Positions 1-64,000 of a stretch of DNA of 64,000 nt are shown here, piece after piece; the stretch's first letter is position 1; each line of letters begins with the position of its first letter. Below the pieces are notes generated by a model that ran no database searches, was not told where the DNA came from, and saw only the letters and a list, made by a program, of their open reading frames with translations. Both the position numbers and the translations under genes were made by a program. This DNA comes from Maribellus sp. YY47. Lineage in GTDB: Bacteria; Bacteroidota; Bacteroidia; Bacteroidales; Prolixibacteraceae. The stretch is taken from assembly GCF_023111095.1 (NCBI RefSeq), contig NZ_JALGYW010000018.1, positions 1 through 64,000 on the forward strand, in the 5' to 3' direction.

Positions 1-128
1 TCTCAGTGACAACTTGCAATTTAAAGGACATCGAATAGTCCTTCTGTGTACGCTTAACGTACTGTGAATGATTGATTTCTTTCATAACGCTACTTTTTGT
101 GTAACGCTATTTCAGGACGAGACAAAAT

Positions 129-842
129 ATGAATAGAAAAGTAGTAGTAATAATAATGACTTTTTTAATTGTTGCTTTAGTAGGCTGTAATAGCATAAAA
201 GTTGTAAGGGAAAAAACAGAGTGGTGTGATTTGTGGTGGGGAAACGAAGCAGATATTACGAAGCCCCGGGTGCTGTTTATCGGAAACTCTATTTCCAGAG
301 CTTATTTTCCTTATGCATCAGAAATATTGCATGATTTTGCTAACTGCGATCGTTATAGTTCTTCGCGAAGTATTACTGATCCTGCACTTTTGGAAGAGAC
401 CAAAATTGCGATGGCGAAATATGACCATGCTGTCATTGTTTTCAATAATGGCCTTCACGGCTGGCATCTTTCAGGTTCTGAATACGAAGACGGGTTACGT
501 AAATATGTTAAGTTTTTAAAGTCTAGGAAAGCAAAAAATTGTAAGTTAATTTATGCACTTATAACACCTGTGTCGTCAGGAGAAGCTGGTGTTAAACTAG
601 ACCCGGGAAAGAATGGAATAGTGCTGGAGCGAAACCAGATTGCCGAAACGATTATGAAAGAAAACAACATCGATGTTATCGATTTATATGGGCTAATGGA
701 GCCAGAGTTGGAGAAATATAGTATTGAAAAAGGAGATTTGCATTATAACAGTGATGGTTACAAACGAATTGCCAATGCCCTTTTCCTATTAATTGTTTTG
801 CAAAGTTGCGCTGAGATAAAATATCTATCATCATGCCTTTAG
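129..842 (+). CDS. SGNH/GDSL-hydrolase-like lipoprotein
   Basis: A 237-residue predicted lipoprotein. Residues 1-20 form a signal peptide with a hydrophobic stretch and the lipobox LVGC, so the mature protein would be acylated at Cys20 and exported. The block VLFIGNSISRAY (about residues 49-60) resembles SGNH block I with the nucleophilic serine in GNS, and GDLHYNSDGYKRIA near the C-terminus resembles block V with the Asp-x-x-His pair (here D-L-H). This suggests an esterase or acetylhydrolase acting on polysaccharide or lipid, but the substrate cannot be told. The last 15 or so residues (LIVLQSCAEIKYLSSCL) do not look like a normal SGNH end and may reflect a small C-terminal change. The gene stands alone; the 128 bases before it hold no clear promoter and nothing else I can name. 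Confidence 0.75.
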   Translation: MNRKVVVIIMTFLIVALVGCNSIKVVREKTEWCDLWWGNEADITKPRVLFIGNSISRAYFPYASEILHDFANCDRYSSSRSITDPALLEETKIAMAKYDHAVIVFNNGLHGWHLSGSEYEDGLRKYVKFLKSRKAKNCKLIYALITPVSSGEAGVKLDPGKNGIVLERNQIAETIMKENNIDVIDLYGLMEPELEKYSIEKGDLHYNSDGYKRIANALFLLIVLQSCAEIKYLSSCL

Positions 843-986
843 ATGTGATTTGATTTTCCATGATTATAAATTTTGAATTCATGGATAACTACTTGCAATG
901 GAATACGATAGTTGCAATGGGAGGAGTATTTTTTATTTGCAAAAGAAGATCAAAAAATAATTCATTTTGTATGCAAAATATATGCA

Positions 987-1026
987 AATAAAAAAGAGTC
1001 ACAAGAAATAAACCTTGTAACTCTTT
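987..1026 (-). terminator. Rho-independent terminator of the tRNA-Ser/tRNA-Pro transcript
   Basis: Positions 993-1005 and 1014-1026 form a 13-bp stem with one G-T pair around an 8-base loop. On the minus strand it is followed by a T-rich run. It lies about 10 bases beyond the 3' end of tRNA-Pro, so it ends the two-tRNA transcript. Confidence 0.75.
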
Positions 1027-1036
1027 GATTTTCAAG

Positions 1037-1111
1037 TCGGGATACCAGGATTCGAACCTGGGACCCCCTGCTCCCAAAGCAGGTGCGCTAACCGGACTGC
1101 GCTACATCCCG
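1037..1111 (-). tRNA. tRNA-Pro (anticodon TGG)
   Basis: The minus strand folds as a 75-base tRNA: acceptor stem CGGGATG with TATCCCG, D arm GCGC/GCGC, anticodon stem CCTGC/GCAGG with loop TTTGGGA (anticodon TGG), T arm CCAGG-TTCGAAT-CCTGG, and discriminator A. CCA is not encoded. It lies 12 bases after tRNA-Ser and is probably co-transcribed with it. Confidence 0.97.
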
Positions 1112-1122
1112 AATTATTTATC

Positions 1123-1210
<88 letters not shown>

Positions 1211-1307
1211 AGAATAGGATTAACGTTGCTAAATTTCATCTCGCCTCTCAGCGAATTCATTTTAACTTTATCACAATTTCAAAAAACGCGTTGTTTTTTC
1301 GTGCGTG

Positions 1308-1338
1308 CAAAAGTAGAAATTGTTTTAATATTGGCAAA
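1308..1338 (-). promoter_or_regulatory. Bacteroidota-type promoter for the tRNA-Ser/tRNA-Pro unit
   Basis: On the minus strand TTTG (1338-1335) is followed after 19 bases by TACTTTTG (1315-1308), which matches the Bacteroidota -33/-7 consensus TTTG and TAnnTTTG with normal spacing. Transcription would begin near 1301, about 90 bases before the tRNA-Ser 5' end. The rest of the 424-base gap 1211-1634 holds nothing else I can identify. Confidence 0.75.
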
Positions 1339-1634
1339 GCTTTTACCTAAAAAAACGAAACTTTTTTTCGTGGCAGTTTCTCCTAATTCTATAGGTAATT
1401 CATAAATGATTTTATATCAATTATTAGCACTCAAAATGCATAGAATCGTTAATCTATTTGTTTTTTATCTGTTTTATTTTCTTCTGTACGAATTCTCCGA
1501 CAAAGCGGATCTTTAAAATGGTGGAGTAGTATTAGTAATAGTTTGTTTATATATCGGCAATTAAGTTTAAACAAAATACTAATAGGTGTGTTATTGTTCT
1601 TGTTGAAAACAGAAAACAAATAAATAAGTGCGCA

Positions 1635-2357
1635 ATGAAAATTGATATTCAAAATAAAAAGCTGAATGGAGTCAACGGATCTCATTCGAACGGACATTCA
1701 AATCATCATGATAATGGTTATGATGTGATAGGAGATAATCATGTCGGGACTTCGATTGATACACCAATGAGAGCTGATGCTTTTGAGCGTTCGGATGAAG
1801 AGAAAATGGTCATAATTGAAGATCGTTTCAGAGAAATAATGGAAGTAATGGGGTTGGACCTTACGGATGATAGTTTGCGTGGCACTCCACACCGCGTGGC
1901 GAAAATGTTCGTTAAAGAAGTATTTTACGGACTCAATCCGGAAAATAAGCCCAAAATTTCGGTTTTTGAAAACAAATTCAAGTATGGTGAAATGTTGGTT
2001 GAGAAGAATATTAATATGAATTCAACTTGCGAACACCATTTTTTGCCGATTGTTGGTAAAGCCCATGTCGCCTATATATCAAATGGAGAAGTGATCGGTT
2101 TAAGCAAGATCAACCGGATTGTTGATTATTATGCTCGTCGTCCACAGGTACAGGAGCGACTTACGGTTCAGATCGCTAACGAATTGAAGAAAGTATTAAA
2201 GACCGATGATGTGGCGATTGTAATTGATGCCAAACACATGTGTGTATCTTCCCGTGGAATTCAGGATGAAAGCAGCAGCACGGTAACGGCAGAATATTCA
2301 GGTCGGTTTAAAGAACGTTCGACACGCGAAGAATTTCTGAAATACATCGGCTTATAA
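1635..2357 (+). CDS. folE: GTP cyclohydrolase I
   Basis: Converts GTP to 7,8-dihydroneopterin triphosphate, the first step to folate/pterins (and, in many bacteria, queuosine). The catalytic core covers about residues 55-240. Cys132 and His135 in TCEHHFLP and Cys203 in HMCVSSRG are the zinc ligands; the 71-residue spacing equals that of E. coli FolE (Cys110, Cys181). [20 protein letters not shown] and [10 protein letters not shown] are also standard. The first 50 or so residues are an added His/Asn/Gly-rich tail ([13 protein letters not shown]) absent from the usual enzyme; it could be an artefact of start choice, but reading continues openly and an in-frame ATG for residue 45 would give a shorter form. 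It stands alone between the tRNAs and glyA. Confidence 0.95.
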
Positions 2358-2490
2358 TTCTTTTGCAACGCTGGAAAATCGAATTCAAAACGATTCTGAA
2401 AATTGTCTGTTTGGGGTATTGTAGATTAATTGTTTAAAAATTATATCCATTTTCTCAGATCAGCCAATTAACGACTGCTTTTATTTATAT

Positions 2491-2498
2491 TACCTTTG
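2491..2498 (+). promoter_or_regulatory. -7 promoter box of glyA
   Basis: TACCTTTG fits TAnnTTTG and lies 27 bases before the glyA ATG. No good -33 TTTG is visible at the expected distance. It decides the start of glyA, because an in-frame upstream TTG (2496) lies inside this box. Confidence 0.55.
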
Positions 2499-2525
2499 TG
2501 CTTTAAAAATTTAAGATTCAAGGAA

Positions 2526-3806
2526 ATGAAGAGAGACACTTTGGTATTTGACATTATAAAGAAGGAGCACGAGCGCCAGTTGAGCGGTATTGAGTTGATC
2601 GCTTCTGAAAACTTTGTAAGCGAGCAGGTTCTCGAAGCCATGGGCTCGGTAATGACCAACAAATATGCAGAAGGATATCCGGGTAAAAGGTATTATGGAG
2701 GTTGTCAGTTTGTAGACCAAACTGAACAATTGGCTATCGATCGCATCAAAGAAATTTACGGTGCAGAATGGGCCAATGTACAACCACACTCCGGAGCTCA
2801 GGCTAATGCTGCTGTTTTAAGTGTGATTTTGAATCCGGGTGATTCTTTTCTGGGGCTGGACCTTTCTCACGGAGGTCACCTTTCTCACGGATCACCGGTA
2901 AACTCGTCGGGTATACTTTATAACCCGATTGCCTACAAAGTAAAAGAGGATACCGGTTTGGTGGATTACGATGAAATGGAAGCGCTGGCTATCGAGCACA
3001 AACCCAAATTGATCATCGGAGGTGCCTCGGCATACAGTCGTGAATGGGATTACAAACGCATGCGCGAGATTGCCGATAAAGTGGGGGCTTTGTTTATGGT
3101 AGATATGGCACATCCCGCCGGGTTAATTGCTGCCGGCTTGCTCGACAATCCTTTAAAATATGCACATGTTGTTACTTCAACAACTCATAAAACATTGCGT
3201 GGTCCGCGTGGTGGAATTATATTAATTGGAAAAGATTTCGAAAATCCATGGGGTATTACCACAAAAAAAGGTGAAGTTCGTACTATGTCTTCATTGCTTG
3301 ATTCTGCGGTTTTCCCCGGACAGCAAGGTGGTCCGCTGGAGCATGTAATTGCAGCCAAAGCAGTGGCTTTTGGTGAAGCTCTCCAACCGGAATATAAAGA
3401 ATATCAGACTCAGGTAAAAAAGAATGCCGCTGTTATGGCGCAGGCTTTTGTAGATTTAGGCTACAAAGTTATTTCGGGAGGTACTGACAACCATTCAATG
3501 TTGATTGACTTACGGACCAAGTATCCTCAAATCACAGGAAAAATGGTAGAGAATACTATCGTTAACGCAGAAATTACTGTGAACAAAAACATGGTTCCTT
3601 TCGATAGTCGTTCACCTTTCCTGACTTCAGGTTTGCGCGTTGGTACACCTGCCATTACAACGCGTGGTGTTAAAGAGGATTTAATGCCCGTGATTGTTCA
3701 GTTAATCGATGATGCAATTGCCCACATCGAAGACGAAAAAATGATCAAGTCAATTGGTGAAAAGGTTCACCTTCTAATGAAAGATTATCCGTTGTTCGCA
3801 TACTAG
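2526..3806 (+). CDS. glyA: Serine hydroxymethyltransferase
   Basis: PLP enzyme that interconverts serine and glycine with transfer of a one-carbon unit to tetrahydrofolate. It is 426 residues long, normal for the family. The start at 2526 (MKRDTLVFD) is chosen because a longer frame would begin inside the promoter -7 box and because the family begins just before the ELIASENF motif. The PLP lysine is Lys222 in [12 protein letters not shown]; Asp193 and His196 (VDMAHPAG) match E. coli Asp200 and His203. Downstream is a strong terminator. Together with folE it serves one-carbon metabolism, although each appears to have its own transcript. Confidence 0.97.
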
Positions 3807-3841
3807 GATTGATTATTTGAAGTTTATAAGATATGTATATG

Positions 3842-3866
3842 CCCCGGGAGGTTTCCCGGGGTTTTT
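3842..3866 (+). terminator. Rho-independent terminator of glyA
   Basis: CCCCGGGA (3842-3849) pairs with TCCCGGGG (3854-3861) around a 4-base loop, followed by TTTTT. It starts 35 bases after the glyA stop. Confidence 0.92.
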
Positions 3867-3931
3867 ATTTATCAATAACTGAAGAACGCTAAACGGAGTT
3901 TTTATAAAACTTAATTTTATACTTTTGTCGG

Positions 3932-4678
3932 GTGCAAAAATTAGGCGAAATATATCGGAAGAATGTGTACGGAGTGATGGGAACTCTTGTTTTTCATATC
4001 CTCCTGTTTACAGCTTTTCTATTGGCCGATATCGACAAGAAGGGGAATATTAAGGAAGAAGTTATTTTGATTGAGTTTCCGGATAATATTCCTGAACCGG
4101 AAATCACGGAAGAAGAGGAACCCGAACAACAGGAACCCGAACAACAGGAAGTTTCGCCCCGGACAGTAAATAATCAGACAAACATTGCTTCCAATCGCTC
4201 TGCGCGGGAAAATATCACAACCTCAAAAGACGAATTCTTCGATAATGAATATTTGAAGGAAGTGGAAGCCGCCAAACAACTGTCATCGAGTGTGAGTAAC
4301 AATCTTTCAAAAGATGTTGTTGATTTGAGCGAAATAAAGATGCCGGTTGAGACGACAGAAGGTATGGACAAAGATTCGATAAAGAATGTGATCTATGCCG
4401 GTGAAAGCAACATTACGTATTACCTGGAGAACAGATATCATGTAAGTTTACCTGTTCCTGTTTATCTGGCGCAGGGTGGAGGAACTGTTATCGTTGACAT
4501 AAAAGTTAATCGCCAGGGCACTGTGGTGGATGCAGTTGCGAGAAAGAATAACTCGATTCGGGATCAACAAATATTCCTTTATGCACAGGAGGCAGCATCG
4601 CGCACTATTTTTAACGCCGATGACAGTGCTCCATCCATCCAGAAAGGGACGATTCAATACACTTTCGTTGCCCAGTAA
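3932..4678 (+). CDS. TonB-like protein
   Basis: A 248-residue single-pass inner-membrane protein. A short cytoplasmic head is followed by one membrane helix (about residues 17-33, MGTLVFHILLFTAFLLAD), an acidic, proline/glutamine-rich linker (EPEQQEPEQQ) that would span the periplasm, and a C-terminal domain (about 160-248, with GGGTVIVDIKVNRQGTVVDA) like the TonB C-terminal fold. It probably carries energy or signals from ExbBD-type proteins to outer-membrane receptors, or has a structural role; no exbB/exbD is nearby. The start is GTG 3932, with a -7-like TACTTTTG at 3920-3927 just upstream, so the mRNA may be leaderless; ATG 3977 is the alternative but removes the cytoplasmic head. Confidence 0.8.
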   Translation: MQKLGEIYRKNVYGVMGTLVFHILLFTAFLLADIDKKGNIKEEVILIEFPDNIPEPEITEEEEPEQQEPEQQEVSPRTVNNQTNIASNRSARENITTSKDEFFDNEYLKEVEAAKQLSSSVSNNLSKDVVDLSEIKMPVETTEGMDKDSIKNVIYAGESNITYYLENRYHVSLPVPVYLAQGGGTVIVDIKVNRQGTVVDAVARKNNSIRDQQIFLYAQEAASRTIFNADDSAPSIQKGTIQYTFVAQ

Positions 4679-4725
4679 TTTTCATGTTAATAAATTAAGT
4701 CTTTAACATGATTTAACACGTTTCC

Positions 4726-4757
4726 TTTGTTGGAAAAGCACATCCGCTTTATCTTTG
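4726..4757 (+). promoter_or_regulatory. Consensus promoter with no gene behind it
   Basis: TTTG (4726-4729), 20 bases, then TATCTTTG (4750-4757): a near-perfect Bacteroidota promoter. It lies between the TonB-like gene and the sigma gene, and leads into a short stretch ending at the terminator 4813-4850. Confidence 0.75.
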
Positions 4758-4763
4758 TGTCAC

Positions 4764-4850
4764 GTTTATTTTCATAAGTTTAGGTTTAGTTAGGTTAGTT
4801 AGTTTAATGAGAAAAGGATGGGTTGTTGAACCCGTCCTTTTTGTTTTTAT
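4764..4850 (+). ncRNA. Candidate small RNA (or tiny-peptide transcript)
   Basis: About 85 bases between a consensus promoter (4726-4757) and a strong terminator hairpin. The 5' part is a T/G/A-rich stretch with repeated GTTTAG/GTTAG units (about 4780-4803). The only open frame starts at ATG 4807 and would give 17 residues (MRKGWVVEPVLFVFIPP), but it runs through the terminator stem and its stop lies beyond it, so it is probably not translated. The ends are inferred from the promoter and terminator. The rest of the 4679-5040 gap is AT-rich and holds the sigma-gene promoter at its right end. Confidence 0.5.
4813..4850 (+). terminator. Rho-independent terminator of the candidate small RNA
   Basis: A 12-bp stem (4813-4824 with 4829-4840, one G-T pair, GTTG loop) followed by TTTTTGTTTTT. 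Confidence 0.88.
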
Positions 4851-5000
4851 ACCCCCTTGAACATATTTTCAGCACTTTCTCTACTTTTTTTAAGATAATT
4901 TTTATCTTTATCTTTTATTGTAATTCCTTGTTTATTAGCTTAATTGATGTTTTTGTATGGGCTGATCGATAAAGTTGTGAATAGAATAGTTATAAATAAA

Positions 5001-5034
5001 GGGTTACCTTTTACACAATAAACGAATAATATAA
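5001..5034 (+). promoter_or_regulatory. Putative ECF-type promoter of the sigma/anti-sigma operon
   Basis: GGGTTACCTTTT (5001-5012), 11 bases, then GAATAATATAA (5024-5034), 6 bases before the sigma ATG. The same 12-mer and GAATA at the same spacing precede the double-glycine peptide gene at 10182-10214. It does not look like the housekeeping TTTG/TAnnTTTG promoter. I infer that it is the promoter recognised by the sigma factor encoded next to it (autoregulation). Confidence 0.55.
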
Positions 5035-5040
5035 TAGAAC

Positions 5041-5628
5041 ATGATAAACTATACGGATGCGCAAATCCTGAAAGGAATCTTAAGGCATGATAATTTAATT
5101 TTACAGTACATCTATAAGCAGTACTATTATAAAGTAAATTATTTCATTAAGAAGAACCAGGGTAGTGAAGATGATGCCAGTGACATTTTTCAGGAAGCCA
5201 TTATCGTGATTTACAGAAAATTAAAGGAAAATGATTTAATTTTCGAAAAGAGTTCTTTTCAAGGCTATTTATTTTCGGTTTGCAGATTTCTATGGTTGAA
5301 GCAACTAGAAAAACGACGGATTGAGAAAGAGAAACTAAATGATTCGTTACCCTACCAGGAAGATATTTACGATGATAATCTGGTAGAATTGGTAGATAAA
5401 AACGAAAAGTACGGTTTATATCAGAAGCATTTTAAAACCCTTAGTTCTGATTGCCAGAAGTTGCTGCAACTATTTTTCGAAAAAGTCTCACTTAAAGAAA
5501 TTGCAAGTATTATGGGATTTAAAACGGAGAAATATGCAAAAACCCGAAAGTTCAAGTGTAAAGAGCTGCTTATAAGAAGAATTAAGCAAGATACAGAATT
5601 TAAAAAAATACTTGAAGATGACACCTAA
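5041..5628 (+). CDS. Sigma-70 family (ECF-like) RNA polymerase sigma factor
   Basis: A 195-residue sigma factor with only regions 2 and 4. Region 2 covers about residues 20-95 (core-binding DASDIFQEAIIVIYRKL at about 46-62) and region 4 about 130-185, with the helix-turn-helix KVSLKEIASIMGFKTEKYAKTRKFKCKELL. Its stop overlaps the start of the next gene by 11 bases, so the two are translationally coupled. The next gene encodes a membrane protein with repeated anti-sigma-like modules, the usual sigma/anti-sigma order. A shared promoter motif suggests that it drives its own operon and the small peptide gene at 10258. It is not closely similar to the sigma factor at 50267-50800. Confidence 0.9.
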   Translation: MINYTDAQILKGILRHDNLILQYIYKQYYYKVNYFIKKNQGSEDDASDIFQEAIIVIYRKLKENDLIFEKSSFQGYLFSVCRFLWLKQLEKRRIEKEKLNDSLPYQEDIYDDNLVELVDKNEKYGLYQKHFKTLSSDCQKLLQLFFEKVSLKEIASIMGFKTEKYAKTRKFKCKELLIRRIKQDTEFKKILEDDT

Positions 5629-7126
5629 AACAGAATTAATTGGACGCATTGAAGACTATTGTTTAGACTTAATGGACGCGCAGCAAAAAATTGAATTCGA
5701 AAAAGAACTGGAATTCGCTCAAGAGCTGAAAGAAGAAGTAGAACTTCATAAAAATCTACAAGCCGCAGTGCTGGAAATGGACGTGTTAAACCTCAAAGGC
5801 AAACTCCAGGAAATTCAGGAGGAAGCAAAGTCAGAGAATCATAAAAACGGTTCATTCGCGTTACTCGAGGATTTAGAAGAAATTCATGAGCTGACAGATG
5901 AATTGACGTTTGAAGAGCTGATTGACAGCTTCGAAGCGTTACCTAAAGTTCATGTTTATCAACATGGAAAGACAAGTAACGAGAATATTCATCATTTCTA
6001 CAAAGAACAGAGTGAAAACAGCGTTGAGGTCAACGGTTTCGATGAAGAATTGAACGGTTTTGACTTTGAAGATATGGAAGGGCTGGAGGAAGCTATTCTG
6101 GAGGCCGATATAATGAACTTCAGGGAAACCCTTCAGCAGGTTGCGAAATCAGTTGAACCACAATATTCTGCCGAAGAAATAGATGAATATTTAAACGGAG
6201 AAATGGGAGACGACATTCTGGCTGAGTTTGAAGCTGAAATGAAGCAAAATAAGCAATTACGTGACGAAGTAAATCTGCACATGGAATTGGAAGCTGCACT
6301 TGGAGAATTTGATGTAATGCAGCTAAGAAACGAAATGAGCAATATCATGGAAGCAGAAACTTCCTGGAATGTAAGTGAAAGCACAATTGAAGACTTTATC
6401 GACGGAATTCTGGAAGAAGACCTGTTGGAAGAGTTTGGTGCTGAATTAAAAGAAAATACTGATCTGATGGCTGAAGTTGCCCTGCGGGAGAATATCAATG
6501 CAGCCATAGGAGAGAAAGATATTATATCGTTACGAGATCGATTGACAGATGCACGCCGAGGAGCTGAAAAGCAAGAAGTAAAATCGATCGTAATGCCACG
6601 ATTCGATGTTCAGTCAACCCGATTCTGGCGGAACAGTGTTGCAATGATCATTGTTTTGATCGGTCTCGCGGGGATTTTAAATACCGGAATGCAGTCGACT
6701 GAAAGAACCTACGACAAATACTTCGAGACTCCTGCATGGGCTTCTGAACGTTCTCTGAGCTCGAGTCTGGACGCCATACAAACGGCAAAGATTTATTTCC
6801 AGCAGTCGGAGTATGATAAAGTGTTGGGAATATTGGAGAATGTAAATCCACAGCAGGACGAAGCGTTTGTGGTTCAATTTTATAAAGGATTAAGTTATCA
6901 GAATTTAAATCAGTTCGACAAAGCAATTCAAGAGTATGGTAAGGTTATAAATCATGGAAATAACCTGTTTGTAGAAGAGGCGGAATGGTACAAATCGCTG
7001 TGTTACCTGAAAGAGAATAAAAAGAGTGAAGCAAGAAATGAGCTCTTGGCAGTAATTGACCGAAAAGGACATTACCAAAAAGATGCAAAAGCAATACTTC
7101 GAAAACTTAAGTACACGTTTAAATAA
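5618..7126 (+). CDS. Putative membrane anti-sigma factor with triplicated cytoplasmic module and periplasmic TPRs
   Basis: 502 residues, starting at ATG 5618 and overlapping the sigma stop by 11 bases. No family name is certain. The N-terminal 315 residues are acidic and contain a 60-residue module three times (about 8-66, 183-245, 253-314), each of the form I-[ED]-[DE]-[YF], a Glu/Leu-rich helix, E-V-x-L-x, A-[AV]-[LI]-x-[EK]-x-D-[VI], L-[KR]-x-[KRE]-[LM]. A fourth half-copy (about 153-176, EEAILEADIMNFRETLQQV) lies in the linker. This helical pattern resembles the N-terminal part of Bacteroidota anti-sigma factors. One membrane helix follows at about 340-357 (VAMIIVLIGLAGILNTG), then a C-terminal TPR region (about 389-498) that would face the periplasm. 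Inference: it holds the sigma factor at the membrane and senses a periplasmic partner, possibly the CHAT protein. Confidence 0.75.
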   Translation: MTPKTELIGRIEDYCLDLMDAQQKIEFEKELEFAQELKEEVELHKNLQAAVLEMDVLNLKGKLQEIQEEAKSENHKNGSFALLEDLEEIHELTDELTFEELIDSFEALPKVHVYQHGKTSNENIHHFYKEQSENSVEVNGFDEELNGFDFEDMEGLEEAILEADIMNFRETLQQVAKSVEPQYSAEEIDEYLNGEMGDDILAEFEAEMKQNKQLRDEVNLHMELEAALGEFDVMQLRNEMSNIMEAETSWNVSESTIEDFIDGILEEDLLEEFGAELKENTDLMAEVALRENINAAIGEKDIISLRDRLTDARRGAEKQEVKSIVMPRFDVQSTRFWRNSVAMIIVLIGLAGILNTGMQSTERTYDKYFETPAWASERSLSSSLDAIQTAKIYFQQSEYDKVLGILENVNPQQDEAFVVQFYKGLSYQNLNQFDKAIQEYGKVINHGNNLFVEEAEWYKSLCYLKENKKSEARNELLAVIDRKGHYQKDAKAILRKLKYTFK

Positions 7127-7161
7127 ATTTTGATCGGTCAAAAGTAGATTGATTCAATTTT

Positions 7162-7252
7162 AAATACACATTCACCTTAAAGATTGAATCGAGAAACAAA
7201 ATCGACATACACATTCAACGGAAATAGATTTATTCGTAAAATACACATTCAC
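7162..7252. repeat. Three copies of a 14-bp repeat (AAATACACATTCAC)
   Basis: AAATACACATTCAC occurs exactly at 7162-7175 and 7239-7252, with a diverged copy (ACATACACATTCAA) at 7205-7218. The last copy overlaps the stop codon of the CHAT gene. A fourth exact copy, inverted, is at 10215-10228. In the sense of the CHAT mRNA they read GTGAATGTGTATTT and lie in its 3' untranslated region. Confidence 0.8.
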
Positions 7253-10122
7253 GAAGCCTGTCTTTTTAGACGGGCTTTTTTGATGCGCACTATTTGATCG
7301 ATGGAGAAAACTAGAATGAGTAGAATAAGAATTCCAAAGAAATAAATGTCATAACTGGTATAGAGAGGGGAATTATCGCCGATGCATTTAAAACTCATCC
7401 AATAGTGAGGATGTGCAAGTCGCGAATTCGAATGATCAAGATATTCTATTTTCGCTAATCGTAATGCTTCGTCTTTGGTTTTTCCTTTTTTTAGATTTTT
7501 GTAAAAGGCAGTCATTATTTCAGTACCTGCCTGATCCTCGACTTCCCACAACGAAACGACTATTGAAGGACAGCCGGCATAAAGAAAACCTCGGGAAAGA
7601 CTCATCAACCCTTCTCCTTTTTGCATTTTACCTACGCCTGTATTACAAGCACTTAATACGGCTAGTCTTGTGTTTCTTAAATTTAGGTTGTAAATGTCAG
7701 CTGTGTTTAGCCAACCGTCTTTGTTCAGCTCTTCATTTGTTGTTTTTGGCATCGGCGAAAACGCAAGTCTCGAAAATGCAGGAAGAGAATCGTTAATGTA
7801 GGCATGCATGGCCAGGTGTAATATGTCGTATTTCTGGCTAAGTTCTCTGAATCGCTCTTCAGTAGCCTCCTGCCCCCTGAAAACATCGGATTTTACCGTG
7901 TTGGCAATAGCATCCACTTCTTTTTGCACACCGGGTAGCGGCATCAAGGTGTAGCGGGCATTCGAAAGCTCAAAGCTCTCTGAATTGTAAACAGGAGCAA
8001 ATGCCAGTGTGCGATTTTTAAGGTGTCGCTTGGTGTTACTGTTCTTAAAGTAAATATTTGCAGAATTTGCATAGTTGATGTTGTAATCCCTGATCAAATA
8101 GTTCAATTTCGAGAAATCAATGACCTGGCTGGTGTCTGGCATTGATTGGATTAAACCGTCAAATGCAATGTAGTTCAGTTGACCGTCGGGTATAACAATG
8201 AGGTCTTTATTTTGGATCACATATTGGAAAGGCTGTATCAGTAAGGTGTATATGTCATTGGCCGACTGGCAGTATAGTTTAGAATCTTGGTTGTGGGTGA
8301 ACAGAAAATTAGGCGTTGTCATGAAATGAAACATGTACTGCAACGACTGCTCTTTTTCTGACGATATATTTTGGCACGTGAAAAATTTGTTGTCCTTGGT
8401 AACAACAAAAGAAAAGAGTTTCGAGGTTGAATCCGTTTGGCTAATAGAGTATTCCAGTATCGCTTCGTTCTTTTTAAGCTTCTTTTGAATATCGTTTATA
8501 CCAAGCATTGACGTAGAATATTTCAGATTGTAGTAATCCGGATATTCTTCTTCCAACAGGCGATTTAGTTCGTTACGTCTTTTCGAGGCCTCAAAAATCT
8601 TACTGTTGTATTCTTCAACTAATTTTGAATCAACGCTATCCTTATTCTGTTCCTCAAATAATTTTTCATTGAAAGTAGATATTGTGCTGTTTAATTTATT
8701 TTCCAATTCTAAAAGTGTGTCTGGTATCAGACTGTTTTGCTGGGCTAAGTCGTTGGATATTTTGTCAAAAACAGCGCTGCTTTTCATCTGTTCAGCATTT
8801 TTGAACGCAAGATTGAGATACTCTTCATCCTGGTTGTGTTCGTATGCCAGATAAGCGGTCTCAATCGCTTTTGAGAATGTTGATGATTCAAGTTTAGCCA
8901 ACTGCAATTTACTTTCATCACTGGAGATTTCCATTCGCGCTCGTTGAATCAAGTTACTGGTTGTTTTATAAAAATTCAGAGCATGATCCAGTGAATTCAG
9001 ATATGACTCATCTTTAGTGTCAGCGTTTAATGTGGCAATTTCAGAGTAAGTATCGGCTATGGCTTTAAGGAGAACTACACAATCGGTGAACGACAAACAA
9101 TTATCTGTGGTAAGATCTTCGATTTTTAATTCATCGTCTTTCTTGTAAAGTGCCTTCAAACTCTCGTTATAAGATTGTACGGCATCTTCCAAATTCCTCT
9201 TTTTTTGCTGTTTAAACGAAAGTACACTTGGAGACTTGACGGGTTTATTTCTTAAGAATTCTGCTTGATACTCATAATATCGAGATAATTCAACCCCTCT
9301 TTTTTTCTGGCTCTTTTGGATGATATCAAATGCCTTATTTAATACGATTAATCCTTCTTCGTATTCCGAAATTCTAGTCAGAAACTCTGAATAGTTAAGA
9401 TAAGTAATGGCTGTTTGTAAATGGTCTTTCCCATAGTATGATTTAACCAAGTCCAAGTTCTTTTCATAATAAAGTTTGGCTAAGCTAATATTGTCTATTT
9501 TTTGGTAAATAATACCTAGTAGTTCTAAATAGTAAATCCTGTTAAAAGTGTCTGCTTCGTCCTTGTATTTATTTAATATCTCAAGTGCTTTGTTGAATTC
9601 TTTTGTTAAGCTATAAATTTCTGCGATAGCATAATTTGCATCATAGATGTCTTCATACTCAATTGTTTCTTGATTTAAGAATATCGTTAGCGCTTGATTA
9701 AAATAATGTAAGGCATTATTATAGTCAAGTTTTGCTCTGTATACGTTTCCGATGTTCCTATATAGCCTGCCAAGATTTATTAAATTGGAATCGTTGCGTA
9801 ATAGGTAATTGCGTTCTGCGACTTCATAAAATTGAAGAGCTTTCTCATTTTGACCTTGAGCTTTGTAAGAGATGCCAATCGCTAAATAAACTTGGGCTAA
9901 AAAATAATTTTGTTCACCGTAAATTTTTTTTCGATAAGCTAAACTTAGTTTAAAAGAATCCAATGCATCAGAATATCTACCTTCGGCATGAAGAGTATAT
10001 CCAGAACGAAGTAAGTTGTTGGCTTTCATTCGGGATGTCGTGATGCTGTCGGTCTGCCCATAGAGAAAAATTGGGAGAAGAAGCAAACAAAAGATTAGGT
10101 GAACTTTCTCTTTTTTGAGCAT
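7249..10122 (-). CDS. Membrane-anchored TPR-CHAT protease
   Basis: 957 residues. A signal peptide (about 1-22, ending LYGQ) leads into TPR repeats (about 32-290; clear units near 32-65, 77-105, 118-150), a helical/coiled-coil region (about 460-530), and a CHAT domain (about 640-915) of the caspase/separase-like clan CD fold. The predicted catalytic pair is His773 in ILHLAMHAY and Cys826 in LAVLSACNTGVG, both intact. A C-terminal membrane helix (about 925-943) and a basic tail (RIKKARLKRQAS) follow, placing the protease in the periplasm, anchored to the inner membrane. CHAT proteases cut specific partner proteins; here the natural candidates are the TPR anti-sigma protein (5618-7126) and the GG peptide (10258-10410). 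Promoter TTTG-N20-TATCTTG lies at 10176-10146. Confidence 0.93.
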   Translation of the reverse strand: MLKKEKVHLIFCLLLLPIFLYGQTDSITTSRMKANNLLRSGYTLHAEGRYSDALDSFKLSLAYRKKIYGEQNYFLAQVYLAIGISYKAQGQNEKALQFYEVAERNYLLRNDSNLINLGRLYRNIGNVYRAKLDYNNALHYFNQALTIFLNQETIEYEDIYDANYAIAEIYSLTKEFNKALEILNKYKDEADTFNRIYYLELLGIIYQKIDNISLAKLYYEKNLDLVKSYYGKDHLQTAITYLNYSEFLTRISEYEEGLIVLNKAFDIIQKSQKKRGVELSRYYEYQAEFLRNKPVKSPSVLSFKQQKKRNLEDAVQSYNESLKALYKKDDELKIEDLTTDNCLSFTDCVVLLKAIADTYSEIATLNADTKDESYLNSLDHALNFYKTTSNLIQRARMEISSDESKLQLAKLESSTFSKAIETAYLAYEHNQDEEYLNLAFKNAEQMKSSAVFDKISNDLAQQNSLIPDTLLELENKLNSTISTFNEKLFEEQNKDSVDSKLVEEYNSKIFEASKRRNELNRLLEEEYPDYYNLKYSTSMLGINDIQKKLKKNEAILEYSISQTDSTSKLFSFVVTKDNKFFTCQNISSEKEQSLQYMFHFMTTPNFLFTHNQDSKLYCQSANDIYTLLIQPFQYVIQNKDLIVIPDGQLNYIAFDGLIQSMPDTSQVIDFSKLNYLIRDYNINYANSANIYFKNSNTKRHLKNRTLAFAPVYNSESFELSNARYTLMPLPGVQKEVDAIANTVKSDVFRGQEATEERFRELSQKYDILHLAMHAYINDSLPAFSRLAFSPMPKTTNEELNKDGWLNTADIYNLNLRNTRLAVLSACNTGVGKMQKGEGLMSLSRGFLYAGCPSIVVSLWEVEDQAGTEIMTAFYKNLKKGKTKDEALRLAKIEYLDHSNSRLAHPHYWMSFKCIGDNSPLYTSYDIYFFGILILLILVFSIDQIVRIKKARLKRQAS
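7254..7281 (+). terminator. Terminator of the sigma/anti-sigma operon, inside the CHAT gene end
   Basis: AAGCCTGTCT (7254-7263) pairs with AGACGGGCTT (7268-7277) around TTTT, and a T run follows to 7281. It lies within the last codons of the convergent CHAT gene, so the two transcripts overlap at their 3' ends. Confidence 0.85.
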
Positions 10123-10145
10123 TTTTTGAATGTGATTTACATTGG

Positions 10146-10176
10146 CAAGATAAAAGAATTTTAATTTTTCTTCAAA
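10146..10176 (-). promoter_or_regulatory. Housekeeping-type promoter of the CHAT gene
   Basis: On the minus strand TTTG (10176-10173) is followed after 20 bases by TATCTTG (10152-10146), one T short of TAnnTTTG. It gives a leader of about 17 bases before the ATG at 10122. It lies back to back with the ECF-like promoter of the peptide gene (10182 onward). Confidence 0.55.
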
Positions 10177-10181
10177 GAGGG

Positions 10182-10214
10182 GGGTTACCTTTTTTGCCTT
10201 TTCAGAATATATAA
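10182..10214 (+). promoter_or_regulatory. Putative ECF-type promoter of the GG-peptide gene
   Basis: GGGTTACCTTTT (10182-10193), 11 bases, then GAATATATAA (10205-10214). The 12-mer and GAATA have exactly the same spacing as upstream of the sigma gene (5001, 5024). It lies 44 bases before the peptide ATG. Confidence 0.55.
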
Positions 10215-10228
10215 GTGAATGTGTATTT
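10215..10228. repeat. Inverted copy of the 14-bp repeat, at the peptide promoter
   Basis: GTGAATGTGTATTT is the exact reverse complement of the repeats at 7162-7175 and 7239-7252. It directly follows the putative -10 element, close to the expected transcription start of the peptide gene. A partial copy (TTGAATGTGATTT) lies at 10126-10138 in the CHAT leader. Confidence 0.75.
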
Positions 10229-10257
10229 AAAAAATTAACGAATTAATCTATTTTATC

Positions 10258-10410
10258 ATGAAAAGGGTACTGGGACAAACAACTGAAAACACTTTTGCTA
10301 ACTTCAATTTTGACGTTTTGACTACAGAAGAAATGAGAACCTTAAAAGGTGGTGATGAGTCAAGACCAAAATCAAGAGATAAAGACGTTTTCGATACAAT
10401 TGAAGGATAA
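10258..10410 (+). CDS. Small double-glycine leader peptide (GG-Bacteroidales type)
   Basis: 50 residues. The N-terminal part ends in FDVLTTEEMRTLKGG (about residues 18-32), which matches the Bacteroidales double-glycine precursor pattern (L-[ST]-x-E-E-M-x-x-[IL]-K-G-G, as in TIGR04149-like natural product precursors). After GG comes an 18-residue, very polar segment (DESRPKSRDKDVFDTIEG) without cysteines. No C39 transporter, radical SAM enzyme or other maturase lies in the window. It is divergent from the CHAT protease gene and shares a promoter element with the sigma gene. The core holds DESR, which fits an acidic-x-x-Arg site of the kind cut by separase-like proteases; that link is inference. 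It could be a secreted signal, a substrate of the CHAT protease, or a bacteriocin-like product. Confidence 0.8.
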   Translation: MKRVLGQTTENTFANFNFDVLTTEEMRTLKGGDESRPKSRDKDVFDTIEG

Positions 10411-10545
10411 TTCTTCAAATCATAAGCTGTTTTATTTTTATTGTCTTATAGGATAAAGTATCCTTGTTTAACTATGATTAATACGTTTTTTTAATTTAGG
10501 AAGAAGAGTAGCCTATATACAGAACCAATTAAGTTGTTAGTACAG

Positions 10546-10577
10546 GGGGTTAAGACGCAACGTTTTAAACCCCTTTT
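10546..10577 (+). terminator. Probable terminator after the GG-peptide gene
   Basis: GGGGTT (10546-10551) pairs with AACCCC (10568-10573), followed by TTTT. A weaker hairpin (AGGATA/TATCCT, 10450-10464) lies closer to the stop codon. Confidence 0.5.
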
Positions 10578-10594
10578 GGTTTGATTAATTCAGC

Positions 10595-11731
10595 TCAACT
10601 TCGTTTTCCGCTAAAAAGCTCGTATTTGTTAAAGTTACACTCCAAAGCTCCATTATACAGCTCAAGTTTTGCACTTGGTTTTAAGCCAATCGATTTCATG
10701 CTTTCTTTGGCAGAGCTGATAATCCACGCTTCATTTTCCGGATAATGGTGTTTTAACCGTTCTCCAATCATTTGATACAAACTGTCGAGGTCATTACTTT
10801 TTAGGCGTTCACCATATGGAGGATTGGTAATAATTGTACCATTCTGCATGTTCGTTTCCAGTTTTGCAAAATCGGATACAGCAAAACTAATTTTGTTAAA
10901 AACCAGTGCTCGTCTGGCATTCGTTTGTGCATTTAACAGATTTCCTGCCGATATGTCTGAAGCATATATTTTATAGCGGAATTCCCGCTTTTCCGAAGGT
11001 TCAGTAACTTGAGCCCACAATAGTTGATCATAATCGTTCCAGCTTTGGAAGGCAAATTCTTTTCTGAATTTTGCTGCCGGAATATTTTGAGCAATCATTG
11101 CAGCTTCAATAACAATGGTTCCGGAACCACACATTGGATCCATAAAGTCAGAATTGCCATACCAGCCAGCGAGCATAATCATACCTGCCGCCAATACTTC
11201 GTTCAAGGGCGCATCTCCCTGCTTTATTCGATACCCTCTTTTGTGCAACGATTCACCGGAACTATCTAGAGAAATGGTACAGGTATTCTGATAAATATGA
11301 ACATTGATGATTATATCAGGGGTATTGGTGTCAACATTGGGACGTTTGCCCTGTTTTTCCCTAAAATAATCGGCAATGGCATCTTTTACTTTGAGCGATG
11401 CAAACATGGAATTACGGAAATCTCTCGAATTCACAACTACACTGTCTATAGCAAAGCTCTCTTCAATACCCAAATACTTGGACCAGTCAATGTTTTTACA
11501 TTTCAGGTAAAACTGGTCGACATTTTTAAATTGGAAATGATCGATTTCCTTTAAAACTTTCAACGCCGTCCTTAAATAATAATTCGAACGGTAGATCATT
11601 TCCAGATTTCCTTCGTAATACACCGCTCTATTTCCGCGATGTACATTTTTTCCCCCCAGACGTTTCACCTCTTTGGCGAGTACATCTTCCAATCCAGCAA
11701 AAGTCTTTGCTATTAGTCTATATTCTTTCAA
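10595..11731 (-). CDS. THUMP-domain class I SAM-dependent RNA methyltransferase (RlmL-like)
   Basis: 378 residues. An N-terminal THUMP RNA-binding region (about 45-155) is followed by a Rossmann methyltransferase domain. DPMCGSGTIVIEAA (about 198-211) is the SAM-binding loop and NPPYGERL (303-310) is the amino-methyltransferase motif. The family includes the RlmL half of E. coli RlmKL (m2G2445 of 23S rRNA) and related N2-guanine enzymes; the exact base modified here is not certain. It lies 13 bases after the serine acetyltransferase gene on the same strand, so they may be co-transcribed. Confidence 0.9.
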   Translation of the reverse strand: MKEYRLIAKTFAGLEDVLAKEVKRLGGKNVHRGNRAVYYEGNLEMIYRSNYYLRTALKVLKEIDHFQFKNVDQFYLKCKNIDWSKYLGIEESFAIDSVVVNSRDFRNSMFASLKVKDAIADYFREKQGKRPNVDTNTPDIIINVHIYQNTCTISLDSSGESLHKRGYRIKQGDAPLNEVLAAGMIMLAGWYGNSDFMDPMCGSGTIVIEAAMIAQNIPAAKFRKEFAFQSWNDYDQLLWAQVTEPSEKREFRYKIYASDISAGNLLNAQTNARRALVFNKISFAVSDFAKLETNMQNGTIITNPPYGERLKSNDLDSLYQMIGERLKHHYPENEAWIISSAKESMKSIGLKPSAKLELYNGALECNFNKYELFSGKRS

Positions 11732-11744
11732 TATGTTGATTTTA

Positions 11745-12671
11745 TCAAATACCGGCTCCGTCGGTAAATGTTGATTCTTTTGGTCTTTTTTGAATAATAC
11801 GCGAGTTGGCCGGAAGGTCGTTTGTAACCCATACGTTACCTCCGATTACCGAACCTTTCCCGATGGTTACACGGCCTAAAATAGTTGCTCCTGCGTAGAT
11901 AACCACATCATCTTCCACGATTGGATGACGCGGAATACCTTTTATTGGATTCCCACTTTCGTCAAGCGGAAAACTTTTGGCGCCCAAAGTTACTCCCTGA
12001 TAAATTTTTACGTTGCAGCCAATAATGCTGGTAGAACCTATTACGACTCCGGTTCCGTGATCGATGGTAAAGCTTTCACCAATTTGAGCTTTGGGATGTA
12101 TGTCTATTCCTGTTTCGCTATGCGCCATTTCCGAAATTATGCGAGGCAACAGCGGAACCTCAAGTTGCAGCAGGCGATGTGCCAGGCGGTAGTTGGTGAT
12201 GGCCCGGATTCCCGGATAACTAAAAATAACTTCGCCGTAGTTCTTAGCTGCCGGGTCGTTCAAAAATGTTGCTTCAACGTCGGTTACCAGCTGACGTCTC
12301 ATTTCAGGTAGAAATTCAATCAGTTCGATTGTATTTTGTTCCGCTTTTGAACGGTGTTTCTCTATTTTGTTGATGGTTGTATCTTCACATTCGAAACACA
12401 TACCCGCAAGAATTTCTCCATTAAGCAACTCATAAAGCTCATCGATATAAACACCCATGTAGTGCTTGGTAGTTTCCCCCCGAAGCGTTGTGTTTCCAAA
12501 ATATCCGGGAAAAAGAATCTCACGAACGAGCTCGATAATCCTGAGAATATTTTTGTTGGAAGGCAGAGGTTCTCCCTTAAAATGCTCGTGGCAAACCAGC
12601 CTGTATGATTCCGGTTCACTCAGTTTATCAATGGTACTCTGTAATCGGGTCTCGAATTCCTGTGTAGTCAT
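11745..12671 (-). CDS. cysE: Serine O-acetyltransferase
   Basis: Makes O-acetylserine from serine and acetyl-CoA, the first step of cysteine synthesis. 308 residues: a helical N-terminal domain (about 1-150), then a left-handed beta-helix of hexapeptide repeats (about 190-290). Typical family motifs are FSYPGIRAITNYRLAH, ISEMAHSETGIDIHP and IDHGTGVVIGSTSIIG, with the catalytic His region intact. The long form is like the EpsC/SrpH type rather than the shorter E. coli CysE. A YeeE/YedE sulfur transporter lies at 19963, though not linked. Confidence 0.92.
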   Translation of the reverse strand: MTTQEFETRLQSTIDKLSEPESYRLVCHEHFKGEPLPSNKNILRIIELVREILFPGYFGNTTLRGETTKHYMGVYIDELYELLNGEILAGMCFECEDTTINKIEKHRSKAEQNTIELIEFLPEMRRQLVTDVEATFLNDPAAKNYGEVIFSYPGIRAITNYRLAHRLLQLEVPLLPRIISEMAHSETGIDIHPKAQIGESFTIDHGTGVVIGSTSIIGCNVKIYQGVTLGAKSFPLDESGNPIKGIPRHPIVEDDVVIYAGATILGRVTIGKGSVIGGNVWVTNDLPANSRIIQKRPKESTFTDGAGI

Positions 12672-12756
12672 AATCTTTTGTCTTTTGCAAAGCTAAACAC
12701 TATCGTTTAACAATTTACAGTTAAGAACGAATTATTGGAAATTTTGTTGATGAAGT

Positions 12757-13281
12757 TTAAAATTGCTTGTCGATGAAAGCTATTGCATTTTGAATTCGAT
12801 TCTGATCAACTCCTCGCACAACTTTAAATGGGAAGCCATATTTTTTTATTTCATCAATGTACTTCGACTGGAGAAGGTTGCGATTTTCTCCTCCGTTTTC
12901 CCGAACCGGATCTGCCATCCATGGAAGATCGGTGTCGCAGACGAGAAACAGATCAATATTGCAATTTATGATCTCTTTTTCAATCCAATCAGGAACCTTG
13001 TTAAAAACGACTTCAAACCAGATTTTAGTTATGAGCAGCCAGGTATCCAGAAATATCACTTTGAAGTTTGATTGAGTGAGCTCATGGTATTGTTTGAGTT
13101 GCTGGTGGGCAATGTATTCCACATCTTCGAAGGTGTACTTCCTGTTCAGATTTTGAATATATGCGCGGGCATATTCCGGAATAAAAGGAACATTATAGTG
13201 CTCTGACAAAGATTTTGCAAGGCTGCTTTTCCCGGTTGATTCAGCACCGGTGATGGCTATTATTTTAGGATATTGCTTCAA
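12757..13281 (-). CDS. NadR-type ATPase, probable ribosylnicotinamide kinase
   Basis: 174 residues with a P-loop AESTGKSSL (about 13-21) and the NadR/Ttd14 pattern FIPEYARAYI (about 33-42). The family phosphorylates nicotinamide riboside to NMN. The first 17 bases overlap the end of pnuC (13265-13876), which encodes the nicotinamide riboside carrier, so uptake and trapping by phosphorylation are coupled. The NMN adenylyltransferase domain and the DNA-binding domain of E. coli NadR are absent: only the kinase part is present. Confidence 0.88.
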   Translation of the reverse strand: MKQYPKIIAITGAESTGKSSLAKSLSEHYNVPFIPEYARAYIQNLNRKYTFEDVEYIAHQQLKQYHELTQSNFKVIFLDTWLLITKIWFEVVFNKVPDWIEKEIINCNIDLFLVCDTDLPWMADPVRENGGENRNLLQSKYIDEIKKYGFPFKVVRGVDQNRIQNAIAFIDKQF

Positions 13282-13876
13282 CTTTCTTTAGTAAATCTTT
13301 TCTCCATTCAACATACCCGAAAATGGCCATTACGGTGTAAATCGCAAACAGGATAACTGTCGGCCACAGTTGCTTGTATATATAAAGGCCTGCAGAAACT
13401 GCATCGACAAAAATCCAGATAAGCCAGTGTTCAATGTATTTTTTTGCCAGCATCCAGGTTGCCACAATGCTTAACGCGGTAGTCAGCGAATCCATGTAAG
13501 GAACATCTGAATCCGTGAAATTCTTCAGAATAAAGAGTATACCAACGTATAAAATGATGGAGGATGCGATTAAAAGGTAGCGAAGGTTTTTTGTTGTTAT
13601 TCGAACCGGAACATGCTCGCTGTTGTCCGGTTTTTTACCTTTCATCCAGAAATACCATCCATACAAGCTAATGGCTACGTAATACACCTGCAATCCCATG
13701 TCTGCATAAAGCTTTGCATTAAAGAATACAATCACATACAGAAATGAAGATATTAGTCCGGTGGGCCAGGTAAAAATATTCTGGCGAATGGAAAAAAAGA
13801 TGTACACAATGCCAAGAATGGCTCCCAATACCTCTGTTTGATGCACTGAAAGCCATTCCAAAATTATTTCGGCCAT
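13265..13876 (-). CDS. pnuC: Nicotinamide riboside transporter PnuC
   Basis: A 203-residue inner-membrane protein with about seven hydrophobic segments. IRQNIFTWPTGLISSFLYV and YYVAISLYGWYFWMKG are typical of PnuC, including the aromatic-rich substrate region. The overlap with a NadR-type kinase favours the nicotinamide riboside carrier over thiamine (PnuT) relatives. It begins 2 bases after the S41 protease stop and is probably in the same transcript. No riboswitch is visible upstream. Confidence 0.92.
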   Translation of the reverse strand: MAEIILEWLSVHQTEVLGAILGIVYIFFSIRQNIFTWPTGLISSFLYVIVFFNAKLYADMGLQVYYVAISLYGWYFWMKGKKPDNSEHVPVRITTKNLRYLLIASSIILYVGILFILKNFTDSDVPYMDSLTTALSIVATWMLAKKYIEHWLIWIFVDAVSAGLYIYKQLWPTVILFAIYTVMAIFGYVEWRKDLLKKVEAIS

Positions 13877-13878
13877 AA

Positions 13879-15507
13879 TTATTCGTTCGTTACGAGTAGT
13901 CCCTCGTATTCTTTTTTGTCGTCAAATACCTGGAGCGCCTTGTTTATTTCAGGATCGTCCTCATTCAGGATTTTATACATGTCGTTTCGCGAATACACAT
14001 CACGAGCGATAAAAGCCTTTAACTCCTGTTTTAGCTTATCGGTTATAAAAGGAAGACTTTCATCGTTTCTCTCGACATCTTCTTTTTCTCCCAGGCTTAC
14101 AATTTCCTCAATAATTTCGTCATTAATCGTAAATCCACGGTTGAATTGCTCGAATTTTGGGTATTTCTTTTGCAGATCGTCACGGTTGATGTCGATAAAA
14201 TCGAGAACATAGTTATAAATCACGTTCTTTCTTCTCAACTGGTTGAGGTAAACGTAGTATTGTGAAGTGTCGAGCGGCACAAAAATATCGGGCATAACAC
14301 CGCCACCACCGTAAACACTTCTTCCGTTAACTAAAGTTTTGTGTTTTAACGAAGTATCAAAATGAATACTGTCGGCATTAAACATTTCTCCGTTACTCAT
14401 CCGGTTGGCATAGTCTTTTCGGTATTCGCTAACTCCTTCTTCGTAAGATTTCTGAATGCATCGGCCACTTGGCGTATAATAATGAGCGGTTGTAAGCCGA
14501 ACCATCGATCCATCGGTGAGGAAGAACGGTTTCTGAACTAGTCCTTTGCCAAATGAACGGCGGCCGATTATCAGTCCGCGATCCCAGTCCTGAATGGCCC
14601 CTGATACAATTTCACTTGCCGAGGCCGAACCTTCGTTGACTAAAATCACCAACTTGCCTGTTTCGAATAAACCTTTGGCTGATGCATCGTAGTCGCGTTT
14701 GGGATCGTGCAATCCACTGGTATAAACAATCAATTTATTATCATCCAAAAACTGATCGGAAATTTCAATGGCAGTTTTTAAATAGCCGCCTCCGTTATTG
14801 CGCAGGTCGAGCACAAGGTTTTCCAGACCTTTTTGCGACAATTCTTTCATCGCATCAACAAACTCGTCGTTTGTGGTGGCTGAAAACCGGCTGAGCTTTA
14901 TGTAACCTGTGTTTTTATTCAGCATGTATGACGCATCGAGACTGAAAATCGGAATTTTGTCGCGAATAATGGTAAAAGCCAGTAACTCACCTTCCGTTTT
15001 ACGAAGGACTTTCAGATTTACCTTGGTCCCCTTGTCTCCGCGAAGCATATCAAAAACATCGGTATTTTTAATACCTATTCCTGCAATGTTTTTACCATCC
15101 ACTTCTACAATCCTGTCGCCGGCACGTAAGCCAACTTTTTCAGATGGGCCTCCGGCAATGGTAGTTGTAACCAGCAACGTATCCTTGTAAATATTAAAAG
15201 ATATACCGATTCCTTCGAAGTTCCCCTTTAACGGTTCATTCATCTTTTCCACTTCTTCCTTTGAAATGTAGGTAGAATGCGGATCCAATTCACTTAGCAC
15301 ATGAATAACGGCATCTTCTGTCAGTTTTTCAACATTTGCTGAATCCACGTAATATCCATCGATTAAACGCATCAGCCTGCTGAATTTTGCCTGACTTTGC
15401 TGAACCTCCTCTTGTGCTGAAAGTTGTAAAGTAGGTATTGCTATAAATACAGCTAATAATATTTTCAGCCCCAGGTGTGACTTTTTTTGAAATTTCGCTT
15501 CAGTCAT
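13879..15507 (-). CDS. S41-family carboxy-terminal processing protease (CtpA-like)
   Basis: 542 residues. A membrane or signal segment (about 14-31), a PDZ domain (about 95-170) and a tail-specific protease domain (about 190-370) with catalytic Ser296 in GSASASEIV and Lys321 in SFGKGLVQ; the 25-residue Ser-Lys spacing equals that of E. coli Prc and plant D1P. It cuts periplasmic proteins near their C-termini. A C-terminal extension (about 430-542) is common in Bacteroidota members. It precedes pnuC and the NR kinase, with no obvious link in function. Confidence 0.93.
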   Translation of the reverse strand: MTEAKFQKKSHLGLKILLAVFIAIPTLQLSAQEEVQQSQAKFSRLMRLIDGYYVDSANVEKLTEDAVIHVLSELDPHSTYISKEEVEKMNEPLKGNFEGIGISFNIYKDTLLVTTTIAGGPSEKVGLRAGDRIVEVDGKNIAGIGIKNTDVFDMLRGDKGTKVNLKVLRKTEGELLAFTIIRDKIPIFSLDASYMLNKNTGYIKLSRFSATTNDEFVDAMKELSQKGLENLVLDLRNNGGGYLKTAIEISDQFLDDNKLIVYTSGLHDPKRDYDASAKGLFETGKLVILVNEGSASASEIVSGAIQDWDRGLIIGRRSFGKGLVQKPFFLTDGSMVRLTTAHYYTPSGRCIQKSYEEGVSEYRKDYANRMSNGEMFNADSIHFDTSLKHKTLVNGRSVYGGGGVMPDIFVPLDTSQYYVYLNQLRRKNVIYNYVLDFIDINRDDLQKKYPKFEQFNRGFTINDEIIEEIVSLGEKEDVERNDESLPFITDKLKQELKAFIARDVYSRNDMYKILNEDDPEINKALQVFDDKKEYEGLLVTNE

Positions 15508-15579
15508 AATCTTTTCGTTAAAGAGCCTGTTTGCCTTCCCGCTATGGGTTCAAACAGGTGTTTTCAAAAAGCCTAACAA

Positions 15580-17109
15580 CTATTCCCATTCAATTGTTGC
15601 CGGCGGTTTGGAACTGATGTCATAAACAACACGGTTGATTCCCCGTACTTTGTTAATGATCTCGTTCGACATTTTTGCAAGAAAATCGTATGGCAGGTGC
15701 ACCCAGTCAGCAGTCATTCCATCGGTAGAAGTAACAGCACGCAGTGCAACTGTATTTTCGTAGGTTCTTTCGTCGCCCATAACACCCACCGATTGCACGG
15801 GAAGGAGCATAACTCCGGCTTGCCAAACATCGTCGTACAATCCCCATTTTTTCAATCCGTTGATAAAAATAGCATCGGCTTCCTGCAGGATTCTTACTTT
15901 ATCCGGAGTAACATCACCCAAAATACGAATACCAAGTCCGGGCCCCGGGAACGGATGACGTCCCAGTAATTCCTGTTTAATATTGAGGGCCTTACCAACA
16001 CGTCGAACTTCGTCTTTGAAAAGTAGTTTTAGAGGTTCAACTATTTTTAGTTTCATTTTCTCGGGTAGTCCACCTACATTGTGGTGAGACTTTATCGTTG
16101 CTGATGGTCCGTTTACAGAAACCGATTCGATAACATCAGGATAAATCGTTCCCTGGGCCAGCCATTTTACATCCTGGATTTTGTGCGCCTCTTCATCAAA
16201 AACTTCAATAAAGTTGCGGCCAATTATTTTTCTTTTTTGCTCAGGATCGGTAACTCCGGCCAAATCGTCCCAGAATTTTTTGCTGGCATCAACGCCAATC
16301 ACATTCAGTCCCATGTCTTTGTAGGAATGCAAAACGTCCTCGAATTCATTTTTACGAAGAAGCCCGTTATCAACAAAAATACAGGTCAGGTTACTGCCAA
16401 TAGCTTTGTTCAGCAAAACAGCGGCAACCGACGAATCCACTCCGCCAGAAAGTCCCAAAACCACTTTGTCGTTACCCAGTTGAGCCTTTAATTCTGCTAC
16501 TGTTGTTTCCACAAATGAGTCGGGAGTCCAGTTTTGTTCGCATCCGCAAATATCAGATACAAAGTTTTCCAGTAATTTTTTGCCTTCGGTGGTGTGGTAC
16601 ACTTCGGGGTGAAACTGAATCGCCCAGGTGCGTTCGTCATCCACTTTGTAGGCAGCGTAGCTTACATCTTCGGTAGACGCAATTACCTTATAATTTTTCG
16701 GAAGTTTTACAATGGTATCACCGTGCGACATCCATACTTGTGAGTGAAGGCTGATATTTTTGAATAGCTCGCTGTCGTGATCGATATATCCCAGGTTGGC
16801 ACGTCCGTATTCTCTTGAATCGGAAGGAGCAACTTCTCCGCCGTAAAAATGTGCCATGTACTGTGCACCGTAACAAATCCCAAGAACAGGCAAAGTACCC
16901 TTTATTTTGGAAAGATCGGGGCGGGGAGCATCTTCGTCTCGTACCGAATACGGACTGCCCGAAAGAACCACCCCTTTTACGCTCTCGTCAATCTCAGGAT
17001 AGTGATTAAAAGGATGAATCTCGCAATAAACATTCAACTCGCGTATCTTCCTACCGATCAACTGCGTGTACTGCGACCCAAAGTCTAGAATTAGAATCTT
17101 TTCCTGCAT
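15580..17109 (-). CDS. guaA: GMP synthase (glutamine-hydrolysing)
   Basis: Aminates XMP to GMP. 509 residues from ATG 17109 ([13 protein letters not shown]), which is the family start; a longer frame adds ten unlikely residues. Glutaminase domain: Cys79 in LGICYGAQ, His167 and Glu169 in QFHPEV. ATP pyrophosphatase domain: [11 protein letters not shown] near residue 220. The C-terminal dimerisation domain ends in PPATIEWE, as expected for a complete enzyme. Confidence 0.97.
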
Positions 17110-17317
17110 GAAATTTATTTTACATTGATGAATGCACAAAAGTAAGAATATCGCCAGAAAACCTGTCCAATTGTTGGCTAAAAAGAACTACATGTTAACA
17201 AGCACCGGAAAATAAACCTTGCTAAACCTTCAGGTAAAATTAAATTCAAATTAAAACGTTAGAATTTTGTGTTGGGTATTATTTGTTAATTTTGGTCCAA
17301 ATTTTAAGCGCTTATCA

Positions 17318-19813
17318 ATGAGGGTTATTCTGAAAATTATAATTGTTTCCCTGCTTGTTGTTTTCGTATTGCCACTAAATGCTCAGGATTTTAAAAAAAA
17401 TGAGGTGGTGGTAATCCGTGGAGAAAAGTTCATTGTTCATCAGATTGAAACGGGTGAAACGATCTTTTCGTTAACAAAGAAATTCAAAGTTAGCCGGGAA
17501 GAACTTGAAAAATACAATCCAACGATTCTGGAGGGCCCAAAGATCGGCGACGTGATTAAAATTCCCTACCGCGAAGATGCCGATGTTTCAGCCAGTTCGG
17601 GACAGGAGCGCGGAAAACCTTCCGGGTTTTTAACGCACAAAGTAAAATCGCGAAGCGAAACTGCTTATTTTATTGCACGGCAATACGAAATTTCGGTGGA
17701 AGAATTATATGCATATAATCCCGGAGTAACAACCATAAACAAAGGATTAAAGCTGCAAATTCCGTTCTGGAAGGAGGAGGTTGCAAAAGTTGAAACACCA
17801 AAAGTACCAATTGTGGAAAAGAAGACGGAGCCTCAAATTCAGCCTCAACCGATACCCGCAGGAAACGTGACCCACAAAGTGGTTTCGGGTGAAACGCTGT
17901 ACTCCATTTCCAAAAAATACGGTGTTACCGAGTCCGATATTTTAGCAGTAAATCCGGCAGCCAAAAATCTGAAAGCTGGTGAAGTACTTTCAATCCCCGT
18001 GAAAAAAGAAGAAACATCAGTTGCTCCGGTTCAACAACCGGGAAAGGAGTTTTCAGAAAAATATTTTGAACACATTATCGAGTCGGGTGAAACACTTTGG
18101 GGAATTGCCCGGAAATACGATGTAAGTGAGGACGAATTAAAAGCATTTAATCCGATTTTGAATACCGGATTTCCGGCGGGTGCAATAATTCGTGTTCCGG
18201 TAAAAGAAAAGGAACTTGAACTTACCGAAGCCAAACCCTTGAATAACGATGCATTCGACAAACACTATGTCGGAAAAGGGGAGACACTTTTTGGACTTTC
18301 CCAGGAATTTAATGTCAGTCTTTACGAATTGAAAAAATACAACCCTGTATTGGAACATCGTAATCTGGTAGAAGGAGAGACCATTCTGATTCCGCACAAA
18401 ACCGAAGAGGTTGCAGCAGAACAGCCGGCAACCGAAACAACGATCAATAATGAACCGCTTGCTGAATTGCCCGATGAAAAATATTATGCAGTAGATGTTA
18501 CGATGGAAATTCCGGAAACATGCAAGCCAAAACCATTTGGTGGGTTCGCTTCGGAAACCTACGATGTGGCACTTTTTCTGCCTTTGTTTCTCGAAGCCAA
18601 CGATACGCTGAACCGGGAAGAACTGGTTCCGGATTCGATGATTTATCTGGCCGATGTAAATGGTAATACTTCGAACAATTTGGCGATAATAGGAGACTTG
18701 TCCAACCTGGATACGACTATTGAAGTGGAGCGAAAGCCGATGTTCCGGAAATTTTATGGCAGTAGCGAAAATTATGTTCAGTTTTACGAAGGAGTGTTGC
18801 TGGCACTTGAGCATCTGAAACAAGAGGGACAAAATGTACGTTTACATGTTTTCGATACCGAGCATCGTGCCGATGCGGTTCGGAAATATATTTACAGCGA
18901 CGAATTTTTACAGACCGATCTGATCATTGGGCCTATTTATCCGGAAGTACAGAAAGAAGTGGCGCAAATTGCCGCTAAAAACCGCATTCCGCTGGTGTCG
19001 CCGCTGGCTGCACAGTCGGGTTTGCTCAATTCCAATCCGTATTATTTCCAGGTAAATCCAACCCGTGATTACCTGACACAGCAAACGGCCGAGATGGTTG
19101 CCGAAGAATACCACAACAGTAATTTTATTATTCTGAAAACGCAGGAATACGCGGGAACGCCCGACGGTAAAATGGTGGATTTATTGCAGGAGAAGTTTTT
19201 TAACTCGGGCTTCATGAGTGAGAGAGACGGCGTGAATTTCACCGTTTATGATTTTGAACGCGAGGGGGCCTTTGGCTTGCGCAGAATTATGTCGGCAACC
19301 AAGGAGAACGTGGTTTATATTCCCTCTTCCAACGAAGGTGTGCTGAGTATTTCCATTTCGAACCTGAATAATCTTGCTGCCGATTATTCCATTACCCTGA
19401 TCGGAACGAATCGCTATCCTGGTTTCCAAAGTATTCAGTTGGACCATTTTCATAACCTGAAGCTGAAATACCTGGCTCCTTACTGGATCGACTATAATTC
19501 ACCAAGAACCATTCGCTTTATCAGTGAGTTTAAAACTGAATTTGGAACCGAACCCGATAATTTTGGAGTTCAGGGCTACGATGTTACAACCTATTTTGTA
19601 AAAGCCCTGGCTGAACTGGGCCGCGATTTTGGAGATTGTCTTCCGTATTTTCATGTTGACCTGATCCAGGGAAATTATCACTTCGATAAGTTCTCCCAAT
19701 TTGGAGGATACATGAACCAGGGAGTGTCGGTGGTTTCTTATACTCGTAATTACGATGTGATACGTGAACGGGTAAAAGGGCAACCCCGCTTAGTTGCTGA
19801 AATTTCGGAATAA
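17318..19813 (+). CDS. Secreted protein with five LysM repeats and a periplasmic-binding-like domain
   Basis: 831 residues from ATG 17318. A signal peptide (about 1-23, ending LNAQ) is followed by five LysM peptidoglycan-binding repeats (about 38-83, 104-150, 185-228, 250-296, 315-360; the clearest read SGETLYSISKKYGV and SGETLWGIARKYDV). The C-terminal part (about 415-825) resembles type I periplasmic-binding/receptor-ligand proteins (YVQFYEGVLLALEHLK, DLIIGPIYPEVQKEVAQIA, RIPLVSPLAAQS). It is probably anchored to peptidoglycan; ligand and role are unknown. A TAATTTTG box at 17287-17294 could be its -7 element. Confidence 0.88.
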   Translation: MRVILKIIIVSLLVVFVLPLNAQDFKKNEVVVIRGEKFIVHQIETGETIFSLTKKFKVSREELEKYNPTILEGPKIGDVIKIPYREDADVSASSGQERGKPSGFLTHKVKSRSETAYFIARQYEISVEELYAYNPGVTTINKGLKLQIPFWKEEVAKVETPKVPIVEKKTEPQIQPQPIPAGNVTHKVVSGETLYSISKKYGVTESDILAVNPAAKNLKAGEVLSIPVKKEETSVAPVQQPGKEFSEKYFEHIIESGETLWGIARKYDVSEDELKAFNPILNTGFPAGAIIRVPVKEKELELTEAKPLNNDAFDKHYVGKGETLFGLSQEFNVSLYELKKYNPVLEHRNLVEGETILIPHKTEEVAAEQPATETTINNEPLAELPDEKYYAVDVTMEIPETCKPKPFGGFASETYDVALFLPLFLEANDTLNREELVPDSMIYLADVNGNTSNNLAIIGDLSNLDTTIEVERKPMFRKFYGSSENYVQFYEGVLLALEHLKQEGQNVRLHVFDTEHRADAVRKYIYSDEFLQTDLIIGPIYPEVQKEVAQIAAKNRIPLVSPLAAQSGLLNSNPYYFQVNPTRDYLTQQTAEMVAEEYHNSNFIILKTQEYAGTPDGKMVDLLQEKFFNSGFMSERDGVNFTVYDFEREGAFGLRRIMSATKENVVYIPSSNEGVLSISISNLNNLAADYSITLIGTNRYPGFQSIQLDHFHNLKLKYLAPYWIDYNSPRTIRFISEFKTEFGTEPDNFGVQGYDVTTYFVKALAELGRDFGDCLPYFHVDLIQGNYHFDKFSQFGGYMNQGVSVVSYTRNYDVIRERVKGQPRLVAEISE

Positions 19814-19877
19814 TTTTATTCAGAGAAAGTTCTTAAGATCGGAAGGGCAAAGGAATTTATTTTAGAGAAGCAGAAGG

Positions 19878-19927
19878 GAATCGCAAAGAAAGCAGCATGC
19901 TGTTGTTTTCTTTGCGATTCTTTTTTT
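19878..19927 (+). terminator. Rho-independent terminator of the LysM gene
   Basis: A 14-bp stem (19878-19891 with 19907-19920) followed by TTTTTTT. Confidence 0.9.
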
Positions 19928-19962
19928 GATTCACTTTTTTAAAAGAGATCGAAAATTTCAGA

Positions 19963-20967
19963 CTATTTCTTGTAAAAGAATTTTCCGGTAAGTAAAAGGC
20001 TTGCAAAAACTACCACGGCAAACAAAAGACTGCTGAAAGCCACCTGCATCCCTCCTGAAAGAACATGACCACTGGTACATCCTCCGGCCATTCTGGCTCC
20101 GAAGATCAATACAAATCCACCAACAAATGCCCACACCGCACGTTTGGTTTTTGACGTTCCTTTGTATTTCTCCCAGTTCTCGTAGACAAGTTGAAACCTA
20201 AACGTTTTTTTGACCAACGATCCGATCAGTCCTGCCAAAAATGCTCCTCCCAGAAAAATCAATTCCCAATTTCCTGGCTTTTGAATTTTGGTGAAATAGT
20301 CATTTTGAGTCAGTCCGGCTAAAACATCACCAACATAGGGATAAGTTGTGGAAGCTCCGATCGGCCGGTCAGAAGCGAATTTCGAAAATACGATTACATT
20401 CAGGATGGCCAGCACAATTCCGGACACCAGCCAACGGTAATTTGTCGATTTTTCTACTTTATTCAACACAAAGGCAGTACCGATAAAAACGGCACCCACC
20501 AGAAAAAGCAGAACATAAAAGATCAGGTTGCTGTCGAATGTTGTTCGAAGTGACATCGTGCCCATATTGGGTCCCAAAACACCTTGTATCGAAGGAAGGA
20601 TCAGTGTGTAAATAACACCTGCCAAAATACCTCCTATAATTCCAAGAAGCGCATCAATCGATCCTTCTCCCAGTGAAATGGCCAGGGTTCCGGGACAATA
20701 ACCCAAAATTGCCATGCCGGCGCCAAAAAGGATACCTCCGAAAACCAGTCCTCCCAAAATCATTGGTTTTACGTGGAAGGAAGCCAGGCCGGCTCCGATT
20801 TCAATGTTGATAAGAATGGCGCCCAAACCCACCGCAACTGCAATGGCTTTGGCAACCGTTAAATTGTCTAACGTGGCCATGCCACTAATTGTGTTAAACT
20901 TGTTCAAACTGGCATATTGGAGCGTCAGTCCAAACAGAAATCCTAAAATCAGTGTAACTAAAATCAT
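19963..20967 (-). CDS. YeeE/YedE (TsuA-like) sulfur-compound transporter
   Basis: A 334-residue integral membrane protein with many helices. Two conserved cysteine motifs, GYCPGT (about residues 89-94) and GGCTSGH (near 297), are those of the YeeE/YedE family that moves thiosulfate or related sulfur. Both halves are fused in one chain, as in TsuA. It stands alone; TusA-like or rhodanese partners are not visible nearby. Substrate is inferred from the family. Confidence 0.88.
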   Translation of the reverse strand: MILVTLILGFLFGLTLQYASLNKFNTISGMATLDNLTVAKAIAVAVGLGAILINIEIGAGLASFHVKPMILGGLVFGGILFGAGMAILGYCPGTLAISLGEGSIDALLGIIGGILAGVIYTLILPSIQGVLGPNMGTMSLRTTFDSNLIFYVLLFLVGAVFIGTAFVLNKVEKSTNYRWLVSGIVLAILNVIVFSKFASDRPIGASTTYPYVGDVLAGLTQNDYFTKIQKPGNWELIFLGGAFLAGLIGSLVKKTFRFQLVYENWEKYKGTSKTKRAVWAFVGGFVLIFGARMAGGCTSGHVLSGGMQVAFSSLLFAVVVFASLLLTGKFFYKK

Positions 20968-21139
20968 GTTTATTAGATTTAAAATAAAGGCTTTTTACGG
21001 TCGAGTTGTTGGATTTGAAGGTTAAAGGTAATGGATGATTTTAAATTTTGGACACAATCGGTGTTAAGATATGCTATATTTTGTTGATTAAAAGCCTGCA
21101 TGGGGTGTGTGACTATTCAATAGCGGTTGATCAGAATAT

Positions 21140-21649
21140 TTATGATGGCTTATTTGTTTCATATCCAAGAAAATGAACTCCGGTATCGGTTGTTCCTTTA
21201 TCAATCAGTTTCATGCCACATTTTTCTGCTAATCTGGCTGAAGCCGTATTCGCAGCAATCATACGCGCGGTGAGTTTCTCCAATTTCAGTTTTTCAAAAC
21301 CATAGTTGATAAGAGCGTTACAAACTTCTGTACCGTAACCTAAGCCCCAGAATTTTTTATCCAGAATGTAGCCTAATTCCAAATGTTTTAAATCCTGAAA
21401 CGAATTGAATAAGCCTGCTTCTCCGATAATGGCTTTTGTTTGTTTGTCAACAACCGTAAAAATTCCAAAACCAAGGGAATAGTTGCAGTTCGCTTTTTCA
21501 TACTTTTCACGCAATTTATCCAATGACCAGTCGCAATTGGAATTGGGTATAAACTTCATATTTACGGGGGTGCCATATATTTTTAGTAAGTGCTCTAAAT
21601 CGGAGGCGATCATTTCTCTGATTAGCAGCCGCTCTGTTTCAATTTGCAT
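21140..21649 (-). CDS. GNAT N-acetyltransferase (RimJ/RimL type)
   Basis: 169 residues starting MQIETERLLIREM, the usual opening of the RimJ/RimL-like group. LGYILDKKFWGLGYGTEVCNALI carries the acetyl-CoA binding pattern (Q/G-x-x-G-x-G/A, here WGLGYGTE). ARLAEKCGMKL is the typical closing motif. The substrate is unknown; neighbours do not help. Confidence 0.85.
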   Translation of the reverse strand: MQIETERLLIREMIASDLEHLLKIYGTPVNMKFIPNSNCDWSLDKLREKYEKANCNYSLGFGIFTVVDKQTKAIIGEAGLFNSFQDLKHLELGYILDKKFWGLGYGTEVCNALINYGFEKLKLEKLTARMIAANTASARLAEKCGMKLIDKGTTDTGVHFLGYETNKPS

Positions 21650-21702
21650 TTTTTTCTTGATCTTGTTTTCAATTCAAATGTAACACTAAGTTTTGCATTG
21701 GT

Positions 21703-22197
21703 TTATTTACTTCGTTTCCAAACGAACGAATCCCCATTTTTGCTGATATTGTATTTCAATGTTTCCCCATCTTTTAGGGATAAAGTAATCATTTTGTCCT
21801 CAACATTAATTCCGTCGTGACAGATTTGAGGCAAGGAATAGCGACCGGTAATTTGATCGGCATGGAGAACAGCCATGCTCACTTTTGCGCCAGTCTGTTC
21901 ATCTTCTTTCGAGAGGATTTCTAAACGGATGTTGTAAAATAGGCAGAAATCAGAAGTGGAATATAATTCGATTTTTGCCTGGTTTTGAGTGCTTTTTGAT
22001 TTGGATAAAAGAATACTGTCGTTCTCAAAAATGGATGAGTCTATTTCCGTATTCTGAATATAAAAAGTAGGATGGTCGCTTGGTTTTGTAACCGAAGTAG
22101 AATCTTCGGAAATTTGCTCAACTATTACAACATCCTGACAAAATAGTTGGGAACTTGAAAATAGTAATACAAATAGAATGAACAGTAGTTTTTTCAT
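21703..22197 (-). CDS. Secreted hypothetical protein
   Basis: 164 residues from ATG 22197, chosen because it begins a clear signal peptide (MKKLLFILFVLLFSSSQLFCQ). The mature part is mostly beta-prone, with no motif I recognise. The start of the frame can be extended by 11 residues without a better signal. Confidence 0.6.
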   Translation of the reverse strand: MKKLLFILFVLLFSSSQLFCQDVVIVEQISEDSTSVTKPSDHPTFYIQNTEIDSSIFENDSILLSKSKSTQNQAKIELYSTSDFCLFYNIRLEILSKEDEQTGAKVSMAVLHADQITGRYSLPQICHDGINVEDKMITLSLKDGETLKYNISKNGDSFVWKRSK

Positions 22198-22310
22198 GTG
22201 CGTAAGTTTTAAGTTTTGGTGCATTGACATTCAGGTTTGTCGATAACAAGAATTGTGCAAGTTTTCCTGTCTGTCTTCTAAGACTTTGCGAAATCGATAA
22301 TCGGGTTTGG

Positions 22311-22928
22311 TCAATATGTTGGCTGCGGCCTTTCCTTTCGCAGGTAGCCTCCCAGAATTCCGAAGCCCAGCCCAAAAAATGCACTGTCTTTGTTGACCAG
22401 AACGGTGGATGAAAGAGAAACTCCAAAATAGCGGGAAAATGGAAATTCAATTTTAGGATGGAAAATGAGACTTACGGTATTTGTTTCTTTTGTGTCGTAA
22501 GTGTAATTAGGACCTAAAAAACCAGAATTGACCCGTTGCCAGTTGGTGGGTTCATCAATCATGGTGTAGGCAAGTCCGCCGGAAAGATTATAACGGGTAG
22601 TCCGGCCGTTTTTTGCCCGGATGATTCTTCCATACAGCACCTGGATGTTTCCCATGCTTTCTAAATCTGACAACCCAAATGTAAAGAGAGGTAAAATTAA
22701 TCCGGAGGAATAATCCGAAGGTTGTGACTTTGCTTCTCTGAAGTATCCTGAAATTCCCGCCTGAATTACATGATCGTAGTTGAAAATATAATTCAGGTTA
22801 AAATTTCCGCCAACATAATTTCCGAAGCTGAGATCTTCACTTAAATAAAAAGCATTTTTCTCCCATTCTTGCGCATTTAATTGAAAGAAAAAAATGACAG
22901 AAACAACAGTGAGTATGGCTTTTTTCAA
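22311..22928 (-). CDS. Secreted hypothetical protein, probable small beta-barrel
   Basis: 205 residues with a signal peptide (about 1-19, ending LNAQ). The rest alternates hydrophobic and polar residues with many Gly/Tyr/Phe (GNFNLNYIFNYDHVIQAGIS), as in small outer-membrane barrels. No family assignment. It ends about 110 bases before the start of the preceding secreted protein, on the same strand. Confidence 0.6.
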   Translation of the reverse strand: MKKAILTVVSVIFFFQLNAQEWEKNAFYLSEDLSFGNYVGGNFNLNYIFNYDHVIQAGISGYFREAKSQPSDYSSGLILPLFTFGLSDLESMGNIQVLYGRIIRAKNGRTTRYNLSGGLAYTMIDEPTNWQRVNSGFLGPNYTYDTKETNTVSLIFHPKIEFPFSRYFGVSLSSTVLVNKDSAFFGLGFGILGGYLRKERPQPTY

Positions 22929-23105
22929 GGTTTGATTGAATTTTTGTGTTGCTAGTCAGTAGTTTAAGATACAGAATATTATCTGAAATACAGAACTGAT
23001 AACCAATGTTTCTTGTCAGGGATTATGCTGTTGTTTCTATAGTTCGCATTAGGACAGTCAAGCCAGAAACTGAAATAAAATAATTTTAAATTGTTCCAAG
23101 TGATT

Positions 23106-23990
23106 TTAATCCCTGTACCGTTTTAAAATATCTCCGTAAGCATCTATCCTGCGGTCGCGGAGGAAAGGCCAGATGCGGCGTACATCTTCAGATCGTCCCA
23201 TATCAATTTCAATTACTTCTGATTGTTCGTATTCAGCAGAAAACTGACGAAGAATTTCACCCTGGGGACCGGCAACAAACGAATTGCCCCAAAACGTAAT
23301 ACCTTTACCAACACCCGAGGAATCGGGTTCAAAACCGGTGCGGTTAACGCTTACAACAGGCAATCCATTAGCCACCGCATGGCCGCGTTGTGAGATAATC
23401 CAGGCATCGAGTTGACGTGCTTTCTCTTCCTGCGTATCCGACGGATCCCAGCCAATAGCAGTGGGGTAGATCAACACTTCAGCTCCGGCCAGCGCCATCA
23501 GACGGGCTGCTTCGGGGTACCACTGATCCCAGCAAACTAAAAGTCCCAATTTTCCAACCGACGTGTGGATCGGATTAAATCCCAGGTCTCCCGGAGTGAA
23601 GTAAAATTTTTCATAAAAGGCAGGATCATCGGGAATATGCATTTTACGGTATTTTCCCGCAATTAAGCCGTCTTTTTCAAAAACAACGGCAGTGTTGTGA
23701 TACAAACCCGCCGCGCGTTTTTCGAACAGAGAAGTAACCAGAACAACACCTGCTTCTTTCGCAGCCTGAGCAAAGGCTTCGGAATCAGGTCCGGGAATTG
23801 GTTCGGCCAAATCAAAAAGGTTTACATCTTCTGTCTGACAGAAATATAAACTGGCATGCAGTTCCTGCAAAACCACCAGTTCAGCTCCCATTGAAGCGCA
23901 TTTTTTTATCTCTTCAATGCTTTTTTGAATATTGACTTCTTTATGTCTTGAACGTTCCTGTTGAATGATTCCAACTTTTAATTTGCTCAT
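23106..23990 (-). CDS. aguB: N-carbamoylputrescine amidase
   Basis: Nitrilase-superfamily enzyme that turns N-carbamoylputrescine into putrescine, CO2 and ammonia. 294 residues with the catalytic triad Glu43 (LQELHASLY), Lys116 (YRKMHIPDD) and Cys153 (LVCWDQWYPE). It lies 6 bases after aguA, which makes its substrate, so the pair gives the agmatine route to putrescine. No arginine decarboxylase is in the window. Confidence 0.94.
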   Translation of the reverse strand: MSKLKVGIIQQERSRHKEVNIQKSIEEIKKCASMGAELVVLQELHASLYFCQTEDVNLFDLAEPIPGPDSEAFAQAAKEAGVVLVTSLFEKRAAGLYHNTAVVFEKDGLIAGKYRKMHIPDDPAFYEKFYFTPGDLGFNPIHTSVGKLGLLVCWDQWYPEAARLMALAGAEVLIYPTAIGWDPSDTQEEKARQLDAWIISQRGHAVANGLPVVSVNRTGFEPDSSGVGKGITFWGNSFVAGPQGEILRQFSAEYEQSEVIEIDMGRSEDVRRIWPFLRDRRIDAYGDILKRYRD

Positions 23991-23996
23991 GGTCTC

Positions 23997-25055
23997 TTAC
24001 TTTTTGCTATTCAGTACTACTTGTTGAGGATATTGCATGGTTACACAGTGCAACGATCCGTGCTGTTCGATCAGCACCCGACAATTTACGGGAATAATTT
24101 CTCTTTCAGGAAAGATTTTTGTGAATATATCCAGAGCTTCCTCGTCCTGCGAAACACCATAAACCGGAACCAGAACCGCATCATTTATAATCGTGAAATT
24201 GGCATAGGTTGCCGGTAGACGGTTACCCTCTTCGTCAAAACACGGATCGGCAAACGGAAGTTCAACCAAATCATACGGTTTCCCATCAGCGTTGGTAAAT
24301 TGTTGCAGCTGATTTTTCATTTGCAGCAAAGCCTCGTAATGTTCATCATCGGGATTGTTGCAGCCAACATAAACGATGGTATTCTGGTTGCAAAAGCGTG
24401 CCAGTGTGTCGATGTGCGAGTCGGTATCATCACCGGCCAGGTAGCCGTGGTCGAGCCAGAGTATCTTTTTCGCTCCCAGGTTTTGTTTTAGAATGGCCTC
24501 AATTTCTGCTTTTGAAAATTGCGGATTCCGGTTTTTCTCCATCAGGCATTCTGTGGTAGTCAGAATTGTCCCATTGGCATCGCTTTCGATCGAACCTCCT
24601 TCCAATACAAAGTCGAAACTTTCCAGTGCACTGTTTTGAATCAGTTTCTGCTCAAACAATGTTTTGGTGACTAGATTATCGAGACTGGCCTCAAATTTTT
24701 TTCCCCAGCCGTTAAAAATATAATCCTGCACAATTGGTTTTTCACCTTCCAACACGGTGATTCCTCCGTGGTCGCGTGCCCAGGTATCGTTTGATGGAAC
24801 CTCTGTGAAGTGGATGTTGTTCAAATTAGTGAAATAGGTTTTTACTCGTTCTACACTGTCGCAAACCACAAGAACAGGCTGAAAGCGCGCGGCCGACTGA
24901 ATAATATTTACAAAGCATTCTGATGCTTCATTCAACAGATAATTCCAGTCGCTGTTGGCATGCGGAAAAGTAAGTTGCAAAAAAGACTGTGGTTCCCACT
25001 CGGCAGGCAGGCGCAATAAAGTATTTCGTTTTGTATTTGTGTTCATCAATTTCAA
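23997..25055 (-). CDS. aguA: Agmatine deiminase
   Basis: Hydrolyses agmatine to N-carbamoylputrescine. 352 residues of the guanidino-group-modifying fold. N-terminal LPAEWEPQSFLQLTFPH, WARDHGGITV, EGGSIESD and the active-site cysteine Cys337 in GSLHCVTMQ are all present. The start may be the first ATG (25055) or the one three codons later. Forms an operon with aguB. Confidence 0.94.
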   Translation of the reverse strand: MKLMNTNTKRNTLLRLPAEWEPQSFLQLTFPHANSDWNYLLNEASECFVNIIQSAARFQPVLVVCDSVERVKTYFTNLNNIHFTEVPSNDTWARDHGGITVLEGEKPIVQDYIFNGWGKKFEASLDNLVTKTLFEQKLIQNSALESFDFVLEGGSIESDANGTILTTTECLMEKNRNPQFSKAEIEAILKQNLGAKKILWLDHGYLAGDDTDSHIDTLARFCNQNTIVYVGCNNPDDEHYEALLQMKNQLQQFTNADGKPYDLVELPFADPCFDEEGNRLPATYANFTIINDAVLVPVYGVSQDEEALDIFTKIFPEREIIPVNCRVLIEQHGSLHCVTMQYPQQVVLNSKK

Positions 25056-25269
25056 CGGCTTTTAAGGCCTCAAAAATACAATTAATGTGAATGATTTGTA
25101 TGAAGAGTGAAAAATTGAATACCAGCTTTTATCAATAATCTAACCGTGGACTTTTTATTTTGATGATTTTTCTCTGGTTGAGCTGGTATCTGCCTTAGTA
25201 TCTGATAACTGAACTTTGCGTCATTTCAATCTGTTTAGCTGTTAGACTTCATTAATAAAAAAAGAAATT

Positions 25270-25548
25270 ATGGCTAAAGTTATTGTAACAGCAAAGGTTA
25301 AGGACACTACAGCATGGGAAGCCGGATTTCGGTCGGTGAGTGCCTTTTTAAGTACGATTTATGTTAGTCCCGTTGTTTTGGGGATAAACATCGAGGACAG
25401 CAGTTTTGCCTATTCGGCAGAGGTAAGAGATCTCGATCAGTTTCTTGTCATGATAAATTCAGAGAGGATTCAAAAATTGCAAGAGGAAAACGGCGTTATT
25501 GCCGGGACGGTTAAGTTTTATGTACTTGACAGACCTGTTAAGTTTTAG
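25270..25548 (+). CDS. Small conserved-looking hypothetical protein
   Basis: 92 residues, no signal peptide. The alternation of strands and helices (VIVTAKVKDTTAWEAGF, SFAYSAEVRDLDQFLVMI) suggests a ferredoxin-like or dimeric alpha-beta fold, but I do not recognise the family. It is divergent from aguA and convergent with an acetyltransferase gene. Confidence 0.65.
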   Translation: MAKVIVTAKVKDTTAWEAGFRSVSAFLSTIYVSPVVLGINIEDSSFAYSAEVRDLDQFLVMINSERIQKLQEENGVIAGTVKFYVLDRPVKF

Positions 25549-25585
25549 TTAGCACAAACCGGGAACAAACGGTTTTACTTCAAAA

Positions 25586-26155
25586 TTACAGTGAAATTTG
25601 CAGGTGCTCCATTTTCTTCCCTGCCAGCATTCGCTTGTCGACAGCTTTAAAACCCATTCGCAGGTACAGTTTTTTGGCTCCCGGATTTTCTTCACGGACC
25701 AAAAGTCCAAGGTTTTGTTTATTCCTGACCACAAATTCTTCAATCAGAAACTGAAGGAACGTGGTTCCATAGCCTTTACCTTGCTCTTCTGTTAGTACTC
25801 CCAAAGAGTCGATGTAAAATTCTCCGGCCTGAGTTTCATCTTCCGGATCAAATTCCGGATTAAAATGTTGCCGTACAAAATTGATAACCGGTTTGCGCAA
25901 AATTTCAAGTTGGGCGCCTTCATAAATATTGGCAGCTGCAATTACTTCTTTGCCTTTTTCAACCACCCAACAGTTTTGCCACGAATACATATTCCCTTCC
26001 TGACAAATAAAATGAAGCAGAAAATCGGCAGCATATTGTTTGTTTTCAGTTGCCAAAAACTTACAGGCAATATCTTCCATGGCCAGTAACATACAGCGAA
26101 GAATTGATTTGTTATCTTCTTTGTTGGCTTTTCGGATGGATAGATTATCAGACAT
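25586..26155 (-). CDS. GNAT N-acetyltransferase
   Basis: 189 residues. LGVLTEEQGKGYGTTFLQFLIEE carries the acetyl-CoA binding loop (EEQGKGYGT) and LLVREENPGAKKLYLRMGF is the usual GNAT end. The target is not known. It follows ornithine aminotransferase but is separated from it by a terminator. Confidence 0.85.
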   Translation of the reverse strand: MSDNLSIRKANKEDNKSILRCMLLAMEDIACKFLATENKQYAADFLLHFICQEGNMYSWQNCWVVEKGKEVIAAANIYEGAQLEILRKPVINFVRQHFNPEFDPEDETQAGEFYIDSLGVLTEEQGKGYGTTFLQFLIEEFVVRNKQNLGLLVREENPGAKKLYLRMGFKAVDKRMLAGKKMEHLQISL

Positions 26156-26175
26156 ACAAGTATAGAAGGTTAAAA

Positions 26176-26201
26176 GAAGGGCCCGATTTTCAGTCGGACC
26201 C
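26176..26201 (-). terminator. Terminator after ornithine aminotransferase
   Basis: On the minus strand an 8-bp stem (26201-26194 with 26186-26179, one G-T pair) is followed by TTCTTTT. Confidence 0.75.
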
Positions 26202-26212
26202 CTCCAGTATTG

Positions 26213-27436
26213 TTATGATTCAAATTCTTTAAAAGTCTTTTTGATGATTTCGATCGCTTCCATCATTTGCTCTTCGGTGATCACCAGTGGCGGAGTAAAC
26301 CGGATGATGTGCTCGTGAGTTGGTTTGGCGATCAATCCGTTTTCTTTCAGCGCCAGACAAACGTCCCATGCAGATTTGCCGTTGGTGGGTTTAATCGCTA
26401 CTGCGTTTAGTAAGCCCTTTCCGCGAACAATTTCAATCATTTCCGATTTGATCGCTTTCATTTCAGCTCGGAATATTTTGCCCAAACGTTCCGAGTTTTC
26501 CACCAGTTTTTCTTCCTGCAATACATCAAGAGCGGCCATGGCTACTTTGGCTGCAATCGGGTTTCCTCCATAAGTACTGCCGTGTTCGCCGGGTTTAATC
26601 GTCAGCATGATCTCGTCGTCGGCCAACACACACGAAACCGGGTACATACCTCCCGAAACAGCTTTCCCAAGTACTAAAATGTCCGGACGAACACCTTCGT
26701 GATCGCAGGCCAGCATTTTTCCGGTACGAGCCAGACCTGTCTGCACTTCATCGGCTACAAAAAGAACATTGTATTTCTTGCACAGCTCCGATGCTTTCTT
26801 CAGGTAACCATCTTCCGGAACATAAACACCTGCTTCTGCCTGAATGGGTTCAACCAGGAATCCGGCAACGTTTGGATCTTTTAACTCGGTCTCTAACCGT
26901 TCAAGATCGTTGTATGGAATATTTACAAAGCCCGGTGTGTAAGGCCCGTAATGGTTGTACGCATCGGGATCAGACGACATCGAAATGATGGTGATTGTTC
27001 TGCCGTGAAAGTTTCCGTCGCAGACTACAATTTTGGCTTCATTTTTCGGAATGCCTTTCACTTTGTAGGCCCATTTCCGGATCAGTTTAAGCGCTGTTTC
27101 GTCGGCTTCGGCACCCGAGTTCATCGGCAGCATTTTATCGTATCCAAACAGTTTGGTCATGTATTCTTCCCAGTCGCCCAACACATTGTTGTAAAAGGCA
27201 CGAGAGGTAAGCGCGAGTGTTTCTGCCTGTTGGGTAAGGGCTTTTACTATTTTTGGGTGACAATGTCCCTGGTTTACGGCAGAATACGCAGCTAGGAAAT
27301 CGAAATACTTTTTCCCTTCCACATCCCACACAAAAACTCCTTCGCCTTTGGCTAAAACTACGGGTAGCGGATGATAATTATGTGCGCCAAATTTGTCTTC
27401 CTTGGCCATGTAATCTTTCGATGTAAGTGTTGTCAT
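26213..27436 (-). CDS. rocD: Ornithine aminotransferase
   Basis: PLP class III aminotransferase that moves the delta-amino group of ornithine to 2-oxoglutarate, linking arginine/ornithine to proline and glutamate. 407 residues, normal length. N-terminal [17 protein letters not shown] is typical of ornithine enzymes. The PLP lysine is Lys258 in [13 protein letters not shown], with [15 protein letters not shown] before it. It lies in the same neighbourhood as the agmatine genes (arginine-derived metabolism), but in its own transcript. Confidence 0.93.
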
Positions 27437-27566
27437 TTCAATTGTTTTAAGTTTATGCAGAAATACGATTTTTGCGCGGAATAAACAATCAAAATACCCG
27501 TGTTAAAGAGCAGTGAGAAAAATCAGGCAAATTAGAAATTTACTTTTAAGCGTATGGAAATAGTGG

Positions 27567-29627
27567 CTATTTCATAAATCGGATGAGCAATACTTCGGTA
27601 AGAATAAAAAACAGTACTAAGAGAATACACAGCTTCCAAAGTTGTTTTCCGTTTTGAATTTCACTCAGCACCTCCGAAAAATTGCGTTGCACTTCGCGTA
27701 CCAGAGTCGCATTGTCGAGTCCATTTTCTTTCAATTGAGTTTCAATTTCGTCGGCACCAAAATAACGCAGGTCCGATTCTTTTCGGTCGAAGTTAAAAGC
27801 CATCGAAGCCACAGGTGTTCCATCGTTTTCAATAAGGTAATGTCCGTCGGGAGTAATCTGATCTCCAAAATCGATACGCATGCCTTGTCCTGATGCAGTT
27901 ACGGCAGGTATAATTTTATCCTGGTTTTTCAGGTTCAAAATTTCGATGGAAGCATTCATATCCAGACTAATATTTCGCGGAAGATAATAAAAGGTGTTTT
28001 TTCCGACAGTAAAAGAAATCTGCTGCTTTGGAAGACTGTTCAACACCATGTTGTAAAGGGTCGGAACAAAAAGGATATCGCGTGCAAACGCTTCATTTTT
28101 CGCGTCAAGGGGGAAACTGAAGATCCATGCTTTCCCGTTTTCAAAACTTAACTGCGAAAGGGCTTTATCTCCGTTTTGAAAAGTTAAAAGATTTTGCTCG
28201 TCGGAACGGGTTGCTGATTCAAAACGCAGGTGACCATTTATTACAGGCAGAATTGGATTTTGTTCCCTTTTCTTGAATACATCGGCGTAGAAGTTGTTTT
28301 CAAATTCAATCCCGGATATTTCCTGAGTAGTTGAATCTGTCCCGATAATTCGGTTGGCATTAAAACGCGACAGGAAATTGTTAAGCAATACAGGATTCGA
28401 TTTCAACTCCGGAAAAAGAACCACTGATGATCCGTTTTTGACTACGGTTTCGAGTTCGTTTAAGAATCCGCTGGAAAAATTCTCCAGATTAACCAGAAAG
28501 ATGGTATTGAATTCATTCAAGCGGTTTACCTGCAAACTCTGTTCATTCATTTTCTCGAGAATGACATAATCGTCGTTTTCAAACAAAGCATCGAGGTAAG
28601 CCAGGCCTTCCTGCGAACTCTTCGGGTTGCTGTAAATGGCCAGCGCTTTTAGGTTGCGCTCCACTTTGTAGCTGATGTACCAGTTGTTATCGTGCGTGAA
28701 AGGATAATCGGTTATTTCGATTTTCCCAAGTTGCAGTCCGCTGGTGTTGTTGGTGTATTTCAAACTGGCGACAATGTCGTTTTGTGCTTCTACCGTAAAA
28801 CTGGTGATCGATTTCAGCGAATCGTTCAGGTAAAGTTTCAACGGCAGATTCTGGTAATTCTGATTCGAACTGTTTTTTATCCGAACCATCACATTTTCCT
28901 CTTGCCCAAGTCGATGCGCCGGAACTTCCACCCAACATGAATCGATGTAAAGATTCGCTACTTCGTTGGGAACCAGCGGCAGATAATAGCTGAAAATATT
29001 TTTGTCTGAGAAATTTCCAATATCAGTAACAGAGCGTTGAAAGTCGGAAATGAAATACAGGTTTTTATCTGAACTTGTTCCATCAGCACTTTGTTCTTCG
29101 GCAAAGCGATTGTAGATCTGCGAGAAAGGTACAACATTTGGTGAAGGTTGAACTTCTGAAACCTCGCGAATAAACTGCTCGCGGTTTAATTCGTGCTGAT
29201 GTTTCGGTTTTAAATCGTTGGTGAACAGCCTGAATTTTGTTCCCGCCGGGTAGGCCAGGCAAATTTCCAGCGCTTTGTTACGGGCTACTTCCAGTAATTG
29301 TCCTTGTTCCGAAAGCGCATTCATGCTAAAAGAATTGTCAATATAAATAGCCACCGTTTGTCTGATTTGCTTTTTGGCATCTTTGTTTGCCGGTATGTAG
29401 GGTTGGGCAAAGGCAAAAACCAGGAAAACGATGGTAAGGATACGCGCGGCGAGTATTAAGAGCTGTTTTAGCCTCGATTTCTTTTTTGATTCCTTTTTGA
29501 TGTCTTTTAGAAAATCGACATTGCTGAAATAAACGGTCTTATGCCTTTTAAAGCTAAAAAGGTGAATGATGACCGGAATGGCGATGGCCAGCAATGCAAA
29601 AAGAAAGGATGGAAACAAAAACTTCAT
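27567..29627 (-). CDS. BatA-domain membrane protein
   Basis: 686 residues. The first 80 residues match the aerotolerance-regulator N-terminal (BatA) domain: a membrane helix followed by HLFSFKRHKTVYFSNVDFLK and a second helix (LLILAARILTIVFLVFAFAQPYIP). A von Willebrand-like region begins at TVAIYIDNSFSMNAL, with the DNSFSM metal-site motif. A third helix lies near the C-terminus (about 662-680). Such proteins occur in the Bat/MoxR group, but no MoxR, BatB or DUF58 gene is next to it here. Function unknown. Confidence 0.85.
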   Translation of the reverse strand: MKFLFPSFLFALLAIAIPVIIHLFSFKRHKTVYFSNVDFLKDIKKESKKKSRLKQLLILAARILTIVFLVFAFAQPYIPANKDAKKQIRQTVAIYIDNSFSMNALSEQGQLLEVARNKALEICLAYPAGTKFRLFTNDLKPKHQHELNREQFIREVSEVQPSPNVVPFSQIYNRFAEEQSADGTSSDKNLYFISDFQRSVTDIGNFSDKNIFSYYLPLVPNEVANLYIDSCWVEVPAHRLGQEENVMVRIKNSSNQNYQNLPLKLYLNDSLKSITSFTVEAQNDIVASLKYTNNTSGLQLGKIEITDYPFTHDNNWYISYKVERNLKALAIYSNPKSSQEGLAYLDALFENDDYVILEKMNEQSLQVNRLNEFNTIFLVNLENFSSGFLNELETVVKNGSSVVLFPELKSNPVLLNNFLSRFNANRIIGTDSTTQEISGIEFENNFYADVFKKREQNPILPVINGHLRFESATRSDEQNLLTFQNGDKALSQLSFENGKAWIFSFPLDAKNEAFARDILFVPTLYNMVLNSLPKQQISFTVGKNTFYYLPRNISLDMNASIEILNLKNQDKIIPAVTASGQGMRIDFGDQITPDGHYLIENDGTPVASMAFNFDRKESDLRYFGADEIETQLKENGLDNATLVREVQRNFSEVLSEIQNGKQLWKLCILLVLFFILTEVLLIRFMK

Positions 29628-29679
29628 ATAGAAAATCGATATTCAGAAGTCGGAGGGCCGAAGTCTGAGGTTTATGTAT

Positions 29680-30660
29680 CTATTGTTCGTCGTTAAAAAT
29701 AGCTATTTCTTTTTCTCCGGTCGATTTTATGTATCCCCGGAACATGCCGCTGGTGTTAAACTCCATGGCAATGTTTCCATTTTGGTCAACACCAATAACA
29801 CCGCCAGTACCTCCCATGTTTGTGAGTTTATTGATTTCTTCCCGGCAGGCATCTTTCAAATTCAGTTTTTTGTATTCCATCATAGCCGAAATATCTCTTG
29901 CAAAACCGAGGCGGATGTAATATTCTCCATGCCCGGTACACGAAACCGCACAGGTACTGTTGTTGGCATAAGTTCCGGCACCGATAATGGGGGAATCTCC
30001 AATTCGCCCGTAGCGTTTGTTGGTCATTCCTCCGGTGGAAGTTCCTGCACAAAGATTACCATAGCTATCGAGAACTACGCAGCCAACTGTTCCGGTGTTG
30101 TCTTTATCGGTTCTTTCCCGCTCTTTTTTCAATAATTGCTGAAGAGATTGGTAGCGGTTTTCGGTGTAGAAATATTTATTCGGAACAATTTCAAGGCCTT
30201 GTTCTTTTGCAAACTCTGAAGCTCCTGTGCCGCTTAACATTACATGCTCGGAATGTTCCATAACTGCACGCGCCGCATTAATCGGATTTTTGATATCGCG
30301 AACTCCCGCAACAGCTCCGGCGTTTAGTGTTTTTCCGTCCATAATGGAAGCATCTAATTCATTTACTCCGTCGTGTGTAAAAACAGCTCCCGCGCCGGCA
30401 TTGAACAGGGGAGAGTCTTCCAAAATATTAATGACTTGTACAACAACATCGGTAGCAGTTGATCCTTCATCGAGCAGTTTTTGGCCTCGCTCCAAAGCTT
30501 CGTTTAATTTCGCTTTATATTCCTCGCGCGCAGTTTCATCCATACGTTCTTTTGACATGACACCGGCGCCGCCATGGATAACTATTGCATATTTGTTCTG
30601 TGAAAAGCCTGTTAAGGATAGGATCAGAAAAGCAAAAAGAAAAATCGTACCGGTTCTCAT
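29680..30660 (-). CDS. Isoaspartyl peptidase/L-asparaginase (Ntn hydrolase)
   Basis: 326 residues with a signal peptide (about 1-20), so probably periplasmic. IVIHGGAGV opens the alpha subunit, and GTVGCVVLD begins the beta subunit with the nucleophile Thr191 after self-cleavage (DNTG/TVGC). GGMTNKRYGRIGDSPIIGAGTYA is a classic plant-type asparaginase motif. It removes isoaspartyl dipeptides or hydrolyses asparagine. Confidence 0.93.
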   Translation of the reverse strand: MRTGTIFLFAFLILSLTGFSQNKYAIVIHGGAGVMSKERMDETAREEYKAKLNEALERGQKLLDEGSTATDVVVQVINILEDSPLFNAGAGAVFTHDGVNELDASIMDGKTLNAGAVAGVRDIKNPINAARAVMEHSEHVMLSGTGASEFAKEQGLEIVPNKYFYTENRYQSLQQLLKKERERTDKDNTGTVGCVVLDSYGNLCAGTSTGGMTNKRYGRIGDSPIIGAGTYANNSTCAVSCTGHGEYYIRLGFARDISAMMEYKKLNLKDACREEINKLTNMGGTGGVIGVDQNGNIAMEFNTSGMFRGYIKSTGEKEIAIFNDEQ

Positions 30661-30795
30661 TTCAATTCCATTAATGATTTACAAAAATGACATAATAATG
30701 CCGATAATAAAATAAATCATCATCGAAAATTTAATCGCTTAAGTGCTCGATTATATGGTGTTGCCTGAAATTATTTATATCTGTAGCTGTAAGAA

Positions 30796-31005
30796 TCAGT
30801 CAATAATATGTCGGTGTTCATCCGATTCAATAATATGGGCTTTTACCAGAAAAAACAGTAAAAGCAAAACTACTGCAATGGATGTGAAAACAATTCCCTT
30901 GTATGCTGTCATATTATCAGAAGCCATCGGAAAAAATATTACTGCCAATACACAACAAAGTAAAATAATCCCTACTGTCCAACTGAGATACCTGTTACTT
31001 TTCAT
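30796..31005 (-). CDS. Small two-helix membrane protein
   Basis: 69 residues with two hydrophobic segments (about 9-27 and 38-55) and a short His-rich tail (ESDEHRHIID). No family recognised. It stands between the asparaginase gene and a lipoprotein gene, on the same strand as both. Confidence 0.55.
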   Translation of the reverse strand: MKSNRYLSWTVGIILLCCVLAVIFFPMASDNMTAYKGIVFTSIAVVLLLLFFLVKAHIIESDEHRHIID

Positions 31006-31273
31006 CCCTTTTTTCTCCCATTACTTTATCAGCTATTAAAATAGCCATTAATTAATAACCTCTGGTTGTGCCAAGATCACCAGCAATTATAATGTCATCT
31101 ATTAAAATAGAAAAAACTGTCCCTTATTCCCAATATACGATAAAATCTAAATACGAAGCAATACAGTACTATACATTGTCTATCAAAATCAGGATATTTA
31201 ACAAATGGCTACAACCGTTGAAGTTTGAAAATACGTCTTCCATTCTTTTCGTTGACTCAGTTGCTCAGGGTTG

Positions 31274-31804
31274 CTACTTAGTGTCCGGCTCTTTTGGGGT
31301 CTTCGAGAGGAAATCTATGAATTTAAAAAGATCTTTATTGTCAGGAATAATACTCCATGAGATGAAATTAACCTGCCATTCGTTTTGTTGGCGTTGAAGT
31401 TGGGTCGTAACCCGCACAGGAAGATTTTCTCCGAAGACCGGGGTATCTTCAAGTTGTTCAATCACTAAAACCGAATTTTGATCTTCTGATATTCTAATGA
31501 TCCGGGTTGTTATTTTATAGGTAAAATTATCGTTTGAGTTTTCGTGCTTTTTTTGCAACATCGCCAGCATTTCACTTTTGTTCCATACTTCTTTGCTGTC
31601 TGTTCCCATAAAAAGGCTTTTTTCACTTAGCTTGTCCGCCAATGCTTCAAAGTCTCCGCTTTTATAAGTGGAGTAGAATTCGTTTAAAAAACTTGTAATT
31701 TCATTTCGGATGGTCTCCTTTTCTGCCGAGGGCGATGTTTGGGATTGACAAGCAAAAATGACCACCGATAAGCATACTATTGAAAGGTTGATATAACGTT
31801 TCAT
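31274..31804 (-). CDS. SnoaL/NTF2-like lipoprotein
   Basis: 176 residues. Signal peptide with lipobox IFAC (Cys19). The mature part (TIRNEITSFLNEFYSTYKSGDFEALADKLS ... WQVNFISWSI) has the helix-then-curved-sheet pattern of SnoaL/DUF4440 NTF2-like domains. No catalytic residues can be assigned; these domains often bind small molecules or act as secreted accessory proteins. Confidence 0.65.
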   Translation of the reverse strand: MKRYINLSIVCLSVVIFACQSQTSPSAEKETIRNEITSFLNEFYSTYKSGDFEALADKLSEKSLFMGTDSKEVWNKSEMLAMLQKKHENSNDNFTYKITTRIIRISEDQNSVLVIEQLEDTPVFGENLPVRVTTQLQRQQNEWQVNFISWSIIPDNKDLFKFIDFLSKTPKEPDTK

Positions 31805-31934
31805 AATTTAATGTTTTTAGGGCTTAACGGTTGGTTGCTTGTGGTTTGTTTGAATCGGTTAAGGCGGAAGTTACAAAATAATTAGCTGAAAATCCATATT
31901 TGTAAAACGCCCAGTAGCGTAAAATCGTATCTGT

Positions 31935-32447
31935 TTAGTTTTTTTCCTTTTCCTTTTTGGGGATTGAAACCAGGCCGGGAGCCAATTTTATTCGTTTTGC
32001 GGAATTTGTGTTTATCTCGAGCATTTCGTCGTCGCATTCGGGTGTTGTTCTATAGTAGATGTTGTAGTTGGCATTGATCGGGACACTGACTTTGCAGTTT
32101 CGCTTAGGCGGAATCCGAATATCCATAAAATCACAATAGTTGTTTTCGTCCCAGTTAACATCGGTTAGCATATTGACATACATGGTGTCGGAGGTGGTAT
32201 TCAGCAGGTTTATTTTTTTGAATTGTTGATCGGTTAATGGAAACACAATTCCGGTTTCGAGCGCAACGCCAATAATGGTAGTGCTGATTACCGAGCCAAT
32301 ATCAACAAAAACATTCGAGGTTCGGGAGCTACGTATTTGTTTCTGTATTTCGAAACTGGATGGATCGTGAAAATATTTTGGAGTTACACATGCCTGCAAA
32401 AAAAGCAGTACGATTGGAAATAGCCTATGGATGAATTGATTCTTCAT
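31935..32447 (-). CDS. Hypothetical lipoprotein
   Basis: 170 residues. Signal peptide with lipobox LQAC (Cys20). A second hydrophobic stretch (about 49-70, FVDIGSVISTTIIGVALETGIV) may be membrane-associated. The C-terminal half is beta-prone and ends in a Lys/Glu tail (PKKEKEKN). No family recognised. Confidence 0.6.
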   Translation of the reverse strand: MKNQFIHRLFPIVLLFLQACVTPKYFHDPSSFEIQKQIRSSRTSNVFVDIGSVISTTIIGVALETGIVFPLTDQQFKKINLLNTTSDTMYVNMLTDVNWDENNYCDFMDIRIPPKRNCKVSVPINANYNIYYRTTPECDDEMLEINTNSAKRIKLAPGLVSIPKKEKEKN

Positions 32448-32579
32448 TTGTTTTTTCGCTCGAACAATTTTTGTGCCTTCAAATCAGGAAGCCCCTAAAA
32501 TAGCTTAACTTGCACTCTTATTATACTGAACAAAGTTAGCTTACGTTATTTATATTGTAAATCATAAAAAGAAGAAACT

Positions 32580-33152
32580 ATGAAACGTATTATTGTTATT
32601 TTTTCGCTGGTTGTATTTTCAGTCGTTGCGAATGCACAGCCGATCTTTAATTTGGGGCTTAAGGCGGGCTTTAATAATTCAAAATTAAGCCTGAATTCAG
32701 ATGATTACAATGAAGAGTCGATCACAAAAATGCACGTGGGAGCTTTTGCCCGAGTGGGAATCAGTAAAGTTTATGTTCAGCCTGAAGTGTACTTTACCCG
32801 AAAAGGTGGCGATTTTAAGTCAGTTCAAGATATGGCTGGTGAATTTGATTACAAGTCGGTGGATGTGCCGGTGTTGCTCGGAGTAAAGCTAATCGATGCA
32901 AAAGCGATGAACGTTCACGTAATGGGAGGACCGGTTTTTAGTTTTATTACCGATAGTGATTTAAAGAGTGCCAGTTTGGACGAACAATACGTTAAGGATC
33001 ATTATGCTGCACTTCAATACGGTGTGGGGGTGGATGTATTGTTTATGACACTTGATTTCAGAATGGAACACGGTGGTAAAGTATACAGTTACCAGGATTT
33101 GAATGCAAAAAACCGAACATTCATGGTAACGCTTGGTTTTAAATTATTGTAG
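32580..33152 (+). CDS. Outer-membrane beta-barrel protein (porin-like family)
   Basis: 190 residues with a signal peptide (about 1-19, VVANAQ). NLGLKAGFNNSKLSL and YVQPEVYFTRKGG, alternating strands, and the closing MVTLGFKLL with a terminal hydrophobic residue are typical of the PorT/outer-membrane beta-barrel group (OMP_b-brl_2). It has its own terminator downstream. Confidence 0.82.
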   Translation: MKRIIVIFSLVVFSVVANAQPIFNLGLKAGFNNSKLSLNSDDYNEESITKMHVGAFARVGISKVYVQPEVYFTRKGGDFKSVQDMAGEFDYKSVDVPVLLGVKLIDAKAMNVHVMGGPVFSFITDSDLKSASLDEQYVKDHYAALQYGVGVDVLFMTLDFRMEHGGKVYSYQDLNAKNRTFMVTLGFKLL

Positions 33153-33172
33153 GAAATAATAATTGCAGAAAG

Positions 33173-33200
33173 AGGCTTCACAAATGTGAGGCCTTTTTTT
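33173..33200 (+). terminator. Terminator of the beta-barrel gene
   Basis: AGGCTTCAC (33173-33181) pairs with GTGAGGCCT (33186-33194, one G-T pair) around AAAT, followed by a T run. Its end touches the stop codon of the convergent gene at 33199. Confidence 0.88.
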
Positions 33201-33486
33201 ACTCCGTTTTTGGAGGCTCCGGAGCTTTGTCTTTTGTTTGTTTTTTGATAAACCAGTTGCGTGGATCCAACTGCTTTTTGTAAGTCGAAAACAACTCTTT
33301 TCCAACGAATAATCCTCCTGCCCAAAATACTACTTCCATAATAACCAGACTGGTGGCTGATGCAATCACTTTTGTTTGTGACGAAAGTTCAAGAAATGGA
33401 ATGACGAAGGTTGCCGCAAAAAATACCCCTGAAAAAACCATGAGAAAAATCCCCAGCTTGATTCGTTTGTTTTTTGAAAATTGCAT
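33199..33486 (-). CDS. Small two-helix membrane protein (transporter-suffix-like)
   Basis: 95 residues. Two membrane helices (about 11-31 and 41-62) with the pattern KLGIFLMVFSGVFFAATFVIPFL ... VFWAGGLFVGKELF resemble small proteins named transporter-suffix-domain proteins; the match is by memory of the pattern only. A basic/Pro tail (KKQTKDKAPEPPKTE) follows. It lies 11 bases after the WbqC gene. Confidence 0.65.
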   Translation of the reverse strand: MQFSKNKRIKLGIFLMVFSGVFFAATFVIPFLELSSQTKVIASATSLVIMEVVFWAGGLFVGKELFSTYKKQLDPRNWFIKKQTKDKAPEPPKTE

Positions 33487-33497
33487 GTGCCGTTTTC

Positions 33498-34130
33498 CTA
33501 CAAGTTAACACTTTCCATTAATACGTCGAAAGTGTTGGGACCTTCATTAAAAAGCAGATCAAGAATGCTAAGGTTGGGTACAAAGTCAAATTTTTCGCCA
33601 AATACCTGGATGTAGGTTTTAGGCTGAAAGGCAAAATCACTGTTTTCTTTTGCCTTCGGGGAAATGGTCTGGCGAAGATTCAAGGTGTTTTCGGGAACGC
33701 TTTCAAAATCTTCGGTCAGTTTCAGTTTGTTTTCGACCTCCATAAAATCGCACAGCAATTCATGAATTCGCATATTGTGATCTAACAGGAAACGGCTTTT
33801 GTTTTGAAAAAACGAAAAAAGATCGTCCTGGTAGTATTCAAAATACGGAGAAGAATTGTAGGCTGAAACAATGGTTTGCCACTGGTTTCGTTGCCATTCT
33901 GTATCGTACGAAATTTCGAGATCTTTTATGATCGTTTTCGAGCCGCGACCTTTTACTACCGGCACTACCAGCGGAACAGGGCCGTTGCCTCCGAGAATAA
34001 TACAACGGTTTCGGTAGGTTTGTTTGGTGAAATTTTCGTATTGTTCCAGGTAAACCTCTCCGTGGTGAAGGTAGCGCGCATAATAATGCACCGGTCCGAA
34101 ATAGGCAGTACTAAGTAGTAATGGTTCCAA
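33498..34130 (-). CDS. WbqC family protein
   Basis: 210 residues. The opening LLSTAYFGPVHYYARYLH and the blocks EQYENFTKQTYRNRCIILG, PLVVPVVKG and SYDTEWQRNQWQTIVSAYNSSP are typical of WbqC. The family is linked to polysaccharide (O-antigen) gene clusters in some bacteria, but in Bacteroidota it is often found apart from them; the reaction is not established. Confidence 0.9.
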   Translation of the reverse strand: MEPLLLSTAYFGPVHYYARYLHHGEVYLEQYENFTKQTYRNRCIILGGNGPVPLVVPVVKGRGSKTIIKDLEISYDTEWQRNQWQTIVSAYNSSPYFEYYQDDLFSFFQNKSRFLLDHNMRIHELLCDFMEVENKLKLTEDFESVPENTLNLRQTISPKAKENSDFAFQPKTYIQVFGEKFDFVPNLSILDLLFNEGPNTFDVLMESVNL

Positions 34131-34171
34131 TTATGTTAATTGTTGTTTCGGCGCAAAGTTATAAAAAGCCA

Positions 34172-34771
34172 TTAATTGTTTTGCGATTGCATGGAAACAA
34201 CATAGCGATGTATAATTTCTGGAAACTGATCGAATTCATATTGGTCGTTTTCGATGTCACGAACCAGGGCCCTGTTATCTTCAAACAGTTTTGCGCAGTC
34301 TTTATAATTTTCTTTTGTGAACAGATGCCACCTTAGATTCATCCGGAACAGGTAGTTTTTAACTTCCACCATTTCCGATTCAATTCCCGTATTTTCCATG
34401 CGGGTTGTAACGTAATAATACAATGGAATTACATCGTTGGATATTCGGTAATAGAAATTTCCTTTTCTCGACGGAAATGCAGAAAGGTTGATATCATTTC
34501 TACTTTCAAAAATCATTTTACCTCCTTCTGTTTCCAGAAAGAAACCGTTGATCATAGGCGGTTTAAACGATTTTTTCTTTCCACCCGCATCGATAAATTT
34601 TACCTCGTTTTGCATTTTGGTAATGTTTTCGAGTAAAATGCTCGCCTGGATGGTGTCGTTGTTGAGACTAATTATCCCTCCGGGAAAATAGCGTTTGTCT
34701 TTTTTGTCGGTATTGCCAAACACTAGCATGCACGACAAAACTAAAATAAGTGTAAAAACAGAACTTCGCAT
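34172..34771 (-). CDS. Secreted hypothetical protein
   Basis: 199 residues from ATG 34771, chosen because it begins the signal peptide MRSSVFTLILVLSCMLVFGN; an upstream extension of 13 residues is possible but less likely. The mature part has an early beta-rich segment (FPGGIISLNNDTIQASILLEN) that recalls Bacteroidota secreted proteins with a substrate-property repeat; function unknown. Confidence 0.6.
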   Translation of the reverse strand: MRSSVFTLILVLSCMLVFGNTDKKDKRYFPGGIISLNNDTIQASILLENITKMQNEVKFIDAGGKKKSFKPPMINGFFLETEGGKMIFESRNDINLSAFPSRKGNFYYRISNDVIPLYYYVTTRMENTGIESEMVEVKNYLFRMNLRWHLFTKENYKDCAKLFEDNRALVRDIENDQYEFDQFPEIIHRYVVSMQSQNN

Positions 34772-34925
34772 ATTGCCGGTTTTTTCGGTTAAAATATGTG
34801 GACTAAACAATAAAAAACAGCATCGTTAGCTTCTGTGTTGTTGGATCGGATTTTCGACCAATGGTTTAACGATCGTTCATAAAAATATAAATAATTTCTG
34901 CACTAACACAGCATGTTAAGCATAA

Positions 34926-36551
34926 TTAACGGATTATTATTTTTTCATTTCTGATATTTCCGTCTGTATCGGTTAATCTTAAAATATACATCCCTGCTTT
35001 ATACCCCGATACGTTGATTTGAAATGTTGTTTTGTCTCCACCCGAGTGCGAGAAGATCGCCTTGCCACTGATGTCGAACAACTGAACATTGACGAGATAT
35101 CGTGTTGAAAGCACGTTAATAATGTTGCTGGCAGGATTGGGATATATCTGAATATTTTTTTCTTCGGAAATGATTTCTGCATCGGTGGGTTGGCAGGTTC
35201 CCGGCATGTGGGCATCAAGCCAATTTAAGCGGGTGCGAATCCATTTTCGCAACTTGGCAACTTCTCCGTCGTAGGTTGTAGGTTGAGCATCAACTTCGGG
35301 TGCTCCAACATTAATCCCAAGTATATTCCATTTCTGAAAGTGGCGAACCTGTGCCACTTTTACTTCGTTGTACAGCGAGTCGATGGTTGCGTAAAGCTTT
35401 TCGTCGGATAAAACACCGGCACGAGCTTCCAGATAACGGCAGTTAGTTTGATTTTTAAAATTGTCATCGGAAAACAGGCGTACCATCCACCCCGGCGACT
35501 TGACCCAGGGGTTACAGTCGTTTATTTTGTACGACCAGCCCGAACCGTCGGTGGCCTTGAAGATAAAGCATTCGTTAATGTTCTTCCAGGCCCAGTCAAA
35601 ATCCCACACAGGTCCCGCAACCAGTTTGCCGTTTTTATCTTTATGAAAATACCGGCTTTTCTTAAACCCGTCGTTATTTCTCGAAATTTCGCTTACGATA
35701 AAATAGTCGATAAAGCTTTCAACCTCAAGGTATGCCGCATATCCCGATGAGGGATCGGCGTAACTCGAGCTATATAAGGTCGATTCAAACGTTGAAACGT
35801 AGTTTTTGATATAGTTCTTTTGCTGGTAAACCAGCTCGTCCCAACCGGGATCGTGGTAAACAAAATGAACCTTGAATGTGGGGTGATCAAGTGGGGAGTA
35901 GGGCGATAACCAACTGTCGTAATCGTTCCAGTAATCAATTTTGAAAATATAGCCGCCAGTCAGTTCCTCCCCGTCGATATCGGTTTCTTTTAAGGTGGCA
36001 ATATTTACCCTGTTGTTGTCGCGCTTAATTTTTTCGCCAAAAAGATAAATGCCCTGGTAATCGCCATTTAAAAATACTTCAACGTATTTGGCTCGGGGGG
36101 CATAGTGCCCGAGTTCTTCAAACATTTTAAAACCTAACAAATTTCGCATCAGCGATTTGTCGTTGTAATTCGACAATAACACCCAATCGTTTTCTGCGGG
36201 CAGTCCCAGTAGGCTTACATTGAGGTTGCTTCCATCCGCATTGCGGGTTTCTACCGCATAGGGTTTTTGCGGATACGATTGCGACGACGATCCTCGTAAC
36301 TCAATTCCGATAATTCCGTCGTACTCGTTGGCAGCGTCGTCGAAACGGTTCTCACCGCCAGGATGATGGATCATTTTCATCCTGGCGGTTATTTTAGGTT
36401 CATCCGGTATGGCTTTACCGTCTGTTTCAATTTTTACAATAGGTAGGTTCGATACAAAATTAGAGCTTTGACCAAATGCAATATGTGCTGAAAAAACGAA
36501 CAGTATCAACAAACAGATAATGAATGATAGTATCGTTTTAAAGTTCAGCAT
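34926..36551 (-). CDS. CotH-kinase family secreted protein with T9SS sorting domain
   Basis: 541 residues with a signal peptide (about 1-27). The CotH kinase-like domain covers about 60-455; ELRGSSSQSYPQKPYAVETR, NYNDKSLMRNLLGFKMFEELG and GPVWDFDWAWKN (the Asp-Phe-Asp metal motif) are typical. The last 75 residues (from NIQIYPNPASNIINV to RNEKIIIR) form a T9SS type A sorting domain, so the protein is exported across the outer membrane and probably attached to the surface. CotH relatives are protein kinases or structural proteins; the target is unknown. It lies 4 bases after the sortilin-like gene, so they are co-transcribed. Confidence 0.92.
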   Translation of the reverse strand: MLNFKTILSFIICLLILFVFSAHIAFGQSSNFVSNLPIVKIETDGKAIPDEPKITARMKMIHHPGGENRFDDAANEYDGIIGIELRGSSSQSYPQKPYAVETRNADGSNLNVSLLGLPAENDWVLLSNYNDKSLMRNLLGFKMFEELGHYAPRAKYVEVFLNGDYQGIYLFGEKIKRDNNRVNIATLKETDIDGEELTGGYIFKIDYWNDYDSWLSPYSPLDHPTFKVHFVYHDPGWDELVYQQKNYIKNYVSTFESTLYSSSYADPSSGYAAYLEVESFIDYFIVSEISRNNDGFKKSRYFHKDKNGKLVAGPVWDFDWAWKNINECFIFKATDGSGWSYKINDCNPWVKSPGWMVRLFSDDNFKNQTNCRYLEARAGVLSDEKLYATIDSLYNEVKVAQVRHFQKWNILGINVGAPEVDAQPTTYDGEVAKLRKWIRTRLNWLDAHMPGTCQPTDAEIISEEKNIQIYPNPASNIINVLSTRYLVNVQLFDISGKAIFSHSGGDKTTFQINVSGYKAGMYILRLTDTDGNIRNEKIIIR

Positions 36552-36555
36552 AGTT

Positions 36556-39500
36556 TTAGTTTTTTATGAATTTTATTCTGTATTGCCTGTTGTTCTCCCC
36601 ACTGATCATCATGTAGTACATGCCGGGCATGAGATGATGAACATCGAAAGATTGAGACGACAGCCCTAAAGTTATCTTTTTTTGTTGTATCAATGCCCCG
36701 TTACTGCTATAAATCTTGCAAAGTAAGGTTTCGTTTTGAGAGGCATTTGGTAGTTTGACGTTTAAACGATCGCTACAGGGAACAGGATAAACATTAATCA
36801 TGTCCTGACGGGCGATATCTTCATTTGAAGTGATGGTTTCAGCATAGCAACCCTTTAAGTCGATTTCAGCGATCGCAGTCCAGTTATTTCCGTTCTGTTC
36901 AGAAAGCGATTTGAACTTGAAATATCGTCCTGTGGTGGGAGAGAATGTAAGGGTTTTGGGACCTGACCCACTATCGAAAGTTCCGCTCATAACCGGTTGT
37001 CCCCAATTTTCTTTTCGATCTGAAATGTAGATTTCATAATCTTTGATTCTACCGTTTGCACTGTTTTGACGTGGCAGGTAGGTAAGGCTGCTGATCTGGA
37101 AGGTGTCAGCCAGATCAATTTGTATTTCATGCGGTTGTGCAGGGCTCGATTGAGACCACGAAGTGTGCCAGATGGTACCGGATTCTCCGTCGAACGCGTT
37201 AATTGCTTTCCCGTCTTCTGCTGCTGTTTCCTGGCTGTCGACATATAATAATTTCCATTTACTGGCGTCGAGGGATCCGGGGTTGCTGCAATCCTCAACC
37301 GACGGGCAGGTAGTTGTTTCAACCATGTTGGTAATTGTTCTGCTGTAGGTTTGTCCGTCAATGGTAACGTTTAGCGTTACATCATAACTTCCCGGATTTC
37401 CAAGAACAACTTTTGGATTACGTGAGTCAGGATTATCAATGAAAGCCGGTTGTGGTTCAATCTCCCAGTTCCAGGTGGCTCCCTCATGATTCAAAATCGA
37501 ATGATCGTCGAAGTACAAGGTATCTTCCATGCAATCGTATGCCGCATTTTGCACCCAGGGCGTTGCCAGTGGAACAAAAGTCGTGTCGACCATATAGCTT
37601 TCCCATACTCCGGCATTTCCTGACACTCTTATTTTTCCGTCGCGATAAAAGGGAAGGGCTAAATTTACTTTAACACCTGCGGGGTATCCGCCATCGAATT
37701 CCATCCAAGATGGCTGATTCTCTTCGCGTGTATAGACTTTAGCCATTTTGTTGTTGATGGAAGAAGTAAACAGATATACGCGATCGTCTGAATTTTTTGT
37801 GGGTTGAACAACCAGGCATTTGGTGTATTCCGTCAAGCCCTCTGTCCAGTCGCTCCAGGTTTCTCCTCCATCATTTGAACGAAATACTTTGCCAATATCC
37901 GATGACCATGTTCCGTTTTGGAGGCATGCATAAATTTTGTTTTCATCGGTGGGAGAAAGGGCAAAAAACAGTTTGCCGTTCCAATTGCTATTCCCTGCTG
38001 TGCCGTTTGTGAGCGCGGGTTTTAACGTCCAGTTATTACCTCCATCGGTACTTTTGAATAAACCGTATCCAACGATATCGGCAAACATAATATCGGGATT
38101 TATATGACTGATCTGGAAGTATCTTACTCTGCCCGGAAACTGATGAAGCAAATTGTATGACACACCCATATCGGTGCTTTTCCATAAGCCATCTTCCTCG
38201 CCAAGATAAATCGTGTTATAATAAAACGGGTGTTGAATTAAATTACTGCGGCGCCCTCCATATTCATCCATGTTGGGGTATTTGCTAAAGATAAACCTGC
38301 CTTCAGCGTAGCCATCTGATGTTTTGGGTAAGATCCATCCGTTTCCAAGATCGTTGTAAGCTACGTGACGGCTTTTCCCTTTTATCACCCATCCGGTTGG
38401 CGACTCCCCGCCACCCATTCTCAAGGCTTTCCCTTCATATGATTCAGCAATAGCCGTATTTCCGTTATGGTATCTTCCGCCCACTACAATGTCTTCGTTC
38501 CAGCCCTGGTCGAATCCCCACATGTCGGAGCCCAAAATGCCGTAGGTGCGGGAACTGTAGTTTACCGGGTTGGTGAAATTATCAGATGAATAATTCATTC
38601 CACCATCTGTTGCTACCCAGATTTCGTCGTTTGCAAGCATTTTCATGTCCTGTATATCAGGATGGATTGAATAGCTTCCATTATAACCACCCACCGGAGT
38701 ATAATCAACTCCTCCGTTTGTCGATTTCCACAGCGAGCAGGTTCCCCAGAAAATGATGTTTTCGTCAGTGGGAGAGGCTTCCAGTACCAGGTCGAAATAG
38801 CCTTGTCCGTTGGTAAAACCTCCCAGACCACCAACTGAATAATATTGTCCCGCCTTTCGCAGTTCCCATGTCAGTGCTCCATCGGTGTTTGTCGCCTTTA
38901 AAATATAGGGAAGGTTTTCGCTTCCCTCTTTGGCCAACAGTGTGGCATATAAAATATCGGGATTGGCCGGGGTAACAGCAAGCAATCCGCCTGATTGTTC
39001 CGGGTAATTATTTAAAAGGGGAGAAACGGAAAAACTTTCACCTCCATCGGTAGAAATCGTTATTTCAAAAATACCCGAATCGTTTTTGGTCAGTCCGTAA
39101 ATGTTGGAAGTTGTTCCCGGTTTGAATTCTGCATCCCAGACCACTTTGCTCCATTTTTTTACCCACGAAATTCCTCCGTCTTTGCTTATAAACAATCCTT
39201 CGGAAGCGGCAGCTACCAATATATCCGGATTTTCAGAATTAATTTTTAAACGCGTTGTGTTAAAGGTGTTTCCAGGAGTTAATAACGGAGTCCACGATAG
39301 ACCTCCGTCCTTTGATAAATGTATTTGTCTTCCGCCTGTAACATATACAATATCTTTATTTTGAGGATGGATGGCTACTGCAGTGATTCCTCCCCCAAAT
39401 GGGTAGTTGAGACTGACAGGGTTCCAGGTGAGGCCTTTGTCGGTACTTTTGTTTACAAAGCCGGTTTCGGTACCGCAAAACAGAACATTCGGATCGCTGG

Positions 39501-40029
39501 CCGCTACATCAAAAGAATAGACATTCGCTTGCCAGGGACATTGTTTGGGGTGTCCGTTCTCATCAATATTTGCCGCATTAAGACTCGGGTCGTTAAGCCA
39601 GGTGGTTACGGTTGGGCCCAGAAAGGTCCAGTTCTGAACTGAATTTGCCGATGATTTCAAACGGTTCTGTGCGTTTCGCTGAACATCCTGAAGTTGCTGT
39701 TCCAGTGTAAAAATATCGGGTATAATAATTTCACCTGCCTCGTTGGCATAATTAACCACTATTCGCGACCAGAGTTTGTAGTACCTGACGATGGCTGATT
39801 TTGCCTTTGGATGAGCCGAGAGGTATTTTTCGTATTCAGTCTGGATCTCCAGAAAATTTACGGGATACTGATAAAGCATTTTCTCCCAGCTTTCATAATC
39901 CTCCGAGTACGAAGGTTTGACCGATTTATCCATACCCGGAAGTTCGTCGTATGGTGTAAATTGTTTCTGTGCCCAGGCTAAGTTAAGGGTCAGCATAAAG
40001 GCAAAAAGTAAAAGTAATTTTGTATGCAT
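36556..40029 (-). CDS. Sortilin/BNR-propeller secreted protein with discoidin and T9SS domains
   Basis: 1157 residues with a signal peptide (about 1-20). Residues 130-810 contain many BNR/Asp-box-like motifs (KSTDKGLTWNPV, SKDGGLSWTP, KSTDGGNNWTL, RSNDGGETWSDW), as in VPS10/sortilin or xyloglucanase-type propellers. A PKD-like segment (about 860-920) follows, then an F5/8 discoidin-like domain (about 950-1075, NAFDGESGTIWHTSW) and a T9SS C-terminal sorting domain (about 1085-1157). The discoidin part resembles those of the lipoproteins at 40751 and 42350. No glycosidase catalytic pair can be assigned. It follows a sigma-factor remnant (40133-40306). Confidence 0.88.
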   Translation of the reverse strand: MHTKLLLLFAFMLTLNLAWAQKQFTPYDELPGMDKSVKPSYSEDYESWEKMLYQYPVNFLEIQTEYEKYLSAHPKAKSAIVRYYKLWSRIVVNYANEAGEIIIPDIFTLEQQLQDVQRNAQNRLKSSANSVQNWTFLGPTVTTWLNDPSLNAANIDENGHPKQCPWQANVYSFDVAASDPNVLFCGTETGFVNKSTDKGLTWNPVSLNYPFGGGITAVAIHPQNKDIVYVTGGRQIHLSKDGGLSWTPLLTPGNTFNTTRLKINSENPDILVAAASEGLFISKDGGISWVKKWSKVVWDAEFKPGTTSNIYGLTKNDSGIFEITISTDGGESFSVSPLLNNYPEQSGGLLAVTPANPDILYATLLAKEGSENLPYILKATNTDGALTWELRKAGQYYSVGGLGGFTNGQGYFDLVLEASPTDENIIFWGTCSLWKSTNGGVDYTPVGGYNGSYSIHPDIQDMKMLANDEIWVATDGGMNYSSDNFTNPVNYSSRTYGILGSDMWGFDQGWNEDIVVGGRYHNGNTAIAESYEGKALRMGGGESPTGWVIKGKSRHVAYNDLGNGWILPKTSDGYAEGRFIFSKYPNMDEYGGRRSNLIQHPFYYNTIYLGEEDGLWKSTDMGVSYNLLHQFPGRVRYFQISHINPDIMFADIVGYGLFKSTDGGNNWTLKPALTNGTAGNSNWNGKLFFALSPTDENKIYACLQNGTWSSDIGKVFRSNDGGETWSDWTEGLTEYTKCLVVQPTKNSDDRVYLFTSSINNKMAKVYTREENQPSWMEFDGGYPAGVKVNLALPFYRDGKIRVSGNAGVWESYMVDTTFVPLATPWVQNAAYDCMEDTLYFDDHSILNHEGATWNWEIEPQPAFIDNPDSRNPKVVLGNPGSYDVTLNVTIDGQTYSRTITNMVETTTCPSVEDCSNPGSLDASKWKLLYVDSQETAAEDGKAINAFDGESGTIWHTSWSQSSPAQPHEIQIDLADTFQISSLTYLPRQNSANGRIKDYEIYISDRKENWGQPVMSGTFDSGSGPKTLTFSPTTGRYFKFKSLSEQNGNNWTAIAEIDLKGCYAETITSNEDIARQDMINVYPVPCSDRLNVKLPNASQNETLLCKIYSSNGALIQQKKITLGLSSQSFDVHHLMPGMYYMMISGENNRQYRIKFIKN

Positions 40030-40132
40030 AATTCAGTATTAAAATGAAACCTGTCGAAACGGAATGTGTCAGTTATATTTTATTAATGTTTATTCTGATT
40101 ATTAGTTGTAATAAGCACATTCAAAAGTCATT

Positions 40133-40306
40133 TCAGCTTTGCTGACAATAAGCAACCGCGTTTTGCGTAGTATTCTCGAATGCATTATGAACCATAGTAA
40201 ATTTATTGGGACGCTTGAGAGGAGGTAAAAATTCAAGGGAATAGTTCAACAAAATCAGGCACATCTTTACTTTGGTAAAAAATAAGTTTAGCTTATCGTT
40301 CAGCAC
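40133..40306 (-). pseudogene. Decayed sigma-factor gene fragment (paralogue of the gene at 50267-50800)
   Basis: The minus strand from GTG 40306 matches the start of the sigma gene at 50800. The first residues read MLNDKLNLFF against MSGNKLNLLF. A one-base deletion near 40278 then shifts the frame; in the shifted frame it reads QSKDVPDFVELFP and stops, against QGQDVLNFEKLFH. Further on, NAFENTTQNAVAY matches NASEDIVQNAFVY in the original frame. The 50 bases upstream are also conserved (block 40336-40356 is 20/21 identical to 50836-50856; AATTAAAAAGT follows at the same spacing). The rest of regions 2-4 is gone. So a second sigma-controlled locus once lay here, probably driving the sortilin/CotH genes. 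Confidence 0.85.
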
Positions 40307-40335
40307 TGTTTTGTAAATTTAGGCTTGTTATACTT

Positions 40336-40384
40336 CTTAATTCTCTTAAAGTCGACGATAAAGTTAATAATATAATTAAAAAGT
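40336..40384 (-). promoter_or_regulatory. Conserved upstream block shared with the PUL sigma gene
   Basis: CTTAATTCTCTTAAAGTCGAC (plus strand) at 40336-40356 and AATTAAAAAGT at 40374-40384 match 50836-50856 and 50874-50884 with equal spacing. It lies just upstream of the sigma remnant. Its survival next to a dead gene suggests either recent decay or a regulatory role. Confidence 0.6.
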
Positions 40385-40689
40385 ACTAAAAGGTTGGAAG
40401 AAATCTTTTTAATCTTTTAGACCTGAGAATTATGTCTGATAGTACGTTTCCTCGCCAATAAACGCTTCCTGCGTTAGTTTTTCTTTATCTGTAATTTAAG
40501 TCATACAGGAGGCATCCCGATCCGTCGACAGATGAACAGGAAGCTTGTCAGCTTATTCAGAAGATTTTGGTAAAAAAATGGAGAACAAAAATGGAGGTAT
40601 TGCTTTGGGCCCTGCAATGTCAATGTCTCAGGAAACTTATTGTATTCCAGTGCTTATTTTTGTAACTGATTTTTATGCAAACAAAACAG

Positions 40690-40722
40690 ACTTTAAAAAG
40701 AAAACCCGCCGAAACGGGTTTT
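40690..40722 (-). terminator. Terminator of the SusC/SusD operon
   Basis: On the minus strand AAAACCCG (40722-40715) pairs with CGGGTTTT (40708-40701) and is followed by TTTTCTTTTT-like sequence. It lies about 30 bases after the stop at 40751. The region 40385-40690 holds nothing else I can support. Confidence 0.88.
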
Positions 40723-40750
40723 CTAACTATAATCATCAAGCGATGTTAAA

Positions 40751-42337
40751 TCATTCTAATACTTGTCCATAAACGTTCATTTCACCCAGGAAAGTATAGT
40801 TATTAGGACCTTCCAAAGCAACAAACTTAAAATACCTTGCTTCCGGTATAAATGCCAAAGAATACATTTGAAAAGCGTCACTCGTTCTGTCGAAGTCAAA
40901 TGTTCCCTGGTCCACAAAATTCTCACCGTCAGAACTAGTGAGAATTTGGAACTTACTATGTCCTCCACTGTTTCCCTGTCTTCTTGCAAAATCCATGGCA
41001 AACATTCGAACAGTTTTTTTCATATCCATTGTTATGTAGTGAGGATAGTCAGGAGAAGAGGTTGACCATGCAGTATGCCAGAACGTATTTATGTCGTCGT
41101 CAAAAGCCGCCGTTACATAGCCGTTTATAGCACCTTCGCCACCTGCCTCTTCAGAAGAGTAATCAATCGCTTCCCAATCACTTTTGTCAATTTTTTCAGC
41201 AACTTGTCCATAAATGTCCAGTTCTGCCAGGAAAGCAAAGAAATTTTGACCTTTAGTTGCCACATATTTAACATAGCGCGCCATCGGTAGCGATCCAATA
41301 TTATAAGTCATGCTATCAAGTGCCGGATCATACCCAAATGTTCCCTGAAGTGTATAGTTTACGCTATCAAGACTGGTGAGTATCTGGAACTCAGTTTGGC
41401 CGCGCCCATCTCCCTGACGTCTGAACGCTTTTATCTTGTTGATTTTCACCATGTCTTTCATGTCAAAGATGAAATGGTGCGGATATCCCGGGTTACCTCC
41501 ATTCCATTGAGTGTGCCAGAATGTTCCCAAGTCATCATCGATTGCTGCAGAAGCTAATCCATTTGGCGCACCTTCAGCGGGTTCTTCTGTTGAGAATTCA
41601 ACAATTTCCCATTTTGATTTGCTGATCTTGATGCCTTCAAATTCTATATACACCGGAAGCACCTCACTTGCCTCTGCAGAAGCAAAAGTGTCAATAGCTG
41701 TTTCTTCCGGAATGTAATAGGATTTATAGGTCAGGTCACTTTCCGATTTCCATCCTCTGATGACCACTCTGTCGATATCAGGTGTTATCGTTTCCGATAC
41801 AATTTCTCCGTCTTCTCGGGTATAGCTGTATTCCACTTTGGTGTTACCCTGCGGCGGTGTTCCCCAGGTTACAACAACCGAATCCACCGTACCTCCACCT
41901 TCAATGCCGATAATTGGTCTGTTTGTCAGACCTGCTATATACTTGGTATCATATGCCGAACCTGTAACCTGTTCTTTTACTGATCGATTTCCGTTTTTGT
42001 CAATCGTGTAGATTTTAAAAAGATAGGATTTTTCTTCCAGGTTATTGATTAGGAATTCGACGGAGTCGATGGGAGTGTTTGGAGAGATCTCAACGGTTTG
42101 AGAGTTTTCTCCATTGTTCCACTCCACGATGCATTTATTAATATTAACAGCATTGATGAGGTAATATTTAACTTTTATCCTGTTTTTACCTGCAAAGGTT
42201 TGAGTCTGCAAGGGTTTGGGTGCATAAATAATATCTCCTTCCAGGTATTTCCCATGTATATCTTCCATTTTATCGCACGCGTTAAAGAGAAATACGATAC
42301 TCAAAACGAAAGTTAATATGATTGTTATTTTCTTCAT
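40751..42337 (-). CDS. DUF4998-type lipoprotein with two discoidin-like domains
   Basis: 528 residues. Signal peptide with lipobox LFNAC (Cys21). The first half (about 22-215) resembles DUF4998 of SusD-linked lipoproteins (fibronectin-like blocks KVKYYLINAVNINKCIVEWNN). Two F5/8 discoidin-like domains follow (about 240-375 and 385-528); both share a core A[AT]x-DDD-[LI]x-TFWHT. They probably bind glycans on the cell surface. Last gene of the SusC/SusD operon. Confidence 0.85.
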   Translation of the reverse strand: MKKITIILTFVLSIVFLFNACDKMEDIHGKYLEGDIIYAPKPLQTQTFAGKNRIKVKYYLINAVNINKCIVEWNNGENSQTVEISPNTPIDSVEFLINNLEEKSYLFKIYTIDKNGNRSVKEQVTGSAYDTKYIAGLTNRPIIGIEGGGTVDSVVVTWGTPPQGNTKVEYSYTREDGEIVSETITPDIDRVVIRGWKSESDLTYKSYYIPEETAIDTFASAEASEVLPVYIEFEGIKISKSKWEIVEFSTEEPAEGAPNGLASAAIDDDLGTFWHTQWNGGNPGYPHHFIFDMKDMVKINKIKAFRRQGDGRGQTEFQILTSLDSVNYTLQGTFGYDPALDSMTYNIGSLPMARYVKYVATKGQNFFAFLAELDIYGQVAEKIDKSDWEAIDYSSEEAGGEGAINGYVTAAFDDDINTFWHTAWSTSSPDYPHYITMDMKKTVRMFAMDFARRQGNSGGHSKFQILTSSDGENFVDQGTFDFDRTSDAFQMYSLAFIPEARYFKFVALEGPNNYTFLGEMNVYGQVLE

Positions 42338-42349
42338 AAGTCTGAGTTT

Positions 42350-43543
42350 TTAATCTTCAACAACTTGTCCGTAAAAAGTGATCTCGCCAAAGTGTGAGAA
42401 TCCTGTTAGTCCCCAGGTTTCGTTCACCACAAACCGGATGTACCGAACTTCCGGATCGTCGAGCGTAAACGAATATTCGTCACCGTTGACCAAGTGTTCC
42501 TGGTCTTCATCCGCAGTTCCTCCCTGTTCGCTGGGCTTAATTGAAACACATCCGTTTACGGGTGCAACACGCAGCGGATACCACTTGTCAAAACTTCCAT
42601 CCTGATCAGGTTCTTCTTTTATACCCCAGATATCCATTAAGCGAGGATTGCCATGGGCGTATGGAAAGCCTTGCCGCTGAACTACAATAACCCTACTTAA
42701 ACGGGCATTTACGCCCAAATCAACTGTAAGATATTGTGGCCAGCCATCAGAACCGGCATAGGTATGGTTAAAAGTCTCAATATTGTTGTCGAAGGCGTAT
42801 GAGTATTTACCTTCCCAGGCATTCCATTCTGAAGGCGGGTCATTGTCCAAAACAATTTTATTGAACTTTGATTTATCCAGTTTTTCTTCGAATAATGGTG
42901 TAACCGTAATTTCAGCAGTATCCGAGTAATTGTCCCAACGGTCGCGGATAAGAACGCCAAATCTTCTCTCTTCGGGATCAAATCCTCTGATCGTATATGT
43001 TCCATTTGTTACTCCGGAATATACAACGTCGAGTAAACTTAACTTGCCGGTTGAGTCTTCTGCCATAAACATAAATCCCAGAGGAGCGTTGTTTTCGTTT
43101 TGCCAACGAAACTGTACGCCGCCAAAATCACCTAACATCTCAATGGTTTGTTCCACAGCATATACATCCGGTAATTCAGGATTGACTTTTACCGTTACCG
43201 GGCTTGACACGTTTTCGCTCCGGTCAACTGCATAAAGTGTTACCGTTTTTTCGTTGGTATCGCCAAAACCTTCCACCTTGATGGTATCGGTGAAACTGGA
43301 ACTTTTACTTTCCATTTTTACACCGTTGGTAATGGTATATTCGGCTTTTACATAGAGCAGGTCTTCGTCTGTTGGCAAGCTATAGGTAATGATTGCAGCA
43401 CCCGGAAGGTTGGTAACCTGAGGATTACTTATCGGACCGGGAGCTTCGGAATCGCCGAATAACGGATTGTGCATGTCTTCTGTACAGCCGTTAAACAGAG
43501 ATGCTATTCCAAAGATTGCGAATAAATATATCAGTCTTTTCAT
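42350..43543 (-). CDS. DUF4959/DUF5000-type surface lipoprotein
   Basis: 397 residues with lipobox LFNGC (Cys20). The N-terminal part (about 25-220, GPISNPQVTNLPGAAIITYSLP ...) matches DUF4959 and a following beta domain; the last 170 residues form a discoidin-like domain (YSYAFDNNIETFNHTYAG, QYLTVDLGVNARLSRV) of the DUF5000 type. Such proteins occur after SusC/SusD as surface glycan-binding partners. It lies between SusD and the DUF4998 lipoprotein. Confidence 0.85.
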   Translation of the reverse strand: MKRLIYLFAIFGIASLFNGCTEDMHNPLFGDSEAPGPISNPQVTNLPGAAIITYSLPTDEDLLYVKAEYTITNGVKMESKSSSFTDTIKVEGFGDTNEKTVTLYAVDRSENVSSPVTVKVNPELPDVYAVEQTIEMLGDFGGVQFRWQNENNAPLGFMFMAEDSTGKLSLLDVVYSGVTNGTYTIRGFDPEERRFGVLIRDRWDNYSDTAEITVTPLFEEKLDKSKFNKIVLDNDPPSEWNAWEGKYSYAFDNNIETFNHTYAGSDGWPQYLTVDLGVNARLSRVIVVQRQGFPYAHGNPRLMDIWGIKEEPDQDGSFDKWYPLRVAPVNGCVSIKPSEQGGTADEDQEHLVNGDEYSFTLDDPEVRYIRFVVNETWGLTGFSHFGEITFYGQVVED

Positions 43544-43569
43544 AATGTAAGTCTTTATAAATTAATTTA

Positions 43570-45450
43570 CTACCATCCCGGGTTTTGTACCAGATTCGGG
43601 TTTTTAATGATTTCATCTTCGCGGATTGGCCATAAGTAATCTTTGAAACTATACGATGGGGTAAAGATGGTTGTTACATTGTAGAATGCTGCACCTGCTC
43701 CGCTAATGTTCCATCCCTGGATAGGTTGGTTCATATATTTTTCTGCATCTTTCCATCTTCTTAAGTCCCAAAAACGTTGTCCTTCAAAGGCAAGTTCAAT
43801 CAAACGTTCCTGTTTAATGATGGCTCTCATTCCTTCTTTGGTAGTCGGTTTCGATGGATTGGAAGAATACTGTGCCCAGCTATCTACTACACCTTCCAAT
43901 CCAGCGCGTGCTCTAACCAAATCAATGTATTCATATACTTCAGCATCGGGTGCATTTTTTACTTCGTTTAGTGCCTCAGCATATAACAAATAAACGTCTG
44001 CCAGTCGAATGATCGGGAACGGATACTCGTAATAGGCCAGCATTGTATTGGAATTTATTGCACTGTTTGGGTTAATTAGTTTTTTAACAAAATAGCCGGT
44101 GGCTGAAAATTCTCCCTGGTTACGTTTTGTAGCCAATTCTCCTAATCTAGTTTGAACAGTGTAGTAAGTCGGGTCGAGAAAATAGTTACCCCTGTCGAAA
44201 GCAATACTGGCGTAAAAACGTGCTTCCCTATCGAAATGGAGTATTGCCGTTTGCTCGCCGGTACGAACGAAGTCGCCTTCTCCGGTTACTGAGGTCCTTA
44301 ATTTGTAACGGTTTTCATAATCGAAACTGGTGTCTTCGTTAATGGGTACGCCATTTTTTGTGTAAAAAAGCTCTGCCATACGCAATGTCGAGCCATAAAA
44401 CTGACTTACCGGGTTTGACGATGTTACCTGGATTAGCAAGGGAACACACATGCGCTGATACGTTTGGGTAAAACGAAAATCAGTTGACCCCCATAATAGT
44501 TCTGGACTATTGCGGTCGGAAAATATGGAACGGATGATACATTCTCTTTCCAGTTCCGGTGAAATATCCGTTTTTGTACGGTATTCGTCAACCAAGCTAT
44601 GGTTTGCAGCCAGTGCTGTGTCGATGGCTGCTTTTGCCGCATCGGCAGCCAATTGCCATTTGTTGGCATCGTACGATTGATTGAACAGGGCTACACCCTG
44701 ATTGTCAACAACTGATGAATAATCTGTATTTCCGTTGAAAAGCGGACTGGCTGCCGTAGCCAAAACACGGGCTTTCATTGCAAGTGCAATGGGGCGGGTA
44801 ATTCGTCCGAGTTCGGTGGTTTCCGAAGTAACGCGCATTGGAAGATCGGGGGATGCCTCGTCAATGAGTTCGACAATGTAGTTTACAACGTCGTCCACCG
44901 GGGCGCGATATACTTTTACGTCCTTTGTATCGGTGTAAATCGGGAGATTTTCACGTATGATTGGAATTGGTCCGTATGATTTAAATAACCAAAAATGGTA
45001 ATAGGCTTTCATGAATTTGACTTCAGCCACCCAACGTTTCTTTTCCAAGTCGGTAAGGTCTGATGCATTGTCAATTTCTTCTAGGAAAATATTGCAGTCT
45101 CTAATACCTACATACATGTTTTTACCACGCATTTGACCATCCCAGAAATTAAGGTGTGGATTCGTCGCATTTTGTAAGCCTCTTGCAATCAACGCAGAGT
45201 TAAAAGAACTACCTACTATTTCTTCGTTAAACCAAACCTCGTCTCCCGATCCAATACCTGCATTTACCCATGGATCTCCAAAGTTTGGAATGTAGCCATA
45301 ACAGCTGGCTAAAAATTTTTCGGCAGACGCCCTGTCAACAAAAGCATCGTCGATGGTGGCCACGTTATCCGGCACTACATCCAGGTAATCGCACGAGAAT
45401 GCTGTCAGCATGATCAGCAGTGCCGCTATGTTATATTTTATCTTCTTCAT
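43570..45450 (-). CDS. SusD/RagB-type nutrient-binding lipoprotein
   Basis: 626 residues. Signal peptide with lipobox AFSC (Cys20). Helical TPR-like fold with typical motifs: PLFNGN, YPFPIIRLADVYLLYAEALNEV (about 464-486), YIDLVRARAGLEG, KQERLIELAFEGQRFWDLRRW and LWPIREDEIIKNPNLVQNPGW at the end. It forms the lid over the SusC channel and captures the ligand. The substrate is not known; no enzyme in the operon helps. Confidence 0.95.
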   Translation of the reverse strand: MKKIKYNIAALLIMLTAFSCDYLDVVPDNVATIDDAFVDRASAEKFLASCYGYIPNFGDPWVNAGIGSGDEVWFNEEIVGSSFNSALIARGLQNATNPHLNFWDGQMRGKNMYVGIRDCNIFLEEIDNASDLTDLEKKRWVAEVKFMKAYYHFWLFKSYGPIPIIRENLPIYTDTKDVKVYRAPVDDVVNYIVELIDEASPDLPMRVTSETTELGRITRPIALAMKARVLATAASPLFNGNTDYSSVVDNQGVALFNQSYDANKWQLAADAAKAAIDTALAANHSLVDEYRTKTDISPELERECIIRSIFSDRNSPELLWGSTDFRFTQTYQRMCVPLLIQVTSSNPVSQFYGSTLRMAELFYTKNGVPINEDTSFDYENRYKLRTSVTGEGDFVRTGEQTAILHFDREARFYASIAFDRGNYFLDPTYYTVQTRLGELATKRNQGEFSATGYFVKKLINPNSAINSNTMLAYYEYPFPIIRLADVYLLYAEALNEVKNAPDAEVYEYIDLVRARAGLEGVVDSWAQYSSNPSKPTTKEGMRAIIKQERLIELAFEGQRFWDLRRWKDAEKYMNQPIQGWNISGAGAAFYNVTTIFTPSYSFKDYLWPIREDEIIKNPNLVQNPGW

Positions 45451-45476
45451 ATTCTTAATTCTTTATTCATTATTCA

Positions 45477-48400
45477 TTAAAATGATACCTGAATACCGAT
45501 GTTAAATACGCGTTGAACAGGGTAGCCCAAACCATTGCCACCCATTTCAGGATCCCACAGTTTGAATTTACTAAACGTTAACAAGTTGGTTCCACTCAAG
45601 TATAAGCGAGCACTTTCCAACCCAATTTTACTGTAAAGTGATTTTGGTAGGGTATAACCAAATTCAGCTGATTTTAGGCGAAGGAATGCTCCGTTTTGCA
45701 TAAACCATGTATTTCTTTGCGTATTATTGAGCACTTCAGAATCGGATAGGCGTGGCCAAGTGGCATAAATGTCGCGGTTGGCTTCCGACCAGTAACTATC
45801 GGCATAAGCTTGCAGCAAGGCATTGTTCTTTTGGAAACCTTCATATGGATCACTCCAGCCTGGCCATTTTGTATAATTGAAGTTGATAAATGGTGCTGTG
45901 GCATCGGCATCAATCCAGAAGGAAGAACGGGCTGATCCCTGGAAAAATACCGAGGCATCAAATCCTTTCCAACCAGCAGAAACACCAAAACCATAGTTAA
46001 TCTCAGGAGATGTTGGATAACCAATTGGAACCATATCAAGTGGGGTGATTTTATCGTCTCCGTTAATGTCTCTGTATTTGATATCACCACCTCTTACTTG
46101 TTCGCCTCCAAAAGTTTGCTCCGGAGAATTTAGAACTTCCCAGTCGTCCACAAACAAACGTTCTGCTATATAACCCCAACTTTGGTTTATTGATTGTCCG
46201 ACTAATGATTTCCAGGGGGTTGCACTATAATCAGGTTCTTCTACCTTTTCGTAAATTCCCCGAGCATAGGTAAAGTTTCCACGTCCCATGATCCAAATTC
46301 CATTGCCAAAAGTCTGGTTATAATCGAGCGAAATGTCGATACCTTTACTCGATGCCTCGCCAACGTTCGCTTTTGTAGTTGCCTGTAATCCAAAGGTGGA
46401 GAATGCCAACCTGTCCCATATAATATTGGTTCGGTATTCGCTAAAAATGTCGGTTTGAATTTCTACTTTGTCCCAAAGTCCCAGTTCTATACCAATATTT
46501 GTTTTTTGGGCAGTTTCCCAGGTAATCTGGTCGTTAGCGTAACGCGAAATGGAAACTCCATTTATTGTATGAGCCCCGTCCGTTCCCCAGCTATACGCGA
46601 TATCGGTATTGTTTAGATTTACGTTAGACAAATAGAAAAAACGGTCGTTTGGAGAACCAATCTGGTCGTTACCTACCAAACCATAAGTTGCCTTTAGTTT
46701 TAATTTGGTAATGGTTTTACTTAAACCTTGCATAAATCCTTCTTTAGAAATAAACCAGGCGAGACCTGCTGACGGGAAGAATCCAAAACGTTCTGCTTTT
46801 GAGAAACGCTCTGTTCCGTTGTATCCAAAGTTGAACTCGGCAAAGTAGCGGGTATCATACGAATAAGTAAAACGACCGGACAATCCCAGGTTGCGACTTG
46901 GCAGTGAAGACTGAAGTGAACTTTCGTTTCCAGAAAGATACTGTCGCATAATACCAACCAACAATCCACTAACGCCATGTTTTTCATTAAAAGTTTGATC
47001 GTAAGTTATTGCGCCTTCGGAATAGAAAGAGGAAGAGACTGTTTTGTTACCTTCCTGGTAATCGAGTGTGGTTCGTCCTTCGTTGGCATTTAGTACTTCT
47101 AGTTCGTATTCGTTAGTACGCGGATTATAGTCTGATACTTCGTAGTAGAAAGGATTGTAGGATCGTACTACGTCGAAGTAGGCATTTCTGGTGGTATTTC
47201 CGAGAAAGCGGGCTCGCAGGCCATCGGTAATAAATGAAAGATCTTGTTTGAGTTCAAACTGCGCCAGCATTAATGATGTACTATATTCTTTATAGCCTCT
47301 TACCAACTGTGCATAAGGGTTAATGTAATTGCCATTTCCATAGTTACCAAACAGAATGTGATTTGTATTTATATGTGCCTGATCTGCTTCAAAAGTGGCA
47401 GGGAACAGTACCGGATTTGAGCGCAGGATGGCGCGATACATGTCTTCGCCGCCGTTTATTGGGCCGCGATAGTCGTCAAATGTTCCGTGTACACGAACCA
47501 CCGCTTCAGTTGTATTGGTTACGTTAATATTAATATTTGAACGAATAAGGTAACGTTTCAGGTCAATATTACTGCTAAATGAATTTGTTTTAGGGACTTC
47601 CAATATTCCATTATCTTTGGAGACCGAACCGGCAATGTAATATCGTGCCACTTTACCTCCCCCCGACATGTTCAGGTTTAACCTTTGGTTCATGGAGTAA
47701 TCTTTCAGCAATTCGTCCTGCCAGTCGGTTTGTGGAAATACATATGGATTTCGTCCTGCAATAGTATTGTCGATTTTACTTTGCGGATATAACAGAAAGC
47801 CCAGAGGATCACGTGTTCTAACTGCTTCATTGTGCAGTTTCATGTATGTGATGGGGTCTGCCAGTTCGATGTTTTTAGTTGGTCTCGACATCGAATTTTC
47901 AAATCGGATATTCACCTTGGCCTTTCCTTCGCGGCCTTCCTTGGTGGTAACCAAAATAACCCCGTTTGCGCCGCGTGCACCGTAAAGGGCTGTTGCAGTG
48001 GCATCTTTCATGATAGAAAAAGCTGCAATATCATCCGGATGAAGTCGGGATAAATCGGTTGCAGAAAGTTCAATACCATCGATTAGGATCAGCGGGTCTT
48101 TTTTGTAGCCGAAAGTAGTTACTCCGCGGATAAAGAATTGCGCGTTGTCCTGTCCCGGTTCTCCACTACGTTGGTAAGAGATCACTCCGGACATACGGCC
48201 AGCCAGTGCGGTTGTTAAGTTACTCGATGGAACGCGAAGTTCTTCCGGACGTACAGTTTCGATAGATGCAAGTACGCTTTCCTTTTTCTGTTTCGCGTAG
48301 GCAACTACTGTAACATCTTCCAGCTCTTCTGCTTTTTCCTTTAAGGTAACTTTGATTGTAGTCTGGTTACCAATGTCAATAATTTGAGATTCCATCCCAA

Positions 48401-48953
48401 TAAACGAGAAAACCAGTTTATCGCTGGCTTGCGCATCTATGGTAAAAGTACCATCAACGTCAGTAATCACACCTCGGGTAGTTCCCACCACTGTAACGGT
48501 TGCGCCGGGAAGTGGCGATCCGGTTGCATCTACGATTGTACCTGTGATTTTTTTGTCCTGTGGTGCTGCTTTTTCAACCTCCGGATTTACTTCTTCAGGT
48601 GTATTTCTGCGGATAATTACCGTTTTGTCATCTACCTGGTAGGCATAACCTTCAGGAACGACGTACTTGTTTAGGATTTCTTCCACTGAGGAAGATTTTT
48701 CATCGACATTTATTTTGTCGAGTGTATCAAAAATATCGGAGCGATAAAGAAAGGTGAACTCGCTTTGCGCTTCAATTTCATTTAAAACGTCAGCTACTGT
48801 CACATTTTTAAGGTGCACTGTCAGCTTAGTCGCCTGGGAATATATACTGGCATTGGCCTGTAATCCCCAAATCGAGAACAGCAGCGTAATTTTTAATAAT
48901 ATAATACATTTCAATCCTCCATGACGGAAGACCTTCACTCTCTTTTTTTTCAT
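45477..48953 (-). CDS. SusC/RagA-type TonB-dependent receptor with STN domain
   Basis: 1158 residues. A signal segment (about 15-36) is followed by an STN domain (about 48-115, VADVLNEIEAQSEFTFLYRS), a carboxypeptidase-regulatory-like domain (about 135-205, ITGTIVDATGSPLPGATV), a plug (about 215-345, with the family motif DGIELSATDLSRLHPDDIAAFSIMKDATATALYGARG) and a beta-barrel ending in GIQVSF. The STN domain marks it as a signalling receptor that talks to the FecR-type anti-sigma factor encoded just upstream. Transport would use TonB/ExbBD. First structural gene of the operon after sigma and FecR. Confidence 0.96.
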   Translation of the reverse strand: MKKKRVKVFRHGGLKCIILLKITLLFSIWGLQANASIYSQATKLTVHLKNVTVADVLNEIEAQSEFTFLYRSDIFDTLDKINVDEKSSSVEEILNKYVVPEGYAYQVDDKTVIIRRNTPEEVNPEVEKAAPQDKKITGTIVDATGSPLPGATVTVVGTTRGVITDVDGTFTIDAQASDKLVFSFIGMESQIIDIGNQTTIKVTLKEKAEELEDVTVVAYAKQKKESVLASIETVRPEELRVPSSNLTTALAGRMSGVISYQRSGEPGQDNAQFFIRGVTTFGYKKDPLILIDGIELSATDLSRLHPDDIAAFSIMKDATATALYGARGANGVILVTTKEGREGKAKVNIRFENSMSRPTKNIELADPITYMKLHNEAVRTRDPLGFLLYPQSKIDNTIAGRNPYVFPQTDWQDELLKDYSMNQRLNLNMSGGGKVARYYIAGSVSKDNGILEVPKTNSFSSNIDLKRYLIRSNININVTNTTEAVVRVHGTFDDYRGPINGGEDMYRAILRSNPVLFPATFEADQAHINTNHILFGNYGNGNYINPYAQLVRGYKEYSTSLMLAQFELKQDLSFITDGLRARFLGNTTRNAYFDVVRSYNPFYYEVSDYNPRTNEYELEVLNANEGRTTLDYQEGNKTVSSSFYSEGAITYDQTFNEKHGVSGLLVGIMRQYLSGNESSLQSSLPSRNLGLSGRFTYSYDTRYFAEFNFGYNGTERFSKAERFGFFPSAGLAWFISKEGFMQGLSKTITKLKLKATYGLVGNDQIGSPNDRFFYLSNVNLNNTDIAYSWGTDGAHTINGVSISRYANDQITWETAQKTNIGIELGLWDKVEIQTDIFSEYRTNIIWDRLAFSTFGLQATTKANVGEASSKGIDISLDYNQTFGNGIWIMGRGNFTYARGIYEKVEEPDYSATPWKSLVGQSINQSWGYIAERLFVDDWEVLNSPEQTFGGEQVRGGDIKYRDINGDDKITPLDMVPIGYPTSPEINYGFGVSAGWKGFDASVFFQGSARSSFWIDADATAPFINFNYTKWPGWSDPYEGFQKNNALLQAYADSYWSEANRDIYATWPRLSDSEVLNNTQRNTWFMQNGAFLRLKSAEFGYTLPKSLYSKIGLESARLYLSGTNLLTFSKFKLWDPEMGGNGLGYPVQRVFNIGIQVSF

Positions 48954-49042
48954 AAGTTGGAAAATATAAGTTTAACAAAGTTTCAACTCCATAAAGATGA
49001 AGGTTAGGTGATTCATTCATCTTCAGGTAAGATCCGGCAGGA

Positions 49043-50200
49043 TCAATTCAAAAAAATGGTTTTCTCATAGGCAGTGAATGTTATTTCGTTCGTTTTACTT
49101 AGTTTATTTAGTACATTTTGAATGTTATCGTAACGCTTTAAATTGCCGTTAAACCGGATGGATCGAATATCGTTGTTTTCAAATTTGAAGTCGACATCGT
49201 ACCAGCGCGATAGTATTTTGGTAATTTCATCCATTCGCATATTTCTGAAATAAAACCGGCCATCTTTCCAGGATGTGAATTCCATTACATCAACGGTTTT
49301 CTTTTCTATTGAGAGAGAATTTTTCGAATAAATCGATTGCTCTCCCGGGGTCAGTTCCTGTTCCACATTGTTGTCGCACAGGCAAACTTTTACTTTCCCT
49401 TCCACCAGGGTAGTGGTAATTTGCTGTTCTTCGTCGTACGAGTTAATATTAAACGAGGTGCCGTAAACTTTCACGGCAAGGTTCGCCGAGTGAACGATAA
49501 ACGGGCGCGTTGAATCGGTTTTCACTTCAAAGAAAGCTTCACCGATGAGCTGTACCTCTCTTGGACCTTTTCCAAAATTTACGGGGTACCTCAATACTGA
49601 TCCTGAATTGATGGTAACCTTTGTTCCGTCTGAAAATTCGAGGTCGTATTCACCTCCCCGCGGAACCATTAAGGTGTTGTAAACGATGGTGTTTTCTTTG
49701 TCTTCTTTTTTTCTTTGGTGATTGGCTTGGTAATTCAGGCGGCTGTCGTTGTTTTTTATAGTTACTTCAGCCTGTTGAATCAATGTGTCTTTTTCTGCCT
49801 CCAGGTCAAGTTTACTTCCGTTATCCAAAACAAGCGTTGCTTTTTTAATGCCCGGCTCGAACTTAATTTCTTCGAGCGCGATTAATTCTTTTTGAGGCTG
49901 GGTTTTTTGCCAGTAAATCACAATGCCTAAAGAGCAGAGAACAAAAATAAATGCTGCCGCACGGAACAATAATCTGTATTTCATCCGAAACGGATTGTCG
50001 ATAGCGATTTTCTTCCATGCTTTTGGCGCATTAACAACCGGATGTTCTTTTGGGGCATTGTAAGTCGCTTGAAGCCGACTGAAATAATCCCGGTGCTCAG
50101 ATGATTCATCCAGCCAACGGTGTAATTCTTCCTTTTCTTCTTCTGAAAGCCAAGAATTGAAGTATTTCCAAATTATTTTATAATCGATGAAATCTTTCAT
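49043..50200 (-). CDS. FecR-family anti-sigma factor
   Basis: 385 residues. A cytoplasmic N-terminal domain (about 1-75, IIWKYFNSWLSEEEKEELHRWLDES) would bind the sigma factor; one membrane helix (about 79-96) follows; the FecR domain is periplasmic (about 178-275, LMVPRGGEYDLEFSDGTKV); a C-terminal DUF4974-like part (about 310-385, YFRNMRMDEITKILSRWYDV) contacts the STN domain of SusC. It lies between the sigma gene and the SusC gene, as in standard trans-envelope signalling loci. Confidence 0.95.
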   Translation of the reverse strand: MKDFIDYKIIWKYFNSWLSEEEKEELHRWLDESSEHRDYFSRLQATYNAPKEHPVVNAPKAWKKIAIDNPFRMKYRLLFRAAAFIFVLCSLGIVIYWQKTQPQKELIALEEIKFEPGIKKATLVLDNGSKLDLEAEKDTLIQQAEVTIKNNDSRLNYQANHQRKKEDKENTIVYNTLMVPRGGEYDLEFSDGTKVTINSGSVLRYPVNFGKGPREVQLIGEAFFEVKTDSTRPFIVHSANLAVKVYGTSFNINSYDEEQQITTTLVEGKVKVCLCDNNVEQELTPGEQSIYSKNSLSIEKKTVDVMEFTSWKDGRFYFRNMRMDEITKILSRWYDVDFKFENNDIRSIRFNGNLKRYDNIQNVLNKLSKTNEITFTAYEKTIFLN

Positions 50201-50266
50201 TTGAAGCTTGCTTCTGTAATGAAAGGCACATAAGTGTTGAAAAAGGTTTATTTGACCCTTAAGAAA

Positions 50267-50800
50267 TTATCCGGAAACGAGACCAATCATTTGACGAATG
50301 GCGGCTCTGCCTTTAAAAAGCTGAACCTTTACGGTGTTTTCGCTGATCGATAATTGATGGGCAATTTCTTTTATGGAGAAGTCGTCAACGTATTTTTTGT
50401 GAAAAATCTGATACATTTTCTCGGGCAATTGATCAATAATGCGTTTAATCTCATCGATGATCTCACTGTCGAGTTGTGCTTCCTGTTCTGATAACTTTAC
50501 AACAGCTTCGATATATAGCAATTGGTGCTTATCTCTGATTTTTAGTGAGCGAAGATGATTCAGACAACTGTTTTTCACCGACTGAAACAAATAGGCCGTT
50601 TCCGATTTTAGCTGAAGACCGTTACGGTTTTCCCAGAGATAGACAAAGGCATTTTGCACAATATCTTCTGAAGCATTCTGATCCATAAGAAAGTTGTTGG
50701 CAAATCTGACAAGCATGGCGTAATTCTTATGAAAAAGTTTTTCAAAATTAAGCACATCCTGTCCTTGAGCAAATAATAAGTTTAGCTTATTGCCTGACAC
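50267..50800 (-). CDS. ECF sigma factor of the SusC/SusD locus
   Basis: 177 residues starting at GTG 50800. Region 2 includes DQNASEDIVQNAFVYLWENR (about 40-59); region 4 has KKYVDDFSIKEIAHQLSISENTVKVQLFKGRAAIRQ (about 134-170). Followed by fecR at a distance of 66 bases. The start region (MSGNKLNLLF) has a decayed copy at 40133-40306. Expected to drive the operon when FecR relays ligand binding by SusC. Confidence 0.93.
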   Translation of the reverse strand: MSGNKLNLLFAQGQDVLNFEKLFHKNYAMLVRFANNFLMDQNASEDIVQNAFVYLWENRNGLQLKSETAYLFQSVKNSCLNHLRSLKIRDKHQLLYIEAVVKLSEQEAQLDSEIIDEIKRIIDQLPEKMYQIFHKKYVDDFSIKEIAHQLSISENTVKVQLFKGRAAIRQMIGLVSG

Positions 50801-50835
50801 AACAGTTTAGTTAAATTAGTTCGAATTTAATGTCC

Positions 50836-50884
50836 CTTAATTCCCTTAAAGTCGACTCTAAATTTAGTGAAAAAATTAAAAAGT
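50836..50884 (-). promoter_or_regulatory. Conserved block upstream of the PUL sigma gene
   Basis: The minus strand reads ACTTTTTAATT (50884-50874) and, after a gap, GTCGACTTTAAGGGAATTAAG (50856-50836), less than 40 bases before the sigma GTG. The same block precedes the sigma remnant at 40336-40384. It may be the promoter or an operator of the sigma gene. Confidence 0.5.
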
Positions 50885-50909
50885 GCCAGTTTTTTTAAAA
50901 AAATCTGGA

Positions 50910-51263
50910 TTAGTCTTTAAAGAAGCTGTTATCCTCATCGTCGTCATCGAGCTCGATTCCTTCCGGATCGGAGACTTCGGTGTTTGCTTCCTTTTTGCTG
51001 TGGTTTAAATCATGTTGTTGTTGAAGTTCTTCATTTAACCGAAGCATCTTTTTGTATTCGCGCCTCGCTTTCCATAAACGGGGGTAAAGGTAGAGTGCCG
51101 CAAGCAGGTAGCCCAGGAAAATACATCCGAGCAAAATCAGAACAAGGGGAGCGTTGCTGATTTCCCAGAAAAAGAGGTGAATGGTTACATCAACGGAGTT
51201 CTGCAATGTAAATATCACGAGCAGAACAGCCAAAATGAGTAAAAATACGACGAGTGCACTCAT
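50910..51263 (-). CDS. LapA-domain membrane protein
   Basis: 117 residues with two membrane helices (about 3-20, 38-62) and the motif VIFTLQNSVDVTIHLFFWEI, typical of LapA/DUF1049 (lipopolysaccharide assembly protein A domain). A basic/coiled-coil tail and an acidic end (ELDDDDEDNSFFKD) follow. In the same orientation as lepB but separated from it by a terminator. Confidence 0.82.
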   Translation of the reverse strand: MSALVVFLLILAVLLVIFTLQNSVDVTIHLFFWEISNAPLVLILLGCIFLGYLLAALYLYPRLWKARREYKKMLRLNEELQQQHDLNHSKKEANTEVSDPEGIELDDDDEDNSFFKD

Positions 51264-51284
51264 GATAAATGTTTTTATAAAAGT

Positions 51285-51315
51285 AAAAAAGGATAGCCTA
51301 AAGAGCTATCCTTTT
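51285..51315. terminator. Bidirectional-looking terminator between lepB and the LapA gene
   Basis: AAAAGGATAGC (51287-51297) pairs with GCTATCCTTTT (51305-51315). On the minus strand it is followed by a T run, so it ends the dapB-lepB transcript. Confidence 0.8.
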
Positions 51316-51361
51316 AACGAATATTTTTATCGTTGATTGTGTATCAGTCGATTGAGTATTG

Positions 51362-52702
51362 TTATTTAACAACACTGAACATTCTTTTGAAACGGATATT
51401 GGCCGGGAAGCTTTTGTCTTTATCCAGCGAAAGCCATATAAACTTGGCTTTTCCTACTACGTGGTCTTCGGGTACGAAGCCCCAGTAGCGCGAGTCAGCT
51501 GAATTATGACGGTTGTCGCCCATCATCCAGTAATAATCCATTTTAAAGGTGTAACTGGTTGCTACTTCTCCGTTAATTTTAATTTCGTTGCCGTTTACCT
51601 CAAGGTTGTTGGCTTCGTAAACATCAATAATTCTTTGGTATAGGGGAAGATTATCGACAGTCAGATTCACCGTGGTTCCCTTTGCGGGAATGGTGATCGG
51701 GCCGAAATTATCTACGTTCCAGGGGAATTTTGAATCGGAAGGGAAGATGGCAGGCTCCCATTGTCCGGGATCTTGCAATACTTCGGTTACCGATTTTACA
51801 TTGCTGAAAGTTTTAATTTCTTCTGCTGCTTTTTCGGTGAGCGGAAAGAAGTAACGCTGGCTGGAAAAAACTCCGCGGTCGGCTTCCGAAATATTCAGGC
51901 GGTCGAGCGCTTTGGGATTAATCGATGTTCCGTTGGTTTCAACAATGTAATCGAACTGCATTCCCGGGTATTTCTTTTGTGGCTCACCGTTTACATATAA
52001 CTGGCCTTTAATAATCTTGATTTCGTCGCCGGCAATACCAACGCAACGTTTGATATAATTTTCGCGCTTGTCAACAGGGCGGGAAATAATTTCACCAAAA
52101 GTTCTTTTGTCACCCCAAACCCTGTCTCTGCCGTTTTCGCGAACCAGCTGATAATAGCTTGCATTGGGAATTCCCAGGGCTACAGTGTCGCCTTCCGGAA
52201 AATGGAAAACAACCACATCATTGTTTTTTATTTCACCAAAACCGGCCAGGCGTTTGTAAGGACGCTGAATCAATTCTGAATACGATTTTCCTCCAACAAT
52301 CGGCATTGTGTTGTGAACAAATGGAAAGGAAAGCGGAGTGTTTGGCGTTTTGGGGCCGTATGCAGTTTTACTTACAAACAGGTAATCGCCCACCAGCATC
52401 GATTTTTCCATTGATGAGGTAGGAATCGTATACGCCTCGATAAAAAACATCCGGATAAAAGTAGCGGCAATCACCGCGAAAATAATGGCATCTACCCATT
52501 CAACCACTTTGGTTTGCTTTCCGTTGGGCGGATTTTTCTTTTTCCAGAATGCCCAATGCACTTTTTGTGTGATGTAAATATCGAAAATGATGGCAAGTAC
52601 TATAAACCATAAATAACTGCCGAGCCAAATTACCCAAAGCGAGTAGAGCAATCCTACGGTTATAAACTTAAACCATTTGTTACTTAAAATTGAAGGTATC
52701 AT
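51362..52702 (-). CDS. lepB: Signal peptidase I
   Basis: 446 residues, long because of insertions common in Bacteroidota. Two N-terminal membrane helices (about 11-45) and a third near 72-90. Catalytic Ser97 in TIPTSSMEKSMLVGDYL and Lys218 in YIKRCVGIAGDEI. The box MMGDNRHNSADSRYWGFVP near the C-terminus is also typical. It removes signal peptides from secreted proteins. It lies 11 bases after dapB, in the same transcript. Confidence 0.95.
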   Translation of the reverse strand: MIPSILSNKWFKFITVGLLYSLWVIWLGSYLWFIVLAIIFDIYITQKVHWAFWKKKNPPNGKQTKVVEWVDAIIFAVIAATFIRMFFIEAYTIPTSSMEKSMLVGDYLFVSKTAYGPKTPNTPLSFPFVHNTMPIVGGKSYSELIQRPYKRLAGFGEIKNNDVVVFHFPEGDTVALGIPNASYYQLVRENGRDRVWGDKRTFGEIISRPVDKRENYIKRCVGIAGDEIKIIKGQLYVNGEPQKKYPGMQFDYIVETNGTSINPKALDRLNISEADRGVFSSQRYFFPLTEKAAEEIKTFSNVKSVTEVLQDPGQWEPAIFPSDSKFPWNVDNFGPITIPAKGTTVNLTVDNLPLYQRIIDVYEANNLEVNGNEIKINGEVATSYTFKMDYYWMMGDNRHNSADSRYWGFVPEDHVVGKAKFIWLSLDKDKSFPANIRFKRMFSVVK

Positions 52703-52713
52703 CCGATGTTGAA

Positions 52714-53430
52714 TTATAGATTTAGTAAGTCTTTCATGCTAAGAATGCCTTTGTGGCCCATGCAATATTCGGCGGCCAGTACCGCGCCAAATGCAAATCC
52801 CTTGCGGCTTTTGGCACTGTGCGTAATTTCTATGAAATCGATGTCAGATTCGTATTTTACGGTATGAATACCGGGAACCTGACCAACGCGTTCCGATTTG
52901 ATGTTTAGCTCGTTTTGCTGTGGCGTGGCGTCGTTTACCCAGGCATTTTTCCCCGGAAGCAGATCGAGTATATCATCGGCCAGGCTGATGGCTGTTCCAC
53001 TTGGGGCATCCAGTTTTTGTGTGTGATGAACTTCAGTCATCTCCACATTGTATTCATTTCTGGGGGCCATTAATTCTGCCAGTTTTTTGTTGAGTTCAAA
53101 AAACAGGTTAACGCCTACCGAGAAATTACTGCCGTAAAAGAAAGTCCCGTTTTTTTCGGCGCAGTTGCGGTAAACTTCTTCTTTTTTGTCGAGCCAGCCG
53201 GTTGTTCCGCTCACTACAGGTATTCCTGCTTCGAAACACAACGAATAATTAGCAACGGCAGATGCCGGTATGGTAAATTCAATGGCAGCATCACATTTTT
53301 GGAGGTTTTCAACCGTAAGATCTGCCTGGTTATTGATATCGATTTTTAAGCCAATTTCGTGACCACGTTCCAGGGCAATCTTTTCAATTTCCTTACCCAT
53401 TCTGCCGTAGCCAATAAGAGCTATCTTCAT
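52714..53430 (-). CDS. dapB: 4-hydroxy-tetrahydrodipicolinate reductase
   Basis: NAD(P)H-dependent step of lysine/diaminopimelate synthesis. 238 residues from ATG 53430 (MKIALIGYGRMGKEI), the NAD-binding GxGxxG start; a longer frame begins inside the -7 box TATCTTTG (53470-53463). EVHHTQKLDAPSGTA is the catalytic block (His-His, Lys). Complete length for the short Bacteroidota form. Confidence 0.94.
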   Translation of the reverse strand: MKIALIGYGRMGKEIEKIALERGHEIGLKIDINNQADLTVENLQKCDAAIEFTIPASAVANYSLCFEAGIPVVSGTTGWLDKKEEVYRNCAEKNGTFFYGSNFSVGVNLFFELNKKLAELMAPRNEYNVEMTEVHHTQKLDAPSGTAISLADDILDLLPGKNAWVNDATPQQNELNIKSERVGQVPGIHTVKYESDIDFIEITHSAKSRKGFAFGAVLAAEYCMGHKGILSMKDLLNL

Positions 53431-53462
53431 ACGTAAAACTTTGATAAAATTAAAACAAGTCA

Positions 53463-53470
53463 CAAAGATA
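53463..53470 (-). promoter_or_regulatory. -7 promoter box of dapB-lepB
   Basis: TATCTTTG on the minus strand (53470-53463), 33 bases before the dapB ATG. The -33 element is weak. Confidence 0.5.
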
Positions 53471-53622
53471 TAATATTACTCAAATCTACCCAGTAAGCGC
53501 TGAAACTTAAAATTATTTCGACCAACAAGCTGTTGCGCAAGATAAATGAGCTGCTAAAATTAAGAAAGATGTTTTCGCGGCTCGTCTTATTTTGCCTATT
53601 TTTATCCATCATAATACAGAGC

Positions 53623-54456
53623 ATGAAAAACATTAAACTGGTAGCAACCGATCTCGACGGCACTTTTCTCAGAAACGACCGAACGATCAGCGAATCCAAC
53701 CTCGAAGCGTTAAGACGCCTTGGCGAACGACAAATCATTCGGGTAGCAGCAACGGGGCGCAATCTAAATAAAGTAAAAGAAGTTTTAACTGATGATATCC
53801 CGTTTGATTACGTGGTTTTTTCATCGGGCGCCGGAATTTATCAATGGAATAAAAAAGAACATCTTTTTGCGCAGAATCTTAGTCGAAATTCGTCGGAGAA
53901 ACTTTTGCGGCATTTTGTTAGCCGAAAATTGAATTTTCATGCGTTTTACCCGGTTCCCGAAAACCACAATCATTATTTTTTCAGGGGCGAGGAAGAGTGT
54001 GAAGAGTTTGAACGTTACTTCAATTTTAACCAATATTACGCTACCGAATTAGATCCGGAACAATTGCCGCAAACCGAACTATGTCAGTTTTTGGTGATCA
54101 TTAAAGAAGACGAGGACGATTTTCGAAAGCTAAAAACCGAAATTGAAGGTCTTTGTCCCGAGATCAGGGTGATTCGTTCCTCTTCACCCATCACTCCGGG
54201 TTACATCTGGATCGAAGTGTTTCACCATTTGGTTTCAAAAGGGAATGGCGTTCGCGAAGTGTGCAGGCTAAGTGGCGTGGAAGTGGATGAAACGATGGGA
54301 ATTGGAAACGATTACAACGATTTTGATTTGCTTGAATTTACGCGGCACTCGTTTCTTACCTATAATTCACCCAAAGCCATTCAGCATAAATATCCATTGA
54401 TGCCGAGTAACGAAGAAGATGCGTTTGCCGTATCGGTGCAACCTTTGCTCGTTTAA
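53623..54456 (+). CDS. HAD-superfamily (Cof-type) phosphatase
   Basis: 277 residues from ATG 53623 (MKNIKLVATDLDGTFLRND). Motif I is DLDGTFL with both aspartates, motif II is AATGRN, and motif IV is MGIGNDYNDFDLLEF. These are typical of the type IIB (Cof) sugar-phosphate phosphatases; substrate unknown. The frame is open for 30 codons further upstream, but that part reads like noncoding sequence. Divergent from dapB. Confidence 0.9.
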   Translation: MKNIKLVATDLDGTFLRNDRTISESNLEALRRLGERQIIRVAATGRNLNKVKEVLTDDIPFDYVVFSSGAGIYQWNKKEHLFAQNLSRNSSEKLLRHFVSRKLNFHAFYPVPENHNHYFFRGEEECEEFERYFNFNQYYATELDPEQLPQTELCQFLVIIKEDEDDFRKLKTEIEGLCPEIRVIRSSSPITPGYIWIEVFHHLVSKGNGVREVCRLSGVEVDETMGIGNDYNDFDLLEFTRHSFLTYNSPKAIQHKYPLMPSNEEDAFAVSVQPLLV

Positions 54457-54513
54457 CCAACTGTAATTCTTTAACCCGAATGAGTACACATGTAATAAAT
54501 TAAATAATAAAAA

Positions 54514-57315
54514 ATGAAGTTATTCTGGATTCCCTTTCTGGTACTGGGAACATTATTTGCAACCGCCCAGACCAATGTTGATTTAACAAGTCCGCTACCG
54601 GAAGATCCTGCAGTTAGCAAGGGTACGCTGGATAATGGAATGACCTATTATGTGCGGGCCAACAGTGAGCCCGAAAACCGTGCAGAGCTGATGCTGGTAT
54701 TAAAAGCCGGTTCGGTTGATGAAGACGACGATCAGCAGGGACTGGCCCATTTTTGTGAGCATATGGCATTTAACGGAACCAAAAACTTCCCGAAGCATGA
54801 ACTGATCAATTACTTTGAATCGATCGGGATGGAATTTGGCCCGGAAATCAATGCCTACACCAGTTTTGATGAAACCGTTTATATGTTGAAAGTTCCGCTT
54901 GATCAGCCTGAATACATGGAAAAAGGACTGCAGGTGTTGTACGACTGGGCCTGTCAGATCGATGATTCGGATGAGGAGGTCAATGCTGAGAGAGGGATTA
55001 TTCTCGAAGAGGAACGAATGGGGCGTGGAGCCAGCGACCGTATGATGAAAGAATGGTTGCCCGTATTTTTAAAAGACTCGAAATATGCCGACCGTTTACC
55101 AATAGGAAAGGTCGATATTATCGAAAACTGTGCTCCCGAAACTTTGCGTCGCTTTCGTCACGACTGGTACCGCCCCGATTTGCAGGCAGTAATTGTTGTA
55201 GGCGATTTCGATCAGAACGAAATGGTGGCCAAAGTGAAGGAGAAATTCTCTGCCATTCCGGCAAGCACGAATCCAAGAGATAAGAAGTATTTTGGGATTC
55301 CGGGTCACAAGGAAACGCTGGTGAGTATTAGTACCGATAAGGAGGCACGTTATCCGATTGCCTACGTATATTACAAACACGACCTGGAAAAATCAAAAAC
55401 ACTGGGCGACTATCGTCATTCAATGTTGGTAAGTCTTTATACCAGTATGATCAATAACCGCCTGGCTGAAAAAACGCAACAGGCCGATCCTCCATTTTTA
55501 ATGGGGCAATCGGCTTATTCGCATCAGTTCGGGCCTTTAAATACCTACATGTCAGTTGCCGTAACACAGGGCGATAAAATTGAAACCGGTTTAAAAGAAG
55601 TGTTGCTGGAGAATGAACGGGTAAAAAAATTTGGTTTTACCGAAACTGAGCTGGAACGCCAGAAAACAGCGGTTCTCAATAATATGGAAAAAGCCTACAA
55701 CGAGCGCAATAACACAAAATCGATCAATTATGCCAACGAGTATATGCGAAACTTTCTGATTACGGAAGAACCATTTCCGGGAATGGAAAACGAATATGCG
55801 TATTACAAGGAATTGATCCCCGGTATTTCGGTTGAAGAAGTAAATGAACTGGCAAAAGAATGGATTACCAAAGATAACCGCGTTGTGATAGTCACTGCTC
55901 CCGAGAACGAAAAGACCATTGTTCCTACTGAAGAGCAGGTAAAATCGTTGCTCGACGAGGTTGAAAGTATTGAGGTGGAACCCTATGTCGACGCAGTGGC
56001 CAATGTTCCGTTAATTGCCGACGAACCGATCGGAAGTAAAGTAACCGGAGAGCAGGCGCTTGAAAAAGTGGATGCCGTTGAATGGAAACTGGCAAACGGT
56101 GCAACAGTTGTAGTTAAGAAAACTGATTTTAAAGACGACGAAATTTTGTTTAACGCCTGGAGTTTGGGAGGAACATCGGTTTATCCGAAAGAAGATGATG
56201 TTTCGGCCAATCTCGCCACCGATGTAATGACTGAAAGTGGGATTGCTCGTTTCGACGAAATTACGCTCAATAAAATGCTCTCCGACAAAGTATTCGGATT
56301 GAATCCCTATATCAGCGACTTGCGCGAAGGTTTTAACGGAAGCTCTTCGGTAAAAGATGTGGAAACCTTGTTGCAGATGCTTTACCTGTATTTTACCGAG
56401 CCTCGTTTTGACGATGTAAGCTACCAGTCGTTAATGAAACAGTATGCCACTGTCCTCGAAAATAAATCGGCTTCACCCGAGGCTAATTTCAGAGATACCT
56501 TAAATGTGGTCTTGTCGAATTATAACGAGCGCTCAAAACCGATGTCGGTTGAACGTCTGAAAGAAGCTTCGCTGCCACAAATTGAGATGATCGGGAAAGA
56601 TCGATTTAAAGATGCGGCCGATTTCAAATTTTTCTTTGTTGGAAATATCGACTTTGCTACTTTAAAACCGTTGGTAGAGAAATATATTGGTGGAATACCA
56701 ACACTTAACCGGAATGAAAAATGGGTTGATCTGGGGATTCGTAAACCGGAAGGAGTAGTGGAGAAAGTAGTACACAAAGGACAGGAAGAAAAAGGTATGC
56801 AGTACATTGTTTTCCACGGCGACTTCGAGTACAACGGGCAAAATCAGGCCCAGTTGGATGCCGTTGGTAAAATTCTAAGCACCCGTTTACTCGAGGTAAT
56901 TCGCGAAGACAAAAGCGGTGTTTATTCCATCGGTGCTTACCCGTCTTCATCAAAATTCCCCGAGCCGGAATATACTATGGCGATTTCATACGGAATGTCA
57001 CCCGATAAGAAGCAAGAGTTGGAAACGGCCGTGTTTGATATTATTAAGGAGTATACCGAAAATGGCCCTACGGAAGAGGAATTGAATAAGGCGAAAGAAA
57101 AAATGTTGCGCGAACGTGAAATTCAATTACGCGAAAACCGTTTTTGGATGAATATTTTGAGCAATACTTACTACCTGAAAAATGGCGATTTTTCAGAATA
57201 CGGTACGTTTGAACAGTTGGTGCAGAATCTGACAGTTGATTCAACAAAAAAAGCATTTGCCGACTATTTCAACTTTAAAAACTATGTGAGTGTAGCGCTC
57301 GCGCCAGCAGAATAA
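54514..57315 (+). CDS. M16-family zinc peptidase
   Basis: 933 residues with a signal peptide (about 1-19, FATAQT). Two M16 halves: the N-terminal one has the inverted zinc site His79-x-x-Glu82-His83 in GLAHFCEHMAFNG, with a downstream glutamate in the EEVNAERGIILEEERMG block; the C-terminal half (about 530-900) lacks it, as in related pitrilysin-like peptidases. Probably periplasmic or outer-membrane, degrading peptides. Followed by a strong terminator. Confidence 0.94.
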   Translation: MKLFWIPFLVLGTLFATAQTNVDLTSPLPEDPAVSKGTLDNGMTYYVRANSEPENRAELMLVLKAGSVDEDDDQQGLAHFCEHMAFNGTKNFPKHELINYFESIGMEFGPEINAYTSFDETVYMLKVPLDQPEYMEKGLQVLYDWACQIDDSDEEVNAERGIILEEERMGRGASDRMMKEWLPVFLKDSKYADRLPIGKVDIIENCAPETLRRFRHDWYRPDLQAVIVVGDFDQNEMVAKVKEKFSAIPASTNPRDKKYFGIPGHKETLVSISTDKEARYPIAYVYYKHDLEKSKTLGDYRHSMLVSLYTSMINNRLAEKTQQADPPFLMGQSAYSHQFGPLNTYMSVAVTQGDKIETGLKEVLLENERVKKFGFTETELERQKTAVLNNMEKAYNERNNTKSINYANEYMRNFLITEEPFPGMENEYAYYKELIPGISVEEVNELAKEWITKDNRVVIVTAPENEKTIVPTEEQVKSLLDEVESIEVEPYVDAVANVPLIADEPIGSKVTGEQALEKVDAVEWKLANGATVVVKKTDFKDDEILFNAWSLGGTSVYPKEDDVSANLATDVMTESGIARFDEITLNKMLSDKVFGLNPYISDLREGFNGSSSVKDVETLLQMLYLYFTEPRFDDVSYQSLMKQYATVLENKSASPEANFRDTLNVVLSNYNERSKPMSVERLKEASLPQIEMIGKDRFKDAADFKFFFVGNIDFATLKPLVEKYIGGIPTLNRNEKWVDLGIRKPEGVVEKVVHKGQEEKGMQYIVFHGDFEYNGQNQAQLDAVGKILSTRLLEVIREDKSGVYSIGAYPSSSKFPEPEYTMAISYGMSPDKKQELETAVFDIIKEYTENGPTEEELNKAKEKMLREREIQLRENRFWMNILSNTYYLKNGDFSEYGTFEQLVQNLTVDSTKKAFADYFNFKNYVSVALAPAE

Positions 57316-57334
57316 ACTGTTAATAATGATACTT

Positions 57335-57366
57335 AAGCCGGAGTTTCTTGGAGCTCCGGCTTTTTT
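57335..57366 (+). terminator. Terminator of the M16 peptidase gene
   Basis: AAGCCGGAG (57335-57343) pairs with CTCCGGCTT (57354-57362), followed by TTTT. Confidence 0.92.
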
Positions 57367-57564
57367 ATGCAACAATTTACAGAACGGAATTGATGTGTTA
57401 ACAGGCTGTACTGTATTTGGTTGAAGTTGTATTGTTGGTTCCGGTGTAATAAATTGTGTTGGGCATGTTGTCCCGAGGTCATTCATATTTCCTGATGTTT
57501 CCGGTTCATCGGGGTAAGTACGTTTTTATAAAAGAAAGCCCTCCCTTCTTTGTGCTTAAAGTGT

Positions 57565-57572
57565 TATATTTG
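57565..57572 (+). promoter_or_regulatory. -7 promoter box of argS
   Basis: TATATTTG, 21 bases before the argS ATG at 57594. No TTTG at the normal distance upstream. Confidence 0.5.
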
Positions 57573-57593
57573 CGCACTCAAAAATTCACCATC

Positions 57594-59384
57594 ATGAGTA
57601 TTGAAAAGATCATTCAGAATGCTACTGTAGAAGCGTTAAAATCACTTTATAATGCAGAAATTGACATTAACCAGGTGCAGGTTCAAAATACCCGAAAAGA
57701 GTTTGAGGGGGATGTAACCATCGTGGTTTTTCCTTTCTTGAGGGCATCAAAGAAATCGCCGGAGTTAACAGCAAATGATCTTGGAAGTTATTTGAGCGAG
57801 CACATCGATATCGTTGACTCGTTTAATGTGATCAAGGGATTTTTAAACCTAGTGATCAACAACGATTACTGGCTGGAAGTACTTCGCGACATTTATCAGA
57901 ACCAGGATTTCGGAACCAAAGCGGTTACGGAAGATTCAGAGCTGGTGATGGTGGAATATTCATCTCCCAATACCAATAAACCACTTCACCTCGGGCATAT
58001 TCGGAATAACCTCTTGGGGTATTCAATCTCGGAAATCGCTAAAGCCAACGGTAAAAAGGTGGTGAAGACCAACATCGTAAACGACCGTGGAATTCATATC
58101 TGCAAGTCGATGTATGCCTGGAAAATGTGGGGCAACGGGAAAACTCCCGAAAACTCGGGCATGAAAGGCGATCATTTGGTAGGGGAGTTTTATGTTGAAT
58201 TCGATAAGCATTACAAGGCGGAGATTGCTGAGCTGGTAGCAGGCGGTCTGTCGAAAGAAGAAGCCGAAAATCAGGCTCCATCGATTATTGCCGCCCGGGA
58301 AATGCTGCGCAAGTGGGAAGCCAAAGATGAGGAGACGGTTGAACTTTGGAAAACCATGAACGAATGGGTGTATGAAGGATTTGATGTCACCTATAAAAAC
58401 CTGGGAGTCGATTTCGACAAAATATACTATGAATCAGAAACCTATTTGGTAGGTAAGGAAGAAGTTTTACGTGGTTTAAAAGAAGGGTTTTTTTCGCAGA
58501 AAGATGACCAGTCGGTTTGGGCCGATTTAACAGCAGATGGTTTGGATCAGAAACTGCTTCTTCGCAGCGATGGTACTTCGGTGTACATGACCCAGGATAT
58601 TGGAACGGCCAAAATGCGTTTCAACGATTATTCAATTGATAAAATGGTTTACGTGGTGGGTAATGAGCAAAATTATCATTTCCAGGTACTGGCTATTTTA
58701 CTCGATAAGCTGGGTTTCGAATGGGGAAAAGATCTTTACCATTTTTCATACGGAATGGTTGAATTGCCTTCGGGTAAAATGAAATCGCGCGAAGGTACGG
58801 TGGTGGATGCCGACGACCTGATGGACGGAATGACCGAAGTGGCCCGCAATATGTCGAAAGAACTCGGGAAACTCGAATCGCTTTCGGGCGACGAGGCTGA
58901 AAAGACGTTCCGGATGATCGCGTTGGCCGCGTTAAAATATTTTATACTGAAAGTTGATCCGCGTAAGAACATGATGTTCAATCCGGAAGAATCGATCGAT
59001 TTTAACGGAAACACCGGGCCGTTTATTCAATATACTTATGCACGTATTCAGTCGGTGCTCAGGAAAGCCAAAGAAAAAGGACTGGTGATGGACGCCAATC
59101 TTCCGGTTGCTTCGCTGTCGGCGAAAGAGAAGGATTTGCTGAAGCGTTTGTCGTTGTTCCCTTCAGTGGTTCAGGAAGCCGGAGACAATTACAGCCCGGC
59201 AGTAATCGCCAATTATTGTTACGAGCTCGTTAAAGAATTTAATCAGTTCTACCACGACCACTCCATTCTGGGAGAAGATGATCAGGCAATCATGAATTTC
59301 AGGATAGTACTGGCCTCTGCAGTTAGTCAGGTGGTTCAGAAAGGAATGGGATTGCTCGGAATTGAAATGCCGGAAAGAATGTAA
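57594..59384 (+). CDS. argS: Arginyl-tRNA synthetase
   Basis: Charges tRNA-Arg with arginine. 596 residues from ATG 57594 (MSIEKIIQNATVEALKSLY), chosen because the family's N-terminal Add1 domain begins here and a -7 box lies just before. The HIGH motif is HLGH (132-135) in SSPNTNKPLHLGHIRNN; the KMSK region is degenerate (GKMKSREG), as usual in ArgRS. C-terminal anticodon-binding domain ends in GLLGIEMPERM. Confidence 0.96.
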   Translation: MSIEKIIQNATVEALKSLYNAEIDINQVQVQNTRKEFEGDVTIVVFPFLRASKKSPELTANDLGSYLSEHIDIVDSFNVIKGFLNLVINNDYWLEVLRDIYQNQDFGTKAVTEDSELVMVEYSSPNTNKPLHLGHIRNNLLGYSISEIAKANGKKVVKTNIVNDRGIHICKSMYAWKMWGNGKTPENSGMKGDHLVGEFYVEFDKHYKAEIAELVAGGLSKEEAENQAPSIIAAREMLRKWEAKDEETVELWKTMNEWVYEGFDVTYKNLGVDFDKIYYESETYLVGKEEVLRGLKEGFFSQKDDQSVWADLTADGLDQKLLLRSDGTSVYMTQDIGTAKMRFNDYSIDKMVYVVGNEQNYHFQVLAILLDKLGFEWGKDLYHFSYGMVELPSGKMKSREGTVVDADDLMDGMTEVARNMSKELGKLESLSGDEAEKTFRMIALAALKYFILKVDPRKNMMFNPEESIDFNGNTGPFIQYTYARIQSVLRKAKEKGLVMDANLPVASLSAKEKDLLKRLSLFPSVVQEAGDNYSPAVIANYCYELVKEFNQFYHDHSILGEDDQAIMNFRIVLASAVSQVVQKGMGLLGIEMPERM

Positions 59385-59405
59385 AAAAAGGGAGGCGAAC
59401 CTCCC
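59383..59405 (-). terminator. Strong terminator on the minus strand behind argS
   Basis: On the minus strand GGGAGG (59405-59400), the tetraloop TTCG, and CCTCCC (59395-59390) are followed by TTTTTTT. It lies between convergent genes and is oriented for a minus-strand transcript: read-through from the LacI gene or the candidate small RNA. Confidence 0.9.
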
Positions 59406-59474
59406 TGAATTTTCTTTTTGTCTTTGTCGCTGAGATTGATTTAATGGTAATACGGGGTTTGCGACGTCCTTCCT
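59390..59474 (-). ncRNA. Candidate small RNA driven by the ECF-like motif
   Basis: Minus-strand stretch of about 85 bases between a third copy of GGGTTACCTTTT (59512-59501) and the terminator at 59383-59405. No open frame starts in it (the only GTG is followed at once by TAA). The 5' end is inferred from the promoter spacing seen at 5001 and 10182. It could equally be the 3' untranslated region of the LacI gene. Confidence 0.35.
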
Positions 59475-59477
59475 TAC

Positions 59478-59512
59478 ACTATAAAGTACGGGAAATCGCG
59501 AAAAGGTAACCC
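59478..59512 (-). promoter_or_regulatory. Third copy of the ECF-like promoter motif
   Basis: GGGTTACCTTTT on the minus strand (59512-59501) is identical to 5001-5012 and 10182-10193. At the position of GAATA (23 bases on) it has GTACT, and further on TATAGTG, which resembles TATAAGTG at 10208-10217. So the -35-like part is exact and the -10-like part is partial. Confidence 0.4.
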
Positions 59513-59579
59513 TTCAAACTCCCGTCAATTGCTAATTTTTATTCAATTTAAATCCCGATATATTCCCGGGATTCCGTAA

Positions 59580-60605
59580 TTATATGACTCTTGAGGAGTT
59601 ACGGATTATGAGTTCCGTAGGCATGGTTATCGTTTCAAAATTTTCAGGAGCTTCTTTTTGGTTAATCTGCCGGATCAGCAATACGGCCGCTTTCTTACCC
59701 ATTTCAAATCCGGGCTGTTTCACGGTGCTGATTGAAGGAGTTACAACTTCGGAGAAGGGTTCGTTACTAAACCCGACAATCGCGATATCTTGAGGAACAT
59801 TTATACCTTTCTCCTGCAGATAAATAATCGCGCTTAATGCGGTTGTATCGTTCGCGCAAAAAACAGCGTCGGGAATATTAGCTGCATCCATTAATTTACG
59901 GATGGCTTGTGTTCCATCTTCACGGGTCAGGCTGTTGTGCAGAATTAACGATTCATCGGCTTGAAGTCCTGCTTCTTCGAGCGCCTTTAAATATCCAGCC
60001 TGTCGGTATTGATAAATCTTTAAATTCTGAGGTCCACCGATCATGGCAATTCGTTTTCTTCCCTGCTCAATTAAGTGGCGGGTAGCCTTGTAACCACCAC
60101 CAAAATCATCCGCAACAATTTTGTGGGCATCAATTTCGTCCACAACACGGTCAAAGAAAACAAGAGGAATCTGTCGTTTGGAAAATAGTTTTAAATGATC
60201 GTAGGATTGCGTTCCCATGGCAATCGAAAGTATCAACCCATCTACGCGGTTCGAAAAAAGCGTATGAGCAATCTTACTTTCTTTTTCAAAAGTATCTTTC
60301 GACTGCGAGATGGTGACCGCAAATCCTGCTTCATAGGCAATTTCCTCTATCCCGCTAATTACCGACGAGAAAAAATGCCGGTTGATCAGGGGAACAATTA
60401 CTCCGATAGTGTTGGTTCTTTTGGTTCTGAAATTGGCCGCAACAACATTAGGGCGGTAGCCCATCTCTTCTGCTGCTTTTTTTATTTTATTGCGCGTGGC
60501 CTGACTGATTATGGGATTGTCGTTTAGTGCTCTCGATACAGTAGAGGCAGAAATCTTAAGTGCCCTGGCAATGTCGTGTATCGTTGTTTCCGGTTGGTTG
60601 CTCAT
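59580..60605 (-). CDS. LacI-family transcriptional regulator
   Basis: 341 residues. N-terminal helix-turn-helix and hinge (about 6-60, TTIHDIARALKISASTVSRALNDNP, then TRNKIKKAAEEMGYRPN), then a sugar-binding-protein-like effector domain. Divergent from kduI, with a perfect palindrome over the kduI promoter, so it most likely represses kduI-kduD and answers to a uronate-derived sugar. Effector is inferred from context. Confidence 0.94.
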   Translation of the reverse strand: MSNQPETTIHDIARALKISASTVSRALNDNPIISQATRNKIKKAAEEMGYRPNVVAANFRTKRTNTIGVIVPLINRHFFSSVISGIEEIAYEAGFAVTISQSKDTFEKESKIAHTLFSNRVDGLILSIAMGTQSYDHLKLFSKRQIPLVFFDRVVDEIDAHKIVADDFGGGYKATRHLIEQGRKRIAMIGGPQNLKIYQYRQAGYLKALEEAGLQADESLILHNSLTREDGTQAIRKLMDAANIPDAVFCANDTTALSAIIYLQEKGINVPQDIAIVGFSNEPFSEVVTPSISTVKQPGFEMGKKAAVLLIRQINQKEAPENFETITMPTELIIRNSSRVI

Positions 60606-60647
60606 TCGTTTTTATTTGACGATAAAATTAATATTATTTTCGATGCA

Positions 60648-60661
60648 TGCAATCGATTGCA
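60648..60661. promoter_or_regulatory. LacI-type operator
   Basis: TGCAATCGATTGCA is a perfect 14-bp palindrome of the usual LacI-family form with a central CG. It covers the -33 region of the kduI promoter and lies 43 bases before the regulator's own ATG. Confidence 0.8.
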
Positions 60662-60686
60662 CGCTTCGGAATAATAATTATATTTG
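60656..60686 (+). promoter_or_regulatory. kduI-kduD promoter
   Basis: ATTG (60656-60659), 19 bases, then TATATTTG (60679-60686). The -33 part lies inside the operator palindrome, so repressor and polymerase would compete. Confidence 0.65.
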
Positions 60687-60777
60687 TTGGCGATCTTTTT
60701 TGCGAAAATCCGGTGTTCCGAATACTTCGTATTATTAATCGTTGCAAATAAAGAAGTTAATATCTAAAAATAAAAAT

Positions 60778-61620
60778 ATGGCTACAATTTATGAAGCACG
60801 TTACGCTTATCATCCCGAAGATTTTAAGTCGTACGACACCAATAGAATTCGAAAAGAATTTTTAGTGGAAAAACTAATGGAGCCAGGAAATATTCGCCTG
60901 GTGTATTCTTCTATCGAACGGTACATTGTTGGCGGGGCCGTGCCGGTGAAGGAACCGCTGTTGTTGGAAACCATCGACCTGTTAAAGGCAGAATATTTCT
61001 GCGAACGCAGAGAAGTTGGAGTAATTAATGTTGCAGGACCCGGAGTGATTGTAGTTGATGGCGCGGAGTATAAAATGGATTTTAAAGATGCCATTTACAT
61101 AGGAAAGGGAAGTAAAGAAGTGATCTTTAAATCTGATTCTCCTGAAAATCCTGCACATTATTATATCAATTCGGCTCCGGCTCACAAAGAGTTTCCTACA
61201 AAACAGGTGACTTTGGGTGAAGCAAACGTACTGCATCTGGGGGCTTTGGAAACCTCAAACGAAAGAAACATCAACCAATTACTGATTAACGGAGTGGTTG
61301 AAACCTGCCAGTTGCAGATGGGAATGACGGAACTAAAAACCGGAAGCGTTTGGAACACCATGCCCCCACATCGACACAGCCGCAGAAACGAGGTTTATTT
61401 CTATTTCAATGTACCTGAAGGGCAGGCAATCTGCCATTTTATGGGACAACCGAATGAAACACGCCACATCTGGATGCAAAACGAGCAGGCAGTGATTTCG
61501 CCTGAATGGTCGATTCACTCCGCAGCCGGAACCAGTAATTACATTTTTATTTGGGGAATGGCAGGAGAGAACCTCGATTACGGCGATATGGATGTAATTG
61601 CTCCAACCGAGTTGCGATAA
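60778..61620 (+). CDS. kduI: 5-dehydro-4-deoxy-D-glucuronate isomerase
   Basis: Isomerises 5-keto-4-deoxyuronate (from unsaturated uronates made by lyases) to 2,5-diketo-3-deoxygluconate. 280 residues from ATG 60778; the cupin metal site is His198, His200 and Glu205 in [16 protein letters not shown], close to E. coli His196/His198/Glu203. [19 protein letters not shown]-like opening is typical. A longer frame from TTG 60742 is less likely. Followed by kduD. Confidence 0.95.
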
Positions 61621-61681
61621 TATTTAACGGAGATCAATGCAATGATCTCTGAACTTTAAACTAAAAACTTTAAACTGAATT

Positions 61682-62479
61682 ATGATACAGGAATTATTTG
61701 ACTTAAGCGGAAAAGTTGCGCTGATTACCGGGGGGACACACGGCATTGGAATGGCCATCGGCAAAGTGCTCGGACAAGCCGGTGCCAAAGTGTGTGTAAA
61801 CGATATTTCGGAAGAAAAACTGGAAAGTTGCAAAGCCGAATATGCCGAAGTAGGAGTAGAGGTGTATACCTTGAAATTTGATGTTACCAGCGAAGAAGAG
61901 GTAGATAAAGGTATTTCTCAAATTGAAGCCGACCTTGGATCTGTTGATATTCTGGTAAACAACGCCGGAATTATCAAACGTATCCCGATTCTGGATATGC
62001 CGGTTTCCGACTATAAACTGGTGCTCGACATTGATTTGGTTGCCCCGTTGATTGTTTCAAAAAGGGTAGCTCCAAAGATGATCGAGAAACGCTCGGGTAA
62101 GATTATCAATATGTGTTCGATGATGAGTGTTTACGGTCGTAATTCAGTATCGGCCTATGCCTCTGCAAAAGGTGGGCTGAAGCTTTTAACGGCAAACATG
62201 ACGTGCGAATGGGCCAAATACAACATTCAGATCAATGGAATTGGGCCCGGCTATATCGCCACTTCTCAAACGGCTCCAATCCGCGAAGGAGGTCATCCGT
62301 TTAACGACCTGGTAATGATGCGTACACCCGCCGGTCGTTGGGGCGAACCAGAGGATGTAGGCAACGCTGCATTGTTCCTGGCATCAAAAGCCAGCGATTT
62401 TGTCAACGGCCATGTACTTTATGTGGATGGCGGAATTCTTGCCAACTTCGGCTATGTAAAAGGCGAAAACGATTTGTAA
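61682..62479 (+). CDS. kduD: 2-dehydro-3-deoxy-D-gluconate 5-dehydrogenase
   Basis: Short-chain dehydrogenase that reduces 2,5-diketo-3-deoxygluconate to KDG, the next step after KduI. 265 residues: TGGTHGIG (16-23) binds the nucleotide, NNAG at 93-96, catalytic Ser146, Tyr159 and Lys163 (SAYASAKGG). 61 bases after kduI in the same operon. KDG kinase and aldolase are not in the window. A gluconate 5-dehydrogenase role is the close alternative. Confidence 0.92.
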   Translation: MIQELFDLSGKVALITGGTHGIGMAIGKVLGQAGAKVCVNDISEEKLESCKAEYAEVGVEVYTLKFDVTSEEEVDKGISQIEADLGSVDILVNNAGIIKRIPILDMPVSDYKLVLDIDLVAPLIVSKRVAPKMIEKRSGKIINMCSMMSVYGRNSVSAYASAKGGLKLLTANMTCEWAKYNIQINGIGPGYIATSQTAPIREGGHPFNDLVMMRTPAGRWGEPEDVGNAALFLASKASDFVNGHVLYVDGGILANFGYVKGENDL

Positions 62480-62503
62480 TAGTCTGGGTACAAGTATATT
62501 GTT

Positions 62504-62550
62504 AAAAGCCGTTTCTTCATTTTTTGATAATTTGGAGGAACGGCTTTTTA
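62504..62550 (+). terminator. Terminator of kduI-kduD
   Basis: AAAAGCCGTT (62504-62513) pairs with AACGGCTTTT (62539-62548), with the stem extended inward by G-T-containing pairs; T run follows. Confidence 0.85.
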
Positions 62551-62609
62551 TATTGGTTGTTCCTTCTCTTTTATCTGCTCCGAATCCTTCCCTTTTTTCA
62601 TTTTTTTCC

Positions 62610-62617
62610 TATTTTTG
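62610..62617 (+). promoter_or_regulatory. -7 promoter box of ffh
   Basis: TATTTTTG, 27 bases before the ffh ATG at 62645. An upstream in-frame TTG (62615) lies inside it and is therefore not the start. Confidence 0.5.
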
Positions 62618-62644
62618 CACCTCATTTTCAAAAGAATTAAAAGC

Positions 62645-63982
62645 ATGTTTGAGAATTTAAGTGACAGGCTGGAACGGTCCTTTAAAATGTTAAAGGGTGA
62701 GGGGAAGATCACCGAAATCAATGTGGCAGAAACATTGAAAGATATTCGTCGTGCCTTGCTGGATGCCGACGTCAACTTTAAAATTGCCAAAAAATTTACC
62801 GACGACGTAAAGGAAAAAGCGCTCGGACAAGAGGTTTTAACAGCGGTTAAACCCGGGCAGTTAATGGTGAAGATCGTTAAAGACGAGCTGGCATCGTTAA
62901 TGGGCGGAACTTTTACCGATATTCAGTTAAAAGGAAAACCGGCTGTTATTTTAATGTCTGGTCTTCAGGGATCGGGTAAAACAACGTTCTCGGGGAAACT
63001 GGCTAACATGCTCAAAAAGAAAAAAGGCCGTCATCCGATGTTGGTTGCAGGCGACGTTTACCGTCCGGCTGCGATCGAACAGTTGAAGGTGCTGGGCGAG
63101 CAGATCGGTGTTCCGGTGTATACCGAAGAAGGTAACATGGATCCGGTGAAAATCGCCAAAGCTGCGATCCAGGAAGCGAAAGCCAAAGGATACGATGTGG
63201 TGATTGTGGATACTGCAGGTCGTTTGGCGGTTGACGAGCAGATGATGAACGAGATCGCTGCCATCAAATCAGCCATTAATCCCGATGAAATCCTTTTTGT
63301 AGTGGATTCAATGACCGGTCAGGATGCGGTAAACACAGCCAAAGAATTTAACGACCGACTCGATTTCGACGGTGTTGTTCTTACCAAACTCGATGGTGAT
63401 ACCCGCGGTGGTGCTGCGCTTTCGATTCGCGCAGTGGTTGAAAAGCCGATCAAGTTTGTGGGAACCGGCGAGAAACTCGAAGCGCTCGATGTGTTCCACC
63501 CCGAACGTATGGCCGATCGTATTTTGGGAATGGGTGACATTGTTTCGCTGGTTGAAAAAGCACAGGAACAGTTTGATGAAGAAGAGGCTAAACGTCTTCA
63601 GAAAAAACTGGCCAAAAATACCTTCAATTTCAACGACTTTCTGAAACAGATTTCCCAGATCAAGAAAATGGGTAATTTGAAAGATGTGGTTGGAATGATT
63701 CCGGGAATGGGGAAAGCCATCAAGAATATGGATATCGACGACGATGCATTCAAACACATCGAGGCGATTATTTACTCCATGACAGCCGAGGAACGCGAGA
63801 ATCCTGCCATTATCAACGGCGGAAGAAGAAAACGTATTGCCAACGGTTCGGGAACCGATATTCAGGAGGTAAATCGCCTGCTGAAGCAGTTTGACGAAAC
63901 CCGGAAAATGATGCGGATGGTTTCGCAGGGTAAAAACGTACAACGAATGATGGCCGGAATGCAACAGCGGGGCCGCCGATAG
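62645..63982 (+). CDS. ffh: Signal recognition particle protein
   Basis: GTPase of the signal recognition particle; brings ribosomes making membrane proteins to FtsY. 445 residues from ATG 62645 ([16 protein letters not shown]). N domain about 1-90; G domain with GLQGSGKTT (about 106-114), DTAGRL and [15 protein letters not shown] domain (about 320-445) with methionine-rich [24 protein letters not shown], binding signal peptides and 4.5S RNA. Complete; the window ends 18 bases after it. The 4.5S RNA gene is not in the window. Confidence 0.97.
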
Positions 63983-64000
63983 AAAGTTTAGATTATAACG

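Follow-up and report, generated by a model that had tools for sequence, protein, structure and literature searches.

A sigma factor, a membrane anti-sigma protein, a TPR-CHAT protein and a double-glycine peptide: an apparently undescribed signalling circuit in Bacteroidota

In the sigma-E pathway (RseA/DegS/RseP) the first protease is a PDZ serine protease, and Gram-positive bacteria employ peptides with double-glycine (GG) leaders for signalling and TPR peptide receptors of the Rap/RRNPP type. To our knowledge, few peptide-signalling circuits have been described in Bacteroidota. The nearest precedent for the locus reported here is, by analogy, Craspase (Csx29/Csx30/CASP-sigma) of type III-E CRISPR, whose TPR-CHAT protease Csx29 cleaves the ECF sigma factor inhibitor Csx30 (PMC10028731). 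The first-pass annotation of this DNA missed that precedent and held that known CHAT systems do not use the present set-up. This was wrong in part, as PMC10028731 describes for Craspase a TPR-CHAT protease, an inhibitor protein and an ECF-type sigma factor for which sites are predicted within its own locus. The two systems also differ. In Craspase the trigger for the protease is the binding of target RNA to Cas7-11 (PMC10028731), whereas here the CHAT protein is predicted to be a periplasmic membrane protein and is accompanied by an anti-sigma in the membrane and by a GG peptide. Among the matches listed in the solved-structure searches (60 of 184, 2 of 2 and 3 of 3) no Csx29 chain was found. 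As in the sigma-E pathway, which PMC10028731 names, the membrane anti-sigma would probably be cut first outside the membrane, but by a TPR-CHAT cysteine protease.

The likeness to Gram-positive GG and RRNPP signalling extends to the GG leader, a C39 exporter gene in the genome, a TPR part as possible peptide reader and one core per genome, and Rap3T is among the TPR matches listed (60 of 184) in the solved-structure search; the differences are the Gram-negative phylum, a putative periplasmic protease as reader and a sigma/anti-sigma output. In a literature search that left most subscription papers outside, a CHAT domain together with a sigma factor and an anti-sigma was found only in PMC10028731, and neither a CHAT domain combined with periplasm and Bacteroidetes nor a CHAT protease combined with sigma and operon was found.

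The window, a stretch of 64,000 nucleotides from Maribellus sp. YY47, holds a compact unit of sigma factor, membrane anti-sigma, TPR-CHAT protein and GG peptide, which looks like an undescribed signalling circuit of Bacteroidota. All four genes are real and lie where the first-pass annotation had placed them, including the 50-residue peptide. The features are as follows.

5001..5028, + strand: sigma-type promoter of the sigma/anti-sigma operon (GGGTTACCTTTT, 11-nt spacer, GAATA)
5041..5628, + strand: ECF-type sigma factor, 195 aa (profile matches)
5618..7126, + strand: membrane anti-sigma with three predicted cytosolic modules and a half module, one membrane segment and predicted periplasmic TPRs
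6635..6691, + strand: anti-sigma membrane segment (hydropathy; residues 342-360 counted from TTG 5612)
6710..6751, + strand: conserved stretch (residues 367-380) directly past the membrane segment, with the pattern Y ... Y/F-Y/F ... R-S
7158..7252, + strand: anti-sigma 3' tail, which contains three copies antisense to a portion of the peptide mRNA leader
7249..10122, - strand: TPR-CHAT protein, 957 aa, with signal-peptide-like N-terminus, TPRs, CHAT domain and C-terminal membrane segment
7291-7347, - strand: C-terminal membrane segment of the CHAT protein (hydropathy)
7375-8265, - strand: CHAT domain (profile match)
7645..7647, - strand: predicted catalytic Cys826 codon (36/36 aligned)
7804..7806, - strand: predicted catalytic His773 codon (36/36 aligned)
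10182..10209, + strand: sigma-type promoter of the peptide gene
10206..10257, + strand: predicted peptide mRNA leader region, putative target of the antisense copies
10258-10410, + strand: GG peptide, 50 aa, its leader ending LKGG
10258..10353, + strand: peptide leader, 32 residues ending Gly-Gly
10354..10410, + strand: peptide core DESRPKSRDKDVFDTIEG and stop

The sigma factor, 62-98% identical to 12 relatives, carries a predicted sigma region 2 (Sigma70_r2, 1.5e-05; 25.2 bits, cut-off 24) and matches the ECF profile TIGR02937 (9.4e-15, 54.6 bits against a cut-off of 42.9). The exact promoter element (GGTTACCTTTT, spacer, GAATA) occurs at only two sites in the 5.04 Mb genome, before the sigma operon and before the peptide gene, with no match for the reversed control, and twice in the window compared with none in 100 shuffles, so that the shared promoter proposed from the sequence goes beyond chance. 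When three mismatches were allowed, 29 genome sites (one with a single mismatch) stood against 15 for the control, and weaker promoter sites are thus inseparable from background. The -35 element precedes sigma in 33/38 family loci and the first peptide in 32/32, a base being changed in one of the former and two of the latter. Sigma has lost it in L068-L070 and L072, where, however, the anti-sigma lies behind the peptide; L067 has a GGTCACC variant upstream of peptide and anti-sigma alike. The element was absent from the ~340 nt upstream of the 51 CHAT genes examined. Judged from this shared promoter, found family-wide before the sigma's own operon and its putative target, sigma very likely drives transcription of both its own operon and the gene for the peptide, as had been suggested. 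With only two clear promoters, a pure autoinducer loop would lack any other obvious output in this genome, a point against the signalling model set out below.

The anti-sigma open reading frame opens with TTG at 5612; ATG 5618, chosen for its 11-nt overlap with the sigma gene, is the likelier start. The triplicated modules noticed earlier are borne out, since each pair (M1-M2, M1-M3, M2-M3) scores above all 500 shuffles, and there is an additional fourth half module, which exceeds all 500 shuffles against M1 only (scores reached by 36/500 for M2 and 24/500 for M3). The protein, whose gene overlaps that of sigma and which weakly matches the anti-sigma model NF052375 (26.2 bits against a cut-off of 100), would bind and inhibit sigma. 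Hydropathy predicts a single membrane segment, and in the conserved stretch just behind it 49 of 63 sequences phylum-wide have the Arg in alignment and 43 the Ser that follows; at a guess, residues 367-380 are a candidate stretch for recognition or cleavage by CHAT.

The profiles of the convergent protein (CHAT 3.5e-60, TPR_12 4.8e-24) and its His773/Cys826 pair, intact as first described and kept in all 36 aligned proteins, that of the window included (the partial CHAT reads L041, L056, L065 and L066 were excluded by length), place this caspase-like protein in the CHAT peptidase family with predicted protease activity. One N-terminal and one C-terminal membrane segment are predicted by hydropathy; together with the single anti-sigma segment this agrees, short of proof, with the periplasmic position first proposed for both TPR regions and the CHAT domain.

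Taken together, these features point to a regulated-proteolysis switch, to which we give even chances, in which CHAT cuts the anti-sigma, itself a plausible event, and frees sigma for transcription of its own operon and of an exported, genome-specific peptide. The membrane anti-sigma would hold the ECF-type sigma, and the TPR-CHAT protease would be tethered to the inner membrane on its periplasmic side and would not be expressed from the sigma promoter. Binding of an activating ligand to the CHAT TPR part would lead to a cut of the anti-sigma just outside the membrane, perhaps by the conserved Tyr/Arg stretch, and further proteolysis would free sigma. Free sigma would transcribe its own operon, by which the lock is re-armed, and the GG peptide, which would be cut at Gly-Gly and exported via a C39-ABC transporter. 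Most likely the peptide would be recognised by the periplasmic TPR side as a cognate ligand particular to each genome and would serve as a feedback or cell-to-cell signal, and pairing of the anti-sigma mRNA tail with the peptide mRNA leader would tune peptide output. A broader proposal is offered tentatively: Gram-negative communication by an exported genome-specific GG peptide that is read by a periplasmic TPR-CHAT cutting a membrane anti-sigma, with the antisense tail as an RNA brake and a peptide-free sigma/anti-sigma/CHAT triad as the older, phylum-wide core. If true, CHAT proteases would have a widespread chromosomal role beyond CRISPR and cell death, Bacteroidota would possess a testable peptide-signalling circuit, and an mRNA tail would act on a second mRNA, the one for the peptide of the same pathway.

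The proposed conserved unit holds within the family, where the order sigma, TPR anti-sigma, convergent TPR-CHAT is kept in 32/40 loci. Outside it, sigma and CHAT accompany a shorter anti-sigma in 30 of 40 loci (20 of the 40 being order-level and 20 phylum-level), and CHAT lies within the retrieved piece in 33/40 of these anti-sigma-anchored loci, in several gene orders. A strict rule gave 27/40, with profiles trained on the same loci. With a regular expression that sees ATG starts only, GG peptides were accepted in 9/20 order-level and 0/20 phylum-level loci, all phylum-level matches (L194 and L201) being turned down, so the peptide appears dispensable for the core switch; matches taken for chance hits or for pieces of other genes were left out throughout (L168, L176 and L181 among them). 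From the CHAT side, in 40 phylum-wide matches hand-picked down a ranked list and hence not random, sigma lay within 5 kb in 19 and anti-sigma in 18, and all three genes were present in 13/40 by the strict rule (8/40 with narrower profiles), the pair being missing in 10 of the 13 best-ranked matches. The expected co-occurrence was thus upheld from the anti-sigma side (30/40) and failed from the CHAT side (13/40); linkage to the sigma/anti-sigma pair is a trait of the present CHAT arrangement and does not extend to CHAT genes at large.

A known anti-phage defence system was considered and rejected, as the four module proteins gave no match to PADLOC models at 0.01.

The peptide has a GG-ended leader of the usual hydrophobic/acidic pattern, like the rSAM-modified GG peptides of TIGR04149, and its family matches are below cut-off (TIGR04149 0.0052, score 16.7 against 25; Bacteriocin_IIc 0.034). 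Tandem copies carry nearly a single core per genome with differing leaders; mean core identity is 0.97 within and 0.79 between genomes (11/14 genomes; L044, L046 and L048 had under three recognised copies and do not enter the means). Core differences within genomes are mostly silent: in equal-length pairs of the Draconibacterium type, 499 codons compared within genomes show 105 silent and 35 replacement differences, and 2016 compared between genomes at the same position show 203 and 481, the Marinifilum figures being 69 and 8 of 408 within and 191 and 168 of 516 between. Read by eye, many cores have an acidic-then-hydrophobic tendency in common. Cleavage of the peptide by CHAT, the other substrate considered at first, is unsupported, because no Lys, Arg or Asp is common to the relatives' cores (e.g., Prolixibacter QVGTVLAPGGTILQ; L259 YGIPVPIIINE) and the genome has a C39-ABC gene of the type that cuts GG leaders (PMC6363468). 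This sole C39 match in the genome adjoins an HlyD gene and is unlinked to the module; C39 genes occur in 36/37 genomes of the genus, including 5/6 in which no anti-sigma was found, a point against the proposed circuit. A partial Mantel scan of 25 genomes (26 less one without controls) revealed no site-specific co-variation of core and CHAT, the signal being weak and unspecific (partial correlation at most 0.37 with CHAT TPR windows and 0.43 with the cytosolic anti-sigma part).

That the anti-sigma gene is followed by a stretch antisense to the peptide mRNA leader is a new observation. The first copy (7158-7175) is complementary to 10215-10232 at 18/18 positions, its core sits in a predicted hairpin loop (stem 7149-7161/7180-7192), and complementarity in the window reaches 4 nt before the peptide start codon. 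The duplex scores above all 200 shuffles in 32/38 Prolixibacteraceae-type loci (the tail is missing in L052, L062, L063, L230 and L235 and weak in L253) and in 0/6 Marinifilum loci, and by alignment score with shuffles only 19/36 loci reach p 0.01. The free tail fold is not unusually stable (z -1.03; 26/200 shuffles fold equally well), and the RNA claim therefore rests on complementarity. No compensatory changes were found in the consensus fold of four leaders, and no known RNA family reached the gathering score over 5.95 kb.

Other roles of the peptide have to be weighed against that of a ligand. It might be the output itself, an antimicrobial or interference peptide that is exported and released once CHAT has sensed trouble at the envelope, the identical tandem copies supplying dose; the two clear promoters, which leave the peptide as sole obvious product, the tandem copies with one core and a weak resemblance to Bacteriocin_IIc and TIGR04149 agree with this, but the core of the window peptide, short and with a net charge of -2, is acidic, the 184 nt from peptide stop to the next conserved gene leave little room for an immunity gene, and a core that is uniform within each genome yet changes fast from species to species would better suit a cognate partner, so that we consider such an output doubtful. 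A feedback inhibitor, made by active sigma and shutting the switch by blocking CHAT as pseudosubstrate or TPR ligand, seems unlikely: a sigma promoter before the peptide and not before CHAT would fit it, and the shared core tendency could suit one pocket, whereas C39 export would seem wasteful for a purely internal inhibitor. Least probable in our view is that CHAT does not act on the anti-sigma at all, the genes being neighbours by inherited synteny and sigma being released by other proteases. The frequent CHAT genes without the pair (all three genes in 13/40; 10/13 best-ranked without) speak for it; the persistence of linkage over the phylum (33/40 from the anti-sigma side) while gene order varies counts against it and for the regulated-proteolysis switch.

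The leader/tail complementarity might likewise be a matter of DNA, with inverted repeats serving phase inversion or marking the ends of a mobile cassette. We hold this to be improbable, although the copies form inverted repeats flanking CHAT in the window and, in the other gene order, flank peptide and anti-sigma. CHAT after the sigma/anti-sigma pair is always convergent and never flipped (32/32 and 38/38, overlapping sets), and the element moves with the anti-sigma 3' end in 8/8 cases. DNA inversion is disfavoured on these grounds and because two unlike leader types match the tails of their own type with scores of 17-29 in 13/14 loci (11.0 in L253), whereas cross-type scores do not exceed 11.5.

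The gene calls in the window place the four genes where the first-pass annotation had put them:

5041-5628, plus strand, sigma factor gene
5618-7126, plus strand, anti-sigma gene
7249-10122, minus strand, TPR-CHAT protease gene (CHAT)
10258-10410, plus strand, GG peptide gene, encoding a leader that ends in Gly-Gly followed by a core

The closest named loci to the window belong to Maribellus and Draconibacterium (Prolixibacteraceae, here the family). The anti-sigma frame most likely starts at the ATG at 5618, within the sigma gene, rather than at the TTG at 5612. Its triplicated modules proved to be true repeats (0/500 shuffles as good for each pair), and an additional half module is present besides the three. 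Hydropathy gives one membrane segment in the anti-sigma protein and one N-terminal and one C-terminal segment in CHAT, from which we infer that the TPRs and the CHAT domain would sit in the periplasm. The CHAT gene spans two frames instead of one in the MAG records L215 (8203-10795) and L216 (12098-14998), owing either to a sequencing error or to a broken gene.

The anti-sigma gene is present in 103 of 140 family genomes. The order sigma, anti-sigma, convergent CHAT was found in 32 of 40 fetched family loci and the order sigma, CHAT, anti-sigma in four (L068-L070, L072); in the remaining four, CHAT lies apart (L073), the piece has no sigma (L074) or no CHAT (L075), or the genes are rearranged (L076). 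Profile searches detected the anti-sigma in 116/295 genomes of the order (Bacteroidales) and 75/345 of the phylum (Bacteroidota), the listed extra-family matches spanning mainly the last module, membrane segment and TPRs in frames of mostly ~250 aa. The co-occurrence of sigma, anti-sigma and CHAT expected by the first-pass annotation holds when approached from the anti-sigma side, since 30 of 40 loci outside the family carry all three genes and 33 carry CHAT, some of those without all genes being short contigs, but it is weaker from the CHAT side. Among 40 CHAT matches hand-picked down the ranked list, sigma lay within 5 kb in 19, anti-sigma within 5 kb in 18 and all three genes by a strict rule in 13, and the sigma/anti-sigma pair was missing at 10 of the 13 best-ranked matches. 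These counts argue that CHAT genes have additional uses and that the triad is one arrangement among several. Seven high-ranked phylum CHAT proteins (L292, L293, L296, L297, L299, L302, L303) have a different context: neither a sigma nor an anti-sigma gene turned up in the pieces fetched for them. Prolixibacteraceae-like modules also occur in records titled Chitinophaga pinensis (MAG; L269) and Chlorobiota (MAG; L234), perhaps misnamed bins.

The promoter element that had been proposed as common to the sigma and peptide genes was confirmed: GGTTACCTTTT, a spacer of 9-13 and GAATA has just two exact sites in the 5.04 Mb genome, upstream of these two genes, and the reversed control matched nowhere in it. 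A similar pattern is present in 83/140 family genomes, its reversed control giving one match over all 140. The -35 element precedes sigma in 33 of 38 printed loci (one with a base change) and the first peptide in all 32 (a base differing in two), and was found upstream of none of 51 CHAT genes (~340 nt searched). Sigma lacks the element in five loci, L067-L070 and L072; the anti-sigma gene of four of them lies downstream of the peptide, under its promoter, and in L067 the variant GGTCACC precedes both peptide and anti-sigma. On this tally, the promoter appears to serve the peptide and the anti-sigma, directly or via sigma, and not CHAT.

Another genus of the family carries as many as seven promoter sites per genome. 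Reading of 30 promoter-site loci placed the extra sites upstream of secreted or lipoprotein genes and of a 73-aa protein (L077, L079, L080, L082, L084, L087-L089, L092, L094-L096; one gene there encodes a TPR protein). One secreted protein tested matched CarboxypepD_reg at 0.015, under the cut-off, one lipoprotein tested matched DUF4848 (3.9e-09), and the 73-aa protein, whose end resembles KKTLFHESQ, has no accepted family. A further GGGTTACCTTTT at 59485-59512 on the minus strand of the window, without a matching -10, is probably due to chance. Contig 48 of the window's genome holds a match with one mismatch (L335:1501-1528), followed after ~45 nt by a GC-rich hairpin and T run, a possible terminator region or short RNA.

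The 5' leader of the peptide mRNA is complementary to the region directly after the anti-sigma stop (the tail), over 18/18 nt in the window. Local alignments tested against shuffles gave p 0.01 or less in 19 of 36 loci and in none of six Marinifilum loci. In eight loci with the anti-sigma behind the peptide, complementarity followed the anti-sigma in 8/8 (p 0.005, mononucleotide shuffles), and their sigma/CHAT junctions showed hardly any (best p 0.025, same shuffles). Two unlike leader types pair with tails of their own type, scoring 17-29 in 13 of 14 loci (L253: 11.0), against 11.5 at most across types. Duplex energy, computed against 200 dinucleotide shuffles per locus for all 30 + 8 + 6 loci, beat every shuffle in 25/30 loci with the window's gene order, 7/8 with the other order and 0/6 of Marinifilum; it failed to do so in L052, L062, L063, L230 and L235, and in L253 seven of 200 shuffles were equally good. 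The predicted fold of the window tail, itself not significant, puts the first antisense copy in a loop. Our reading is that the anti-sigma mRNA would pair with the peptide mRNA, assuming that the tail is transcribed; the complementarity may instead serve a role in DNA.

A regular expression detected GG peptides in 31 of 34 scanned family loci, and tblastn recovered one in each of the three misses (L040, L061, L071). CHAT is present in 65 of 80 named loci, and 51 of the 65 also have a GG-type frame on the strand opposite CHAT. Outside the family a GG peptide was accepted in 9/20 order-level and 0/20 phylum-level loci. In one such outside locus (L174:2540-3458) four tandem GG peptides adjoin the CHAT gene, every core ending in YPTIDGDFDYWPEPEV.

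Tandem copies are the telling feature of the peptide genes. In 11 Draconibacterium-type three-copy genomes, leader identity was 0.52 within a genome and rose to 0.72 for equally placed copies of different genomes, compared with core identities of 0.97 and 0.79; neither value was reached in 500 shuffles, which for the leader shows the effect of relatedness. Cores of six Marinifilum genomes gave 0.98 within and 0.67 between. Replacement differences weigh much more between genomes (Draconibacterium type, 203 silent/481 replacement; Marinifilum, 191/168) than within them (105/35 and 69/8). Recent copying alone would leave fewer silent differences than the many seen between same-genome cores; selection for one core per genome would fit, with gene conversion possibly adding to the sameness. 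The peptide may act as an activator, an inhibitor or an effector; because each genome has one core, we favour a cognate ligand.

In Craspase, the type III-E CRISPR system, a TPR-CHAT protease is able to act on the inhibitor of an ECF sigma factor (PMC10028731). The present module likewise encodes a TPR-CHAT protein and a putative sigma inhibitor and differs in that the equivalent step would lie beyond the inner membrane; no Csx29 chain was among the matches listed in solved-structure searches. RiPP clusters have been mined in Bacteroidales in a study whose main text does not use the word sigma (PMC10352776). Cleavage of the peptide by CHAT, one of two options in the first-pass annotation, is unlikely, since relatives' cores have no basic or Asp residue in common. 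Between the membrane segment and the TPRs, in the part of the anti-sigma predicted to lie outside the membrane, a well-conserved stretch has R-S as its last residues (Arg in 49/63, Ser in 43/63 aligned sequences), and our guess is that it might be the cut site. The genome's only C39-peptidase ABC gene (L332:5163-9163, contig 3) adjoins an HlyD-family gene, and its product is a candidate exporter of the peptide; visual inspection of the ORFs listed around it revealed no GG peptide frame.
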